Source: Candidatus Zixiibacteriota bacterium (GTDB lineage Bacteria > Zixibacteria > MSB-5A5 > UBA10806). From it: DNA of 51,040 bases. The stretch lies in the NCBI GenBank assembly GCA_024641335.1, contig JAHEDG010000018.1, forward strand, positions 1 to 51,040, read 5' to 3'. The notes under the pieces are model-generated. The model ran no database searches. It saw nothing but the letters and a program-made list of their open reading frames with translations, and was not told the DNA's origin. The position numbers and the translations under genes were made by a program. The number at the start of each line of letters is the position of its first letter. Positions within the stretch are counted from its first letter, which is position 1. Below are positions 1-51,040 of the stretch, in pieces.

Positions 1-3
1 CCT

Positions 4-1014
4 CTACACCCTGATCCCCACCAGCTCCGTCTCGGCCGCGGGGGCGGTTTCTAACGTCTGTTCGGTGCCGTCGCGGCGGAGAGTTACGCGCAATAAGGGC
101 TCGGATTTGCCGTCGGAATAGCGGGCTACCACCTTAGCCGCCATAAGCATCGTATCCGGATCGGCCTCTCCGCGCAGCAGACCCACCGGCGAGCCGAAAT
201 CCGGTGTTTCCAGATGGTAATCGCTCTTTATCATCAACGATTCGATGATCCGGTTTTCGCTCTCGTCGCGACCCACCACTAACTTGGTTTGAGGGCCGAG
301 CCGAAAATGCCGTCCCACACGCAATAAATTGAAATCATTGAAATCTGTTTCGGGCTTGTATTTCAAAAGATCGCGCAGACGGTCGGAATAACGCTGGTCG
401 GTCAGAAGGCATCCCGAAGCCGGATTAGGGTATTGGGTCAGCCCGAACTCCGCGGCTAAGGCCATCTGACGTTTCCTGGAACGCCCCTCGATATCCAAAA
501 GCCATTCTCTCTTTATCAGGCCTTCTTTTTCCGGCAGCGTCGCCGGCAAAAGACGTCCGGAAAGAGGGCGAACCAGCCGGCCATCAAGACCGCATTCTTT
601 GGCCACCAGGTCGATGGTGAACCGCCTCTGCGACATGGGACGCTGTCCTAACACCTCGCCGGTAATCACAAAATCGGCGCCGATCATATCGATAATGCTT
701 TTGACCTCGCCGATCATCAATAGACGGCAGTCTATGCAGGGGTTCATGTTCTTGCCATGGCCGAATTTCGGATTTCTGACTATATCGACGAATTTCCACC
801 CCAGATGGGCCAGCCTGACCTTGAATCCGAACTGTTCGGCGGCCGGGTATGGGTCGGAGCCGCATGACGACGAATCGGTGGCGTCGCACCCGAAATGGGT
901 CATAAAAGTTATAGCCTCGACCTCCACCCCGAACTTCATCATCTGAAGAATGGCCAGGGTCGAATCGAGACCGCCCGAATACAACGCGACCGCTTTAACT
1001 TTTCCGTTCTCCAA
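4..1014 (-). CDS. PP-loop ATP pyrophosphatase, MnmA/ThiI-like tRNA-thiolation family
   Basis: The N-terminus carries a PP-loop ATP-binding motif (SGGLDST, residues 13-19), as in MnmA, ThiI and other enzymes that adenylate a nucleic-acid or small-molecule substrate. Cys pairs lie around CDATDSSSC and NPCIDCR (about residue 93), followed by GEVLGQRPMSQ and SGCLLT (about 202-207), a layout seen in a less studied PP-loop subfamily close to tRNA 2-thiolation enzymes. At 336 aa it is about MnmA length, but the C-terminal third does not look like the MnmA beta-barrel. Translation starts at TTG (1014) behind GGAGG, because no better ATG lies near the PP-loop. It follows the Rrf2 regulator by 51 nt and may be co-transcribed. 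The exact tRNA substrate is not readable from sequence. Confidence 0.75.
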   Translation of the reverse strand: MENGKVKAVALYSGGLDSTLAILQMMKFGVEVEAITFMTHFGCDATDSSSCGSDPYPAAEQFGFKVRLAHLGWKFVDIVRNPKFGHGKNMNPCIDCRLLMIGEVKSIIDMIGADFVITGEVLGQRPMSQRRFTIDLVAKECGLDGRLVRPLSGRLLPATLPEKEGLIKREWLLDIEGRSRKRQMALAAEFGLTQYPNPASGCLLTDQRYSDRLRDLLKYKPETDFNDFNLLRVGRHFRLGPQTKLVVGRDESENRIIESLMIKSDYHLETPDFGSPVGLLRGEADPDTMLMAAKVVARYSDGKSEPLLRVTLRRDGTEQTLETAPAAETELVGIRV

Positions 1015-1065
1015 TCAATCCTCCGAAAACAAAAAAATCAACTCGCGGCCAGGCGTAATGTTTTC

Positions 1066-1527
1066 TTAGTTTGTTTCCGCGACCGGCTTGCCGTTACCGC
1101 GCTGGGCAAACGGATAGAATTTCTTGTAATTGAACGAGGAAAGACTGACCGAACCCAGGGAATCGGTTACTCTCTTCTGCTCAGCCAGCCAGAATTCATG
1201 CATGGCGCAATCCGATTTGCGGCCGCAGCTGTCGCCGTCGGAATGACGAATGCAGTCGTTGACCGCGATCTTGCCCTGCATCGCTTCCACTATAGAAAGA
1301 AAGGTTATCTCCTCGCGGGATTTGGCCAGACGATACCCGCCGTTGATCCCTTTATAACTATGCAATAAACCCTGGAGCGAAAGCTCTTTCAGGATCTTGG
1401 CCAGGTATTCTCTGGGTACTTTTTCGGCATCGGAAATCTCGTTGATGGAACAAATCTTATCCTCTTCCCAGGCTGCGATATAAACCATGGCCCTGAGCGC
1501 GTAGTCTGACTTTCTGGAAATCTGCAT
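1066..1527 (-). CDS. Rrf2-family transcriptional regulator with IscR-like Cys cluster
   Basis: This is a 153-aa protein that starts MQISRKSDYALRAMVYIA, the hallmark opening of Rrf2 winged-helix regulators. The recognition-helix region (VPREYLAKILKELSLQGLL, about 38-56) and the wing (KGINGGYRLAK, 59-69) are intact. Cys92, Cys101 and Cys107 sit where IscR, NsrR and RsrR bind an Fe-S cluster, so it is probably a redox, NO or Fe-S-status sensor. The ATG start has a GAGGAGA ribosome binding site. A TTGACA-N18-TATATT promoter lies just upstream. The target genes are not identified; the PP-loop thiolation-type gene immediately downstream is a plausible partner because such enzymes often draw sulfur from Fe-S/cysteine-desulfurase pathways. 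Confidence 0.9.
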   Translation of the reverse strand: MQISRKSDYALRAMVYIAAWEEDKICSINEISDAEKVPREYLAKILKELSLQGLLHSYKGINGGYRLAKSREEITFLSIVEAMQGKIAVNDCIRHSDGDSCGRKSDCAMHEFWLAEQKRVTDSLGSVSLSSFNYKKFYPFAQRGNGKPVAETN

Positions 1528-1569
1528 ACTTTCTCCTCAATCATGGAGTTAATCAATCCACTTATCGCC

Positions 1570-1599
1570 AATATACATTTTTATAATACCAGCTGTCAA
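1570..1599 (-). promoter_or_regulatory. Sigma-70-type promoter of the Rrf2 gene
   Basis: On the minus strand TTGACA (1599-1594) is followed after 18 nt by TATATT (1575-1570), about 43 nt before the ATG at 1527. The -35 is a perfect consensus match. No clear operator palindrome was recognised around it. Confidence 0.6.
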
Positions 1600-1796
1600 G
1601 ACAAAACGTTCCCACTTTTTTCAGGACAATTTATAGAGATAATATTTCCACGTAACTTATTGAATTAATAGATGATAAGCTGTGGGTCCCGATGTCTTCC
1701 GGTATTAGGTCCTGATATCTTTAATCCTTAGTGGCTTCAACGATCCAATTAACCCTGTTTAACCCTCCCCCATTATCCGGTGAACGAAGACAGATA

Positions 1797-2759
1797 CTAA
1801 TATCTATTTTTTGATTTGTCAATATTTCTTGTGGCAATGGAGATATTTCTCGAAAACATCTCGAAGCTGATCCCGCTCATAGCGTTGTATTCGTAGGAAT
1901 TCCTGAATTCGGTTTCGGACATTCGGCTCATCATCTCAAGATCAGTTTCGACCAAATCCCCTGCCGGCTCGAGCCTATTTTCCGACGTAATTACCGGGCT
2001 GTTATTATAAGGACAGACTATCTGGCAGATATCGCATCCGAAAACCATATTCCGCATACCATCGGCGATCTCGTCGGGGATGATCCCCTTATTCTGGGTA
2101 TTATGATATGAGACGCATTTGCCGGCGTCTATAACACCGTCGCTCACAATCGCCCTCGTGGGACAAGCATCGATACATTTGCGGCACCGGCCGCAGGTGC
2201 CGTCAATAGGAGAGTCGGTCGAAAGATCCAGATCGCTGATAATCACTCCGAGGAAATGATAACTTCCCCTGGGAATACCCGCTTTGCTTTTATCCCTGGG
2301 GATAATTATCGTGCCGTTTCTGCCCAAAAAACCTATCCCGGCTTTCAAGGCCAGCGACTTTTCGGAAACAGGCGATGTATCAACGAAGATTTTATATTTA
2401 AACTCGCCGTTGGTTCGCGAGATCCATTGAGCCAGATCATCGAGTTTGTCTTTTACCACCCGATGGTAATCCTCGCCTCGGGCGTAAATCGAAACATACC
2501 CTTTGAGCGGGTTATTTTTCGGTTCGGTGTAGTAGTTGAACGCGAAAACCATAACCGATCTGGCCTCGGGCAGATGGATTTTCGGATCGTAACGTTTGCG
2601 GTCGGCCCGTTCCATATAATTCAAACCTGCCTGGTATCCGTTCCGGAGCCAAAGCAGCAGCCGATCGTGTCCGACAGGATCATATACGGCCGGGGCGACT
2701 CCGAAAGCCGTAAATCCCGATTCCAATGCCCTATTCCTGATAGTCTGTTTTAAATCCAT
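1797..2759 (-). CDS. queG: Epoxyqueuosine reductase QueG
   Basis: This cytosolic enzyme performs the last step of queuosine synthesis, reducing epoxyqueuosine in tRNA to queuosine with a cobalamin and two [4Fe-4S] clusters. The 320-aa protein shows the ferredoxin-like pair CGRCRKCIDACP (about 189-200) and CDICQIVCPYN (about 243-253), plus the N-terminal cobalamin-binding reductase domain (GFTAFGVAP; RADRKRYDP; ARSVMVFAFNYY). It is shorter than the 379-aa E. coli protein and lacks the C-terminal HEAT-type extension, as many bacterial QueG proteins do. The ATG has no strong ribosome binding site. It is the last gene of the lipB / Rieske-like / O-methyltransferase / DinB series, 25 nt after DinB. 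Confidence 0.93.
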   Translation of the reverse strand: MDLKQTIRNRALESGFTAFGVAPAVYDPVGHDRLLLWLRNGYQAGLNYMERADRKRYDPKIHLPEARSVMVFAFNYYTEPKNNPLKGYVSIYARGEDYHRVVKDKLDDLAQWISRTNGEFKYKIFVDTSPVSEKSLALKAGIGFLGRNGTIIIPRDKSKAGIPRGSYHFLGVIISDLDLSTDSPIDGTCGRCRKCIDACPTRAIVSDGVIDAGKCVSYHNTQNKGIIPDEIADGMRNMVFGCDICQIVCPYNNSPVITSENRLEPAGDLVETDLEMMSRMSETEFRNSYEYNAMSGISFEMFSRNISIATRNIDKSKNRY

Positions 2760-2784
2760 CGAATTATGCCGTTACGCCGGCAGG

Positions 2785-3246
2785 CTAATCTTTCCATCTT
2801 TTCGACGGTTCGGTATTGATCATCCTGTAATACGATACTATTTCGCCGCGGTGATGAATCTCGTGCTCCAATACAGTGTTGATCATTTGAATCACCGAGA
2901 CATGAACATGGCTGACTGTCAGATAGCGAAAAGCCAGTTTGTCCTCATCCAGTCTTTCGATAAACTGATCGCCCAAATCATGAATCCGTTTCCATTGGGC
3001 GGCAGCCGAAGACAGATCGGCCGATTTCTCAAATCCGAATGGTATCTTTTCGAATTCCAACGTGTCGGCGATCTCGTCGAGCAGATCGGCCTCGACATAG
3101 GCTATATGATCCACCTGCTCGCCGAAAGTCATGGCCTCGGGAAACGGCCGCGTATCGAACCATTCGGGCCTGATTCCGGCGATAACCATTTCCGTACCCT
3201 CGAAGAACATCCTCCGCTGAGCCAAAAGAAGCTCGATCGCCGTCAC
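2785..3246 (-). CDS. DinB-family (YfiT-like) metal-dependent helical protein
   Basis: The 153-aa protein has the DinB/YfiT four-helix-bundle pattern with the three metal-binding histidines at His47 (DHIAY), His128 and His132 (LEHEIHHRGE). Family members act as thiol transferases or related metal enzymes; the substrate here is unknown. Translation begins at GTG (3246), which overlaps the stop of the O-methyltransferase as GTGA, so the two are probably translationally coupled. It lies in an operon with lipB and queG. Confidence 0.85.
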   Translation of the reverse strand: MTAIELLLAQRRMFFEGTEMVIAGIRPEWFDTRPFPEAMTFGEQVDHIAYVEADLLDEIADTLEFEKIPFGFEKSADLSSAAAQWKRIHDLGDQFIERLDEDKLAFRYLTVSHVHVSVIQMINTVLEHEIHHRGEIVSYYRMINTEPSKRWKD

Positions 3247-3878
3247 AGCTTGACCGCCATTCCCAGTCCATCCCTGATAGGTATGATGGACGACAGCGCT
3301 CCGGGAGATTCGAATAATTTGCGGTTGAATTCCAGGATAGCTTTGGTGGTTTTATCCGGCTTATCGGAAAGAATCCGGCCGGACCAAAGGACATTATCGG
3401 TAATGAAGATACCTCCGGGCCGCAAACGGGCCATAGCCAGATCGAAAGCCTCCGGGTAGCCATCTTTATCTATGTCGTTCAAGATAATATCGAACGGACC
3501 GTCGAATTGTCTGATAATCTCGAGAGCGTCGCCGACTTGATAATCGATCATCTTTTCGAATCCGCCCCGCTTGAGATATCCCAAGGCTTTCTGTCTGTTG
3601 ACGTCCGAACCCTCGGTACAAATGATCTTTCCCTGATCATCCATCCCGCCGGCAAACCAGTAAGCCGAATAACCGTAACCGGAACCCATCTCGAAAATCC
3701 GTCGGGCCTTTATAATTACCGCCAGCTGACGAAGGAACGGACCGACCATCGGACCGATTATGGGGAAGCCATTCTCGGCCGCGTATTGTTCCATCTCCTT
3801 CAGCACGGGATCGGACGATGACACCATACGAGTGATGTAATCGTTGATTTTAGGTTCGGTGATATTGATCCTGTTCAT
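3243..3878 (-). CDS. Class I SAM-dependent O-methyltransferase (family 3, CCoAOMT/TrmR-like)
   Basis: The 211-aa protein has the glycine-rich SAM-binding motif I (FEMGSGYGYSAYW, about 62-74), an acidic residue after strand 2 (CTEGS), DIILNDIDKDGY, and the family-3 signature TDNVLWSGR. It aligns in layout with O-methyltransferases of the caffeoyl-CoA OMT group, which includes TrmR (tRNA U34 hydroxyuridine methylation) and small-molecule OMTs. The ATG at 3878 overlaps the preceding stop as ATGA. The presence of queG in the same run makes a tRNA wobble role attractive, but that is inference. Confidence 0.85.
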   Translation of the reverse strand: MNRINITEPKINDYITRMVSSSDPVLKEMEQYAAENGFPIIGPMVGPFLRQLAVIIKARRIFEMGSGYGYSAYWFAGGMDDQGKIICTEGSDVNRQKALGYLKRGGFEKMIDYQVGDALEIIRQFDGPFDIILNDIDKDGYPEAFDLAMARLRPGGIFITDNVLWSGRILSDKPDKTTKAILEFNRKLFESPGALSSIIPIRDGLGMAVKL

Positions 3879-4201
3879 AATATGTTATCCTGACCCATAG
3901 GGTTCAATTCGACTAAAACGTCTCCGTCATCGATTATGATCGGATAGCTTTTGATCCTGGCCCAGTTTAGTTTGGGCGGTTCGAGCAACGGGTCCAGAAG
4001 ATCCGAGCTTTCCGGATGAAACTCGGCCGGCAGAGCTTGTCCCAGGGTATCATTGAAATCGCTCCGTACCTCCATAGCGATCAATTCCTGGTCGGCGTAT
4101 TTGACCACCACGGTTCTGCCGAACAGCCTGATCTTGAGGAAACCTCGTTTCTCGATATCTTCGAGCCTGCCTACCTTAACATATTCCGGCGACCCCGGCA
4201 T
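3875..4201 (-). CDS. Degenerate Rieske-fold protein lacking all Fe-S ligands
   Basis: This 108-aa protein follows the plan of small Rieske ferredoxins such as NirD. It opens with YVKVGRLEDIEKRGFLKIR and GRTVVVKYADQELIAMEVRSDF, and closes with RIKSYPIIIDDGDVLVEL, the usual last strands. Where a Rieske protein has CxH...CxxH it instead has SDFNDT and LDPLLEPPKLNW. The whole protein contains no cysteine and only one histidine, so no [2Fe-2S] cluster can form. It is placed between lipB (3 nt gap) and the O-methyltransferase (ATGA overlap), so it is translated and retained. The fold assignment is inference from the pattern; the function is unknown. Confidence 0.65.
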   Translation of the reverse strand: MPGSPEYVKVGRLEDIEKRGFLKIRLFGRTVVVKYADQELIAMEVRSDFNDTLGQALPAEFHPESSDLLDPLLEPPKLNWARIKSYPIIIDDGDVLVELNPMGQDNIL

Positions 4202-4204
4202 AAT

Positions 4205-4909
4205 TTAAATCTCCCTCTCTAAAGTTACCAGGTCATCTATATTATCGATCTTCTCCATTTCATAATAAAACAACTCGGCGAAATTATCGGCCAGGGTATC
4301 CGTAAAACCGGCCATGTCTATATCGCTTCCCAGCATCGAGGAAACTGATCCGACCGGGTATCGGGTGATCCCGCAGGGATTTATCAATTTAAAAAAATCC
4401 AGGTCGGTATTGACATTAACCGCGACCCCGTGATAGCTGATCCATCTGGATACCGCCACGCCAATGGCCCCTAACTTATGATCATCGACCCAGACTCCGG
4501 TCAGCCCGTCCTTTGTCACGGCGCGCAGCCCGAACCCCTCCAGAGCCGCTGTTACCACAGCTTCCAGATCCCGCAGATACCGATGCAGATCCCGGCCCCG
4601 ATTATTCAGATCGAGTATCGGGTAGGCGACTATTTGTCCCGGACCATGAAATGTGATATCGCCTCCCCTCTCGATCTCTATCAGCTCTACTCCGCGCCTG
4701 GTCAGCTCTTCCCGGGAACAAAGCAGATTATCCATTGACGACGCCCGTCCCATGGTAATTACCGGGTCATGCTCTGTCAGGATAAGGCAATCGGGAATTC
4801 GGCCGCCGCGCCGGAGATCTACAAGCTTTTTCTGCAATGCCCAAACCTCGCGAAATTCGCGTCGGCCCAAATCTAATCTGAAAAGTTTATTATTTCCTCT
4901 GCCGCGCAT
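4205..4909 (-). CDS. lipB: Octanoyltransferase LipB (lipoate biosynthesis)
   Basis: LipB transfers octanoyl from acyl carrier protein to the lipoyl lysine of 2-oxo acid dehydrogenases, the first step of de novo lipoylation. The sequence shows HDPVITMGR, the RGGDITFHGPGQ loop, GVWVDDHKLGAIGV with the catalytic Lys, and INPCGITRYPVGSVS with the catalytic Cys. The open frame extends upstream to 5044, but that part runs through the ferredoxin terminator and the lipB promoter. The realistic starts are ATG 4909 (MRGRGNNKLFRLDLG) or ATG 4942, 11 codons earlier. The likely transcription start near 4949 favours 4909. Its substrate, an E2 lipoyl domain, is encoded at 10.6-11.9 kb. Confidence 0.92.
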   Translation of the reverse strand: MRGRGNNKLFRLDLGRREFREVWALQKKLVDLRRGGRIPDCLILTEHDPVITMGRASSMDNLLCSREELTRRGVELIEIERGGDITFHGPGQIVAYPILDLNNRGRDLHRYLRDLEAVVTAALEGFGLRAVTKDGLTGVWVDDHKLGAIGVAVSRWISYHGVAVNVNTDLDFFKLINPCGITRYPVGSVSSMLGSDIDMAGFTDTLADNFAELFYYEMEKIDNIDDLVTLEREI

Positions 4910-4956
4910 CTGGTCGTCCCGTTTATCCTTTTTACTCCTCATCCGAGATAAAGTGC

Positions 4957-4984
4957 TATATATATTAACTCTTTCGCAGGTCAA
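4957..4984 (-). promoter_or_regulatory. Sigma-70-type promoter of the lipB operon
   Basis: On the minus strand TTGACC (4984-4979), 16 nt, then TATATA (4962-4957). It sits between the ferredoxin terminator and lipB, which explains how lipB and its downstream genes are expressed independently of the ferredoxin. Confidence 0.55.
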
Positions 4985-5012
4985 GCGGTTTTCATATATC
5001 CGCCTGGGACAT

Positions 5013-5042
5013 AAAAAAGCCCTGCCGTAATCGCGGCAGGGC
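5013..5042 (-). terminator. Rho-independent terminator of the ferredoxin gene
   Basis: On the minus strand a perfect 9-bp stem GCCCTGCCG / CGGCAGGGC (5042-5034 and 5027-5019) with a 6-nt loop is followed by six T. It lies 32 nt after the ferredoxin stop, so the ferredoxin is probably a single-gene transcript. Confidence 0.9.
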
Positions 5043-5073
5043 ATTACCGGAGAAACAAGACCGGTTCGATCGC

Positions 5074-5262
5074 TTATTCGATAATTTTAATGCATTCCGA
5101 CGGACAGCTCTCGACCGCTTCGCGGCAGGCGTCCTCGATATCACCGGGGACATCGTCCACGATAACCTTGGCCACGTCTCCATCCATCTCGAATACTTCG
5201 GGACAAAGATCCACGCAGATCTGATCGCCGGTACATTCGTCTTGATTTATCTCGACCTTCAC
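5074..5262 (-). CDS. Single-cluster ferredoxin with Asp ligand (Pyrococcus-type)
   Basis: This 62-aa electron carrier has the CTGDQICVDLCP motif (Cys10, Asp13, Cys16, Cys20) and a C-terminal ESCPSECI with Cys53, plus Cys46. The second cluster ligand is Asp13 instead of Cys, as in P. furiosus ferredoxin and Desulfovibrio ferredoxin III. In the former the remaining Cys pair, equivalent to Cys20 and Cys46 here, forms a disulfide. Such ferredoxins can interconvert [4Fe-4S] and [3Fe-4S] forms. Translation starts at GTG with an AAAGGAG ribosome binding site. It is monocistronic, with a strong terminator downstream; the electron partner is unknown. Confidence 0.93.
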   Translation of the reverse strand: MKVEINQDECTGDQICVDLCPEVFEMDGDVAKVIVDDVPGDIEDACREAVESCPSECIKIIE

Positions 5263-5292
5263 ACGGGTCTCCTTTCAGGTTTAAACAGGGGC

Positions 5293-5316
5293 TGGTCTGG
5301 CCTTGAAACCCAGACC
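5293..5316. repeat. Perfect 8-bp inverted repeat upstream of the ferredoxin
   Basis: TGGTCTGG (5293-5300) and CCAGACCA (5309-5316) flank an 8-nt spacer, about 30 nt upstream of the ferredoxin GTG. No T-run follows on either strand, so it is more likely an operator or a leader hairpin than a terminator. Confidence 0.45.
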
Positions 5317-5449
5317 AATTCGAATTTTTGTGTTAATATGGATATTCGACCCGTTTACGCAAGTGTTTTCTTTCACAAGACTGTGGAAATATAACCCGGC
5401 CGAGACCGGCATTAGAGCCAATCCGCTTCTTATCGTCCGAAGCAGAGAT

Positions 5450-6508
5450 CTAAAAATAAGTTACATGGCTCGAATTACGGAAATTCACAGCCTGGAAATT
5501 AGTCATTTTGCGACGGGCGTTGGAATCGGTATCGAACATCAGGTTATCCGTCGGGCTGACATGCCATAGTCCGCAGGCATGCCCGGACTCATGAGCGATG
5601 GTCGTCTTGTCGGTCGTCTCCGTCCCCACAACTGTCACGTAGTCGGTGAGAATCGCCATGGAACATCCGGTCGCCCCCGCCATACTCCGCACCACAAAGA
5701 CCGTGACCGGACCGCCGTAGCGCAAAAGCCTTCGGGCATTACCGAGGAAGCAATGCCTCGACATGAGAATATTAAACTCCGAACCGGCCATCCATAGATC
5801 TTCGAGATAGCCGCTTCCGCCGCAATGAACATCGAGCACGTCGTCTTTGCTGACAGAATCGACGATATGAATAAACGAATCATCGGCGGGCCTGTCGTCG
5901 CTAAACGGCGTAGTCGAATTGAATATGGAAACCGGGATCAGCCGGACATTGGCCTCCTCCCGGAAAATTTCTATAGCCGCCTGCACTTCCTCTATAACCA
6001 TCGCCGAATCGGCGACCGGACCCTTTTCGTCCCGGAGTATAATCACGCACATTCGCAGCTTTTTTTCCGGCCTGATCCCGATAACCCAGGCCAAAGCGTC
6101 AATCAAACCGAAGAATCTGTAAAACAGTTCTGTCAGGATTGTCCACAGCTGCTTGAGTAATCGCCCTAATATCGGGATAGAGAAAATCACCTCGAGGACA
6201 AAATCGATGAAGCTGATGATGACCCCGACGATAACGCTGATCGCCTCTATTATGATAGAAACAACAGTGACCACAACCTCCCAAACCAAGCAAACCACCG
6301 TTGTGATATAAGTCCAGGCCACGCAGACCACGTTGGATACCCAATACCAGGCCACGCAAAACCAGGACAGGATTTTGCATCCCCATGAACAGGGCCACCA
6401 ATCGCAGCAATCCGAATCCCATCGAGCACAGCTATTGTATCCCTGATCGCGGTACTCGGCGCACTCTTTTCTGGTTTCCTCTCCCCACTCGACACATCTT
6501 TTAGACAT
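5450..6508 (-). CDS. Metzincin-type zinc protease with Cys/Trp-rich 11-residue repeat
   Basis: The 352-aa protein ends in a zinc protease domain. HESGHACGLWH (His306, Glu307, His310, His316) is the extended metzincin motif, and NLM (322-324) a few residues later is a candidate Met-turn. The first 85 residues are rich in Cys and Trp (CARWDSDCCDWWPC) and then contain three tandem 11-residue units, CVAWYWVSNVV, CVAWTYITTVV and CLVWEVVVTVV (51-83). A hydrophobic stretch (about 80-145) follows that could lie in or on a membrane. No classical signal peptide is seen. The start is ATG 6508. Its neighbour is a two-helix membrane protein 96 nt upstream on the same strand. Substrate and role are unknown. 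Confidence 0.7.
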   Translation of the reverse strand: MSKRCVEWGEETRKECAEYRDQGYNSCARWDSDCCDWWPCSWGCKILSWFCVAWYWVSNVVCVAWTYITTVVCLVWEVVVTVVSIIIEAISVIVGVIISFIDFVLEVIFSIPILGRLLKQLWTILTELFYRFFGLIDALAWVIGIRPEKKLRMCVIILRDEKGPVADSAMVIEEVQAAIEIFREEANVRLIPVSIFNSTTPFSDDRPADDSFIHIVDSVSKDDVLDVHCGGSGYLEDLWMAGSEFNILMSRHCFLGNARRLLRYGGPVTVFVVRSMAGATGCSMAILTDYVTVVGTETTDKTTIAHESGHACGLWHVSPTDNLMFDTDSNARRKMTNFQAVNFRNSSHVTYF

Positions 6509-6604
6509 ACCTCTTCCCCCTGTGGATTTTCAAACGACTATGAAATTCGCTCGAAACAAATATCGAAGATAGCTTCATCAGATACCCTCCCCTCGACGAT
6601 CAGG

Positions 6605-7036
6605 CTAAAAAAACGGTTTATTCAGCAGCCCGCGAACAGTTTTTTTCAGATTTTTCCCGGCCAGGGATATTCCCAGCCCCTTACCCAAAGCGGCCGACAG
6701 CAAAATGAATAGCAGGCTACAACCGATATCCGCCCAGCCAACGCCAAAAATTCCACCGGGTTTCGCGACGAGGTAAATTATCGCCGACACCATCGCCAAT
6801 GATGAGGCTATAGCCCCGGAGGCGCAGCCGCAATCGTAGAAATATCTATTTAGTTTCCGTTCCAATAATCTTTTCTCATCAGCGTCGATCTTTTCGATTT
6901 CCACTACAATCCGGCCCCTGCCGGGCAGCATCCTCGGCCTTCCGCTCGACAGCAAAGCCTCGAAATCTTCTCGGCTGGCCAGTATAATCGGGGGCCTGGC
7001 CTCAGTACGTATCATGGCCTGATCCGTTATCCTCAT
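6605..7036 (-). CDS. Small membrane protein with two C-terminal helices, unknown function
   Basis: This 143-aa protein is not recognised. Residues 1-65 are soluble and charged, followed by a YDCGCASGA motif (67-75). Two hydrophobic segments then occur (about 74-92 and 102-118), with a basic tail (KNLKKTVRGLLNK). The ATG at 7036 has AAGG upstream; Met8 is an alternative. It precedes the metzincin-like gene on the same strand and could be its membrane partner, or an anchor or immunity-type protein, but nothing in the sequence proves that. Confidence 0.55.
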   Translation of the reverse strand: MRITDQAMIRTEARPPIILASREDFEALLSSGRPRMLPGRGRIVVEIEKIDADEKRLLERKLNRYFYDCGCASGAIASSLAMVSAIIYLVAKPGGIFGVGWADIGCSLLFILLSAALGKGLGISLAGKNLKKTVRGLLNKPFF

Positions 7037-7335
7037 GATATTGCCTTGTAAACAGAATCAAACTGGTAGAGAACTACGCCCGATCCAATTCGCGAATAGA
7101 AAATTGAAAATATATTCATGCCCCTTCCGCGGTTGTTATCGCCTATTTACGGCCAAACAAAAATCTCTGCGAATACGCTGATAATTAATACTAATAGCTG
7201 CGTCCGAATAAAAAATTACGCCAAAACCTATAACCATGTCAACACCTTATTGGCGGATCAGGAAATTTGACAAATGATCATATATTATATTGTATAAACG
7301 AAGAGCATTCTATCCTGATGGAGCGGGGAGCATAA
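7037..7335. other. AT-rich gene-free stretch
   Basis: No coding frame, RNA gene or terminator was recognised in this 299-nt gap. It separates two minus-strand genes and must hold the promoter of the membrane protein / metzincin pair, but no convincing -35/-10 pair was found on that strand. Confidence 0.4.
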
Positions 7336-8580
7336 TCAACTTTTTACCAGCTTTAATACCGTTATCTCCGACGGCGCGCCGATTCTGATCTGCGGGCCCC
7401 AGTAACCGGTTCCCCGGCTTACATATATCCGCGTATTTCCGTGTTTATGCAATCCGGCGATATATGGCTGGGCCAGGGCCGCCAAAAAATGATACGGGAA
7501 ATACTGTCCGCCGTGAGTATGCCCCGAGATCTGCAAATCATACCCCGCCTCCGAGGCGGCGAAAATCGATTTGGGCTGATGGGCTAAAAGTATTTTGATA
7601 TCGGCCAGGGGCGCCCCGGAAATCGCCTTATGTGGATCGGAGTTATGATCCTGATGAAACTGCCCGCCGGTATAGTCGGTCACACCTGCCAGGAGAATCC
7701 GGCCGCTGTCATGCTCCAATACCAGATGCTCATTCATGAGGACTGTCAATCCCAGCCTTTCGACCTCTTCTATCCACGATTTCACTCCGGAATAATATTC
7801 ATGGTTGCCGGTGACAAAAAACGATCCGTGACGGGCTTTCAGTCCGGCCAGCGGAGCGACATCGTCCCGAAGACGGGGTACGGACCCATCGACCAGATCT
7901 CCGGTCAGCGCGACAATATCAGGATCGAGCCCGTTGACCGTATCGACTATCGCCTGCACAAACGGTCTCTTGATGGTCGAGCTGGCATGAATATCGGTAA
8001 TCTGGACTATTCGGAGCCCATTCAGAGCTGGAGGAAGGTTATCAAACGGGATTTCAACTTCTTTTACCGCTGGAACTTTGGTGGCCTGAAACAGGCCGTA
8101 GCCGGTCATAGCTCCGGAGACTCCCAGTATGCCGAGATTGAGAGAGTTCAGTATGAAACCGCGCCTCCCGGAATCTACTATGGAAGAAGAATCCGACCCT
8201 GCGCCGAAATATTTTGAAAACAACTGTAAGGTCTTTTGCCCGGCCAGACCCAGAATCCAGATTAAATCCCTAACCACCAGGAAGGCGAATACTATGGAGA
8301 AGAAACCGAGGCTGAAATATCCTATCCAGGCGGCCAAATCGACAGCCGTATTCTCTATCCCTTTCAGCCTGAATATTATCGGCACAAACGGAATGACCAC
8401 GAAAACAGCGAACAGCCCCCAGAATATCGAATTCCAAAAAATCCCCAACGCCGCCGGTATGATCAGCCTCCAGCCGATATAACCGTACATCAGAGAGAAT
8501 ATCAGGATAACGATAACAAAAAACGACAATCCGGTTCCCTTTTCACTGATATCCCGTCCGTTTTCCGTTCGGGATATCAC
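7336..8580 (-). CDS. Membrane-anchored calcineurin-like metallophosphoesterase (YkuE/YaeI-like)
   Basis: The 414-aa protein has about four N-terminal transmembrane segments (within residues 18-170), then a metallophosphoesterase domain with the standard metal motifs QITDIHAS, TGDLVDG, GNHEYYSG, LLAHQPK and SGHTHGGQ. Family members include enzymes acting on UDP-sugar or lipid-linked phosphates; the substrate here is unknown. The annotated GTG start has a poor ribosome binding site. A TTG 17 codons later (8529) follows AAGGGA and is a real alternative. A palindrome with TATAAT in its loop lies just upstream. Confidence 0.85.
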   Translation of the reverse strand: MISRTENGRDISEKGTGLSFFVIVILIFSLMYGYIGWRLIIPAALGIFWNSIFWGLFAVFVVIPFVPIIFRLKGIENTAVDLAAWIGYFSLGFFSIVFAFLVVRDLIWILGLAGQKTLQLFSKYFGAGSDSSSIVDSGRRGFILNSLNLGILGVSGAMTGYGLFQATKVPAVKEVEIPFDNLPPALNGLRIVQITDIHASSTIKRPFVQAIVDTVNGLDPDIVALTGDLVDGSVPRLRDDVAPLAGLKARHGSFFVTGNHEYYSGVKSWIEEVERLGLTVLMNEHLVLEHDSGRILLAGVTDYTGGQFHQDHNSDPHKAISGAPLADIKILLAHQPKSIFAASEAGYDLQISGHTHGGQYFPYHFLAALAQPYIAGLHKHGNTRIYVSRGTGYWGPQIRIGAPSEITVLKLVKS

Positions 8581-8586
8581 AATACA

Positions 8587-8612
8587 GCCGTCAGATAATT
8601 ATACCTGACGGC
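8587..8612 (-). promoter_or_regulatory. Inverted repeat with TATAAT in its centre, upstream of the phosphoesterase
   Basis: GCCGTCAG and CTGACGGC form a perfect 8-bp inverted repeat around a 10-nt centre that reads TATAAT on the minus strand. It ends 6 nt before the GTG start. It may be an operator over a -10 box or a leader hairpin. No T-run follows, so it is unlikely to terminate the upstream ferritin-like gene. Confidence 0.4.
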
Positions 8613-8664
8613 GGTAAAGACTGGTTCAGTTTTTTTCCCGCGTCCGTCCTATCGGCTGGAGAGC

Positions 8665-9207
8665 CTAAAACGGCTCGAATCCCGCGTCATCGAATATAGC
8701 CCGCTGCAAAAACTGCTTCTGGGCGATAAGCGCTCTTAAATGCTCCCCTTCCCAGTGGGCCAATTCCTTGAACAAGCTTTTGGCTTTAGGATCGGAAACT
8801 TCCTTATGCTGTTTATTGAAAAACTCAATGGCGTTCTGCTCCAGGAGAATCCCCACGGTTAACGCGGACATCTCGAAATGCTTCTCCTTTTTCGATTCGA
8901 GGAATCGTTTGGAGAAAACCGGCGATTTTACTTTTAATTTCGATTTGCCGATTTTGGGCGCTTTGAAATCCTTGCCCTCGACAATGGCGTAATAGCGGTC
9001 CCGAAGGATTTTGTGATGCTCCACCTCGTCTTTGGCCAGAGAATCGAACATCTTCCTGGCTCCTTCGTCCTTGCATTTGGCGGCGGCAATTTTGTAGAAC
9101 TCAAACCCTTCGAGCTCTGTCTGCATAGCTACAACCAGACCCTTAGCGGCGCTCAACACGTTGCTTTTCTTTACCGTTTTTTTCGCTGTCTTCTTCTTCG
9201 CGGGCAA
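8665..9207 (-). CDS. Ferritin-like / rubrerythrin-family di-iron protein
   Basis: The 180-aa protein has a Lys/Ala-rich N-terminal tail (MPAKKKTAKKTVKKS) and a four-helix ferritin-like core. Iron-ligand-type motifs occur as ELEGFEFY, KDEVEHHKIL, EQNAIEFFN and HWEGEHL, matching the ExxH pattern of rubrerythrin-like domains. There is no C-terminal rubredoxin domain. It probably handles peroxide or iron. Translation starts at TTG (9207) behind a strong AAGGAGG. It lies 25 nt after the E3 gene and may be the tail gene of the dehydrogenase operon. The basic tail could contact nucleic acid, which is inference. Confidence 0.82.
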   Translation of the reverse strand: MPAKKKTAKKTVKKSNVLSAAKGLVVAMQTELEGFEFYKIAAAKCKDEGARKMFDSLAKDEVEHHKILRDRYYAIVEGKDFKAPKIGKSKLKVKSPVFSKRFLESKKEKHFEMSALTVGILLEQNAIEFFNKQHKEVSDPKAKSLFKELAHWEGEHLRALIAQKQFLQRAIFDDAGFEPF

Positions 9208-9232
9208 CCTTTCCTCCTTATCCGATCATCAC

Positions 9233-10630
9233 CTAATTTATGATATGTATCGCTTTTTTATCGACATTCAATCCCGCCTCCATCAGCGCCTCGGACAACG
9301 TGGGATGGATCGCCATGATATGTCCCAGGTCTTCCGAAGTTCCGTCGAACTCCATCAACGCCGTCCCGGCAAAAATGATATCTCCGGAATGCGGGCCGAA
9401 CAGGTGAATTCCCAGGACTCTGTCGGTGTCCGCGTCTGATATGACCTTGGCGAACCCATCGGTGGCCAATGTCGCAATCCCCTTGCCGACGGCCCTGTAC
9501 GGAAATCTGCCGATCTTTACTTTAATCCCCTGATCGGCGGCCTGCTTTTCCGTCAGTCCGATACCGGCGATCTCCGGATCGGTAAAGACGGCGTATGGCA
9601 CCGCTTTCCAGTCTGCCCCCATTGTCGAACCGGCTATCGCTTCGGCCGCTGCTATCCCCTCATGCGAAGCCTTGTGAGCCAGGAGCATCCCGCCGGTCAC
9701 ATCGCCGATAGCGTATATATTCGGAATGTTGGTTCGCATGGTATGATCGACCGTGATAAATCCTCTGGGATCGGCGTCGACGCCTATTTTCTCCAGATTT
9801 AGCTTTTTGGAATTGGGAGCCATACCGACCGAGACCAAAACCATATCGAACATCATGGTACTGTTGCCGTCCGGCGTTTTGACCTCGAGGCTGACACCGT
9901 CGTCTTTACGGTCGGAAGATAAAACCTGAGATGATGTATAGATCTTCATTCCCTGCTTGGTAAACGATTTCAACGCCGCGGCGGATATCTCTTTATCGAG
10001 ACTGGGCAGAACCGAATCCATAAGTTCGATTACGGTTATCTCGGAACCGAGGGTTTTATATACTGTAGCCATCTCCATCCCGATAGGCCCGGCGCCTATT
10101 ACGCCGAGTTTCGCCGGTATCGACGGCAGATCTATCGCTTCCTTGGCGCCGACAATCAATTTACCGTCGATCTTGAGACCCGGCAGGTTGATATTTCCAG
10201 CTCCGGCGGCGATTATAAAATTATCCGAATCTATATAGGTTTTATGAACTTCCTTGATGATCTCGATCCGGTTCGGTGAAGTAAAAGCGGCCTCGCCCGA
10301 ATAGATTTTTACTCCCGCCTTTTCGAGCAAAAGCTTGACCCCGCCTGTCAGACGTTTGACTGTGTCGCTTTTATGTTTCCTCAAAGCGTCGAGGTCAATT
10401 CTGATATTATCGGCCTTCAGGCCGATCCTTCCGGCTTCCTCCATAGTCCGCTTGAGTTCGGCTACGTATAGCAGCGCCTTGGACGGTATGCAGCCCCAGT
10501 TCAAGCATACGCCTCCGAGTGAGTCTTTTTCGACGATGGCGGTTTTGAGTCCCAGCTGGGCGGCCCGGATAGCGGCCACGTATCCGCCGGGCCCCGCGCC
10601 TATGACCACTAATTGATATTTATCGGCCAT
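9233..10630 (-). CDS. lpdA: Dihydrolipoyl dehydrogenase (E3)
   Basis: This FAD flavoprotein re-oxidises the dihydrolipoyl group of the E2 subunit and reduces NAD+. The 465-aa sequence has the FAD Rossmann motif GAGPGGY (11-17), the redox disulfide GGVCLNWGCIP (Cys42, Cys47), the NAD-binding GAGPIGMEMA, the second FAD contact AIGDVTGGMLLAHKA and the C-terminal catalytic HPTLSE. Its ATG is 1 nt after the stop of E2, so it is co-translated with the complex. Confidence 0.96.
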   Translation of the reverse strand: MADKYQLVVIGAGPGGYVAAIRAAQLGLKTAIVEKDSLGGVCLNWGCIPSKALLYVAELKRTMEEAGRIGLKADNIRIDLDALRKHKSDTVKRLTGGVKLLLEKAGVKIYSGEAAFTSPNRIEIIKEVHKTYIDSDNFIIAAGAGNINLPGLKIDGKLIVGAKEAIDLPSIPAKLGVIGAGPIGMEMATVYKTLGSEITVIELMDSVLPSLDKEISAAALKSFTKQGMKIYTSSQVLSSDRKDDGVSLEVKTPDGNSTMMFDMVLVSVGMAPNSKKLNLEKIGVDADPRGFITVDHTMRTNIPNIYAIGDVTGGMLLAHKASHEGIAAAEAIAGSTMGADWKAVPYAVFTDPEIAGIGLTEKQAADQGIKVKIGRFPYRAVGKGIATLATDGFAKVISDADTDRVLGIHLFGPHSGDIIFAGTALMEFDGTSEDLGHIMAIHPTLSEALMEAGLNVDKKAIHIIN

Positions 10631-10631
10631 C

Positions 10632-11915
10632 TTATATTACTCCTATCAGCCAGCCGTCGGGATCTTCCAGATACTCGATCACTCTTCTCAAAAACTGCAC
10701 CGCGTAACCGCCGTCGATAATCCGGTGATCGAACGACAGCCCGAAATTGAGCATCGGCCTGATAACAATTTCGCCGTCCCGGACAACCGGTTTATCGGTA
10801 ATCTTATGGACACCGAGTATGGCCACCTGCGGTTGAGCGATAATCGGGGTCGACGCGGTAGCTCCGAACATCCCGGCGTTGGTGATGGTGAAGGTGCCCC
10901 CGGTAATATCGCCGATCCCGAGATTATCCGAATTAGCTTTCTCGCCGAGCGCTTTCATCTCTTTGGCCAGCTGCAGAATCGATTTCTGTTCGCAGTTTTT
11001 GACAACCGGCACTATCAGCGAATTATCCCTGGCCACGGCGAATCCGATGTTGAAGTTTTTCTTAACATGAAGATTGGCGCCTTCATAGGTCGAATTCATC
11101 CATGGAAATGATTTGGCGGCGAATATCACAGCTTTGGTGAAAAAGGGCATGTAGGTGATGCGTATGCCATGTTCGCGCTCAATCTGATCGACATATTTCT
11201 TTCTCCAGAGAACCAACCTGGACATATCGGCCTCGTCGAATGTGGTCACGTGGGGGATGGTGAACGCCGATTTGACCATATGCTCGCCGATAACTTTACG
11301 CACGCCGGTTATGGGAATTATCTCTTCTACTTCGGTATCGGGCCACATAAAATCAGGCTTTTTCTTGTCCACAGAGTGGCGGGCATCGATATATTTTATG
11401 ACATCCTCTTTGCTCACCCGGCCGTCCCGACCGGATCCTCGCACCAGTCGAAGATCTATGAAATGCTCTTTGGCCAGCCGCCTAACCACCGGAGACGATT
11501 TCACAGACTTGATCCCCGCGTCGATAGATTCTTTATCAGCGTGAATGCCCATTTTTTCATGATGGGCAGTGGTTCCCACGAATTCCTCCGGAGGCGCCTT
11601 GGTCTCCTGCTCCACTGGAATATGCTCTTTGCCGTCGTCGGAGGTTGTTTGAAACGCCCTGGTCTCTATGGCTACACCCTCGATATCGAGTATGGCGATC
11701 TGCGCGCCTATCTCCACGAGCGTATCGGGAGGAACAAGGTGCTTTTTCATTGTGCCGTTGTGGGGCGACGGTATCTCGACATTGATTTTATCGGTCATGA
11801 TCTCCACCAAGGGCTCATCGATCTTGACCTTTTCGCCTTCGCTCTTAAGCCATTTAACGATGGTTCCCTCGACCACCGATTCCCCCAGAGGCGGTACTAC
11901 TATTTTAAAATCCAT
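10632..11915 (-). CDS. 2-oxo acid dehydrogenase E2, dihydrolipoamide acyltransferase
   Basis: This core subunit carries the swinging lipoyl arm. Domains in order are one lipoyl domain (1-76) with the lipoylated Lys43 in EIMTDKINVE, a linker rich in Glu and Thr, a peripheral-subunit-binding domain (about 139-176, SPVVRRLAKEHFIDL), and the catalytic acyltransferase domain ending in SFDHRIIDGG (His397, Asp401). At 427 aa with a single lipoyl domain it resembles branched-chain or pyruvate E2 of bacterial E1alpha/beta-type complexes. The start is ATG after GGGGAGG, 10 nt behind E1beta. Confidence 0.94.
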   Translation of the reverse strand: MDFKIVVPPLGESVVEGTIVKWLKSEGEKVKIDEPLVEIMTDKINVEIPSPHNGTMKKHLVPPDTLVEIGAQIAILDIEGVAIETRAFQTTSDDGKEHIPVEQETKAPPEEFVGTTAHHEKMGIHADKESIDAGIKSVKSSPVVRRLAKEHFIDLRLVRGSGRDGRVSKEDVIKYIDARHSVDKKKPDFMWPDTEVEEIIPITGVRKVIGEHMVKSAFTIPHVTTFDEADMSRLVLWRKKYVDQIEREHGIRITYMPFFTKAVIFAAKSFPWMNSTYEGANLHVKKNFNIGFAVARDNSLIVPVVKNCEQKSILQLAKEMKALGEKANSDNLGIGDITGGTFTITNAGMFGATASTPIIAQPQVAILGVHKITDKPVVRDGEIVIRPMLNFGLSFDHRIIDGGYAVQFLRRVIEYLEDPDGWLIGVI

Positions 11916-11925
11916 TATCCCTCCC

Positions 11926-12909
11926 CTAATATTCCATTACTTTTCTGGCAGATCCGGCGATTTTCTCCGCGTTGGGCAGAAAGAAATGCTCCATTGGCGG
12001 GGCGAAAGGTATAGCCGGGACATCGAGCCCGCAAACTCTGGTCACAGGAGCGTCGAGGTAATCGAAGACCTCCTCGGTAATCGAAGCCGAGATCTCGGCC
12101 ATGACACCGCCTGTCTTGGAACCCTCCTGAACCAGCAGAACCCTCGATGTCTTCTTGACCGATTCGAAGATCATTTCTCTATCCCACGGCCGCAGGGTGC
12201 GCATATCGATAACCTCGGCCGATATCCCCTCTTTTTCAAGAGCTTCGGCCGCCTGCATGGAACGGTGATACATCAAACCATAAGAGACTATAGTCAGATC
12301 GCTTCCCTCTTTGCGAATGGCCGCTTTGCCGATGGGAACCGTGAAATCCTCCTGGGGAAGGTCCTCTTTAATCCAGCGGTAAAGTCTTTTATGCTCGAAA
12401 TAAATCACCGGATCGTCTCCCCGGATGGCGGATTTCAGCAAACCTTTGGCGTCGTATGGGGTCGACGGCATGATGACTATCAATCCGGGCTGCGAGAAAA
12501 ACCATTGCTCGTTTATCTGCGAATGGTATAGCCCTCCGCCGACATCGCCGCCGCAGCAAACCCTGACCGTCATCGGGCAGGTCCATTGCCCGCCGGTGCG
12601 ATATCGAAGTTTCGAACCCTGCTGAATCAACTGATCCATCGACGGCGTGATGAAATCCGCGAATTGAATCTCCGGTACCGGCTTCATACCGACCATGGCC
12701 GCGCCGATCGATCCGCCGGCTATATATACTTCGGAAATCGGGGAATCTATGACCCGGTCAGAGCCGAATCGGTCCATCAATCCCTTGGTGGCTTTGAACA
12801 CTCCTCCATAGAGACCGATATCCTCCCCGATGAGAAATACTTTTTCATCGCGTTCCATTTCCTCGGCCAAGGCCTCGGTTATGGCCTCTATAAATGTGGT
12901 CTTCTTCAT
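11926..12909 (-). CDS. 2-oxo acid dehydrogenase E1 beta subunit
   Basis: This subunit completes the thiamine-diphosphate-dependent decarboxylase with E1alpha. The start was placed at ATG 12909 (MKKTTFIEAITEALAEEM), not the longer frame, because AGGAG lies 6 nt upstream and the ATG overlaps the thioesterase stop as TAATG. The 327-aa product has the family motifs VFLIGEDIGLYGGVFKATKG, FADFITPSMDQL, YFEHKRLYR and the C-terminal transketolase domain (SDLTIVSYGLM; IDMRTLRPWD). Substrate choice (pyruvate, branched-chain or acetoin type) cannot be fixed by eye. Confidence 0.94.
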   Translation of the reverse strand: MKKTTFIEAITEALAEEMERDEKVFLIGEDIGLYGGVFKATKGLMDRFGSDRVIDSPISEVYIAGGSIGAAMVGMKPVPEIQFADFITPSMDQLIQQGSKLRYRTGGQWTCPMTVRVCCGGDVGGGLYHSQINEQWFFSQPGLIVIMPSTPYDAKGLLKSAIRGDDPVIYFEHKRLYRWIKEDLPQEDFTVPIGKAAIRKEGSDLTIVSYGLMYHRSMQAAEALEKEGISAEVIDMRTLRPWDREMIFESVKKTSRVLLVQEGSKTGGVMAEISASITEEVFDYLDAPVTRVCGLDVPAIPFAPPMEHFFLPNAEKIAGSARKVMEY

Positions 12910-13400
12910 TATTGCTCCTGATTCTTTATCTTCAACATCTTTTTTCTGATATTTTTGGCTTTCTCGCATTCGGCCAGCTCTTCCTCGGTTTCGAGAATCA
13001 GCGGCGGTACCGCGCGGGGTTTGCCGTTATTGCCGAGCGAAACGAAAGTCAGGTGGGCCTCGGAGGTCTTCTTGACTTCACCGGTATCCATATTCTCCGA
13101 ATGAACATCGACCTTGACCACCAGAGAGGTGGTGCCCACGCAGACCACCCGGGCCTTCAGATGCGCCAGGTAGCCCAGCTTGATCGGATTCAAAAACGAT
13201 AACCCCTCGATAGCCGCGGTTACGCAGATAGAGCCGCAATGCCTATGCGCCGCCGTGGCCGCCGCCAGATCTATCCAGTGCATCACCCGGCCGCCCAGAA
13301 CATTACCCAGGATATTGGCGTCATTGGGTATGACCAGTTCGGTCATGCTGATTTCCGATTCCGACGGCCGTTTCCCTTTTTTCGAGCCGGTATCGTCCAT
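12909..13400 (-). CDS. Hotdog-fold acyl-CoA thioesterase (YciA/BFIT-like)
   Basis: The 164-aa product hydrolyses acyl-CoA thioesters. It has the acyl-CoA thioesterase hotdog signature TELVIPNDANILGNVLGGRVMHWID, with the catalytic-type Asn/Asp region, then AAHRHCGSICVTAAIEGLSFLNPIKLG and VHSENMDTGE. The start is ATG 13400 (MDDTGSKKGKR); the longer frame overlaps E1alpha. It is wedged between the E1alpha and E1beta genes with 1-nt spacing on one side and a TAATG overlap on the other, so it is expressed with the complex. It may release the CoA ester product or recycle CoA, which would fit a branched-chain acyl-CoA or acetyl-CoA overflow role (inference). Confidence 0.9.
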   Translation of the reverse strand: MDDTGSKKGKRPSESEISMTELVIPNDANILGNVLGGRVMHWIDLAAATAAHRHCGSICVTAAIEGLSFLNPIKLGYLAHLKARVVCVGTTSLVVKVDVHSENMDTGEVKKTSEAHLTFVSLGNNGKPRAVPPLILETEEELAECEKAKNIRKKMLKIKNQEQ

Positions 13401-13401
13401 C

Positions 13402-14433
13402 TTAGTACTCGTCCCTTCTGACCGGAAACGCGGTGGAGTAAACATCGTTGTACGCTTCTTCCGGCTCGACATACTTCATAGTCTCGCAAACCTTGATAGC
13501 TTCCTCTATCTCCTGTTCGATCTCGGCAACCAGCGATTCCCGCTTATGAGTAGTCAGTTTTCCGGATTTCAGAAGCTGAGCCTCCGCCCGCGCGATCGGG
13601 TCTTTTTTCATCCATTCATCGATCTCCTCCTGACGGCGGTAATCGGCGGGGTCGATCTCCGAATGGCCGTACCAGCGGTAAGTCAGACACTCGATTAATG
13701 TCGGCCCTTCTCCATTTCTGGCTCTTTCTATCGCCTCCCCGGCGGTCTTATGCACCAGGGCCACGTCGTTGCCATCGATAGTTATCCCTGGAAAACCGTA
13801 GGCTTTGGCCCGGTCGGAGAATTTCTCCACAGCCGACTGCCTGGTGGACGGCACAGATTCGGCCCAGAGGTTATTCTGGCAGATATAAACTATCGGCAGC
13901 TTGTGAATACCGGCGAAATTCAAGGCCTCGTGCCAACCTCCCCGCGACGTTCCCCCTTCGCCGAAAAAACCCAATACTACATTATTCTTCTTTTGGATTT
14001 GAAAGGCCATAGCGCAGCCCGTGCCGATAATCGACTGGCTGGCTACCGTAGACGACGGGTGTATTACTCCCAACTCCCGGCTGCCATAATGACAAGGATG
14101 CGATTTCCCTTTATCCGGAGAATTGGACCGGGCGTAAACCTGGGCGAATATCTGCTCCAGAGGTATCCCTTTGGTGATGGCCGCCCCGATCTCCCGGTGG
14201 GACGGGGCGATGATGTCTTCTTTGAATAAGCCATAGGTCGGACCGACTGTGGTCGCTTCCTGGCCGACCGCCGAAAAATATGTCCCGGCGTATCGCCCCT
14301 GTCGGAAAAGCTTGCGGAGACGTTCGTCGGTCATCCTGGTCTTTACCAAATTGGTATATAATCCCAAAAGGGTATCGTCGGAAAGTCCTGTCTTATTCAC
14401 TTTGGGTTTGGCTTCGGTTTTTTTTACGGGCAT
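13402..14433 (-). CDS. 2-oxo acid dehydrogenase E1 alpha subunit
   Basis: The 343-aa thiamine-diphosphate-binding subunit has FSAVGQEATTVG, PSHREIGAAITKG, the TPP motif GFFGEGGTSRGG...YICQNN, and the phosphorylation-loop-like TYRWYGHSEIDPADYR. The N-terminus is Lys/Thr-rich. The start is ATG 14433 after GGAGG. A strong TTGACA-N16-TATATT promoter lies 66 nt upstream, making this the first gene of E1alpha / thioesterase / E1beta / E2 / E3, perhaps plus the ferritin-like gene. The sequence around GHSEIDP resembles both pyruvate and acetoin dehydrogenases, so the substrate is left open. Confidence 0.93.
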   Translation of the reverse strand: MPVKKTEAKPKVNKTGLSDDTLLGLYTNLVKTRMTDERLRKLFRQGRYAGTYFSAVGQEATTVGPTYGLFKEDIIAPSHREIGAAITKGIPLEQIFAQVYARSNSPDKGKSHPCHYGSRELGVIHPSSTVASQSIIGTGCAMAFQIQKKNNVVLGFFGEGGTSRGGWHEALNFAGIHKLPIVYICQNNLWAESVPSTRQSAVEKFSDRAKAYGFPGITIDGNDVALVHKTAGEAIERARNGEGPTLIECLTYRWYGHSEIDPADYRRQEEIDEWMKKDPIARAEAQLLKSGKLTTHKRESLVAEIEQEIEEAIKVCETMKYVEPEEAYNDVYSTAFPVRRDEY

Positions 14434-14498
14434 CTATCCTCCGAAAATCGAAAAATTTATCTTTTTGAAAATCATCTTCAAATCCGGCATAATTGCTC

Positions 14499-14526
14499 AA
14501 TATAAATCCAATATCGCGATTGTCAA
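14499..14526 (-). promoter_or_regulatory. Sigma-70-type promoter of the 2-oxo acid dehydrogenase operon
   Basis: On the minus strand TTGACA (14526-14521), 16 nt, then TATATT (14504-14499). The predicted transcription start near 14492 gives a leader of about 59 nt to the E1alpha ATG. Confidence 0.7.
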
Positions 14527-14962
14527 TCCACATTACCTTTTTTCGTTGTTAAGTACCAGTATTTATCCGAATTAGCCGACTCCAGACTCCAAAAGCGGAC
14601 CGGTTTGATTAAAACTACCACCTTGCCTGCGAGGTTTCGGGAAAAGGGGAGAAACATCGGTTTTTTGAAATGTAGAGGGATAAGTCTATGGCATTCCTCT
14701 GGTACGGGTCGGGCGTTTCCATAAGGATCCGTAGGACACTTAAACGCCCTTACGAAATCTATCCGGCAACAATAAGGAGTATAGTGTCATTGTTGTGGCG
14801 GGCGGAAACCCTCGTCCGCCAGCTGATCGGTTGGCATACGGGGACGTATGCCAACCACAAAATATGTTGATTATCTGGTTACTAAGCCCCTGCTTAGTAA
14901 CCTATATAGTAATCAGACAACGCTTTCTTGCCAGTAAAATATCCTTAACATGACTATCGTAA
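14527..14962. repeat. Gene-free stretch with a cluster of compact perfect hairpins
   Basis: No gene is supported here; the short plus-strand frame in it has no coding character. It holds three clean inverted repeats in a row: GGCGGA / TCCGCC (14801-14820, 8-nt loop), GGTTGGCATACG / CGTATGCCAACC (14829-14856, 12 bp, 4-nt loop) and GGTTACTAAGC / GCTTAGTAACC (14877-14902, 11 bp, 4-nt loop). None has a T-run on either strand, so they do not look like terminators. They resemble REP- or MITE-type palindromes. Confidence 0.55.
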
Positions 14963-15604
14963 TCAATCGAACGCCTCGATCTCCCAGCCTTTGCTCTCGG
15001 CTATTCGCCGCAGGTCGGGACGGGGGTTGACCGCGATTGCCCGGCCAGCCCTGGCCAATAAGAAGCTGTCGCCGCCATGATCCGCATAGGCGGTAATATC
15101 AGGCCAGCGCAAACCCTTAGCGTCGATAATACCCTGAACAATCTCGACCTTACCCTCGGAAAGCGGATGAGGACCTATCGTCCGGCCGGTATAGACACCA
15201 TCGGTATTTTCCAGCACGGCGCCGTAGTATTCATCGGCTTGAAGATATTCGGCGTAGAATTTCAAGAGAAACAACGGCATCCCCGAGAGAAGAACAACCG
15301 TCTCCCCCGCTGCTTTGTGCTTGTTAAGACGGGCGATCCCTTTATTCGATATCCGGGGAACGATCTCCGAATCAAAAAACTCCCGTCCGATCCGGTTCAT
15401 CCTCTCGACCTCGAAATCCTTCAGATACCCCTTGTTGGCTTTGATGAAGTATACGGTTCCGCGGGGGAGCAGGGTCAAACCTCTGGCGATGAAATTCAAC
15501 AGGTTGCCGAGACCGAGGATCCTCTTATGCTCGAGGTACCTGACAAACAACCGCTCGGTCGACGTGCCGGGAAGCAGCGTGCCGTCGATATCGAATACTA
15601 TCAA
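14963..15604 (-). CDS. HAD-superfamily subfamily IB phosphatase (SerB/CicA-like)
   Basis: The protein carries the HAD motifs DIDGTLL (nucleophile Asp), VVLLSG (motif II Ser), SEGK (motif III Lys) and ADHGGDS (motif IV acid pair). The open frame reaches 15760, but the real start is most likely TTG at 15604. That codon overlaps the stop of the upstream phosphatidyltransferase as TTGA, follows GGAAGG by 7 nt, and gives a protein beginning MIVFDIDGTLL, the normal opening for the family (213 aa). Coupling to a CDP-alcohol phosphatidyltransferase suggests that it dephosphorylates a phospholipid intermediate, such as phosphatidylglycerol phosphate or an inositol analogue, but this is inference. Confidence 0.85.
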   Translation of the reverse strand: MIVFDIDGTLLPGTSTERLFVRYLEHKRILGLGNLLNFIARGLTLLPRGTVYFIKANKGYLKDFEVERMNRIGREFFDSEIVPRISNKGIARLNKHKAAGETVVLLSGMPLFLLKFYAEYLQADEYYGAVLENTDGVYTGRTIGPHPLSEGKVEIVQGIIDAKGLRWPDITAYADHGGDSFLLARAGRAIAVNPRPDLRRIAESKGWEIEAFD

Positions 15605-16248
15605 AAGGGTGCCTTCCAGGTATATTTCCTGGCCAAAAGAAGATTCCTCGATTCCCATATGACCGGGATTCCCCTGACTAAGCACATAACTACGGTGATA
15701 TAAACCAGAGTCATGCCGGTAATAAATCCTGTCCGCATATAGCTTTCGGGAATTCCCCATCCGTAACGGGTTATGCCGGACTGGATTGTCAGGTATATCC
15801 CCAGCCAGACGAACGCGGCCACCTTGGCCCCGCCGTAAAGCCCTCGCGAAAACCTGCTGGCGCAGACGAATCGCGCGATTTTCGAACGCAGATGAGTCTT
15901 CTCGCCGAACGGAGTTTGGCCGTCGGCGAAGGCCGAGCTTCGGATAAGGTCGGTCAGAAACCCGCGGGTAACCACGATCAGCGGCACCCAGAAGCTGAAT
16001 ATTCCCAGCCAGGCGAAGAATATCCAGTAGGCGTTCTCGACTATCCGGTCCCCGGCGATATCCAGCAGGGCGCCGAAATCCGACGATATCCCCAACTTCC
16101 GCGCCATATAACCATCGAGCGCGTCCATATACATTACGATTATGGTCAGAATAGTGGCGGTCAGTTTATAATGAAAGCCGAGCGTGAAGAGCCAGACAGT
16201 TATCAAAACCAGGACAATTCTCGCCAGGGTAACAATGTTGGCCTGCAT
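15601..16248 (-). CDS. CDP-alcohol phosphatidyltransferase
   Basis: This integral membrane enzyme exchanges CMP of a CDP-lipid for an alcohol head group. The full CDP-alcohol motif D-x2-DG-x2-AR-x8-G-x3-D-x3-D is present from MDALDGYMARKLG to GALLDIAGD, and several hydrophobic helices surround it. The start is set at ATG 16248 because GGGAGG lies 7 nt before it; a GTG two codons earlier is too close to that site. The 215-aa length is normal for PgsA/PIS-type enzymes. The coupled HAD phosphatase downstream supports a two-step phospholipid head-group pathway. The head group is not determined. Confidence 0.88.
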   Translation of the reverse strand: MQANIVTLARIVLVLITVWLFTLGFHYKLTATILTIIVMYMDALDGYMARKLGISSDFGALLDIAGDRIVENAYWIFFAWLGIFSFWVPLIVVTRGFLTDLIRSSAFADGQTPFGEKTHLRSKIARFVCASRFSRGLYGGAKVAAFVWLGIYLTIQSGITRYGWGIPESYMRTGFITGMTLVYITVVMCLVRGIPVIWESRNLLLARKYTWKAPF

Positions 16249-16646
16249 GGCCACGCCTCCCGCGTTGCTGTTTAGCCAATATTAGGACCCCGGAGAGCCG
16301 AGGTCAACGCTTTTAACGGGCGGGGCCGGGTGGTGTCGGGCACCCTGACCTGCCTCAGGCATGGCCTGTTGAAGTCGGGCTTCGATGATCCGCAGACCGG
16401 ATAGCGGAAAAACCGGGCCAGAGGCCGGCTGATATCGGAGGCGGTGTTTCTACTGCGGCTGCTGGCGGAGGGGGCGTAGGTGAAAGTAACGCGACCATGT
16501 CAATCCGGACTTGATGAGGGAGCCAGGGGCGGAGGAAAGGTGGTAGGTCGAAAGGTTTACCCTTTCGACATTGCCCAGGGGTGTCGAAACCGTGAAGGTT
16601 TCGGGCTACGGGGCTGTCCCACCCGGTCATTCCATAGCCTTACTTG
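16249..16646. repeat. Gene-free stretch with dispersed palindromic repeats
   Basis: This GC-rich, low-coding stretch contains tandem short palindromes with 5-nt loops: GTCGAAAGG / CCTTTCGAC (16547-16569), CGAAACC / GGTTTCG (16585-16603) and, running into the next gene, ATTCCGGA / TCCGGAAT (16649-16669). The last resembles a dispersed repeat seen in many bacterial genomes. No gene or RNA was recognised. Confidence 0.5.
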
Positions 16647-17537
16647 TCATTCCGGACCTGATCCGGAATTCGTACTACCTTTATTATTAGTCTTTAAAAA
16701 TTCCTCATGTCGATCCGACATTTCTATAAACCAATCAATGAATATTTTGATCCTATCAGACATCGCGTGGCAGTTTGCTATATCCACGGAATACGCTTTA
16801 GCTGCCATTGCGACTAATATTGGAAAGCTGCTAAAAATCTGTGAACGTGGCACATTATATTTCAAGTTAGGCCACCATGATTTGTTGCCTTCAACCAAAT
16901 GATATTTCACCAACTCAGACCAACTGCTATGAACTACCCTACTCAGACTTCTATATAAAAAGGTATATGTCTCTTCCAATTTTACTGATTCAGCTCTCTT
17001 ATATAATGAATCAGGTCGATGCCATTCGCTTGACTGAATATCATCTGTCACTCGGCCTGCTTTGCCAAAATCATATTCTACTGATGACTTAATGCGAAGA
17101 CGAATATTTCGATTTCCCTTTCCGGCTTTTTCGTCGCGCTCCACATTTTCGAATATCTTCTTACTCGTAGCCAACGTTGTATTGATGAATTCAGTGACTT
17201 TAGATTCGTCTTTAGTATGGCAAAAAAAGAGTATATCAATTGCTGTTTCATATGCAGATCGCGCAAGAATCATTGCCATTTCCATGCGTCTTTCGCAGAT
17301 AAGCAATAGAAACGTATCAAATAGCTTATAAAGTCTCACCATTAGGCCAGTAAGCACGGCAGAGTTTTCGGGCTTATACTTCACGACAGGCGCCAGCATC
17401 GCACATTCGGCAATCGTCGTGCGAAGTTCGCTCCCCGCAATCACTAGGTCTTTTAAAAATTCAAATTCATCTTTTCGAACCCGTTCAACAGGCGGTAACG
17501 ATATCGGGAGTGAATTAATATTTTTATCATTTGTCAT
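16647..17537 (-). CDS. DUF5677-like protein
   Basis: This 296-aa mostly helical protein resembles DUF5677 proteins by its core: LICERRMEMAMILARSAYETAIDILFF (about 79-105 in layout), then YRSLSRVVHSSWSELVKYHL with an S-x2-VH motif near residues 210-228. The R-x6-H spacing in RSLSRVVH recalls HEPN-type domains, which is speculative. Codon use and base composition are clearly more AT-rich than in its neighbours, and the last residues (NSGSGPE) are encoded by a palindromic repeat, so the native C-terminus may have been replaced. The ATG has GGAAGG upstream. The function is unknown. Confidence 0.6.
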   Translation of the reverse strand: MTNDKNINSLPISLPPVERVRKDEFEFLKDLVIAGSELRTTIAECAMLAPVVKYKPENSAVLTGLMVRLYKLFDTFLLLICERRMEMAMILARSAYETAIDILFFCHTKDESKVTEFINTTLATSKKIFENVERDEKAGKGNRNIRLRIKSSVEYDFGKAGRVTDDIQSSEWHRPDSLYKRAESVKLEETYTFLYRSLSRVVHSSWSELVKYHLVEGNKSWWPNLKYNVPRSQIFSSFPILVAMAAKAYSVDIANCHAMSDRIKIFIDWFIEMSDRHEEFLKTNNKGSTNSGSGPE

Positions 17538-17631
17538 AGCTCGCCTTCCACGTTTATTTGACAGGTTTACTAAAGGGGCTGGTGCTCCATATAATTCTTA
17601 GTACAAGTCTATTGAACCTCACCTATAATAG

Positions 17632-18531
17632 CTAATCAAGGAAACAACGCCCTTCTTCACAAATCGTCGCAAATTGACATCTCTCGCATTTCCATTTAAT
17701 AGGATCCGGTGGATATTCCTTAATTTCCAACGTCTCTGGAATGACTTTCATTCTCCTTTCAATAAAATCAATGAATGCTTGATAATCGTCCAATGATCTT
17801 ACTACCGCCTCTGAAAGCGATTTTGTTTTCAGATAATAATAATAGCCCAAGAATTCGTTGGGAAAATTCCTGGCCTTTCCTTTATCATCAAAACACGCAA
17901 GAAATATGGAGGCGGATAATTGCAGGTTATTTTCAGCATCATCATCTCTTTCCTTCCCTGTCTTCCAATCAATTATAATGAATTTTTCGTCATTGACGAT
18001 CAGATCGGGCTTGGCGTATACGCCGAAGTTACCACACATAAACCAATTTGCGTAATTTAAGGGATCGTCCAAATACAGAATCTCCTTAACCTGGTACTCT
18101 GGCCATATTTCTTCAAAATTGCCAACTTGAATCATGCAATCCGTTTTTGCCTCCGCGAGTCTCTCATGCGCGATTTCCTGTCCGTTGGTAAATTCGACAA
18201 GGGAGTGCTTAAAATTCGATTCTTTAATCTTCCAATGATGCTCAAAATATTCCATTGGCCTATGTTGGGTACGCGTTTCTACCCAATCTCTGATATACCT
18301 CGCGATCGCTTCGTGGATAATCTCGCCTTTTAGTATAGGTAGAGTTTTTAGATTTTTTAGTTCCTTAATCGTGTCTTTTTTTGGATGATCTGATTCTTTT
18401 TTAACAGCTATATATTCATAATAGTACTTTCTCCTGCAATCTTCCCAACAATTGTCTCGCGTTTTTGACCATTTCCTGATGCTAGACCAAGGGCTAGCGA
18501 AATTCCATTTTATCTTTCTGTCGCTATCCAT
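17632..18531 (-). CDS. PD-(D/E)XK nuclease, RecB/Cas4-like with Cys cluster
   Basis: The 299-aa protein has the RecB/Cas4 nuclease plan: an N-terminal Cys pair in DNCWEDCRRKYYYEY, GEIIHEAIARYI (motif with His), KPDLIV...FIIIDWKTG (catalytic Asp and D-x-K) and the C-terminal cluster WKCERCQFATICEEGRC. The N- and C-terminal Cys are placed as in Fe-S-bound AddB and Cas4 nucleases. The start is ATG 18531; the upstream TTG is two codons earlier and worse placed relative to AAGG. Composition is AT-rich like the DUF5677 neighbour (94 nt downstream), so the two may have arrived together. There is no CRISPR or helicase nearby. Confidence 0.75.
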   Translation of the reverse strand: MDSDRKIKWNFASPWSSIRKWSKTRDNCWEDCRRKYYYEYIAVKKESDHPKKDTIKELKNLKTLPILKGEIIHEAIARYIRDWVETRTQHRPMEYFEHHWKIKESNFKHSLVEFTNGQEIAHERLAEAKTDCMIQVGNFEEIWPEYQVKEILYLDDPLNYANWFMCGNFGVYAKPDLIVNDEKFIIIDWKTGKERDDDAENNLQLSASIFLACFDDKGKARNFPNEFLGYYYYLKTKSLSEAVVRSLDDYQAFIDFIERRMKVIPETLEIKEYPPDPIKWKCERCQFATICEEGRCFLD

Positions 18532-18676
18532 ATACAACCTTCATTCTCTAACATCCTAATTCCTACCTAGCTAGCCCATACCTATACTCCCCCCTATCCC
18601 TGCGCTGCATCCGCCTGCTGTTGCACGTTTTGCCGTAGTATCATGGGGGCCGCGATATTCGCGAAACGCATCTTTA

Positions 18677-19402
18677 TCACTCCCACCTCAAACCTACAAC
18701 CACCTGAATATTACCCGCACTATTCCCTCTGGTGATTTCAGAAACATACCCTTCCGAGCTGATTACATCATCGATGCTGAATCCGTACGAAGATCCCATG
18801 TAGTCGTCGCCGGTATCATCATAATCCCATACCCGTACGAAATAGTGCGTTCCCCAATGGGTCATTTCAAAATCCGGACTCAAGTTCCAATTCAGAGGCA
18901 GATCTGACGGCGCGACGTCGAGATAATATGTTTGCGTAGTAAAGAGAACATTATTAGAATCGGCAACTTGAGGATAAACATCCGGGCCGGTAAATAGGTC
19001 CCAGCCGGCGCCGTAGCTGTCGGTAAAGGGTATATCCTCGATTATAATTCCGCCGATATACACCTTACCCGGCGTAATCTCGATCTGCCGCATTTCTATA
19101 TCCGAAGCTCCGGTAGCGTTATTCCTGGCTATAAGGGTGACAGAATAATACCCATGAGTATCGTAAACATGAGTGGGATTCGTTATCGTGGTTGAGTCTC
19201 CGTCGCCGAATCGCCATAAATATGAGTCTGCGTTAGTGGACATATTTGTAAAGCTAATTGTAGCGGGCGTTACCGTCCCACCGCTTTCCGTAAATAACGC
19301 GCTTGGATTGGGTATGGTTGGGGATGTAGAATTGTCTTTTCCGCAGTTATTAATGATAATAGCGAAAAATAATAGTCCGATAAAAAAACCAAATCTCCTC
19401 AT
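18677..19402 (-). CDS. PKD-domain lipoprotein
   Basis: The 241-aa protein has a lipoprotein signal peptide (FFIGLLFFAIIINNC, lipid-modified Cys20) and a Ser/Thr/Pro linker. A single PKD domain follows (about 34-112) with the hallmark YLWRFGDGDSTTITNPTHVYD. A C-terminal beta-rich domain (about 113-241) with VRVWDYDDTGDDYMG may bind calcium and resembles a C2-like fold. It is exported and probably sits on the outer membrane. The ATG has an AAAGGA site. It lies alone, upstream of two AT-rich accessory genes. Confidence 0.82.
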   Translation of the reverse strand: MRRFGFFIGLLFFAIIINNCGKDNSTSPTIPNPSALFTESGGTVTPATISFTNMSTNADSYLWRFGDGDSTTITNPTHVYDTHGYYSVTLIARNNATGASDIEMRQIEITPGKVYIGGIIIEDIPFTDSYGAGWDLFTGPDVYPQVADSNNVLFTTQTYYLDVAPSDLPLNWNLSPDFEMTHWGTHYFVRVWDYDDTGDDYMGSSYGFSIDDVISSEGYVSEITRGNSAGNIQVVVGLRWE

Positions 19403-19463
19403 TGCAGTTTCCTTTCTCCTAAATTTTCATACCTGCTCACTATCCCACAGCAAGCTGTAGGGC

Positions 19464-19530
19464 ACCGGTACCGGTCCTTGTTGCGGTCACAATAAATCGT
19501 TCACAGTCGTCAGGTACGGTGACCTGACGA
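19464..19530. repeat. Palindromes between the PKD gene and the gene remnant
   Basis: ACCGGT occurs twice in tandem (19464-19475), making a 12-bp palindrome. TCGTCAGGT / ACCTGACGA (19507-19530) is a perfect 9-bp inverted repeat with a 6-nt loop that includes the stop codon of the remnant ORF next to it. Confidence 0.5.
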
Positions 19531-19614
19531 CACAATAATTCCGTCCTGGGCGTAACCAACCGCCTGAAAAAGAAAAATAATGATTAGAGCCGACCAGTTA
19601 ATTTTTTCAATCAT
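19510..19614 (-). pseudogene. Remnant of a secreted-protein gene (signal peptide only)
   Basis: A 34-codon frame begins with ATG behind GGGAG and encodes MIEKINWSALIIIFLFQAVG followed by YAQDG, a complete signal peptide with a cleavage site after Ala. It reads only 11 codons further, through the palindrome at 19507-19530, to TGA. The body of the exported protein is missing. It looks like the 5' end of a deleted gene rather than a functional peptide. Confidence 0.5.
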
Positions 19615-19839
19615 ATCGTTCTCCCAACTCCAATAAATCGGGGATTTATCCCGCCAAACAGTTTAAAGGACATACCCTGGCCATCCACGCCTCGAACTAA
19701 TAAATTCCTGATGAATATCCCAAGTATTATAATCCGTTATTAATGTTATAGCAAGTCCTTTTTCCCATTACCTATAATTTATTTTGCGAAAACCAGCGTG
19801 GATATCCTATATTTCAAGCTCGCGAAGGAGGTTTCTTTG

Positions 19840-20742
19840 ATGAGAGTACTGCTGGCCGGGGGAAGCGGCTTTGTCGGCCTCGCCTTGACTCGGAGATTGG
19901 CCCAACATGGTCATTATATAATTCTTCTAAAAAGGCCGGGCTCCGGCTTGAACATGTCGGATGATAGTCGTATCACCGTTCTGGAATCAGATCCCGGCCG
20001 ACCGATTCAGGGCGATGATATAAGCGCCGACGCCCTGATAAATCTGATCGGCATCATCCGGGAATTCCCCGGAGCGGGAATTACATTCCAAAACTCTCAT
20101 TTTGAAGTCACGAAAAACCTCGTCGATTTAGCTCGGAGAAGTAACATACCCCGATTTCTGCAGATGTCCGCTCTGGGAGTCGGGCCTGAAAGCCGCACTG
20201 GATACCTGAAAACCAAATTCAAGGCCGAGGAGTACTTGAAATCGTCGGGACTCGATTGGACCATATTCAGACCATCGTTGATACATGGCCCCGATGATCA
20301 TCTGGTGGCCATGTTTGCCAAAATGATCGGCCGCCTGCCGTTCGTTCCGGTGGTCGGGGACGGCCGATACAAGCTCCAGCCGGCGCATATCGACGATGTC
20401 CGCGATGGGTTTGTCAGGGCGTTGACCGATAATCGCGCTATCGGCAAAACATTCGAGTTTGGCGGCCCGGAGGTTCTCATGTTCGATCAGATCCTCGACG
20501 CCATCGGGCACGCGATAGGAAAACACAAAGTCAGGAAGATTCATCAGCCTGTGATCATGATGAGATTGATGGCCGGGCTGTTCGGACGGTTTCCCTGGTT
20601 TCCCATCACCAACGAGCAGATTACCATGCTATTGGATGATAATTTTACCGAGGATACATCGTATTTCGATTTTCTCGGACATCAGCCCAAACGGTTCGAG
20701 GAGAGCCTCGGAGAATACCTGCGCAAACCTGATTCCCGATAG
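19840..20742 (+). CDS. NAD(P)-binding SDR, complex I NDUFA9-like family
   Basis: The 300-aa atypical short-chain dehydrogenase/reductase has the nucleotide-binding motif [13 protein letters not shown] (4-16), [10 protein letters not shown] and [12 protein letters not shown]. These match the NDUFA9-like group that also includes chloroplast and cyanobacterial NAD(P)H-binding proteins. Family members often act as structural NADPH-binding chaperones rather than enzymes. The start is the ATG at 19840 behind AAGGAGG; the frame extends 14 codons upstream without another site. It is the first plus-strand gene after a long minus-strand run. Confidence 0.88.
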
Positions 20743-20831
20743 CTTGGAAAGATCTATTAAGAAACCAGAAACCGACGACCCCGCGGCGAGGTTATTATCC
20801 CGTATGGACGAAAGCCCAAAAAGGAGGATTA

Positions 20832-21287
20832 ATGATTGAACCGGGCAAAAAGGCTCCCGATTTTACCCTGACCGACCAGGACGGCAGAAAACATAAGCTC
20901 TCGGATTACAAAGGCAGACCAGTGGTCCTGTATTTCTATCCCAAGGACGATACTCCCGGCTGTACCAAAGAGGCCTGCTCGTTCAGAGATAACTTCGACG
21001 AATACAGGAAAAGAGGGATAGAGGTCCTGGGCGTTTCCGCGGATGACGAAAAATCGCACGGCAAATTCAGGGAGAAATATGATCTGCCGTTTGCCCTGCT
21101 GGCCGATACGGATAAAACCGTAGTGGAAAAATACGGTGTCTGGGTGGAGAAAAATAACTATGGCAAAAAATATATGGGTATCGCCCGGAAAACTTTCCTG
21201 ATCGACAAGGACGGTAAAATCCTGCATGTTTTCAATAAGGTCAAAACCGAAATCCATGCCGAAGAGGTTTTGGAAAAGCTGACTTAA
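20832..21287 (+). CDS. bcp: Thioredoxin-dependent peroxiredoxin Bcp
   Basis: This 151-aa peroxiredoxin of the BCP/PrxQ class reduces peroxides in the cytosol with thioredoxin. The peroxidatic Cys44 lies in [15 protein letters not shown], with the resolving Cys49 five residues later as in E. coli Bcp. The thioredoxin-fold motifs [12 protein letters not shown] and [12 protein letters not shown] are intact. It has a strong AAGGAGG site. It follows the SDR by 89 nt and is probably co-transcribed. Confidence 0.95.
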
Positions 21288-21419
21288 TAATCGAAAGTGT
21301 CAAGGCAAATTCGCGGGGGACGCAAACCTGTCGGCAATCGAAAACCATGAATGTCATAGTCTTACCACCCATCCGGACATGATCGGCAGGTTCAATAATT
21401 ATTTAAGTATTTTCACGAT

Positions 21420-21435
21420 ATTGACCGAAGTCAAT
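21420..21435. promoter_or_regulatory. CRP/FNR-family operator (HcpR/DNR-like) upstream of ygbA
   Basis: ATTGACCGAAGTCAAT is a perfect 6+6 palindrome around a 4-nt core, with half-site TTGAC. It matches the general pattern TTGAC-N4-GTCAA of NO-responsive CRP/FNR regulators such as HcpR and DNR more closely than the FNR half-site TTGAT. Its centre is about 41 nt before the ygbA ATG. Confidence 0.7.
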
Positions 21436-21468
21436 GTAATAGAAACCGGAAAAGTTTAAAGTATCGTT

Positions 21469-21843
21469 ATGCTTAAGGTTGTCAATAGCAGGATTCGGCG
21501 GGATGCCGTCATGCTTTCTCGGATGGTGGAGATCTACTGTCTCGATCAGCATTCCGACCGGGAGAAGTCCGCGGTCGGCTTGAAAGGGGTCCTGGAGACT
21601 CTGGAAGTCGAAAGCCCGAATCTCTGCGGGCAATGCTCGAGGCTGCTGACCCACGGGCTGGTAAAACGTTTGAGCTGTCCTTTCGATTCCATGCCGGGTA
21701 AAACCAAACCCCGATGCAAACATTGCTCCGAACCCTGTTATTCGGGAGAATATCGTAATTTTGTCAAACAAGTAATGCGTTATTCCGGCCTGCGGCTGAT
21801 CAGGGCCGGCCGAATAGATCTGATCTGGAAATACTTTTTTTAG
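21469..21843 (+). CDS. ygbA: YgbA-family protein (nitrous/nitric oxide-stimulated promoter family)
   Basis: The 124-aa protein matches the YgbA_NO family: RIRRDAVMLSRMVEIYC, then LCGQCSRLL, CPF, CKHCSEPCY and VMRYSGLRLI. Eight or more conserved Cys suggest an Fe-S or metal centre. E. coli ygbA belongs to the NsrR nitrosative-stress regulon. Here it is paired with a ferredoxin (15 nt gap) and preceded by an HcpR/DNR-like palindrome, so an NO-stress role is well supported by context. No Shine-Dalgarno is visible before the ATG, so the mRNA may be nearly leaderless; Met15 is an alternative start. Confidence 0.85.
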   Translation: MLKVVNSRIRRDAVMLSRMVEIYCLDQHSDREKSAVGLKGVLETLEVESPNLCGQCSRLLTHGLVKRLSCPFDSMPGKTKPRCKHCSEPCYSGEYRNFVKQVMRYSGLRLIRAGRIDLIWKYFF

Positions 21844-21857
21844 AATAAGGAGTAAAG

Positions 21858-22601
21858 ATGCCGGTTAGAGATATCATTCTCATCGATGAGGAAAAATGCG
21901 ACGGATGCGGCCTGTGTATACCGTCATGCCCCGAGGGGGCGTTGGCCATTATCGACGGCAAGGCCAGGGTCGTATCTGAAAGTTATTGCGACGGTATGGG
22001 CGCTTGTGTCGGGGAATGCCCGCAGGACGCCATGACTGTGATAAAACGCGAAGCGCCGGAGTTCGACGAAGCGGCGGCGCTGGAGAATATGCGTAAAGCC
22101 GAAGGGCTTACAAAAGAAACCGCCAAACCCTCTCCTCCGTCCCATTTCGGAGGCTGCCCCGGCTCCAGAACTATGGTCATCGAGAAAAAGGATAACCCAT
22201 CAGCGACACAAACCGGGACACAACAATCCGAACTAACCCAGTGGCCGGTGCAGTTGCATCTGGTTTCCCCATACGCTCCTTATTTTAACGGCAAAGAGCT
22301 TCTGGTCGCCGCCGACTGCGTACCGGTGGCGGACCCTAATTTCCACCACGGATTGCTGAAGGGAAAATCGATGGTTATCGCCTGCCCCAAGCTCGACGAG
22401 ATATCCTCGTACGCTCCCAAAATCGCGGAGATTCTCAAGAATAATGATATTCCTAAAGTGACTGTAGCGCATATGGTTGTCCCGTGCTGCATGGGAATTC
22501 TCGGTATAGTCGAAAAGGCCGTGGAGCTTTCGGGAAAAGACGTTCCGGTGGAATCTGTGGTTATCGGTGTCGACGGCGAACGTACCGAATCGATGTTTTA
22601 G
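21858..22601 (+). CDS. Two-cluster ferredoxin fused to a C-terminal Cys-containing domain
   Basis: The 247-aa protein begins with two ferredoxin motifs. CDGCGLCIPSCP (Cys14/17/20/24) is complete. CDGMGACVGECP (44-55) has Met in place of the second ligand Cys, as is common in this family. A disordered, Pro/Thr-rich linker (about 80-120) leads to a domain with ADCVPVADPNFHHGLLKGK, IACPKLD and VVPCCMG. Proteins of this type occur beside the hybrid cluster protein and are thought to feed electrons to NO or hydroxylamine reduction. No hcp gene lies in the window. It has an AAGGAG site and is in an operon with ygbA. Confidence 0.85.
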   Translation: MPVRDIILIDEEKCDGCGLCIPSCPEGALAIIDGKARVVSESYCDGMGACVGECPQDAMTVIKREAPEFDEAAALENMRKAEGLTKETAKPSPPSHFGGCPGSRTMVIEKKDNPSATQTGTQQSELTQWPVQLHLVSPYAPYFNGKELLVAADCVPVADPNFHHGLLKGKSMVIACPKLDEISSYAPKIAEILKNNDIPKVTVAHMVVPCCMGILGIVEKAVELSGKDVPVESVVIGVDGERTESMF

Positions 22602-22626
22602 ACAGATCAATCCATTCGGATACCTC

Positions 22627-22654
22627 TTGACATTCGAATCCCGGCGGATATATT
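22627..22654 (+). promoter_or_regulatory. Sigma-70-type promoter of the initiator-tRNA locus
   Basis: TTGACA (22627-22632), 16 nt, TATATT (22649-22654). The predicted start near 22661 lies about 6 nt before the tRNA-like fragment at 22667, which is the usual distance for a tRNA gene. Confidence 0.65.
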
Positions 22655-22666
22655 GGGTGATTGCGA

Positions 22667-22723
22667 CGCGGGGTGGAGTCCCGGCACTTATGCCGGGAGT
22701 AGCTCGTCGGGCTCTTAACCTCG
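22667..22723 (+). pseudogene. 5' fragment of a tRNA-fMet copy with a hairpin in the D-loop
   Basis: It repeats the 5' acceptor strand and D-stem of the tRNA 85 nt downstream (CGCGGGGTGGAG) and then TAGCTCGTCGGGCTC plus TTAACC. Its D-loop residues CAGTCTGG are replaced by a perfect hairpin TCCCGGCA-CTTA-TGCCGGGA. The anticodon loop reads CTCTTAA instead of CTCATAA, and the 3' half is missing. It cannot fold as a tRNA. Confidence 0.7.
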
Positions 22724-22751
22724 TTTGATAACAGAATACGCCAAAATTCGA

Positions 22752-22825
<74 letters not shown>

Positions 22826-22866
22826 TTTTTTTTGCCGGGAATGATCGCAATCTCATAAAAACAGGA

Positions 22867-22931
22867 TCATAAGCTCCCGCTATCGCGGGATAAACTGCGG
22901 GCTTGGATGCAAATCCCAGCCCCGCTATTTT
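22867..22931 (+). repeat. 3' tRNA fragment preceded by a hairpin
   Basis: A 22-nt stretch at 22910-22931 repeats exactly the T-loop to discriminator end of the tRNA (22808-22829), including the following T residues. Just before it, TCCCGC-TATC-GCGGGA (22875-22890) forms a 6-bp hairpin. It mirrors the 5' fragment on the other side of the real tRNA and suggests stepwise duplication or insertion at this locus. Confidence 0.65.
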
Positions 22932-23093
22932 AGATATATGCCGTCGCTTGTCATTCAATCACGAGTCATGGTTATTTCATCTGGACTAATCACAGCTTTT
23001 ATCACGCTCCTCTTCGGGATCGTCCTCGTAATACCTTCGGCCGTCTTCCCTGAAAGCGTCCAGTAATAATTCCGGCTCAACGATAACATAGAT

Positions 23094-23125
23094 AAAAAAA
23101 GGGAAAGCTCATGGTGAGCTTTCCC
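23094..23125 (-). terminator. Rho-independent terminator of the RRM gene
   Basis: On the minus strand GGGAAAGCTCA and TGAGCTTTCCC form a perfect 11-bp stem with a 3-nt loop, followed by seven T (23100-23094). It lies about 80 nt after the RRM stop codon. Confidence 0.92.
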
Positions 23126-23207
23126 TGAATTCGCGATATCAATTCGAATTGCTGGCTGGCTTAAAAATCCGGATATTTTATTTAATCCGAATTATTATCC
23201 GAAAATA

Positions 23208-23528
23208 CTAATATCTGCGATTGTTGCCTCTCTGAAAACCGCCGGACTGCCGGCCGCCGCCACCGCCGCCGCCGTACGGGCGGTCGCTTCTGCTTTTGGG
23301 CGGACGAGCTTCGTCCACTTTCAGATTGCGTCCTTCGAACTCGGAACCGTCCAGGGCTTCCTTGGCTTTCTCCGCCTCGGTAGTGTTGGACATCTCGATA
23401 AATCCGAATCCCTTGCCATCGATTATTCTGGCTTCTTTGACTTCCCCGTGCTCGGAGAACAACTGCTTCAATTGATCGTTCGTTACGGAATAGCTTAGAT
23501 TCCCTACGTAAAGTTTGCTAACTTGCAT
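23208..23528 (-). CDS. Glycine-rich RRM RNA-binding protein
   Basis: This 106-aa protein has one RNA-recognition motif with RNP2 LYVGNL (6-11) and RNP1 KGFGFIEM (39-46). A flexible tail follows with nine Gly in a short run and Arg residues (GGGGGGGRQSGGFQRGNNRRY). Bacterial proteins of this type act as cold-shock or stress RNA chaperones. The ATG at 23528 has AGAGG upstream. It stands alone with a strong terminator, typical of a highly expressed single gene. Confidence 0.93.
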   Translation of the reverse strand: MQVSKLYVGNLSYSVTNDQLKQLFSEHGEVKEARIIDGKGFGFIEMSNTTEAEKAKEALDGSEFEGRNLKVDEARPPKSRSDRPYGGGGGGGRQSGGFQRGNNRRY

Positions 23529-23882
23529 CTTAACCTCTTAGAATTAATTTTTTTACCTGTCTGATTATGCTTCCCTCGGAGGGAGACGCAAGGTAGCGGA
23601 TCTATCCGTGAAACGAAGACACTTTCAAACAAGAGAACTTGTGATTTAACTACTGCTTACAACTTGTTTGTTTTTCTGAAACCTCCTTTGGATAATTGGC
23701 CAGCCAACATCAGTCGCGGCTTCTATAACAATATCGGTCAGATAATTGTTCCATATTAGCCGCAGAGAGCTTGTTTAATCAAATTTCATAAATCCACAAA
23801 GCCAAGATAGGACAGGGAAACTCGATAAGCAACATAATAATAGCTATCTATATCCGAGCCCGGGTAAATCCGCGATCGTGTC
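23529..23882. other. Leader/promoter region of the RRM gene
   Basis: This 354-nt gene-free stretch must contain the RRM promoter. One short hairpin (TCCCTC-G-GAGGGA, 23572-23584) lies about 45 nt upstream of the start. A TTGAAA-N17-ATAGAT pair on the minus strand is a weak promoter candidate. Nothing else was recognised. Confidence 0.35.
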
Positions 23883-25064
23883 CTATCCGCCTAGTATTCT
23901 TTCCGCCAGCTTCTTCCCCAACTCACCGATTTCCCTGACATCCTCTTCCAACGGCGGACCGTTGACCTCAACCGAACCGACCACCTCGATCTTAGCCGCC
24001 CCCATAGCGTCCAACGCGTATTTTGACGCCGACCTGGCCCAGCCGTAAGAGCTTACGATAGCCCCGTACTTAAAAGAAGCCTTGTACAGTTTTACTATGT
24101 TCATAAACATGGTGGCCAGCGGATGGAGATTGCCGAGCACCGTAGGAGTGACCAGAACCAGGCCTCCGGAATCGATCATCTCGACGCTGATTTCCGAAAA
24201 TTCGGTGTTGCCCATGTTGTAAAGCCTTGCTGCCACACCGTTTGCTCTCAACGATTCGGAGATAATACCGGCCATTCTCTCGGTGCCGCCCCACATGGTA
24301 GTATAGGCGATTAGAGCTTTGGGCAATGTTTCCCCGCCGCACCAGATCCTGTAATTTTCCATGATCGGGCTGACTTCCCTGTATACCGGTCCATGAGTCG
24401 GGGCGATTATGGCAATATCCAATCCATCGAGCTTATCCAGCGCTTTATTGCCCCAATTTTTGAGAGGCAGCATTATCTCGGCGAAATAGCTTTTTGCCGC
24501 GCCTATCGGGTTTTCCACGTCGCTGTCGAAAATTCCGTGCGATATATGCCCGCCGAAAAAATCGCCCGAAAAGAGAATTTTATCCTCCGGAATATAGGTG
24601 AACATCGTCTCCGGCCAATGCAGCCAGGCGGCATCGATAAAATTCAGTGTTTTCCCGCCGAGATCCACCGGTTTTTCGAAATCGACAATTTCGATCCGTT
24701 CGGGCCGAATCCCAAAAAACCGCTCAGCCATTTTAGCCCCTTTGGGCGAGGTTAGCAAAACAGCGGAACTCGCCTCCATTACGCGGGGTATAGCCGACGC
24801 GTGATCGGCCTCGGCGTGGTTCATAACCAGGTAATCCAGTTTATTTATGTCGGTCAGCCGGCTTATCCTGCCCAGGAATTCCTCTTCGAAGCCGTGAGCT
24901 ACAGTATCGATCAGAGCCGTTTTCCTCTCTCCTTTGACCAGATATGAATTATAAGAGGTCCCGTGGGGCAAATGCACCAAAGCGTCGAATTTTCTTAAAT
25001 TCGGGTCTTTTGCTCCAACATAAAAGACATGCTTCGCGATTTCCGGCGCATAATACTCACTCAT
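23883..25064 (-). CDS. fprA: Flavodiiron protein (A-type flavoprotein, O2/NO reductase)
   Basis: This cytosolic enzyme reduces O2 to water and/or NO to N2O in anaerobes. The 393-aa protein has the beta-lactamase-like di-iron domain with HAEADH (His83, Glu85, Asp87, His88), His149 in AWLHWPE, Asp168 in FSGDFFGGH and a distal His in PTHGPVYR. A C-terminal flavodoxin domain (from about 250, YTTMWGGTERMA) binds FMN. There is no rubredoxin extension. The start is ATG 25064 with GGGAG 6 nt upstream; TTG one codon earlier is less likely. It fits functionally with ygbA and its ferredoxin nearby. Confidence 0.95.
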   Translation of the reverse strand: MSEYYAPEIAKHVFYVGAKDPNLRKFDALVHLPHGTSYNSYLVKGERKTALIDTVAHGFEEEFLGRISRLTDINKLDYLVMNHAEADHASAIPRVMEASSAVLLTSPKGAKMAERFFGIRPERIEIVDFEKPVDLGGKTLNFIDAAWLHWPETMFTYIPEDKILFSGDFFGGHISHGIFDSDVENPIGAAKSYFAEIMLPLKNWGNKALDKLDGLDIAIIAPTHGPVYREVSPIMENYRIWCGGETLPKALIAYTTMWGGTERMAGIISESLRANGVAARLYNMGNTEFSEISVEMIDSGGLVLVTPTVLGNLHPLATMFMNIVKLYKASFKYGAIVSSYGWARSASKYALDAMGAAKIEVVGSVEVNGPPLEEDVREIGELGKKLAERILGG

Positions 25065-25234
25065 CAACTACTCCCATTGTTTTTTCCTCATCCATATGTC
25101 GAATCGTTCGGAAATTAACAGAAAACGCTCGGCCGCACAAGATGTTTTGGTTTTAAGTTTAAGTATACGGCGGAAAACTCCGGGCCAGATAACCCCTCGG
25201 ATAGGAACCTGCGCGAATTAAATATCAATATCGG

Positions 25235-25990
25235 TTATTGGGATTTGATCACCATGCACTGGGTATCGGCGATCTCGATTATGGCTTCGGACTTCCCCCC
25301 GAAATATTTCATAAATGCCGCTTTAACTCCGGGAGTATCCCCGCCCGGTATCGGCGAGAGATTGTAGTTATGACTGACTATCCGTCCGTATAGAACCATT
25401 CTCGGATAAAAATACTCCAGAGCGTCCAGGGTCGATTGATACAGATCGACATCGAGATTAACAAAGCAGAACCGCTTATTGCCAAAATCAAATTCGGGGT
25501 ATCCGCTTATTGAATCGGGAAATATCCCTTTTACCAAGTAAATATTTTTATGGCCGGAAAATCTCGATCTGACCTCCCCAATCGATGTGGTCGCGTGAGT
25601 TTTTCCCTGCCAGGTGTCTATCGCCGCTGATATCCTGCTTTCCGGCATCCCTTCAAAGGTGTCGAACAGATAGAGATCTTTATCCCCTTTGGCTTCGCAG
25701 ATAAACCTGGCGGAGCCTCCCCGATAAACTCCCACTTCGGCCATAGCTCCTTCGAGATGCCGGACAGCCAGCGCGCCCGAATATAAAGTGTAGGCCTCGT
25801 CTTTGGTCAAGCTCATCTCCATACCCCTTTCCCTTCGGGAGAAAAGCTCCTCGAAAACTCCGTCGTATTTCAATGTGGATCTCTCGTAAACCGGGGTGCC
25901 GTCCTTTATAGTCTTAATTGAAAACCGGAACAATTTCCCCAGAAGTCCAATTCTACGAAGATACGGTTCCGCTTTAAAATACTTTTTCAT
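25235..25990 (-). CDS. TylF/MycF-family SAM-dependent methyltransferase
   Basis: The 251-aa protein has the TylF (macrocin O-methyltransferase) layout: MAEVGVYRGGSARFI (SAM motif I), LYLFDTFEGMPE, and FVNLDVDLYQSTLDALEYFYPRM, the family's metal-binding and dimer region. Such enzymes methylate sugar hydroxyls of natural products or cell-surface glycans. It stands alone, so the substrate cannot be inferred. Note that the usual GG-x-I-x-x-DDY is RIVSHNY here, so one of the expected Asp residues is replaced by His or Asn. Confidence 0.82.
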   Translation of the reverse strand: MKKYFKAEPYLRRIGLLGKLFRFSIKTIKDGTPVYERSTLKYDGVFEELFSRRERGMEMSLTKDEAYTLYSGALAVRHLEGAMAEVGVYRGGSARFICEAKGDKDLYLFDTFEGMPESRISAAIDTWQGKTHATTSIGEVRSRFSGHKNIYLVKGIFPDSISGYPEFDFGNKRFCFVNLDVDLYQSTLDALEYFYPRMVLYGRIVSHNYNLSPIPGGDTPGVKAAFMKYFGGKSEAIIEIADTQCMVIKSQ

Positions 25991-26123
25991 CCGTTAGTCG
26001 CTCCGGGTTCGAAGGAAACAGCTTCAACGTGGTATATTCCATAGTACGCCTCTATGTCAATAGAAATGAAGATCGTTCCCGGCTGCGGGAACAAACCTTC
26101 CCCAAATCGAATTATAAAGTGTA

Positions 26124-27104
26124 ATGAAACGACCGATTCGAATTCCAATGATTCGCTTACCCAAAGCGGCCAAGTACCTGACCGCGGCTGTCATTGTATC
26201 GGCCGCCATCGGAGTTATTTTCTCACCAACAGCCGATTCCGGAGATAGTGATATGAAAGTAAACAAATTGACCCCCCAGGAAAAAGCCGTAATTATCAAC
26301 AAAGGGACCGAAAAACCATTCAGCGGTATCTATTATGATAACTGGGAAAAGGGAACCTATCTGTGCAAGCGCTGCGATTCTCCTCTCTATAAATCCGACA
26401 GCAAATTCGATTCGCAGTGCGGCTGGCCCAGTTTCGACGAGGAAATTTCAGGCGCGGTAAAACGTGAAAGAGATGCCGACGGTATCCGCGTGGAAATACT
26501 CTGCGCCAACTGCGGGGCCCATCTGGGGCATGTATTCACCGGCGAGGGATTCACCGATAAAGATACCAGACATTGCGTCAATTCCATCTCGATGACCTTC
26601 GTGGCCGATAAAAAGGAAACGAAATACGAAAAGGCATATTTCGCCGGCGGATGTTTCTGGGGCGTGGAATATTATTTCGAAAAAGAAAACGGTGTAATCT
26701 CGGCCGAATCCGGGTATATCGGAGGAGATAAAAATGATCCCACCTACGCTCAGGTATGCGATGGAAACACCGGCCACGCCGAAGCGGTCGAAGTGATTTT
26801 CGATCCCGCGGTAACGTCCTATGAAAAACTGGCCAGACTTTTCTTCGAAATACATGATCCGACCCAGGTCAATCGACAGGGGCCGGATATAGGCGAACAG
26901 TATCGCTCGGCGGTTTTCTATACCAACGAAGATCAAAAACTGACAGCTCTGAAGCTGGTCGGTCTTTTGGAAGATAAAGGATACGATATCGCCACCCAGG
27001 TGGTCGAAGCCAGGAAGTTCTGGAGGGCGGAAGATTATCATCAGGATTATTATGAGAAGAAAAACGGCACTCCTTATTGCCATGGCTATACCAAACGGTT
27101 TTAA
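26124..27104 (+). CDS. msrBA: Methionine sulfoxide reductase, MsrB-MsrA fusion with signal anchor
   Basis: The 326-aa protein repairs both stereoisomers of methionine sulfoxide. An N-terminal hydrophobic segment (about 17-34) serves as signal peptide or anchor. Then comes MsrB (about 48-160) with the zinc Cys pairs Cys81/84 and Cys127/130, and catalytic Cys151 in RHCVNSISM. MsrA follows (about 168-326) with GGCFWG (catalytic Cys177). The B-then-A order is the less common arrangement. The first ATG has no clear ribosome binding site. ATG 26253 (Met44) does have GGAG, so a second, cytosolic 283-aa form is possible. Confidence 0.92.
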   Translation: MKRPIRIPMIRLPKAAKYLTAAVIVSAAIGVIFSPTADSGDSDMKVNKLTPQEKAVIINKGTEKPFSGIYYDNWEKGTYLCKRCDSPLYKSDSKFDSQCGWPSFDEEISGAVKRERDADGIRVEILCANCGAHLGHVFTGEGFTDKDTRHCVNSISMTFVADKKETKYEKAYFAGGCFWGVEYYFEKENGVISAESGYIGGDKNDPTYAQVCDGNTGHAEAVEVIFDPAVTSYEKLARLFFEIHDPTQVNRQGPDIGEQYRSAVFYTNEDQKLTALKLVGLLEDKGYDIATQVVEARKFWRAEDYHQDYYEKKNGTPYCHGYTKRF

Positions 27105-27381
27105 CCTATACCTTCTGACTCTCTTTATCGCGCTTTTCCTGAATCTATAGTATCATTTTTGCAACATATTCCTGATCCGGGATTTCCCTGGTGAATTCGG
27201 AGAACCCCCCGAACCCCGGCGTCATCCGGGGCCCGGGTTTCGCCTGGGCAGTTTAATGTCTTGCCCGGGACTATCGCCTGCAGCCGCTGGCGCAATGCGC
27301 GGTTCTGGGAATCCTGAAACGCTTCATTTTTCCTCCCTGTCTTACCGTTTGATTGTATCTCTCATCGAACGCGCCGTCCGC

Positions 27382-27555
27382 CTAACACTCCTTCTTCTCG
27401 TCCGGCGGGCAGCAATCCGTCTTGGCCGCTTGTCCGCGTTCGGCTACCGGGATACAGCAACAGGAAAGGTATTTTGATAAATCCTTACCCTTCACCTCTA
27501 TCCGATAACCGTCGTCGGTTTCGATAAATTTGATCTGGCCGCGTTCTTTTTCCAT
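27382..27555 (-). CDS. Cys-rich mini-protein next to ArsR
   Basis: The 57-aa product is not recognised as a named family. It begins MEKERGQIKFIETDDGYRIE and has CCC (residues 32-34) and a C-terminal DCCPPDEKKEC, which suggests binding of a soft metal or metalloid. The ATG has GGAGG 8 nt upstream; the GTG three codons earlier overlaps that site. Its upstream region contains the TATATCTATATA motif that also precedes arsR, so both genes are probably controlled by that regulator. Confidence 0.6.
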   Translation of the reverse strand: MEKERGQIKFIETDDGYRIEVKGKDLSKYLSCCCIPVAERGQAAKTDCCPPDEKKEC

Positions 27556-27587
27556 GGCGTTCACCTCCTTTCGGGGCCGCTAATACA

Positions 27588-27599
27588 TATATCTATATA
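27588..27599. promoter_or_regulatory. Putative ArsR operator 1
   Basis: TATATCTATATA (27588-27599) lies in a longer AT palindromic stretch (to about 27614, including ATATATGCATATAT), 33 nt upstream of the Cys-rich gene's ATG. The same 12-mer recurs before arsR. Confidence 0.5.
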
Positions 27600-27638
27600 T
27601 GCATATATCGCTATATTTGTTTCAAAAAAAAGAGGTTT

Positions 27639-27968
27639 TTATTTTTTTTTCGATTTATGGGGCATTTTTATCGGAATCGCCAGGCAATCGCAAAAACCGG
27701 TGCAACAGGTCTCAACGGAGCTTTTGTTCAGACTATAATAAACATTCTGCCCGTCGCGTCTATCCACCACTATTTCAGCCTCCCGCAGAATCCCCAGATG
27801 CCGGCTGACGGTCGGTTGGGACAGACCTATGGCCTCGACTATATCGCCCACCGCCATCTCTTTGACCGATAACAGCATAACAATCTTCAGCCTCGACGGA
27901 TCCCCGAATGCCTTGAAATATTTGCTGAACATTTTCTCGTTTATGATAAATGATTTTTTGCCGCTCAA
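27639..27968 (-). CDS. ArsR/SmtB-family metal-sensing repressor
   Basis: The 109-aa winged-helix repressor has DPSRLKIVMLL, the recognition helix SQPTVSRHLGILREAEI and the wing VDRRDGQNVYYSL. Candidate metal or metalloid ligands are at the C-terminal end (ETCCTGFCDC, four Cys), not in helix 3, which lacks the classic CVC motif of ArsR. The tail is Lys-rich. It starts at TTG (27968) behind GAAGGAG. It probably represses itself and the adjacent Cys-rich mini-protein. The inducer is unknown. Confidence 0.88.
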   Translation of the reverse strand: MSGKKSFIINEKMFSKYFKAFGDPSRLKIVMLLSVKEMAVGDIVEAIGLSQPTVSRHLGILREAEIVVDRRDGQNVYYSLNKSSVETCCTGFCDCLAIPIKMPHKSKKK

Positions 27969-28005
27969 AGACCGCTCCTTCCGAATCTCATTCTATTGAT
28001 ATAAC

Positions 28006-28017
28006 TATATCTATATA
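28006..28017. promoter_or_regulatory. Putative ArsR operator 2
   Basis: TATATCTATATA (28006-28017), identical to the 12-mer at 27588, lies 38 nt upstream of the arsR TTG start, where an autoregulatory site is expected. Confidence 0.5.
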
Positions 28018-28350
28018 AGCAAATGATCCGATTTATCAAGAGAATTTCACATTTTTCAGAATATTGCCATAATTCTGATTAATTTCCCTATTTCAAAAAA
28101 CGCGGATCGAGAAAAATCAAGAAAACCGGACGTTTCATAAAACCAGGTCAATTCCTTAATATGGCACAATTATTGCTGTATCATATTGCGTAAACTGAAT
28201 TATAATGGCAATTCGTTGAATTGCTTTGGGTTGGTTTTTTAATGCGGAGGAGGAAGTTGCAAGACACTTCATAATATCGTAAATAAATTTCACAAAGATC
28301 CAAATTGACCATTTTAAACACAAGCCCCGTTTAACGGAGGAGGCAAGAAA
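28018..28350. other. Long leader of the DNRLRE lipoprotein gene
   Basis: This gene-free stretch holds a perfect TATAAT at 28201-28206 without a good -35, and a 7-bp inverted repeat GCAATTC / GAATTGC (28208-28224) right behind it. A GGAGGAGG (about 28245-28252) precedes a five-codon TTG mini-frame, before the real GGAGGAGG of the lipoprotein. No gene was recognised. Confidence 0.35.
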
Positions 28351-29784
28351 GTGCGAAAACTTATCGGTAATTTACCAGTATTTTTACTGGCAATCGCGAT
28401 CCTGGCGGTAAGCTGCGATCAGAACCCGGCTCCCTTTGAGCCCGGAAGCAAAGGAACGGCTAACGAAATAGGTACCACCTATTATGTCATTCCCGCCGGC
28501 GCGACATTGCAGTCGGCTACTTTTAATGTTTACATCAGCGCGGCGCCGAACCAAACCGTGAATATTCATAGAGCTACGGCTCCCTGGGACGAAAACACGG
28601 TAACCTACAACAGCTTCGCCGACAGCTACGATCCGGCGATCATAACTTCTTTCGTTTCAGCCGCCAACGGCTTCATTTCGGTCGACATAACCGGCCTGGT
28701 TCAATCGTGGTTGGACGGCACCTATGAAAATGACGGTCTTTTCCTCGAACAGGGCACGACCCAGTTCACGCAGTATCTGACCAGCGAGGTTGCCAATGTC
28801 GATTTACGTCCCTATTTTGAGCTTTGCTTCAATACGGGCGGCGGCACGGAATGCGTGACTATCAAGCGCGGGGTAGAAGGCGCGGTCGCTGATACATATC
28901 TGCGCTGGAACACTCCCGATGTAAACTACGGCGATTCCGATTATCTCTACACCGGCCTGCTTAGCGGTCAAAAAGACGGTCTGTTCTGGTTCGAGCTTCC
29001 CGAAATGGAAGAGATTGCCGCTATCGGAGATTTCGTCTGGTTCGACGATAACATGAACGGTATCCAGGACGACGGCGAGCTGGGTTTCCCCGGAGTCGAG
29101 GTTCATCTGTATGATTGCGCCGATAATCTGATCGGCACGACATTCACCGACGAAAATGGCTATTATCTCTTCTCCAATCTGGTTCCCGGCGATTACAACG
29201 TGAAATTCTTCGCCCCCGAAGGCTACGCGTTTACCCTGCAGGATCAGGGCGGTGATGACGCTCTCGACAGCGACGCCGATCCTTCTACCGGCGTGGCCAT
29301 CTGCACGACTCTTGATAACGGCGAAACCGATCTCACCTGGGATGCCGGCCTGTATATGATTCCACAGGAAGGCTGCACCCTGACCATCGGATATTGGAAA
29401 ACCCATGCCGGTTTCGGGCCTCAACCCGATATGGTTACTGCCTTACTGCCGATCTGGCTGGGAACGCCCGGTGGAACGCATAGTGTCCAGGTGACAACTG
29501 CCGCCATGGCCGTCGATTATTTGAGCCAGTTTGTATATGGTGTTCCTTCCAACGGTATCACCAAGCTCTACGCCCAGCTTCTCGGCGCCAAACTCAATAT
29601 TGCCAATGGCGCTGATAACGCCTCCGCCGCGGCCGCCATTGCCGCAGCCGACGCCTTCCTGGCTAACTATGACTGGACCGCCTGGAGCAGTCTCTCCAAA
29701 TCCAACAAGAAACTTGTTCTCGGATGGCAAAGCCTTCTCGACGAATACAACAACGGCGATATCGGCCCTGGGCACTGCGGCTGA
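28351..29784 (+). CDS. Exported lipoprotein with DNRLRE and SdrD-B-type domains
   Basis: The 477-aa protein has a lipobox (LAVSC, Cys22). The DNRLRE region (about 40-160) has VNIHRATAPWDENTVTYNS and VDITGLVQSWLDGTYENDGLFL. A second DNRLRE start follows (DTYLRWNTPDVNYGDSDYLYTG) that breaks off after about 35 residues. Next comes an SdrD-B domain (about 224-322) with a calcium loop in DDNMNGIQDDGE and DENGYYLFSNLVPGDY. The C-terminal helical region (about 345-477) has TIGYWKTHAG, a motif common in extracellular proteins of this kind. Translation starts at GTG behind GGAGGAGG and ends at a strong terminator. It is likely a cell-surface adhesin or matrix protein. Confidence 0.82.
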   Translation: MRKLIGNLPVFLLAIAILAVSCDQNPAPFEPGSKGTANEIGTTYYVIPAGATLQSATFNVYISAAPNQTVNIHRATAPWDENTVTYNSFADSYDPAIITSFVSAANGFISVDITGLVQSWLDGTYENDGLFLEQGTTQFTQYLTSEVANVDLRPYFELCFNTGGGTECVTIKRGVEGAVADTYLRWNTPDVNYGDSDYLYTGLLSGQKDGLFWFELPEMEEIAAIGDFVWFDDNMNGIQDDGELGFPGVEVHLYDCADNLIGTTFTDENGYYLFSNLVPGDYNVKFFAPEGYAFTLQDQGGDDALDSDADPSTGVAICTTLDNGETDLTWDAGLYMIPQEGCTLTIGYWKTHAGFGPQPDMVTALLPIWLGTPGGTHSVQVTTAAMAVDYLSQFVYGVPSNGITKLYAQLLGAKLNIANGADNASAAAAIAAADAFLANYDWTAWSSLSKSNKKLVLGWQSLLDEYNNGDIGPGHCG

Positions 29785-29815
29785 TAACCTGTTATTTGAA
29801 AAGTAGTTAATTTGA

Positions 29816-29852
29816 TCGCCCGCCGGAATCCTACCCGGCGGGCGATTTTTTT
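29816..29852 (+). terminator. Rho-independent terminator of the DNRLRE lipoprotein gene
   Basis: TCGCCCGCCGG and CCGGCGGGCGA form a perfect 11-bp stem with an 8-nt loop, followed by seven T. Confidence 0.95.
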
Positions 29853-30124
29853 GCCATCAAATAGCATAACTTAGTCAGTATCCTGAACGAGAATAAATTC
29901 CTTGGTCGCATAGAAGATATTCATATCCATTATGAAACAAGCATGACCTAATCCATAGATCGAATTGCAGCGTAACTTATTGATGATCAATATAGTATGT
30001 CATATCAACTCAAACACTTCTGATGTTGTTCAAAATAATCTGATATAAACCCCGAATCTGTCAAGCCGATACAATTAGTGTGGGTTGTGATTAAATTCCT
30101 ACATTCAACCTGGAGGGTGGTGAA
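29853..30124. other. Gene-free stretch before the chemoreceptor
   Basis: No coding frame or RNA gene is seen. Its only recognised content is the sigma-28-type promoter listed separately and a GGAGG just before the chemoreceptor ATG. Confidence 0.5.
30046..30072 (+). promoter_or_regulatory. Sigma-28 (FliA) promoter of the heme chemoreceptor
   Basis: TAAA (30046-30049), exactly 15 nt, then GCCGATAC (30065-30072) matches the flagellar sigma-28 consensus TAAA-N15-GCCGATAA at 11 of 12 positions. It lies 53 nt upstream of the ATG. Confidence 0.85.
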
Positions 30125-32161
30125 ATGACAAAATTATCTTTAAAGGCCAGATTGACAATTTTCTTCCTTTTAAGCCTGACTTTGATTTTATCGGCTATGG
30201 TTACCATGAATTATTCCAATCAGAAAAAAACGACTAATGAGCTTTACGATCAAGCCTCCGATAATGTCAAATGGCTGGTAGATAAACAGATAAGGATGGC
30301 CATGACCGCCGGATTTAATGATCAGCTTCAACCTCTGATAGAGGATATCAAGGGTCGCGAAATGGTTCAATCGATGTCTATCCTGAACGAAGAGCAGATA
30401 GTCGCCAGATCTACCGACGAGTCGATTCGTGGTTTGCCCACGACCGATCCGGTATGGAAAACGGTATTCGAAACAGGTAAAGATACCCTGATCGAGACAA
30501 ACGCCGATGGCCGGAACCTGGTGACCAATTATCAACTTTTTCATGGTACCGAGGTTTGCTTCGATTGCCACGGCGATACAAAAAAACCTCTCGGCGGATT
30601 AATGATAGTCAGATCCAAGGACAAACTTCACTCCGCCATTAGCGGCAGCCGCAATAATAATATCATCCTCGCCATTGCGGGGGGATTAATTCTGACAATA
30701 ATAGTCTTCCTGCTCTGGAACTCGAAGATATTCAAGCCTCTCGACGATGTCCGACGCAAGCTGGAAATAGCCTCGGCGGGTGATATAAATCAGACCATAA
30801 AACCGAAATCCAGAGACGAAATCGGCTTGCTTTTAGTCTCGATCAGAGATTTGATCCATTATGTCAAGACTAAAGCGGCCGCGGCGGTAGAAATATCCAA
30901 GGGAAATATCGATGTGGAAATAGAGGTTCTCTCCGAGCAGGACTCGCTGGGCATAGCCATGAGAACCGTGAAGCAATCTGTCGGCGACCTTATCAGCGAA
31001 GGGACCATGCTGGCCGGAGCGGCGTCCGACGGAGATCTTTCCAAACGTGGCAATACCGAGATGTTCCAGGGCGGATTTCTGAAGATCATCCGGGGAATGA
31101 ACAGCACTATAGATAATATCGTTCGCCCGATCAACGAGGTTGTCAGATGTCTCTCGGCTATAGAAAACGGAGATCTCACGGTTTCAATTGAAGAAGACTA
31201 TAAAGGCGATTACGCGGTAATCAAGAACGCCCTCAACGGATCCATCGATTCGTTAAACGAAATTCTGGCTCAGGTAACTATGTCCGCCGGGCAAATCGCG
31301 ACCGGCGCGCAGCAGGTCTCCGATTCCAGCCAATCCCTATCTCAAGGGGCCACAGAACAAGCCAGTTCGCTTGAGGAGATTACGGCATCCATGACCGAGC
31401 TTACCGACCAAACTCTCAAAAACGCAAAAAACGCTATCGAAGCCAGCCAATTAGCCGCGTCAGGCAGAAATATCGCTCATGAAGGAAATCAGCGCATGCA
31501 GGAAATGCTGGCCTCAATGAATGAAATAAATCAATCGTCCGCCCAAATCTCCAAAATAATAAAAGTCATCGATGAAATCGCCTTCCAGACCAATCTCCTG
31601 GCCCTGAACGCGGCGGTAGAAGCCGCCAGGGCAGGCGTCCACGGTAAAGGCTTCGCCGTAGTCGCCGAAGAAGTCCGCAATCTGGCCCTAAGAAGCGCCA
31701 AAGCCGCCAAAGAAACAAGCTCATTAATAGAAGGTTCGGCTGTTAAGGTGGAAAATGGTACGGGAATAGCCAATTCCACGGCCAAATCGCTCGAAGAGGT
31801 AGTCGCATCCATCACCCAAATGTCGACGTTGATAGGCGAAATCGCCAGCGCCTCCAACGATCAAGCCCAGGGGATTTCCCAGGTCAAGGACGGGTTGACA
31901 CAAATCGAACAGGTAACCCAGGCCAACACCGCCAACTCCGAACAAAGCGCCTCGGCGTCTGAAGAGCTTTTCGGCCAAACCAACCAGCTCAAGCAGATGA
32001 TCTCCAGATTCCAATTAAGATCGGACGGAGATGCGCTGCAACCGAGGGACGGAATTTCTGCCGATAATCTGAAAACAGCAGGGTATTCTTCGGGAGGCAA
32101 CGGCAAAACTAAACCGGGACTAAATATCGCCCTTGATGACGACGAATACGGAAGATTTTAA
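30125..32161 (+). CDS. Methyl-accepting chemotaxis protein with periplasmic CXXCH heme motif
   Basis: The 678-aa chemoreceptor has a first transmembrane helix (about 9-28), a periplasmic sensor domain (29-180), a second helix (181-199), HAMP-type segments (about 200-380) and a signalling domain with the tip sequence [20 protein letters not shown]. The sensor contains CFDCH (Cys145, Cys148, His149), the c-type heme attachment motif, in a context [13 protein letters not shown] like the heme-PAS chemoreceptors of Geobacter. It is therefore probably a redox, O2 or NO taxis receptor. No C-terminal CheR-docking pentapeptide is present. A sigma-28 promoter precedes it and a terminator follows it. 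Confidence 0.93.
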
Positions 32162-32180
32162 TATCAAAATTCGCGTTCCC

Positions 32181-32217
32181 AAAGGCGGCAACCGGATAGC
32201 GGCAGCCGCCTTTTTTT
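32181..32217 (+). terminator. Rho-independent terminator of the chemoreceptor gene
   Basis: AAAGGCGGC (32181-32189) pairs with GCCGCCTTT (32205-32213) and is followed by a T-run to 32217. It lies 20 nt after the stop codon. Confidence 0.85.
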
Positions 32218-32403
32218 ACGGCTCCCCGGCCGCCAATTTTCTATGATAAAGAAGAAATCAAGGTTTGCGTCATATAAGCCGATCCATTAATATAATGGCG
32301 GTCCGGTCATATTATGGCTGGAAAAGGGGCATGATATCGGGTATAATCGCCCTATACAGATCATGAAACTGGCAACAGAAAATAGGTTCGCAGGGAGGAT
32401 TGC

Positions 32404-32649
32404 TTGAATATTCGCGCGGAGATAAAAGGATTTATCGGAGATAATTTTATGATGGGGATGGACCCGAATGATCTGGGAGACGGCGATTCTTTGCTTACCA
32501 AGGGTATTATAGATTCCACCGGGGTCCTGGAACTGGTGGCCTGGCTGGAGGAGAATTTCGGATTTCAAATCGACGACCAGGAACTGCTGCCGGAAAACCT
32601 CGATTCGGTCGACAACCTGGTAAAATATATCGAGAGAAAAAAACCATAA
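32404..32649 (+). CDS. Acyl carrier protein
   Basis: This 81-aa acidic helical protein has the phosphopantetheine attachment Ser38 in GIIDSTGVLELV. The usual DSL is DST, as in several dedicated carrier proteins outside fatty-acid synthesis. It starts at TTG behind GGGAGG. It is followed by an acyl-activating enzyme after 6 nt, so it is the carrier for that ligase rather than the fatty-acid ACP. Confidence 0.9.
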   Translation: MNIRAEIKGFIGDNFMMGMDPNDLGDGDSLLTKGIIDSTGVLELVAWLEENFGFQIDDQELLPENLDSVDNLVKYIERKKP

Positions 32650-32655
32650 GATAAG

Positions 32656-34200
32656 ATGTTAGTTCACCAGTTTTTGGAAACCAATGCTCGGAATTATTCC
32701 TCTCGCGAGGCACTGGTGCATCTGGAATCAAGAATCAACTATATCGAATTGGAGAAGAGCTCCAACCGTCTGGCTAATTTCCTGATGAACGCAGGCTCCG
32801 CGCCCGGCGATCGAATCGCCATTCTCCAGGATTCGTCAATAAATTACGTCATAAGCTATTTCGCGGTTTTGAAAACCGGCGGGATAGCGGTCGCTCTCAA
32901 TACAGCTACCACATCCAGAATTCTGAAAAATATCCTATCCGACTGTACCCCCGCGGCTATTATCGCGCAGAGCCAGTACGCCCATTTTCTCAAGGATTTA
33001 ATGAATGATCTCGACAGCGTAAAAACAATTGTTCTTGACGGACATTATGATGGATTCGGGGAAAAGGGATCAGCGACCATCGCCGATTTTTCCGATATAC
33101 AGCTTTCCGGCGATCAGGAAAAACCATCGGTGAAGATCTCTCCGGGCGATCCGGCGGCGATAATATACACATCCGGCACGACAGGCAATCCCAAGGGGGT
33201 CACACTCTCTCACAGGAACCTCGAAGCCAACACAGATTCGATTATCGAATATCTCGGCCTGACCCATGAAGATAAAATCATGGCCATACTTCCTTTTTTT
33301 TATTCCTACGGTAATTCGCTTCTCTTAACCCATATCAAGGCGGGCGGGACTCTGGTCATCGACGGCCGTTTCGCGTATCCCAATGTCGTTCTCGATATCA
33401 TGTCGAAGGAACGGGTCAGCGGATTTGCCGGGGTCCCTTCGACTTTTGCCATCCTGATGCATAAATCGAATATTCTAAACTACAACTGGGATCATCTCCG
33501 TTATCTTACCCAGGCGGGCGGCCCTATGACACCGGCTTTAACTATGAGACTGATGGAGGCTATGCCTCATATAAAGATCTATATTATGTACGGCCAGACC
33601 GAAGCTTCCGCCCGGCTGTCATATCTGGAGCCGGCAAAACTATTGGAAAAAATTGGCTCCATAGGAAAGGCCATTCCCGGTGTCGAACTAACCGTGCGCG
33701 ATGATAAAGGGGCAATCTGCCCTGCGGGAATAGTCGGCGAAATAGTGGCCCGCGGAGATAACATTATGCTCGGCTATTGGAACCGTCCCGACGAAACCGC
33801 CGGCGTCTTGAAGAAAGATGGTCTCTACACCGGAGACCTGGCCAAAATCGATGAAGACGGTTTTTTTTATATAGTCAGCCGCAAATCGGACATGATCAAA
33901 TCAGGGGCGCACAGAATCAGCCCCAAAGAGATCGAGGAGATAATTGCGGAACATGACGGCGTTTTGGAATCTGTCGTGGTCGGTGTCCCCGACGAAATTC
34001 TGGGCGAGGCGATAAAGGCGATAATCGTTGCCAGACAGGGATCGGCATTAACCGAACGGGAAATAATCATGCATTGCCGGAACAATCTCCCAGCGTTCAA
34101 GATCCCCAGAATAATCGAGTTCAGGGATGATATCCCCAAAACCTCGTCCGGCAAGATTCGCAGACATTTGTTGATTTCACGGCAGGAAGAAAAATTATAA
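32656..34200 (+). CDS. Acyl-AMP/acyl-CoA ligase (class I adenylate-forming enzyme)
   Basis: The 514-aa enzyme activates a carboxylic acid with ATP and loads it onto CoA or, by context, onto the adjacent carrier protein. Motifs are YTSGTTGNPKGVTLSH (A3), GYWNRPDETAGV, LYTGDLAKIDEDGFFYIVSRKSDMIK (A7-A8) and a C-terminal catalytic Lys in TSSGKIRR. It resembles the ligases of exosortase-associated and small carrier-protein clusters. It lies 6 nt after the ACP gene and 11 nt before the NadE-like gene. The acid substrate is unknown. Confidence 0.9.
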   Translation: MLVHQFLETNARNYSSREALVHLESRINYIELEKSSNRLANFLMNAGSAPGDRIAILQDSSINYVISYFAVLKTGGIAVALNTATTSRILKNILSDCTPAAIIAQSQYAHFLKDLMNDLDSVKTIVLDGHYDGFGEKGSATIADFSDIQLSGDQEKPSVKISPGDPAAIIYTSGTTGNPKGVTLSHRNLEANTDSIIEYLGLTHEDKIMAILPFFYSYGNSLLLTHIKAGGTLVIDGRFAYPNVVLDIMSKERVSGFAGVPSTFAILMHKSNILNYNWDHLRYLTQAGGPMTPALTMRLMEAMPHIKIYIMYGQTEASARLSYLEPAKLLEKIGSIGKAIPGVELTVRDDKGAICPAGIVGEIVARGDNIMLGYWNRPDETAGVLKKDGLYTGDLAKIDEDGFFYIVSRKSDMIKSGAHRISPKEIEEIIAEHDGVLESVVVGVPDEILGEAIKAIIVARQGSALTEREIIMHCRNNLPAFKIPRIIEFRDDIPKTSSGKIRRHLLISRQEEKL

Positions 34201-34211
34201 AGGAGTACATC

Positions 34212-35174
34212 GTGGGATTTTCCAAAGAATTAATAAAACTCGATCCGGAGAAAACAGTCAACGAACTGACGGAGATCCTGAAACGGCAGGTCTTCATAGA
34301 TTTGAAACGTCAGGGAGCGGTAATAGGCACGTCCGGGGGAATAGACTCGGCGGTTGTGGCCGCTCTCTGCGCCAGAGCTTTCGGACCGGAAAAAACATTC
34401 GGAGTCCTTCTGCCGGATAAAGACTCCTCTCCGGATTCCCGAAAACTGGGAATCGAACTGGCGGAGACTTATGGATATTCGTACGAGATCAACGATGTAA
34501 CCGTCGCGCTCGAGGGAGCCGGATGCTATAAATACCGCGATGCCGCCTTTCAGCAGGTTTTTCCCCAATGGCGTCCCGGCTGGAAAGCCAAAATAGTCCT
34601 GCCGACGAATCTTCTGGACTCCAATCGTCTCAATGTTTACAGGCTGGCGGTAGAATCGCCAGACGGACAGAAATCGGAAAAACGTCTTCCTCTCAAGGCT
34701 TTCTTGCAGATAGTCGCCGCTTCAAATATGAAACAGCGTATCCGCATGCTGACTCTCTATTACCACGCGGAACGACTGAACTACGCGGTCATCGGTACAG
34801 GCAATAAAAATGAGCACGATCAGGGGTTCTTTGTCAAATACGGCGACGGCGGCGCCGATTGCAAGCCGATCGCCAGTTTTTTCAAAACCCAGGTCTTTCA
34901 GCTGGCCGAATACCTGGGTGTTCCCGCGGGAATACGCGGCCGCACCCCGACCACCGATACTTATCCGGACGAGGTTAGCCAGGAGGAGTTCTTTTTCGGC
35001 CTGAAATTCCTGACTATGGATCTGCTCTGGCTGGGCAAGGAACAGGGGTATCCCGCCGGCGAGGTAGCCGAGGTTATGGGACTGGCTGTCGATCAGGTAG
35101 AGAGGGTCTGGAAAGATCTGGATCAGAAAAAACGGACCACCGATTATCTGCGCGCGGAGCCTCTACAGATATAG
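34212..35174 (+). CDS. NadE-like NAD synthetase / amide-forming N-type ATP pyrophosphatase
   Basis: The 320-aa protein has the SGGIDSA PP-loop (about 41-47), GTGNKNEHDQGFFVKYGDGGADCKPIASFFKT (NAD-synthase signature split over 196-226) and TPTTDTYPDEVSQEEFFF. These features match ammonia-dependent NadE. No glutaminase domain is present. It starts at GTG behind AAGGAG. Because it is the third gene of an ACP / acyl-AMP-ligase operon, it may use ammonia to amidate a carrier-bound or adenylated substrate instead of, or besides, making NAD. A housekeeping role cannot be excluded. Confidence 0.85.
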   Translation: MGFSKELIKLDPEKTVNELTEILKRQVFIDLKRQGAVIGTSGGIDSAVVAALCARAFGPEKTFGVLLPDKDSSPDSRKLGIELAETYGYSYEINDVTVALEGAGCYKYRDAAFQQVFPQWRPGWKAKIVLPTNLLDSNRLNVYRLAVESPDGQKSEKRLPLKAFLQIVAASNMKQRIRMLTLYYHAERLNYAVIGTGNKNEHDQGFFVKYGDGGADCKPIASFFKTQVFQLAEYLGVPAGIRGRTPTTDTYPDEVSQEEFFFGLKFLTMDLLWLGKEQGYPAGEVAEVMGLAVDQVERVWKDLDQKKRTTDYLRAEPLQI

Positions 35175-35198
35175 CCGTCGAAAAATCAGGCCCCATTA

Positions 35199-35804
35199 TT
35201 ATAGTCTGTCGACGAAAATCGTAATATCGGCCGCCGACACAGCCTCAATATTCGGGATAAAGCCCTTCAATGTTTTTATCTGGGCCAAAGCGTCCCGAAG
35301 ATCGACAATTAGTTTCTCCCTGGCCGCCTCGGTTTCCCGGCGCTCCTCTACTTCGCCGGAAAGCCTGCCGTTTACGACGTTCAGGGCCGATGTTCTCTCT
35401 TCAACAAAAGCCTCCAGATGATTCTTGTACCGCCGTAATTCCGTTTCGGCCTCTTCCCGTTGTCGCGGAGCTTTTCCTTCATCCTTCCAGCGCCGGCAAG
35501 AGAAGACCGTCCCGGCCAATAGGAAGATGGCCGTGGCCGCTATAAATTCATCGAGATTCAAACATTCTCAGGCTTTTGCTCTCTTATGGATAATTTCGAA
35601 CGGGTCGAAAACAAACGCTATAGCACTCGACATAAGGGCCAGCGACAATATTAGCTTGCCTTCAATCGCTTTTCGCCTGAGCTTCGGGCCGTCTTTAGAT
35701 GGCGCATCCTCGTTGGATTCTTCAAGAAATGAGGAATCGACGCGCCTACCGCCCGCTTTGGAGAAATCAGGGGAATTTCCGTTCCGTTTATTGCCTGCCT
35801 GCAA
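35199..35804 (-). pseudogene. Broken two-TM coiled-coil sensor gene with in-frame TGA
   Basis: Two frames, 35804-35568 and 35561-35199, are in the same reading frame and are separated by one TGA at 35570-35568. Together they form one domain: a first helix ending FVFDPFEIIHKRAKA, the stop, then ECLNLDEF and a second helix (IAATAIFLLAGTVFS) with CRRWKDE and a coiled coil (HLEAFVEERTSALNVVNGRL). This matches the two-TM input region of membrane sensor proteins, in which a Trp is common at the TGA position, so TGG to TGA is likely. The end (REKLIVDLRDALAQIKTLKG) is the start of the four-Cys module found in the next two sensor genes, but the Cys part is lost. Confidence 0.65.
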
Positions 35805-36002
35805 AATCTACTCTGGATTTAACATCAACCGTCATCCCATTATCCCGATGATTAGCGAAAGAACTTATCATACGCATAAACATCTACAGATTTAAAAAAG
35901 CCATAATAAAATCAACGTTCGATTTTGAAACGAATAATGAGAATTCAGGTCTATTATTTTAGGATTTTTTTTAAAAACCGGCCTGAGACCGGCCGCCCCG
36001 CG

Positions 36003-37691
36003 CTACGTTGGAGCGTCCTCATACAATTCCGAATACAATCTGTGTTGGCAGTCGGGGCAAATGCTGTGTGAAAATTCAGCGTCGGAATGATCAGCGATAT
36101 ATTTTTCCACCTGCTGCCAGTACCCTTCATCATCCCTGATTTTCTTGCAGGACGCGCATATCGGTACAAAACCGCTCAAGGTCTTGACCTTATTTATCGC
36201 GCTGCTGAGTTCTCTAATCAGTTTTTCCCGTTCCGCCTCGGCTTCTTTTCTGGCGGTTATATCCCGGACTATAGCTAAAACACGGTCGAGACCATCCGCT
36301 ACCATTCGTAATTCGAAATATAGGGCATGATCGCCCATCTGCAGCGGATATTCGAACACGCTAATATCCCCGGAGCCTAAGATGGTCTTTATTGAATCCA
36401 TGGTCTTGTCGGCGACATATTTCGGTAAAACGTCGCTGACTTTTCTGCCTATAAAATCTTCTGGCTGGGAGTAAAGAAGCTCGTTGTGGCCGTGATAGCT
36501 GATAAATTCGCCGTCCGCGGCAAGCTGGAACATCAGATCCGGGATGGCGCTTAAGATCGCCCTACTCTTGGCTTCGCTTTCCTCGAGAGCTTCCCTGGCG
36601 TTTCTCCGTCCGGTAACATCCTGAAAAGCCACCACAGCCCCGGAAATCTTATTCCCTTCCCAGATCGGAGTGCTCACGTAATCCACATAGAGGCTTATGC
36701 CGTCCTTTCTCCAGAATACATCTTCGCAGACTCTCCGCTCGGCGCCATCGGTAAAGGCGGCATATATCGGGCATTTTTCGCGCGGGTAATGGGATTCATC
36801 GGCGCGTTTATAATGAATAAGATCATGCTGATGTTTCCCGATCATCTCTTCAATCTCATATCCGAGCATATCGGCTGCCGCCTGGTTGGCGAATGTGGTT
36901 AGGCCGTTATGATCGAGACCGTAAATACCTTCTCCAGCGGACTGTAAAATCAAGCTGTTATTCTGATGGAGCTTTTCGATTTCAATAATGGAATAATTAA
37001 TATCCTTAACCATGTCGTTGAATGCCCGGCCCAGCACTCCTATCTCGTCGGAGGCGGCAACATCGACACGAACGCCGTAATTACCCTTGGAGATCTCCTT
37101 AGCGGCGTTTTGCAGGTCAATCAAAGGGTTGGTTATCAGGCGGCTTGACAATATCGACATTAGTATGCCGGCCAGAAGAATCGCCAGGCTGATGAAGAAA
37201 GTAGTTGTGCTATTGCGTTGGATATTCGCGTACATCTGGCTCATCGACGCTCCCAGTAGAAGAGACCCATAAACAGAATCCCCGTACACTACCGGCTGAT
37301 ACATCGCATGAAGTATTCGGTTGTCGTACTCCACTATCCCGTCTTTTTCCAAAAGATGTCTGTTATCGAGAGAAATATTCCGCGGATTATAAATGGCCAC
37401 CTCATTGCCTTCCCGATCCAGCAATACCATATACAAAAGGCTGCTGTCTTCCCGCGCCCGGCTCATGGCTTCGATTATGGCTCTATAATTATCCGATTCC
37501 CAGGCGATAGCCGCGCCGAGAGCCACCATTCTTGCCAGTCCATGATCCTTTTGTTGAGTCAGAATCTGTGTTTGTTTGCGCTGCTCGGCCGGATAATAGA
37601 TAAAAATAAACGAGGAGATCAAAAACAAGGTCACCACCGAGTTCAAGACTATCTTGAAACGAATAGGTAGCTCTGATATTATTCTTCTCAC
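36003..37691 (-). CDS. HAMP-PAS sensor with C-terminal four-Cys module, no kinase domain
   Basis: The 562-aa membrane protein has helix 1 (13-33), a periplasmic sensor (34-160), helix 2 (about 160-182), HAMP (about 183-235) and two PAS domains. PAS1 is about 245-365, with a Cys-containing loop YPREKCPIYAAF; PAS2 is about 375-490. A coiled coil then leads to the module VPICASCKKIRDDEGYWQQ...CPDC. There is no histidine kinase, GGDEF or methyl-accepting domain, so the output is unusual. Translation starts at GTG behind GAGG. It is the third gene after the porin and PstS-like protein, under a sigma-28 promoter, and probably senses through that periplasmic protein. Confidence 0.82.
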   Translation of the reverse strand: MRRIISELPIRFKIVLNSVVTLFLISSFIFIYYPAEQRKQTQILTQQKDHGLARMVALGAAIAWESDNYRAIIEAMSRAREDSSLLYMVLLDREGNEVAIYNPRNISLDNRHLLEKDGIVEYDNRILHAMYQPVVYGDSVYGSLLLGASMSQMYANIQRNSTTTFFISLAILLAGILMSILSSRLITNPLIDLQNAAKEISKGNYGVRVDVAASDEIGVLGRAFNDMVKDINYSIIEIEKLHQNNSLILQSAGEGIYGLDHNGLTTFANQAAADMLGYEIEEMIGKHQHDLIHYKRADESHYPREKCPIYAAFTDGAERRVCEDVFWRKDGISLYVDYVSTPIWEGNKISGAVVAFQDVTGRRNAREALEESEAKSRAILSAIPDLMFQLAADGEFISYHGHNELLYSQPEDFIGRKVSDVLPKYVADKTMDSIKTILGSGDISVFEYPLQMGDHALYFELRMVADGLDRVLAIVRDITARKEAEAEREKLIRELSSAINKVKTLSGFVPICASCKKIRDDEGYWQQVEKYIADHSDAEFSHSICPDCQHRLYSELYEDAPT

Positions 37692-37724
37692 TTATCCTCG
37701 ACCAGTCCGCTCGATTACAGCCGG

Positions 37725-38195
37725 TTATTTTAAGGGATATCCTTTATCCAGAGGATTCAGGGCGTCAACGGCTAAGACCTTCATCGTCCCATCGATATCT
37801 GATAATTTTAAAAAACAAATCGCCCCTGATGTCCTGGAGACAAAATTCCTGACATCATCCGCATTTTTCAAACTAACCGGAGGAATGGCGCTTCCTCCCG
37901 AAAATACTATCCTGAGCCATTGTTCCTTCACCCTCCGGGGCGTCCAATCGAGAAGACGTTGATAAAACGAACTCCGAAGATTAGCGCATTCAGCCGGAAC
38001 AATCTGCTCTCCACCGGGAAAAACCGTGATTTTCCCTATATAGATCTTTTTTAAGCTCTCCAGCGAGACATTATCCAGAGAATTAGCTTTGTTAACCACT
38101 ATGGCTATCTGCGCCGACGAAGATTGATATGAAAACACTGTCAACGCGACTACGGCCATCGCGATTAATTCTATCCTGAAATTCAAACGTGTCAT
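37725..38195 (-). CDS. Short PstS-like periplasmic binding protein
   Basis: The 156-aa exported protein has a signal peptide (LIAMAVVALTVFSYQSSSAQ) and the phosphate-binding-protein-like pattern VVNKANSLDNVSLESLKKIYIGK, FPGGEQIVP, FYQRLLDWTPRRVKEQWLRIVFSG and SRTSGAICFL. It is about half the length of a transport PstS, and no ABC transporter genes are nearby. Such short proteins occur in clusters with a porin and a sensor, where they probably act as ligand-binding partners for signalling. The gap to the porin is 6 nt. Confidence 0.85.
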   Translation of the reverse strand: MTRLNFRIELIAMAVVALTVFSYQSSSAQIAIVVNKANSLDNVSLESLKKIYIGKITVFPGGEQIVPAECANLRSSFYQRLLDWTPRRVKEQWLRIVFSGGSAIPPVSLKNADDVRNFVSRTSGAICFLKLSDIDGTMKVLAVDALNPLDKGYPLK

Positions 38196-38201
38196 AACGT
38201 T

Positions 38202-39278
38202 TTAAAAGGCCACCGCTAAGGATGAAACATACATTTCGAAATCCCTCATCGAGTCCATTTGAAAACGATGAAAATGAGTTTCGCCTTTTAATATAACCTT
38301 CGGAGTAACCGATATATTTATCCCGCAGGTATATATGGAAATCGCGTCATTATTCATCTTCCGATTTTCATCGTAATATTCATACCTGGCAAACGGCTTG
38401 ATTGAATCAAAAAGAACATAATTCCCGAGAATATAGTAACCTCCCCCGCTTGTGAAAACACCATCCGGAATTCCGTTAATATCCAACTCCTCAAAGTGAT
38501 TTCTAATCGCCTCCCCTTCCATATGAAGGTCATCCAGATCCAATTCGATATCGAAACCGATCGCTCGCTGCCGGGAATTGCCGTCGTTGCCGTTCCTGTC
38601 TCGATAGGCTGAAAAACCAAGCTTCAGGAACGCCCCCGGAGGAGCCAGGGTCAATCTGGTTCCCATTCCCTTATCGACATTGTTGTCACTTTGATCCTGC
38701 TGCGGACCCCTGCCGTTGCTAAGATATAAATGGTATTTTCCCTCCCAGGAGCCTGAATAGATCGAACCCAAAACACCTACGCCGGTGGAATACTTGGAAA
38801 ATGTCTTGCCGGCGTTGCTGTGCCAATGCTCATGATCGCGGTATATTATCGGAAGAAATGTCGAAATTATCGACGGCGTCGCGCTGTGACGCTCATTGTA
38901 AAGGCCAAACGGCGAAAGAAACTTCCCGGCTATAATTCTCAGAGCATCGCTGTACTTGTATTCCACAAAAGCCCGTTCCCATTCAAGAGACCGTCCCATA
39001 TCGGCCGAATGATCAGAGTCGTGCTGCCATTCCATTTCATTTATAAACGTAAAATGATCGTCTAAGCTGTAAATCGATATTACATTTAAATGATTCTGAT
39101 CGAAGGTCCAGTTTTTCGGAGCCAGATCCATATATTTCATTTCGAGATCGAAAAAACCATAAACTCTGAAACCGTTTTGGCTCCGAGCCGAGCTAAAGAT
39201 CAGGAGGATTATAAAAATCGATAGATTCAGTTTTTTTATAACGCTCCCCGGACTTAAGATTCTCTTCCTTCCTGCCAT
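38202..39278 (-). CDS. Outer-membrane porin-like beta-barrel protein
   Basis: The 358-aa protein has a signal peptide (LNLSIFIILLIFSSARSQ). Alternating beta strands run to the end, closing with ...EMYVSSLAVAF, where the terminal Phe is the outer-membrane insertion signal. The frame extends to 39353, but the ATG at 39278 (MAGRKRIL) gives the correct signal peptide and has AGGA upstream. It lacks obvious Cys. It is the first gene of porin / PstS-like / HAMP-PAS and is preceded by a sigma-28 promoter. Similar porins occur with phosphate-type binding proteins and sensors; the transported solute is unknown. Confidence 0.82.
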   Translation of the reverse strand: MAGRKRILSPGSVIKKLNLSIFIILLIFSSARSQNGFRVYGFFDLEMKYMDLAPKNWTFDQNHLNVISIYSLDDHFTFINEMEWQHDSDHSADMGRSLEWERAFVEYKYSDALRIIAGKFLSPFGLYNERHSATPSIISTFLPIIYRDHEHWHSNAGKTFSKYSTGVGVLGSIYSGSWEGKYHLYLSNGRGPQQDQSDNNVDKGMGTRLTLAPPGAFLKLGFSAYRDRNGNDGNSRQRAIGFDIELDLDDLHMEGEAIRNHFEELDINGIPDGVFTSGGGYYILGNYVLFDSIKPFARYEYYDENRKMNNDAISIYTCGINISVTPKVILKGETHFHRFQMDSMRDFEMYVSSLAVAF

Positions 39279-39373
39279 GCTCTCTTCCTGTTGTCTGGAA
39301 TCCTGAGTTTTATATATTTGGCGATGCCAGGATAAAACCAGGCCATTAACCAACCACGGATCTCCGTTATATA

Positions 39374-39400
39374 CTATCGGCTTTCTGTCAAAGAAATTTA
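39374..39400 (-). promoter_or_regulatory. Sigma-28 (FliA) promoter of the porin/PstS-like/sensor operon
   Basis: On the minus strand TAAA (39400-39397), exactly 15 nt, then GCCGATAG (39381-39374). It matches TAAA-N15-GCCGATAA at 11 of 12 positions and lies about 100 nt before the porin ATG. Confidence 0.85.
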
Positions 39401-39519
39401 GCTGTAATTCTATTCCCGGGCTGTTTACCTCGGATTATAGATTCCTACATAATCCCCGATATTTCAACAAGTTGCGCATATCGATCGGAATGGAATAAAG
39501 GGCTAAACAAGCCTTGGGT

Positions 39520-41643
39520 TTATTGATTTTTCTTCCCGTATAACTCCGGATACAATGTTGTCCGGCATTCGGGGCAGAGACCATGCGAGAGTTCGACGTC
39601 GGAATGTTCGGTGATATACTCCTCTATTTGCTGCCAGTATCCTTCGTCGTCGCGGATTTTCTTGCAGGAAGCGCAAATAGGAATAAATCCGCTTAAGGTT
39701 TTTACCTTAGCCAGAGCGGCCTGCAGATCGAGTATCAGCCGCTCCCGTTCCTTCTCGATCCGTTTTCTCTGGGTGATATCCAGGACAGTTCCGACCATGT
39801 TCACCGGACGGCCGCTGGGGTCTCTGGTTACCTCACCCTGTTCATGGACATACCGAATCTCGCCGTCGGATAACATAATGCGATGATCGATATTATATTC
39901 CCTTTCGTTTTTTAAGGACTGTTCAACCGAATTCACTACCAATTCTCTGTCGTCAGGATAAACATAGCCGAGAAAAGCTTCGTAGGTGGCCCCGAACTCC
40001 TGCGGTTCCAGCCCGAAAATCCGGTAAATTTCATCGGACCAGAAAAGTTCGTTGGTGACGATATTCCAGTCCCAAAAACCCATATGCGCTACTCGCTGAG
40101 CGTTAGACAAACGGGCCTCGCTTCGCCGCAACGATTCTTCGGCCTGCTTGATGGTTGATATATCGGTTGAGATTCCGCAAATGGCATAGGGCCGACCGTC
40201 CGCTCCGAAAAGCGGGGCCTTATAGCTCAAAAACGTATGCTTGCCGTCGTCAAGGACCGCTTTTTCTTCCAGCTTGCTGGTTGTACCCGCCGCTATGGTT
40301 TCCATATCTGTTTTCCTGAACACGTCGGCTATTTCTTTCGGTTGAAAATCATAGTCCGTTTTTCCAGTTATATTCTCTCTGGGAATTCCTACCATATCCG
40401 CGAACGGGCGATTTACCAGAACATATCGTCCCTCGATATCCTTGATATAAATCAGCGCGGGACTGTTATCGATAAGGGTATAAAGCAGATTCCTGCTTTC
40501 AATCACTTCCTTTTCAATTTGTTTACGACGGGTAATATTACGGCTGATGGAGGCGATAGCCACCGGCTGGCCATCATTTGGATCGTAAACATAAAAAACA
40601 TCCACTTCAGCCATTATTTTGGTCCCGGATTTGTTGTTTTTCAGAAACAGCTCTCCCCGCCATCCCCCTTCGGATTGCAGAGCCGGAATCAGCTCACGAG
40701 ATACCATGACTCTATCGTCATCTACGGCAAAATCAAATAGCGTCGCCTTTTTATACTCTTCGATACCGTCGAAACCGCTCATCTTCTGGGCCGCTTCGTT
40801 CAGGTAAATTATCCGGCCGTCAAGATCGGCCAAACCTATAAAATCAGCGCTGTGTTCGACTAGAGAAGCCAGCTTCAGGATTTCCCTGCTGGCTTCCTTG
40901 CGTTCAGTAATATTGGTTATCACGGTCACGAATAAGGCTGGATTGCCGGTTGAATCCCGAATCGGGTTAATCGATATACCGGCCGAAAATCTGCTTTTGT
41001 CCTTGCGTAAAAATGTGAATTCCTGGTCTTTATCGATCCGGCCATCCGCGGCATTCTTATATACCAGCATAGCTTCTTCCAGAGATTCCGGCGCCAGTAA
41101 ATCGAATATTGATACCTTCGATACTTCGGAAGCGCTCGAAAATCCGGTTAATTTCAGAAACGCTGGATTACAGACGGTTATCAGACCGTTCAAATCAGTC
41201 GTTATGATGGCATCGGGCGATGCCTCGAAAACGCCGCCTAATTTCTCCTCGCTCTCCCGCAGCTTAAACTCGGTATTTTTCCATTCGGTTACATTGATAA
41301 CCGTGAGAATCAATCCGGAAACTCCGGCCAATCCATCCTTTATAGGAACAAGATTCCAATCCCAGTATGATGTACCTCGCTCAGGATTCTCGGGATACGC
41401 GAATTCTCTGGCCTGGGCAACATATGGCTTGCCGGTTTTCACTACCCGGCGGAATATCTTTTCATTTTCAGTATTGGGAAATAGATCGAAGAGATTTTTT
41501 CCAGGGAAGAATGAAACATCGCGATTGTCGGCTTCGGCGTATCTACTCGAAACCTTTATGAAATTAAATCGCGGATCGAGATAAGCGATCATCAAATGAC
41601 AATTATCGAGAAAATCCTCGAAGAGCTTATTGGAATCGCTCAT
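39520..41643 (-). CDS. Multi-PAS sensor protein with C-terminal four-Cys module
   Basis: The 707-aa soluble protein has five PAS/PAC units in tandem (about 8-125, 128-255, 256-382, 384-505 and 510-635), recognisable by NVTEWK, NITERKEA, NITRRKQI, DISTIKQAEESLR and DITQRKRIEKER ends. A coiled coil then leads to FIPICASCKKIRDDEGYWQQ...LCPECR. No kinase, cyclase or HTH domain is present. There are no transmembrane helices, so sensing is cytosolic. The ATG is preceded by a G-rich site. A TTGACG-N18-TAAATA promoter with tandem 13-bp repeats lies upstream. The C-terminal Cys4 module is shared with the HAMP-PAS sensor and may be the output. Confidence 0.8.
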   Translation of the reverse strand: MSDSNKLFEDFLDNCHLMIAYLDPRFNFIKVSSRYAEADNRDVSFFPGKNLFDLFPNTENEKIFRRVVKTGKPYVAQAREFAYPENPERGTSYWDWNLVPIKDGLAGVSGLILTVINVTEWKNTEFKLRESEEKLGGVFEASPDAIITTDLNGLITVCNPAFLKLTGFSSASEVSKVSIFDLLAPESLEEAMLVYKNAADGRIDKDQEFTFLRKDKSRFSAGISINPIRDSTGNPALFVTVITNITERKEASREILKLASLVEHSADFIGLADLDGRIIYLNEAAQKMSGFDGIEEYKKATLFDFAVDDDRVMVSRELIPALQSEGGWRGELFLKNNKSGTKIMAEVDVFYVYDPNDGQPVAIASISRNITRRKQIEKEVIESRNLLYTLIDNSPALIYIKDIEGRYVLVNRPFADMVGIPRENITGKTDYDFQPKEIADVFRKTDMETIAAGTTSKLEEKAVLDDGKHTFLSYKAPLFGADGRPYAICGISTDISTIKQAEESLRRSEARLSNAQRVAHMGFWDWNIVTNELFWSDEIYRIFGLEPQEFGATYEAFLGYVYPDDRELVVNSVEQSLKNEREYNIDHRIMLSDGEIRYVHEQGEVTRDPSGRPVNMVGTVLDITQRKRIEKERERLILDLQAALAKVKTLSGFIPICASCKKIRDDEGYWQQIEEYITEHSDVELSHGLCPECRTTLYPELYGKKNQ

Positions 41644-41797
41644 CGCGCCCCCCAGCGCCCATCACCACTTCTTATAAGGAAATTCGATTTATCGCGAAAA
41701 TCCCGGAAACTCTGATAACCTGACTCAGCCCGCCATCACTCCGGGATTTCACTTCCGACCTTAATCCTTCCAGTAAAATAAATCCGATTTAACATAA

Positions 41798-41851
41798 ACA
41801 ACCTATGTTAACAACCTATGTTATTTATCAATTGTTCCCGCGGCACGTCAA
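41798..41851 (-). promoter_or_regulatory. Promoter with 13-bp tandem direct repeat
   Basis: On the minus strand TTGACG (41851-41846), 18 nt, TAAATA (41827-41822), followed by two perfect tandem copies of the 13-mer TAACATAGGTTGT (41823-41811 and 41810-41798) that overlap the -10 and start region. The arrangement suggests a repressor with two adjacent sites controlling the multi-PAS gene. Confidence 0.5.
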
Positions 41852-41932
41852 GAATATTCCCAGCTAAATTTCAAGTCCTCTAAAACAGCCGCCGACAAAA
41901 GCAATTATTGGAAATTACTTATTCGATCCGAC

Positions 41933-42454
41933 CTACGCTTTGGCCGGCTCTTTGGCGTTCTCGGCGCCTTCGGCGAATGGGGCTTTGCCCTCGACCTTCA
42001 TGCTCACTTCCACCCTGAATGGATGACCGTCGAGCTTAAACGGGATCACCAGTACCGGCGTGCCGCCCTTATGAGAGATGGTGTGGTTATGTCCTACGAC
42101 AACCGTTGGAATGGAGATATCAAAGGGCAGACCCAGGGTCACGAATTCCTGTTTGGCGCCGCCGATAACTATATTAGCCAGTTCTCCTACCGAGTCGCGA
42201 ACGTCATCGGTGATATTCTCTACCTGATCTCCGACCATTAATTTAAATGCCTTCAGGGCGGTCTCCTTGGGGAAACTCACCGCCAATGTCCCGTAGATAT
42301 TTCTGGCCGCGAACCCGACAATACCAGAGATATCACCCTGCGCTTTATTATGATCTTTCATATGAGGCGCCAATCGTTCGGGGGCGACATTCATCATTGT
42401 CTTGATGGCATTATAAACCGATTTTACGAATGGATTTACGTATTTTACATTCAC
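41933..42454 (-). CDS. cheX: CheX-type CheY-phosphate phosphatase
   Basis: The 173-aa protein removes phosphate from CheY-P. It has the CheC/CheX motif DSVGELANIVIGGAK with the catalytic Glu and Asn, and GLPFDISIPTVVVG. The first codon of the open frame (TTG) lies inside the GGGAGG ribosome site, so the start is set at GTG 42454 (MNVKYVNPFVK), 8 nt after that site. It is the last gene of the che operon, 28 nt after cheY. The C-terminus is Ala/Glu/Lys-rich. Confidence 0.88.
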   Translation of the reverse strand: MNVKYVNPFVKSVYNAIKTMMNVAPERLAPHMKDHNKAQGDISGIVGFAARNIYGTLAVSFPKETALKAFKLMVGDQVENITDDVRDSVGELANIVIGGAKQEFVTLGLPFDISIPTVVVGHNHTISHKGGTPVLVIPFKLDGHPFRVEVSMKVEGKAPFAEGAENAKEPAKA

Positions 42455-42482
42455 GGCCAAAACCTCCCGCAATGGATTTCGT

Positions 42483-42842
42483 TTATTTTCCTAACGTAGC
42501 GTTAACTTTTTCCAGCAGCGTTTCCGGGGTAAATGGCTTCACGATATAGTTGTTTACGCCATGCTTGAGCGCTTCCATTACCTCCGTTTTGGCTCCCTCG
42601 GTCGTAATCATAACAATGGGAACCTTGGAATATTCACCGTTCTTACGAACCTCTTTGACAAAAGTCAAACCGTCCATAACCGGCATATTCCAGTCGGTTA
42701 ATATCAAATTCACACCGCCGAGACTGTCAATCGCTTCAGCGCCGTTACCGGCCTCGACAATATCATTAAATCCGGCGGATTTCAGGTTATTGCAGATTAT
42801 GCGCCGCATAATCGCGGAATCGTCGACTACGAGAACTTTCAT
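42483..42842 (-). CDS. cheY: Chemotaxis response regulator CheY
   Basis: This 119-aa single receiver domain has the acid pocket DDS (7-9), phospho-acceptor Asp50 in LILTDWNMP, Thr in MITTEG and Lys in IVKPFT. It is closest in look to the CheY that drives flagellar switching. Its ATG overlaps the stop of the CheX-like gene as ATGA. Confidence 0.95.
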   Translation of the reverse strand: MKVLVVDDSAIMRRIICNNLKSAGFNDIVEAGNGAEAIDSLGGVNLILTDWNMPVMDGLTFVKEVRKNGEYSKVPIVMITTEGAKTEVMEALKHGVNNYIVKPFTPETLLEKVNATLGK

Positions 42843-43480
42843 GACACATTCTCCTTTATCTTCTTTTTCTCGCTGACCAGATTTAAAATATCATTTCCGG
42901 ATACAACCGCTCTCATGGTATATCCCCCCAGATCAAACAATAATGAAATAACCTCGTTCTCGATTTCAGGAGTATCTCCTTCGCCGGTGTTCGGCAATCC
43001 CAACTCGAATTCCTTATCGGCGGAAATCAATTCATCGATGAACCGGCCGGAGATTGTATTAATAAGCTCGGCTACGGCATCGAGTACCGTGCTGGCCGAA
43101 AGATTATCATCGCCGATTTCGCCGTATATCGCCTCGGTCAGTTTTTGAGCGTATCCGCATTTGAATTCGAGAATCATCGTGCCGTGGATAGGCTTGATAA
43201 TGGCGATAGATGTCCAGAGATTCTGAATAACCTGATTGACCGAGGTTTGTTCCAGATCCTCAACCGCCTCATCCGACGATTCTGACTGATTTTCGGCCTG
43301 CTCGTCGGTTGCCCCTTCGTCGACGCCGCCAAACTCATCGGCCGGAGCCTCTCCCGAGATTTCCTCCTGAAGATTATTTTCGTTGTCTATCAGTTCCACC
43401 TGTTCGAAAGCCATATTCTCCATAGTAGTAGAAACAGCTTCCAACAGCGCTTTTTTGAGACGTTCGGCGCTTTGACTCAT
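42839..43480 (-). CDS. CheX/CheC-like protein with an acidic insert
   Basis: The 213-aa protein has a CheX-like core, with LDAVAELINTISGRFIDEL as the E-x2-N phosphatase-type helix. It is interrupted after residue 35 by a long acidic, disordered segment (about 36-78, rich in Glu, Asp, Ser). GDTPEIENEVISLLFDLGG follows. It is probably a CheY-P phosphatase or an adaptor. It overlaps cheY (ATGA) and has GGAGAAGG before its ATG. The insert is unusual for the family. Confidence 0.75.
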   Translation of the reverse strand: MSQSAERLKKALLEAVSTTMENMAFEQVELIDNENNLQEEISGEAPADEFGGVDEGATDEQAENQSESSDEAVEDLEQTSVNQVIQNLWTSIAIIKPIHGTMILEFKCGYAQKLTEAIYGEIGDDNLSASTVLDAVAELINTISGRFIDELISADKEFELGLPNTGEGDTPEIENEVISLLFDLGGYTMRAVVSGNDILNLVSEKKKIKENVS

Positions 43481-43493
43481 GACCTTCTCCGAT

Positions 43494-43871
43494 TTAACAG
43501 TTTAAGAACTTTTCCAACACTTCCGCAACATTAGCCGGAGAAACAGGTTTACTCAAAATGGCGAATGCTCCCAGACCCTTGAGTTCGTCCTCCTTGGCCT
43601 GGTTGCTGGCGCTGGTGATAACCAGAACAGGAAGTTCCGCGAGCTTGGGACTTGATTTTACATGCTTGAGCAGTGATTTGCCATCCATCTTGGGCATGTT
43701 CAAATCCGTCACCAATAAATCGATTTTGTTATTCCTGGCCAGTTCCAGAGCTTCCGTACCATCCCGGGCATCGAGAAATTTCGCTTCTTCGAACCCGGCA
43801 ATCTCCAGACAACGTTTGATAATCATGCGGGCGGTGGCGGAATCGTCCGCTATTATTATGGTGTGAACCAT
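43494..43871 (-). CDS. Second CheY-like response regulator
   Basis: This 125-aa receiver domain has DDSATARMIIKRCLEIAGF, phospho-acceptor Asp in LLVTDLNMPKMDG, the conserved Thr/Ser (VITSAS) and Lys (LSKPVS). The start is ATG 43871 (MVHTIIIADDS) with GAGGAG upstream, 1 nt after the HDOD stop. It may serve as a phosphate sink or act on a target other than the flagellar motor. Confidence 0.9.
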   Translation of the reverse strand: MVHTIIIADDSATARMIIKRCLEIAGFEEAKFLDARDGTEALELARNNKIDLLVTDLNMPKMDGKSLLKHVKSSPKLAELPVLVITSASNQAKEDELKGLGAFAILSKPVSPANVAEVLEKFLNC

Positions 43872-43872
43872 A

Positions 43873-44739
43873 TTAAAACTCCTCACTCCCGAATATCGAT
43901 TTTTTGGTGCCGAAAAACTCCTCCTGCACTTTCAGGAGCAAAACAGCAAGCTGATCCTTGCCTATATCAATAAAGCTCTCGTAATTATCGTCTATCTTAT
44001 AAGCCAGCGAATCGGCGCCGGTCCCGGATCCGCCCATCATGGCCAGAAGATCGCTGAGATGAACGGAGTATACCAAATGCTTATTTTCCTCACTGGCCTG
44101 TTCAGGACGGTGATGATATCTGATCGATTCGACCAGCGGTTGAGGAATCCCCCAATGAACCGCCAACTGCTGACCGACTTCAGAATGATCCGTACCGACA
44201 AGAGTCCGTTCGGCATCGAGAAAATCACCGGCCTTGCCTTCATCGCACATATCGGTCAACATTTCCGTATTGCCCACAAGAAATTCCGAGATTACCGATT
44301 TCCCGATATCATGAAGCAAACCGGCGGTAAACGCCAGACTGGCTGAAATCTCTCTTTTGGAATAATTGGCAATCTCTCGGGCCGCGATAGCCGTTCTTAA
44401 AGAATGATCCCAGAGCCCTCCGGCCGCCGCTTCGTAGCCATCCAGAGGGTCTTTAAAAACTTTAGCCGAGCAGGAACCGACCGCTATTCCCATAACCATT
44501 TTCTCCCCGATATTAAGAATAGCCTTGGCAACCGTGGTAATGGGGCTGTTCGGAGCAAATGCGGCCGAATTGACTACCCGCAAAATCCTGGTTGTAAGAT
44601 ATGCGTCGTTTTCCACTATTTTGGCCACGTCCTGAAGAGAATGCTCTTCGTCTCCGGATAGCTCAAGAAGACGTGAAGCGACCACGGAAAGCATCGGCAT
44701 TTCCTTTATTTTATCGGAAACAGACTTGGTCATAATCAT
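43873..44739 (-). CDS. HDOD-domain signalling protein
   Basis: The 288-aa protein contains an HDOD domain: LPxLSVVASRLLELSGDEE region, VENDAYLTTRILRVVNSAAF, and FTAGLLHDIGKSVI with the HD pair. HDOD proteins regulate motility and signalling in many bacteria without proven enzyme activity. The start is ATG 44739, which overlaps the CheD stop as ATGA and follows GGGAG. It lies inside the che operon between cheD and the second CheY-like gene. Confidence 0.88.
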   Translation of the reverse strand: MIMTKSVSDKIKEMPMLSVVASRLLELSGDEEHSLQDVAKIVENDAYLTTRILRVVNSAAFAPNSPITTVAKAILNIGEKMVMGIAVGSCSAKVFKDPLDGYEAAAGGLWDHSLRTAIAAREIANYSKREISASLAFTAGLLHDIGKSVISEFLVGNTEMLTDMCDEGKAGDFLDAERTLVGTDHSEVGQQLAVHWGIPQPLVESIRYHHRPEQASEENKHLVYSVHLSDLLAMMGGSGTGADSLAYKIDDNYESFIDIGKDQLAVLLLKVQEEFFGTKKSIFGSEEF

Positions 44740-45221
44740 AGGACCCACTCCCCTCTACCCGGCGACGACAATGATACTCTGCCGGTGTCTACTTCCACGG
44801 TTACAGTTCGACTGATAGTCCCGCCAATATCTTCTGCCCGTGCGCCCAATTTGTATTTCCATAAGATCTTCTTGACCGCCAGGATATTTCTCTTCCCGAT
44901 GTTAAAAGTGTTATTCGGGTCCATAATCGCCGCTCCGCCAGCTAATTTTACCAGCATCTTTCCGTTCTTGCTGCAGCCCAGCCTCCACATCTCCTCCAAA
45001 AGCTTGGGAATTCCGGTGTCGGCGAACATCCCCGGACGTTCCTCCACTCTCTTTTTATTTATCGATGAATCCGGCAAGGCCACATGCAAAAGTCCTACTG
45101 CTTTGGCGACCGGATCCAGAATAATCACCCCTACACATGAGCCCAGGGCCATCGTTTTTATTACGTGGCCGTTCGATTTTGACGCCGCGTATTCGCCTAC
45201 TCCCACGTAAATCGTAGCCAT
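44736..45221 (-). CDS. cheD: Chemoreceptor glutamine deamidase CheD
   Basis: The 161-aa enzyme deamidates receptor glutamines and binds CheC-type phosphatases. Its catalytic triad is visible as Thr23, Cys29 (GSCVGV) and His46 (GLLHVALPDS), matching the spacing of T. maritima CheD. Its ATG overlaps the CheB stop as TAATG, indicating co-translation. Confidence 0.95.
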   Translation of the reverse strand: MATIYVGVGEYAASKSNGHVIKTMALGSCVGVIILDPVAKAVGLLHVALPDSSINKKRVEERPGMFADTGIPKLLEEMWRLGCSKNGKMLVKLAGGAAIMDPNNTFNIGKRNILAVKKILWKYKLGARAEDIGGTISRTVTVEVDTGRVSLSSPGRGEWVL

Positions 45222-46285
45222 TACTTTTTCTCCGCAAACATATTGATTACCGTTGGCGCTATTTTTTGCAACGGTACCAACTTTTCGGCGCCGCCGTTTT
45301 CGTAAGCCTCCTTGGGCATCCCGAACACTACAGAAGTAGATTCATCCTGAGCAATAGTCCTGGCCCCGGCGTTACGCATAGCCAGCATTCCGTCGGCCCC
45401 ATCATGCCCCATGCCCGTTAAAATAATTCCAATCGCGTTTCCTCCGACATGCTTGGCCACAGAACCGAAAAGAACATCTACCGACGGCCGGTGGCCGGAT
45501 ACCTTGTCCTCATTCTGTGAACATTCCGCCTGATAAATACCGCCCGAGCGACGAATTGTCATATGATAGTCACCCGGAGCGATCAGTATTTTCCCCGCGA
45601 TAATTCGCTCTTTTTCGCCGGGAACCGCTTCCTTTACAGTCATCGCGCATTGTTCGTTCAATCGATCGGCAAACATCTTGGTAAATCCCGCCGGCATATG
45701 CTGGACAATAACCACACCAGGCATTCCCGCCGGAAACTGTGTAATAATATTGCGAATCGCCTCGGTGCCTCCAGTGGACGCCCCTATGGCTATTACTTTA
45801 TCGGTAGATTCGGCCAAAGCTCGAGTCGATAAGGAGGTTGTTTTTACCTTTTTTCCGTCATGTCTCCGCCAGGCGTTGAGATTGGCGGTCGATACCGCCT
45901 TAACCTTGGTCCGAAGCTCATCGAGCATGCCGTTGAGCCCTCTGGCAACATCCGTGCTCGGCTTGGTTACAAAATCGATCGCCCCGGCCTCCAAGGCCTC
46001 CAGAGTGATCTGTTTGCCCTTTTGAGTCAAAGCGCTGACCATTAGAACCGGCAACGGATACTGGGGCATCAGCTTGCGTAAAAATTCCACGCCGTCCATC
46101 CTGGGCATTTCCACATCGAGAGTCAGCACATCCGGTCTTAGTTCCACAATCTTGTCTCTGGCCGCATAAGGATCTGAGGCCTGCCCGATTACCTCGATTT
46201 GAGGATCGCCGGATAACCCATCGGTTAGAATCTGCCGTACCATGGCCGAATCATCGACCACCAATACCCTGATTTTTCTACCCAT
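45221..46285 (-). CDS. cheB: Chemoreceptor methylesterase/deamidase CheB
   Basis: The 354-aa protein has an N-terminal receiver (Asp57 in LTLDVEMP) and a C-terminal methylesterase with GASTGGTEA (catalytic Ser), QHMPAGFT (His) and GMGHDGADGM (Asp). The longer frame begins at 46342, but ATG 46285 (MGRKIRVLVVDD) has AAGGA upstream and overlaps the end of cheR by 8 nt, as in many che operons. Confidence 0.95.
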   Translation of the reverse strand: MGRKIRVLVVDDSAMVRQILTDGLSGDPQIEVIGQASDPYAARDKIVELRPDVLTLDVEMPRMDGVEFLRKLMPQYPLPVLMVSALTQKGKQITLEALEAGAIDFVTKPSTDVARGLNGMLDELRTKVKAVSTANLNAWRRHDGKKVKTTSLSTRALAESTDKVIAIGASTGGTEAIRNIITQFPAGMPGVVIVQHMPAGFTKMFADRLNEQCAMTVKEAVPGEKERIIAGKILIAPGDYHMTIRRSGGIYQAECSQNEDKVSGHRPSVDVLFGSVAKHVGGNAIGIILTGMGHDGADGMLAMRNAGARTIAQDESTSVVFGMPKEAYENGGAEKLVPLQKIAPTVINMFAEKK

Positions 46286-47150
46286 TACTCCCATCCTTTT
46301 GGTAAACAGCCGGCCTGATATATCTGTATGATAGATCGTCACGACCCAGGGTTTCCGAATGACCTATGAATAAGTAACCGGTATTGTCGGTATATCGGGC
46401 GAATCTGTCGACCAGGGCCTTGCGCGTCGGCTTGTCAAAGTAGATCATGACGTTTCTGCAGAAAATGGACTGGAATTTACTCTTGAAAGGGTATTCCTCG
46501 CGCATCAGATTTAGTTTTCTGTATAAAACCATGGATTTTATTTTGTCCGTAACCGCCCAATTTCCTCCGGCAACCTGCTTGAAGTACTTGGATTTCAGTT
46601 TGGTAGGAAGTTTGTTGACATTTTCAGGATAGTAAACCCCGGCCATAGCCTTATCCAGCGCATGGGTAGAGATATCGGTCGCCAAAATACCCAGATCCCA
46701 GAACGACGCCTCTCTACCGAAATATTCCAAAAGCAGCATGGCCAGTGTATACGGTTCCTCGCCCGACGAACATCCGGCACACCAAATCCTCATTTCCTTT
46801 TTGCTACGGCCTTTCATCATTTCGACCATATGAGGAACAGCCTTGGTGGAGAAAAATTCGAAGTGGTCGTTTTCCCGGTTGAAGAATGTGTGATTGGTGG
46901 AGATCCTGTCGATCAACGTGGTCAGCGATGTACCAGTCGGGTCGTTGGAAATATGATCATAATATTGCTGGAAACTATCAAAGCCGTTCTGCCTTAGCAC
47001 TTTATTCAGACGGCCGGCGATCAGCGCCCGTTTCTGTTCTCCGAGATTTATTCCGGATTTTTCGTAAACAAGCTGGCTAATCAGCTTGTATTCTCTGTCC
47101 GATAGCTTGGTCAGCTCGATTACGCTTTTGTTTTCCTGCACGTTGTTCAT
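46278..47150 (-). CDS. cheR: Chemoreceptor methyltransferase CheR
   Basis: The 290-aa SAM-dependent enzyme methylates receptor glutamates. It has the N-terminal helical domain (YKLISQLVYEKSGINLGE), RISTNHTFFNREN, WCAGCSSGEEPYTLAM (SAM motif I) and FCRNVMIYFDK. It is the first gene after a 390-nt gap containing a sigma-28-like promoter, so cheR and the genes behind it can be transcribed apart from cheA/cheW. The ribosome binding site is weak. Confidence 0.95.
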   Translation of the reverse strand: MNNVQENKSVIELTKLSDREYKLISQLVYEKSGINLGEQKRALIAGRLNKVLRQNGFDSFQQYYDHISNDPTGTSLTTLIDRISTNHTFFNRENDHFEFFSTKAVPHMVEMMKGRSKKEMRIWCAGCSSGEEPYTLAMLLLEYFGREASFWDLGILATDISTHALDKAMAGVYYPENVNKLPTKLKSKYFKQVAGGNWAVTDKIKSMVLYRKLNLMREEYPFKSKFQSIFCRNVMIYFDKPTRKALVDRFARYTDNTGYLFIGHSETLGRDDLSYRYIRPAVYQKDGSNG

Positions 47151-47540
47151 ATCAGTCGTGGTGACATCTCAACTTTCTTTCGGCTGCCACTGCCGGTCTC
47201 GGTTGTAATTTTCGCGTTCCTGTATCTCCCGTGGAAACCAGCCCCATACTTTCCGATTCAGGTCTCTGGAATTTCCACCTATTAAAACATATCGGCTTTT
47301 TGCTAAACGATATTAAAAACATACTCCCGGCGTATCATTATGATACACTCTCCCCAACTCGAATAAACTCTTGCTAAAGAAGATGTTACCTGGTTTTTTG
47401 ATTGTCTCCGATGACCTGTTTCAGACGATTTCGGAAAATACGAGTGTTTTATCCTGTCTGAACAAGCCAAGGATATCACTTTCGTTATCATGGAAATACA
47501 CTCTATATTTTTAAGAAGATTCAAGACTAAATTGTTGAAA
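47151..47540. other. Gene-free stretch between cheR and the CZB-cheW
   Basis: No gene or RNA was recognised in this 390-nt break in the che run. Its one recognised element is the sigma-28-like promoter at 47289-47315. Confidence 0.5.
47289..47315 (-). promoter_or_regulatory. Sigma-28-like promoter upstream of cheR
   Basis: On the minus strand TAAT (47315-47312), exactly 15 nt, then GCCGATAT (47296-47289). This differs from TAAA-N15-GCCGATAA by one base in each box. It lies about 140 nt upstream of the cheR ATG. Confidence 0.65.
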
Positions 47541-48347
47541 TTAGCGCGCGGAGATCAATTCCTCGCCGGCCATCAGGCTGTCGACATCAAGCAGTATTTT
47601 TACCTGATCGCCCTTCTTGGCCAATCCCAGAATATATCGGCTGGCACGGCCATACCGTATCTTGGGAGATGGTTCAATATCCGTCTGCGGGATATCGGTG
47701 ACATCCAACACTGCGTCGACAATTAATCCGATTTTAGAATTGTCCCATTCCACAATTACCACGATTTCGCGGTTATTTTCTTTTATCATGGCGCGAGTTT
47801 TCTTGAAGATCTTTCGGAAATTCGCCATTTCGTTTTCCCTGGCATAATGGATAAAAAACCTGGCGTCATCAGCCTTTCCGTCGAGTAAATAGTCGCGAAC
47901 CGTGTCCGCAATCTCATGGACCGCCTTATGAAGCTCATCGAATTTCTTAAGCTGCGAGACCAGTTGAGCGTTCTCCGTCGTGAAATTATCATACCATTGT
48001 CCGAAAACGCATCTGCGCGGATCGGTGTTCAACGTAAATTCGCGGTTTTCTTCCACCGACGACTGCAGTTCATTAAGCCAGTCGACATGCTCCTGTTCTC
48101 CTTTGCTCAATATATCGATTAATTCGTCGGTAACCTCCGGAAGACTCTTGCGGCCGAGACGTTTTCTCAAGTCGAGAACAGGAATCACCATGCTTCTTAA
48201 ATTTATAACGCCCCTCATATAATCGGGGTGATCGGGTACCTCAGACGGGTCGGTCAGTAACACCATCTGGCGAATCTGTTCGGTTCTTATTCCGTACTCT
48301 TCTTTATCAAGGGAGAATAAGACCCAGCTGTTGTCCATCTCAGACAT
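47541..48347 (-). CDS. cheW: CheW interrupted by a CZB zinc-binding domain
   Basis: The 268-aa protein begins as CheW (WVLFSLDKEEYGI, GVINLRSMVIPVLDLRKRLG, 8-66). It then has an inserted helical domain (about 75-188) before the CheW fold resumes (EIVVIVEWDNSKIGLIVDAVLDVTDIP, 194-220). The insert carries the CZB ligands His87 (EHVDW), Cys113 (CVFGQW), His140 and His144 (ELHKAVHE). CZB domains bind zinc and respond to zinc level or oxidation (HOCl) in chemoreceptors and diguanylate cyclases. Here the sensor is built into the coupling protein. Its stop is followed by a 390-nt gap before cheR. Confidence 0.88.
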   Translation of the reverse strand: MSEMDNSWVLFSLDKEEYGIRTEQIRQMVLLTDPSEVPDHPDYMRGVINLRSMVIPVLDLRKRLGRKSLPEVTDELIDILSKGEQEHVDWLNELQSSVEENREFTLNTDPRRCVFGQWYDNFTTENAQLVSQLKKFDELHKAVHEIADTVRDYLLDGKADDARFFIHYARENEMANFRKIFKKTRAMIKENNREIVVIVEWDNSKIGLIVDAVLDVTDIPQTDIEPSPKIRYGRASRYILGLAKKGDQVKILLDVDSLMAGEELISAR

Positions 48348-48407
48348 TTTCCCGCCCGTCTATCCAAATATGAATTTCACGCCCGTCGTGGGCTTCAGAT
48401 TTTTCAT

Positions 48408-48923
48408 CTAATTGGGAAGCGCTTCGCTAATCTGCTCGATATTGGCGTCGAAAAGCAGTTGCCTGATATCCAGCAATATCTTGACCGCCTCATCCACTTT
48501 GCCCAGGCCGGATATAAACCTGCTGGCCTCGCCTCTCTTGACCTTGGGGGCCGGTTCGATATTCCCCGCAGGTATATCGATTACTTCGGATACCGAATCC
48601 ACAATTATTCCCACGGCGATTTCATTCAGGGTCACTACGACTATACAGGTCCGTTCATCATAGGCGCGTTCCTTGAGATTGAAACGCAGCCTGACATCGA
48701 TCACCGGTATTACTTTGCCCCGAAGATTGATAACTCCCTTGACATAATCCGGCATATCGGGAAGATCGGTAATTTTCTGGACACCGATAATCTCGTTGAC
48801 ATACCGAATTTCAATCCCGTATTCCTCGTTGCCCAGCGAAAAAGTCAGAAATTTGCCTTCCTGGGTATCTTCCTCCTCTTGCGAGGCGGCTATTTCAGCG
48901 TTCAATTTTTCCTGTTCAGACAT
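48408..48923 (-). CDS. cheW: Chemotaxis coupling protein CheW
   Basis: The 171-aa protein couples receptors to CheA. It shows FLTFSLGNEEYGIEI, ITDLPDMPDYVKGVINLRGKVIPVIDVR and VGIIVDSVSEVIDIP, all normal for CheW, with a short acidic N-terminus. It has an AAGGAG site and lies between cheA (15 nt) and the CZB-containing CheW. Confidence 0.95.
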   Translation of the reverse strand: MSEQEKLNAEIAASQEEEDTQEGKFLTFSLGNEEYGIEIRYVNEIIGVQKITDLPDMPDYVKGVINLRGKVIPVIDVRLRFNLKERAYDERTCIVVVTLNEIAVGIIVDSVSEVIDIPAGNIEPAPKVKRGEASRFISGLGKVDEAVKILLDIRQLLFDANIEQISEALPN

Positions 48924-48938
48924 TTTATCGCTCCTTGG

Positions 48939-51040
48939 TTACGCTTCGACCGTTTCCATTACTTTGGCGCCGCTATCTATTTCCATCCTCTGATTCATGG
49001 CCAGGCCCTTGATCTCTCCTTCAGCCTTGTCGATAATTCCCTTGATATCCAGAATAAGGCTGATAGTGCCGTCGCCCATTATCGTACATCCGGAAACCGT
49101 ATGAAGATCGCCGACATAATCCGAAAGGCCCTTGATGACTACCTGTTGCTGCCCTACGACCTCATCCACGAAAAGACAGACAGCTTTCCCTTCATTTTCC
49201 ACCATCACCAGGATACCGTCGCATAACTCCCTGCTATCCGGTTCCAACTGGAATATTTCGTACAGACGGACAACCGGGAAGAGATGATCCCGGATATTGA
49301 CGATCTCCTGACCATCCATAAGAATATTGATAATATCCCCGGTCGGCTGGAATGATTCCTTTATGGAGATGATCGGAACGGTTAATAGCGTCTCGCCGAT
49401 CCTGACTACCATTCCGTCTATTATGGCCAGGGTAAGAGGAATACGTAAAATAACCGATGTCCCTCTGCCTTTATCGCTCTTGACTTCAACCTTACCGCGG
49501 GTTTTCTCTATATTCCGTCTGACCACGTCCATGCCGACTCCGCGCCCGGAAACATCCGTGATCTTTTCAGCGGTGGAAAATCCGGGTTGGAAAATCATCA
49601 GCCAGACATCTTCGTCTTTCATCTCCAAGCCGTCCCCGTCAACCAAGCCCTTCTCTATGGCCCGGCTCAAGATCTTCTCCCTGTTCAATCCCTTGCCGTC
49701 ATCGTTGATTATAATCCAGACCTCGCCTCCGACATATCGGGCCTCGAGTGTGATCTTCCCGGTATCGGACTTATTATTGGCCAGTCGTTCCTCCGGACCC
49801 TCCAGGCCGTGATCTATGGAGTTCCTGATAATATGAACCAACGGATCGGTAATCTGCTCGATGACCGTTTTATCTACCTCGGTTTCTTCCCCGATAAGTT
49901 CCAGATCTATTTTCTTTCCCACCTTCTGAGATAAATCACGCACCAGCCTTATCATTTTCCTGAACGTGCCGGCCAGCGGAATCATTCTTATCGACGTGGT
50001 CACGTCCTGCAGATCCCTGGTGATTTTATTCAACTGCAGAACCGATCTTTCGAAACGGTCCATCGGCACGTTAAGCTCTTTGATATCGGGGTTCTGCGAT
50101 ACCATGGCTTCGGAAATCACTAATTCGCCCACCAGGTTCATCAATATATCGAGTTTTTCTATATCCACTCTTATAGTCTGACGCTGGCCGTTGATCTTAT
50201 CCGCGGCGCGACGTCCGCTGGAACGGCCGTCATCGCCCGTTCGCCGGTCGATTCCCGATCTGCGTTCAGGGAATTGCTCGGAACCGCTATTGTTCTCGGA
50301 TTCCGCTTCCATTTCCACCGGTTCATCCTGATCATCTTCGGTTTCATCCTCGGTATCCAGCGCTTGAGGAGTCTCTGGAGCGGTGCCTCCCAGCGAGACG
50401 ATAGTTTCACTTAAAAGTGAGACTATTCCGGCCTTACCCGAAATCTCCGGGTCATTTCCTTCATTAAGGGCCGATAAGCCTCCTCGCAAAAAATCTATAA
50501 CGCTCAATAGCAAAGAGATCGCGGTACCCTGTCCTTCGGCTCCGATACTTCTAAGCGTATCAAGCAGAGTTTCGGCCTGATGACTGACCGCTTCCAAATC
50601 GGCATACCCCAAAAAGCCGGCATTCCCCTTGAAACTGTGGAATGCCCGAAAGGCCGTGGATAAAGTCTCTTGATTGCCGGAATCATGTTCCAGGCTGAGA
50701 AGCGATTGCTCGGCCGATTCGAGAAGTTCCTCTCCTTCGGTAACAAACTGCTTTATCAACTCCGGCGAAGCGACAAACTGCATTTCGCCATTCTGATCAT
50801 CAGTAGCGATGGTCTTCGAGCTTTTTTTAGAGCTTTTCTTAGATCCCTGTTTTTTCGGAGCGGCCTTTTTCGATTTGGCGGCCGATGGTTTGGAAGCCGC
50901 AGACTTCGTTCCCTGCGGATCGCTTCTCAATTCATCGATAGCCTTCTTCAAAGTATCGACTATTTTGCCGGCATCGTCATCGTGCCCTTTGTCGTGCAGA
51001 TTTTCCTCTATGCTTCCCAGAAGCTTTCTGATGAAATCGG
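48939..51040 (-). CDS. cheA: Chemotaxis histidine kinase CheA (5' end outside the window)
   Basis: The frame is open to the window edge, so the start is missing. Reading from the edge, an acidic helical segment (FIRKLLGSIEENLHDK) and a Lys/Ala/Ser-rich linker precede the HPt domain with the phosphorylated His in AFHSFKGNAGF. A long acidic linker then replaces a typical CheY-binding P2 domain. The dimerisation helix (IDILMNLVGELVI-like), HATPase (IIRNSIDHGLEGPEER; GRGVGMDVVRRNIE) and a CheW-like domain with C-terminal LILDIKGI complete it. CheA phosphorylates CheY and CheB. The HPt domain is not at the N-terminus, so something precedes it. Confidence 0.95.
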   Translation of the reverse strand, partial: DFIRKLLGSIEENLHDKGHDDDAGKIVDTLKKAIDELRSDPQGTKSAASKPSAAKSKKAAPKKQGSKKSSKKSSKTIATDDQNGEMQFVASPELIKQFVTEGEELLESAEQSLLSLEHDSGNQETLSTAFRAFHSFKGNAGFLGYADLEAVSHQAETLLDTLRSIGAEGQGTAISLLLSVIDFLRGGLSALNEGNDPEISGKAGIVSLLSETIVSLGGTAPETPQALDTEDETEDDQDEPVEMEAESENNSGSEQFPERRSGIDRRTGDDGRSSGRRAADKINGQRQTIRVDIEKLDILMNLVGELVISEAMVSQNPDIKELNVPMDRFERSVLQLNKITRDLQDVTTSIRMIPLAGTFRKMIRLVRDLSQKVGKKIDLELIGEETEVDKTVIEQITDPLVHIIRNSIDHGLEGPEERLANNKSDTGKITLEARYVGGEVWIIINDDGKGLNREKILSRAIEKGLVDGDGLEMKDEDVWLMIFQPGFSTAEKITDVSGRGVGMDVVRRNIEKTRGKVEVKSDKGRGTSVILRIPLTLAIIDGMVVRIGETLLTVPIISIKESFQPTGDIINILMDGQEIVNIRDHLFPVVRLYEIFQLEPDSRELCDGILVMVENEGKAVCLFVDEVVGQQQVVIKGLSDYVGDLHTVSGCTIMGDGTISLILDIKGIIDKAEGEIKGLAMNQRMEIDSGAKVMETVEA

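What the first reader, a model, noticed from the sequence alone, without database searches (positions are those of the whole stretch)
5450..7036. Metzincin-like protease with three 11-residue CxxW repeats and a two-helix partner
Three tandem units of CVAWxxxxxVV type (residues 51-83) follow a Cys/Trp-rich head and lead to a hydrophobic region, then an intact HExxHxxGxxH plus Met-turn. A small membrane protein with DCGC precedes it on the same strand. The combination does not match a named protease family that I recognise and may be a membrane-associated or self-inserting protease pair.
Basis: partly seen in the sequence, partly recalled or inferred. Interest (0 to 1): 0.65.

Follow-up and report, generated by a model that had tools for sequence, protein, structure and literature searches.

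The report
Cysteine-zipped hairpin enzyme with conserved partner
This is a rare two-gene unit, found in at least six bacterial phyla, in which a small membrane protein sits beside a larger protein whose front end is predicted to fold into a helical hairpin lined with paired cysteines and whose back end is an exchangeable enzyme (here a zinc protease), and it fits no catalogued protein family or secretion system that I could check.

Summary
The 352-aa ORF (6508-5450, minus strand) has three CVAW-type 11-residue units, a hydrophobic stretch and HESGHACGLWH...NLM; a 143-aa two-helix protein with an invariant CGC lies 96 bp upstream. The pairing is real: a partner gene adjoins the large gene in all 9 loci with intact flanks (Zixibacteria, Chloroflexi, Bacteroidota, Rhizobium, Desulfobulbaceae, Mycobacterium), before or after it.
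(1) The N-terminal module is separable: Mycobacterium carries it on a GDPD phosphodiesterase, an archaeon on a hydrolase-like domain. (2) The charged 'head' is itself an 11-residue cysteine ladder, equal in length to the Trp/Val ladder in nine of nine complete homologs (3/3, 4/4, 6/6). Cys positions mirror about residue 39, where AlphaFold places a hairpin turn. In a Nitrospirota homolog both arms grew by separate 33-bp duplications to the same length. (3) A divergent homolog lost mirrored cysteines together.
I read this as a cysteine-zipped amphipathic helical hairpin carrying exchangeable hydrolases, with a dedicated CxC membrane partner. Disulfide pairing is likely; the partner's thiol role and the effector role are inferred. 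No Pfam, NCBIfam, PHROG, PADLOC or PDB family covers hairpin or partner.

The parts
6605..7036 (-). Partner gene, 143 aa: small N-terminal b-a-b-a part, CGC, two-helix membrane hairpin, basic C-terminal tail
   Evidence: homologs adjoin the large gene in 8 other loci; C69, G70, C71, G122 invariant in 9
6824..6832 (-). Invariant CGC (residues 69-71) at the mouth of TM1
6764..6826 (-). Partner TM1 (residues 71-91)
6674..6736 (-). Partner TM2 (about residues 101-121; helix continues to 138 in the model), with the LGKxxGL motif
5450..6508 (-). Large protein, 352 aa: hairpin module plus metzincin-like enzyme
6410..6496 (-). Polar arm, hendecads of type CxEYRDxGYNx (residues 5-33; Cys 5, 16, 27)
   Evidence: AF2 helix 3-37
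6377..6409 (-). Turn region CCDWWPCSWGC (residues 34-44)
   Evidence: AF2 turn 38-41; Cys symmetry centre 39
6260..6358 (-). Apolar arm, three CVAWxxxxxVV hendecads (residues 51-83; Cys 51, 62, 73)
6074..6259 (-). Further hydrophobic helices (residues 84-145), present in the protease forms, absent in the archaeal form
5453..6073 (-). Metzincin-like enzyme domain (residues 146-352) with four invariant Cys (154, 229, 253, 282)
5561..5593 (-). HESGHACGLWH zinc-binding motif (residues 306-316)
5537..5545 (-). NLM Met-turn (residues 322-324)
5453..5479 (-). Conserved C-terminal tail RxSxHVTY(F/L/I) (residues 344-352)

Best explanation
A mobile two-gene cassette. The large protein is a modular effector: residues 1-83 form an antiparallel helical hairpin whose charged arm and Trp/Val arm are zipped by mirrored cysteine pairs (5-73, 16-62, 27-51, 34-44), leaving one charged outer face and one oily, Trp-rich outer face. 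That makes it an amphipathic membrane-adhering or membrane-entering carrier for an exchangeable hydrolase: here a zinc protease, elsewhere a GDPD phosphodiesterase or a hydrolase-like domain. The small two-helix protein is the carrier's dedicated helper, because it stays when the enzyme changes; its invariant CGC most likely exchanges thiols and disulfides with the hairpin cysteines (working like Mia40's CPC on twin-CX9C hairpins), and its membrane hairpin holds or inserts the oily arm. Steps: module, pairing, equal arms and mirrored cysteines are shown from sequence; the hairpin fold is predicted; disulfides are inferred, likely; the partner's thiol role and delivery to a target membrane (antagonistic effector) are inferred, uncertain.
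For: Pairing: adjacent partner in window, L002, L003, L004, L006, L007, L008, L011, L036, on either side of the large gene and overlapping it in L007, L008 and L036. Exchangeable enzyme: L008 N-terminus with GDPD, Pfam E 8e-20; L009 N-terminus with a GFSRGG-motif domain. Hairpin: equal arms in 9 of 9 complete homologs, 3/3 in five, 4/4 in three, 6/6 in one; mirrored sum 78, centre 39, equals the AF2 turn 38-41 between helices 3-37 and 42-109, block-mean pLDDT 67-83 over residues 1-80. L005: separate 33-bp arrays in each arm, 91-100% (polar) and 85-97% (apolar) identical units, both arms +3 against the window. L036: Cys 5-74, 31-48, 36-43 all sum to 79; random placement gives this near the centre in 0.3%. 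Faces: the polar arm's hydropathy moment points to the Cys side, the apolar arm's away from it. Four invariant Cys in the enzyme domain favour an oxidising compartment. CPC/twin-CX9C precedent, including CX10C variants: PMC3848088; CGC peptides have a disulfide potential of -167 mV: PMC2672033.
Against: No signal peptide or secretion genes explain how the protein would reach an oxidising compartment. Positive-inside reasoning puts the partner's CGC on the cytoplasmic side, where reduction is expected. Co-loss of mirrored cysteines also fits metal pairs or simple packing. AF2 used 7 sequences, gave no coordinates to measure Cys-Cys distances and is poor for the enzyme. No immunity-like gene and no toxicity evidence. 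Two homologs depart from the canonical zinc motif (L011: third His to Asp and Met-turn lost; L036: third His displaced).
Confidence: 0.45

Rival explanations
1. The hydrophobic hendecads form an oligomeric transmembrane coiled coil (a pore or stalk); the charged arm is only an N-terminal extension and the enzyme is displayed on one side. The partner is an ordinary subunit of that complex.
For: Hendecads favour straight coiled coils (general knowledge); mean Kyte-Doolittle hydropathy above 1.6 for most windows from residue 56 on; Trp and Cys at fixed hendecad positions.
Against: Does not explain why the charged arm matches the apolar arm unit for unit or the mirrored Cys in L036. Arms of 33 to 66 residues do not match one membrane thickness. 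AF2 gives a hairpin.
Confidence: 0.2
2. An intracellular two-gene anti-phage defence unit: the partner senses (redox or membrane state), the large protein is the membrane-targeted executioner with exchangeable hydrolase.
For: Sporadic, horizontally spread, one copy per genome; exchangeable hydrolases; one locus (L058) lies beside McrBC-type restriction genes and an IS21 element.
Against: No convincing PADLOC match for either protein; the window and most other loci sit among core metabolic genes; many conserved cysteines are unexpected in the cytosol.
Confidence: 0.15
3. The mirrored Cys pairs bind metal (for example two-coordinate Cu(I), or Zn with the CGC partner); the cassette is a metal-handling or metal-activated membrane hydrolase.
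For: Zinc enzyme cargo; twin-CXnC hairpins include metal-transfer members (PMC3848088); CxC motifs often bind metals (own knowledge).
Against: The same hairpin and partner serve a GDPD enzyme that has no metzincin zinc site; no metal genes seen as constant neighbours.
Confidence: 0.1
4. Toxin with cognate immunity: the two-helix partner is an immunity protein against the protease.
For: Small adjacent membrane gene, overlapping reading frames in some loci.
Against: The partner is homologous across protease and GDPD cargoes; an enzyme-specific immunity protein should change with the enzyme.
Confidence: 0.1

Closest known systems
Twin-CX9C (CHCH) proteins and the Mia40/CHCHD4 CPC oxidoreductase of mitochondria (PMC3848088)
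   Same: Antiparallel helical hairpin with mirrored Cys pairs at similar spacing (CX10C variants are mentioned), hydrophobic residues near the Cys, and a separate partner with a CxC motif next to a hydrophobic surface.
   Different: Mitochondrial proteins of about 10 kDa with two pairs; here 3-6 pairs (CX10C), one arm charged and one Trp/Val-rich, fused to enzymes, in bacteria; partner is a two-TM protein with CGC, and no sequence relation was found.
Alpha-hairpinin peptides of plants (for example MBP-1, PMC6273665, seen)
   Same: Disulfide-stapled antiparallel helical hairpin with antimicrobial members.
   Different: Short CX3C-type peptides; no repeat ladder, enzyme or partner gene.
Polymorphic toxin systems (PMC3482391)
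   Same: Constant N-terminal module with exchangeable C-terminal hydrolases; peptidase and GDPD domains occur there among payloads.
   Different: No known trafficking domain, secretion genes or payload-specific immunity gene; instead a constant partner.
Matrixin-type metzincins (MMP3, karilysin)
   Same: HExxHxxGLxH and Met 8 residues after the third His.
   Different: Only the motif region aligns; the rest of the domain, four invariant Cys and the HVTY tail have no match.
Hendecad coiled coils (survey by Martinez-Goikoetxea and Lupas, recalled from memory; not readable here)
   Same: 11-residue helical periodicity.
   Different: Length-matched, cysteine-mirrored antiparallel arms; I could not check whether that survey lists this family.

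Membership tests
Metzincins (matrixin/reprolysin clan) | HExxHxxGxx(H/D) zinc motif | tested here: met
   HESGHACGLWH in the window protein; conserved in most homologs; L006/L007 have Asn for Gly, L011 third ligand Asp, L036 displaced
Metzincins (matrixin/reprolysin clan) | Met-turn downstream | tested here: met
   NLM, 8 residues after third His as in MMPs; present in 8 of 9, lost in L011
Metzincins (matrixin/reprolysin clan) | Curated family score and metzincin fold | tested here: inconclusive
   Pfam hits below gathering cut-offs; PDB profile search hits metzincins at E 0.035; AF2 pLDDT below 50 there, no Foldseek match
Twin-CX9C / CHCH proteins | Two mirrored C-X9-C pairs in antiparallel helices | tested here: not met
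   Spacing is C-X10-C with 3-6 pairs; the mirrored antiparallel arrangement itself is seen
Twin-CX9C / CHCH proteins | Sequence relation to CHCH families | tested here: not met
   No CHCH match in Pfam or PDB
Mia40-type oxidoreductase (partner) | CPC motif beside a CHCH hairpin | tested here: not met
   CGC before a TM hairpin; no Pfam/PDB relation
Mia40-type oxidoreductase (partner) | Thiol-disulfide exchange activity | not testable with these tools
   needs biochemistry
Polymorphic toxins | Constant N-terminus with variable C-terminal toxin domain | tested here: met
   metzincin-like, GDPD and hydrolase-like C-termini; toxicity itself untested
Polymorphic toxins | Recognised trafficking or pre-toxin domain | tested here: not met
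   No Pfam or NCBIfam domain in the N-terminus
Polymorphic toxins | Payload-specific immunity gene | tested here: not met
   The only constant neighbour is the same across payloads
Known anti-phage defence systems | PADLOC family match | tested here: not met

The most novel reading that the evidence does not exclude
A prokaryotic, independently evolved counterpart of the Mia40/twin-CX9C disulfide relay: a dedicated CxC membrane protein zips or unzips a length-variable cysteine ladder, and this redox switch controls when the oily arm of the hairpin enters a membrane and takes an exchangeable hydrolase with it.
Probability: 0.2. Interest if true: 0.9.

Novelty: new variant of a known kind. Interest (0 to 1): 0.66.

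Why it matters
Protein hairpins whose two arms change length in step are a direct, readable record of which residues touch, so the fold and the cysteine pairing can be tested at once. If the reading is right it adds a new carrier module for hydrolases with its own helper protein, spread across distant bacteria and perhaps archaea, and offers a compact bacterial model for CxC-driven zipping of helical hairpins, best known from mitochondria.

Tried and rejected
Virus/phage origin: no relatives in IMG/VR, phage records or PHROGs beyond weak tape-measure hits to the hydrophobic stretch. Plasmid carriage: none in PLSDB (the hits are ordinary GDPD genes). Low-complexity filtering may lower the sensitivity of these searches to the repeats. 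Secretion-system linkage: no constant neighbour other than the partner. Foldseek on both models gave nothing meaningful; the match of the hairpin to ATP-synthase c-subunits is generic for helical hairpins. Clean empty site in Allomuricauda: homology of four relatives stops at L004:7206-7239, before the cassette, but the other flank is rearranged. Literature searches for hendecad membrane or toxin families found none; the hendecad survey itself is not held. The immunity-protein reading of the partner was demoted because the partner is constant across cargoes.

Full report
OBSERVATION. The two ORFs are as described: partner 7036-6605(-), 143 aa, and large protein 6508-5450(-), 352 aa, 96 bp apart on the same strand, between a ferredoxin/lipB group and a metallophosphoesterase. 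The three CVAW units, the hydrophobic run, HESGHACGLWH and NLM are all present. The 11-residue periodicity is far beyond composition (19 lag-11 matches; 20,000 shuffles never exceeded 17).

RELATIVES. One scan of 84,980 species genomes gave six full-length relatives in Chloroflexi (L002), Zixibacteria (L003), Allomuricauda (L004), Nitrospirota (L005), Rhizobium (L006) and Desulfobulbaceae (L007), plus two that share only the N-terminus: Mycobacterium (L008) and an Aenigmarchaeote (L009). Searches of whole genomes added L011 (same family as the window's genome) and L036 (a second Allomuricauda). The family is sparse: 3 of 132 genomes of the own phylum, 1 of 349 of the Mycobacterium order, 1 of 297 genomes of the phylum of L007, 1 of 246 and 1 of 249 in the orders of L004 and L006, 2 of 73 in the genus of L004, in each case counting the starting genome, and one gene per genome. 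The window protein is 65-70% identical to Chloroflexi and Bacteroidota copies, while its own-family relative L011 is more distant (47%): horizontal spread is the natural reading.

PAIRING. A homolog of the small gene adjoins the large gene in the window, L002, L003, L004, L006, L007, L008, L011 and L036. Only L005 and L009 lack a visible one; both genes lie near contig ends. Order differs: partner first in most, partner second in L006 and L007; frames overlap in L007, L008 and L036. Partners are only 20-34% identical to the window's but keep C69-G70-C71 and G122 in all nine. AF2 (pLDDT 74) gives a small b-a-b-a part, CGC, then two membrane helices. No convincing Pfam, NCBIfam, PHROG, PADLOC or PDB relative.

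THE CONSTANT PART IS THE HAIRPIN, NOT THE PROTEASE. L008 joins the same N-terminal module to a GDPD domain (Pfam E 8e-20) and still has the partner. L009 joins it to a domain with a GFSRGG nucleophile-elbow-like motif (motif only, no enzyme family match).

TWO ARMS OF EQUAL LENGTH. The charged head is a ladder of CxEYRDxGYNx units in the same 11-residue step. Counting ladder cysteines on each side of the CCxWWPCSW turn gives 3/3 (window, L002, L004, L007, L011), 4/4 (L003, L006, L008) and 6/6 (L005). In L007 and L008 the innermost pair coincides with turn cysteines, so their counts depend on that assignment. Dealing these arm lengths out at random would match all nine in 5!3!1!/9! = 0.2% of cases, ignoring kinship. 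The Cys of the window protein mirror about residue 39 (5-73, 16-62, 27-51, 34-44, all summing to 78). AF2 places helix 3-37, a turn at 38-41 and helix 42-109 (block-mean pLDDT 67-83 over residues 1-80). In L005 each arm holds its own recent 33-bp tandem array, so the arms grew by separate events to the same length. In L036 the repeats have decayed and mid-arm cysteines are gone, yet the remaining Cys pairs 5-74, 31-48 and 36-43 all sum to 79 (0.3% by random placement near that centre). Hydropathy by hendecad position shows the two Cys faces, rich in Gly, Ser, Thr and Cys, facing each other, a charged outer face on one arm and a Val/Trp/Ala outer face on the other. This fits a closely packed hairpin that can lie on or enter a membrane, and explains why length can vary freely.

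ENZYME. The C-terminal domain has a metzincin motif and Met-turn and four Cys conserved in all nine protease-type homologs (154, 229, 253, 282), plus a conserved HVTY-type tail. Membership in metzincins is likely from the motif but the fold is not shown.

MECHANISM. Shown from sequence: constant module, exchangeable enzyme, constant partner, equal arms, mirrored cysteines. Predicted: hairpin fold. Inferred: disulfides between arms (likely, from mirrored loss and from conserved Cys in the enzyme), a helper role of the partner for the hairpin (likely, because it stays when the enzyme changes), thiol exchange by CGC (possible; precedents are Mia40's CPC with twin-CX9C hairpins, PMC3848088, and the -167 mV potential of CGC peptides, PMC2672033), and antagonistic delivery (possible; peptidase and GDPD payloads occur in polymorphic toxins, PMC3482391). 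The main gap is export: no signal peptide and no secretion genes, and positive-inside reasoning puts CGC on the cytoplasmic side.

VERDICT. A real, conserved and unclassified two-gene cassette. It works like a disulfide-zipped hairpin carrier, but it is not a member of the CHCH, Mia40 or polymorphic-toxin families by the tests made. I could not read the subscription-journal hendecad survey, so prior description of the repeat (though not, to my knowledge, of arm pairing) cannot be excluded.

Noticed in passing
L058:3567-6633: In one Allomuricauda genome the cassette lies between an IS21 helper gene (IstB) and McrBC-type restriction genes, the only defence-like neighbourhood seen.
   Followed up: partly
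L011:1501-2442 and L036:937-1887: Two homologs have altered zinc ligands: L011 HEISHALGLWD with the Met-turn lost; L036 lacks the third His at its usual place. Either Asp ligation as in snapalysin or decay.
   Followed up: partly
L007:9589-15342: Two long ORFs (728 and 1068 aa) beside the Desulfobulbaceae cassette have no Pfam or PADLOC match.
   Followed up: no
L009:1-1884: Archaeal relative with perfect 33-bp tandem copies (CAEKREKRKKV) in the charged arm; the gene runs off the contig, so arm equality could not be tested. Symmetry predicts two more units upstream.
   Followed up: partly
L003:7032-7286: An 85-aa ORF of unknown family lies a little upstream of the Zixibacteria L003 cassette.
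   Followed up: no
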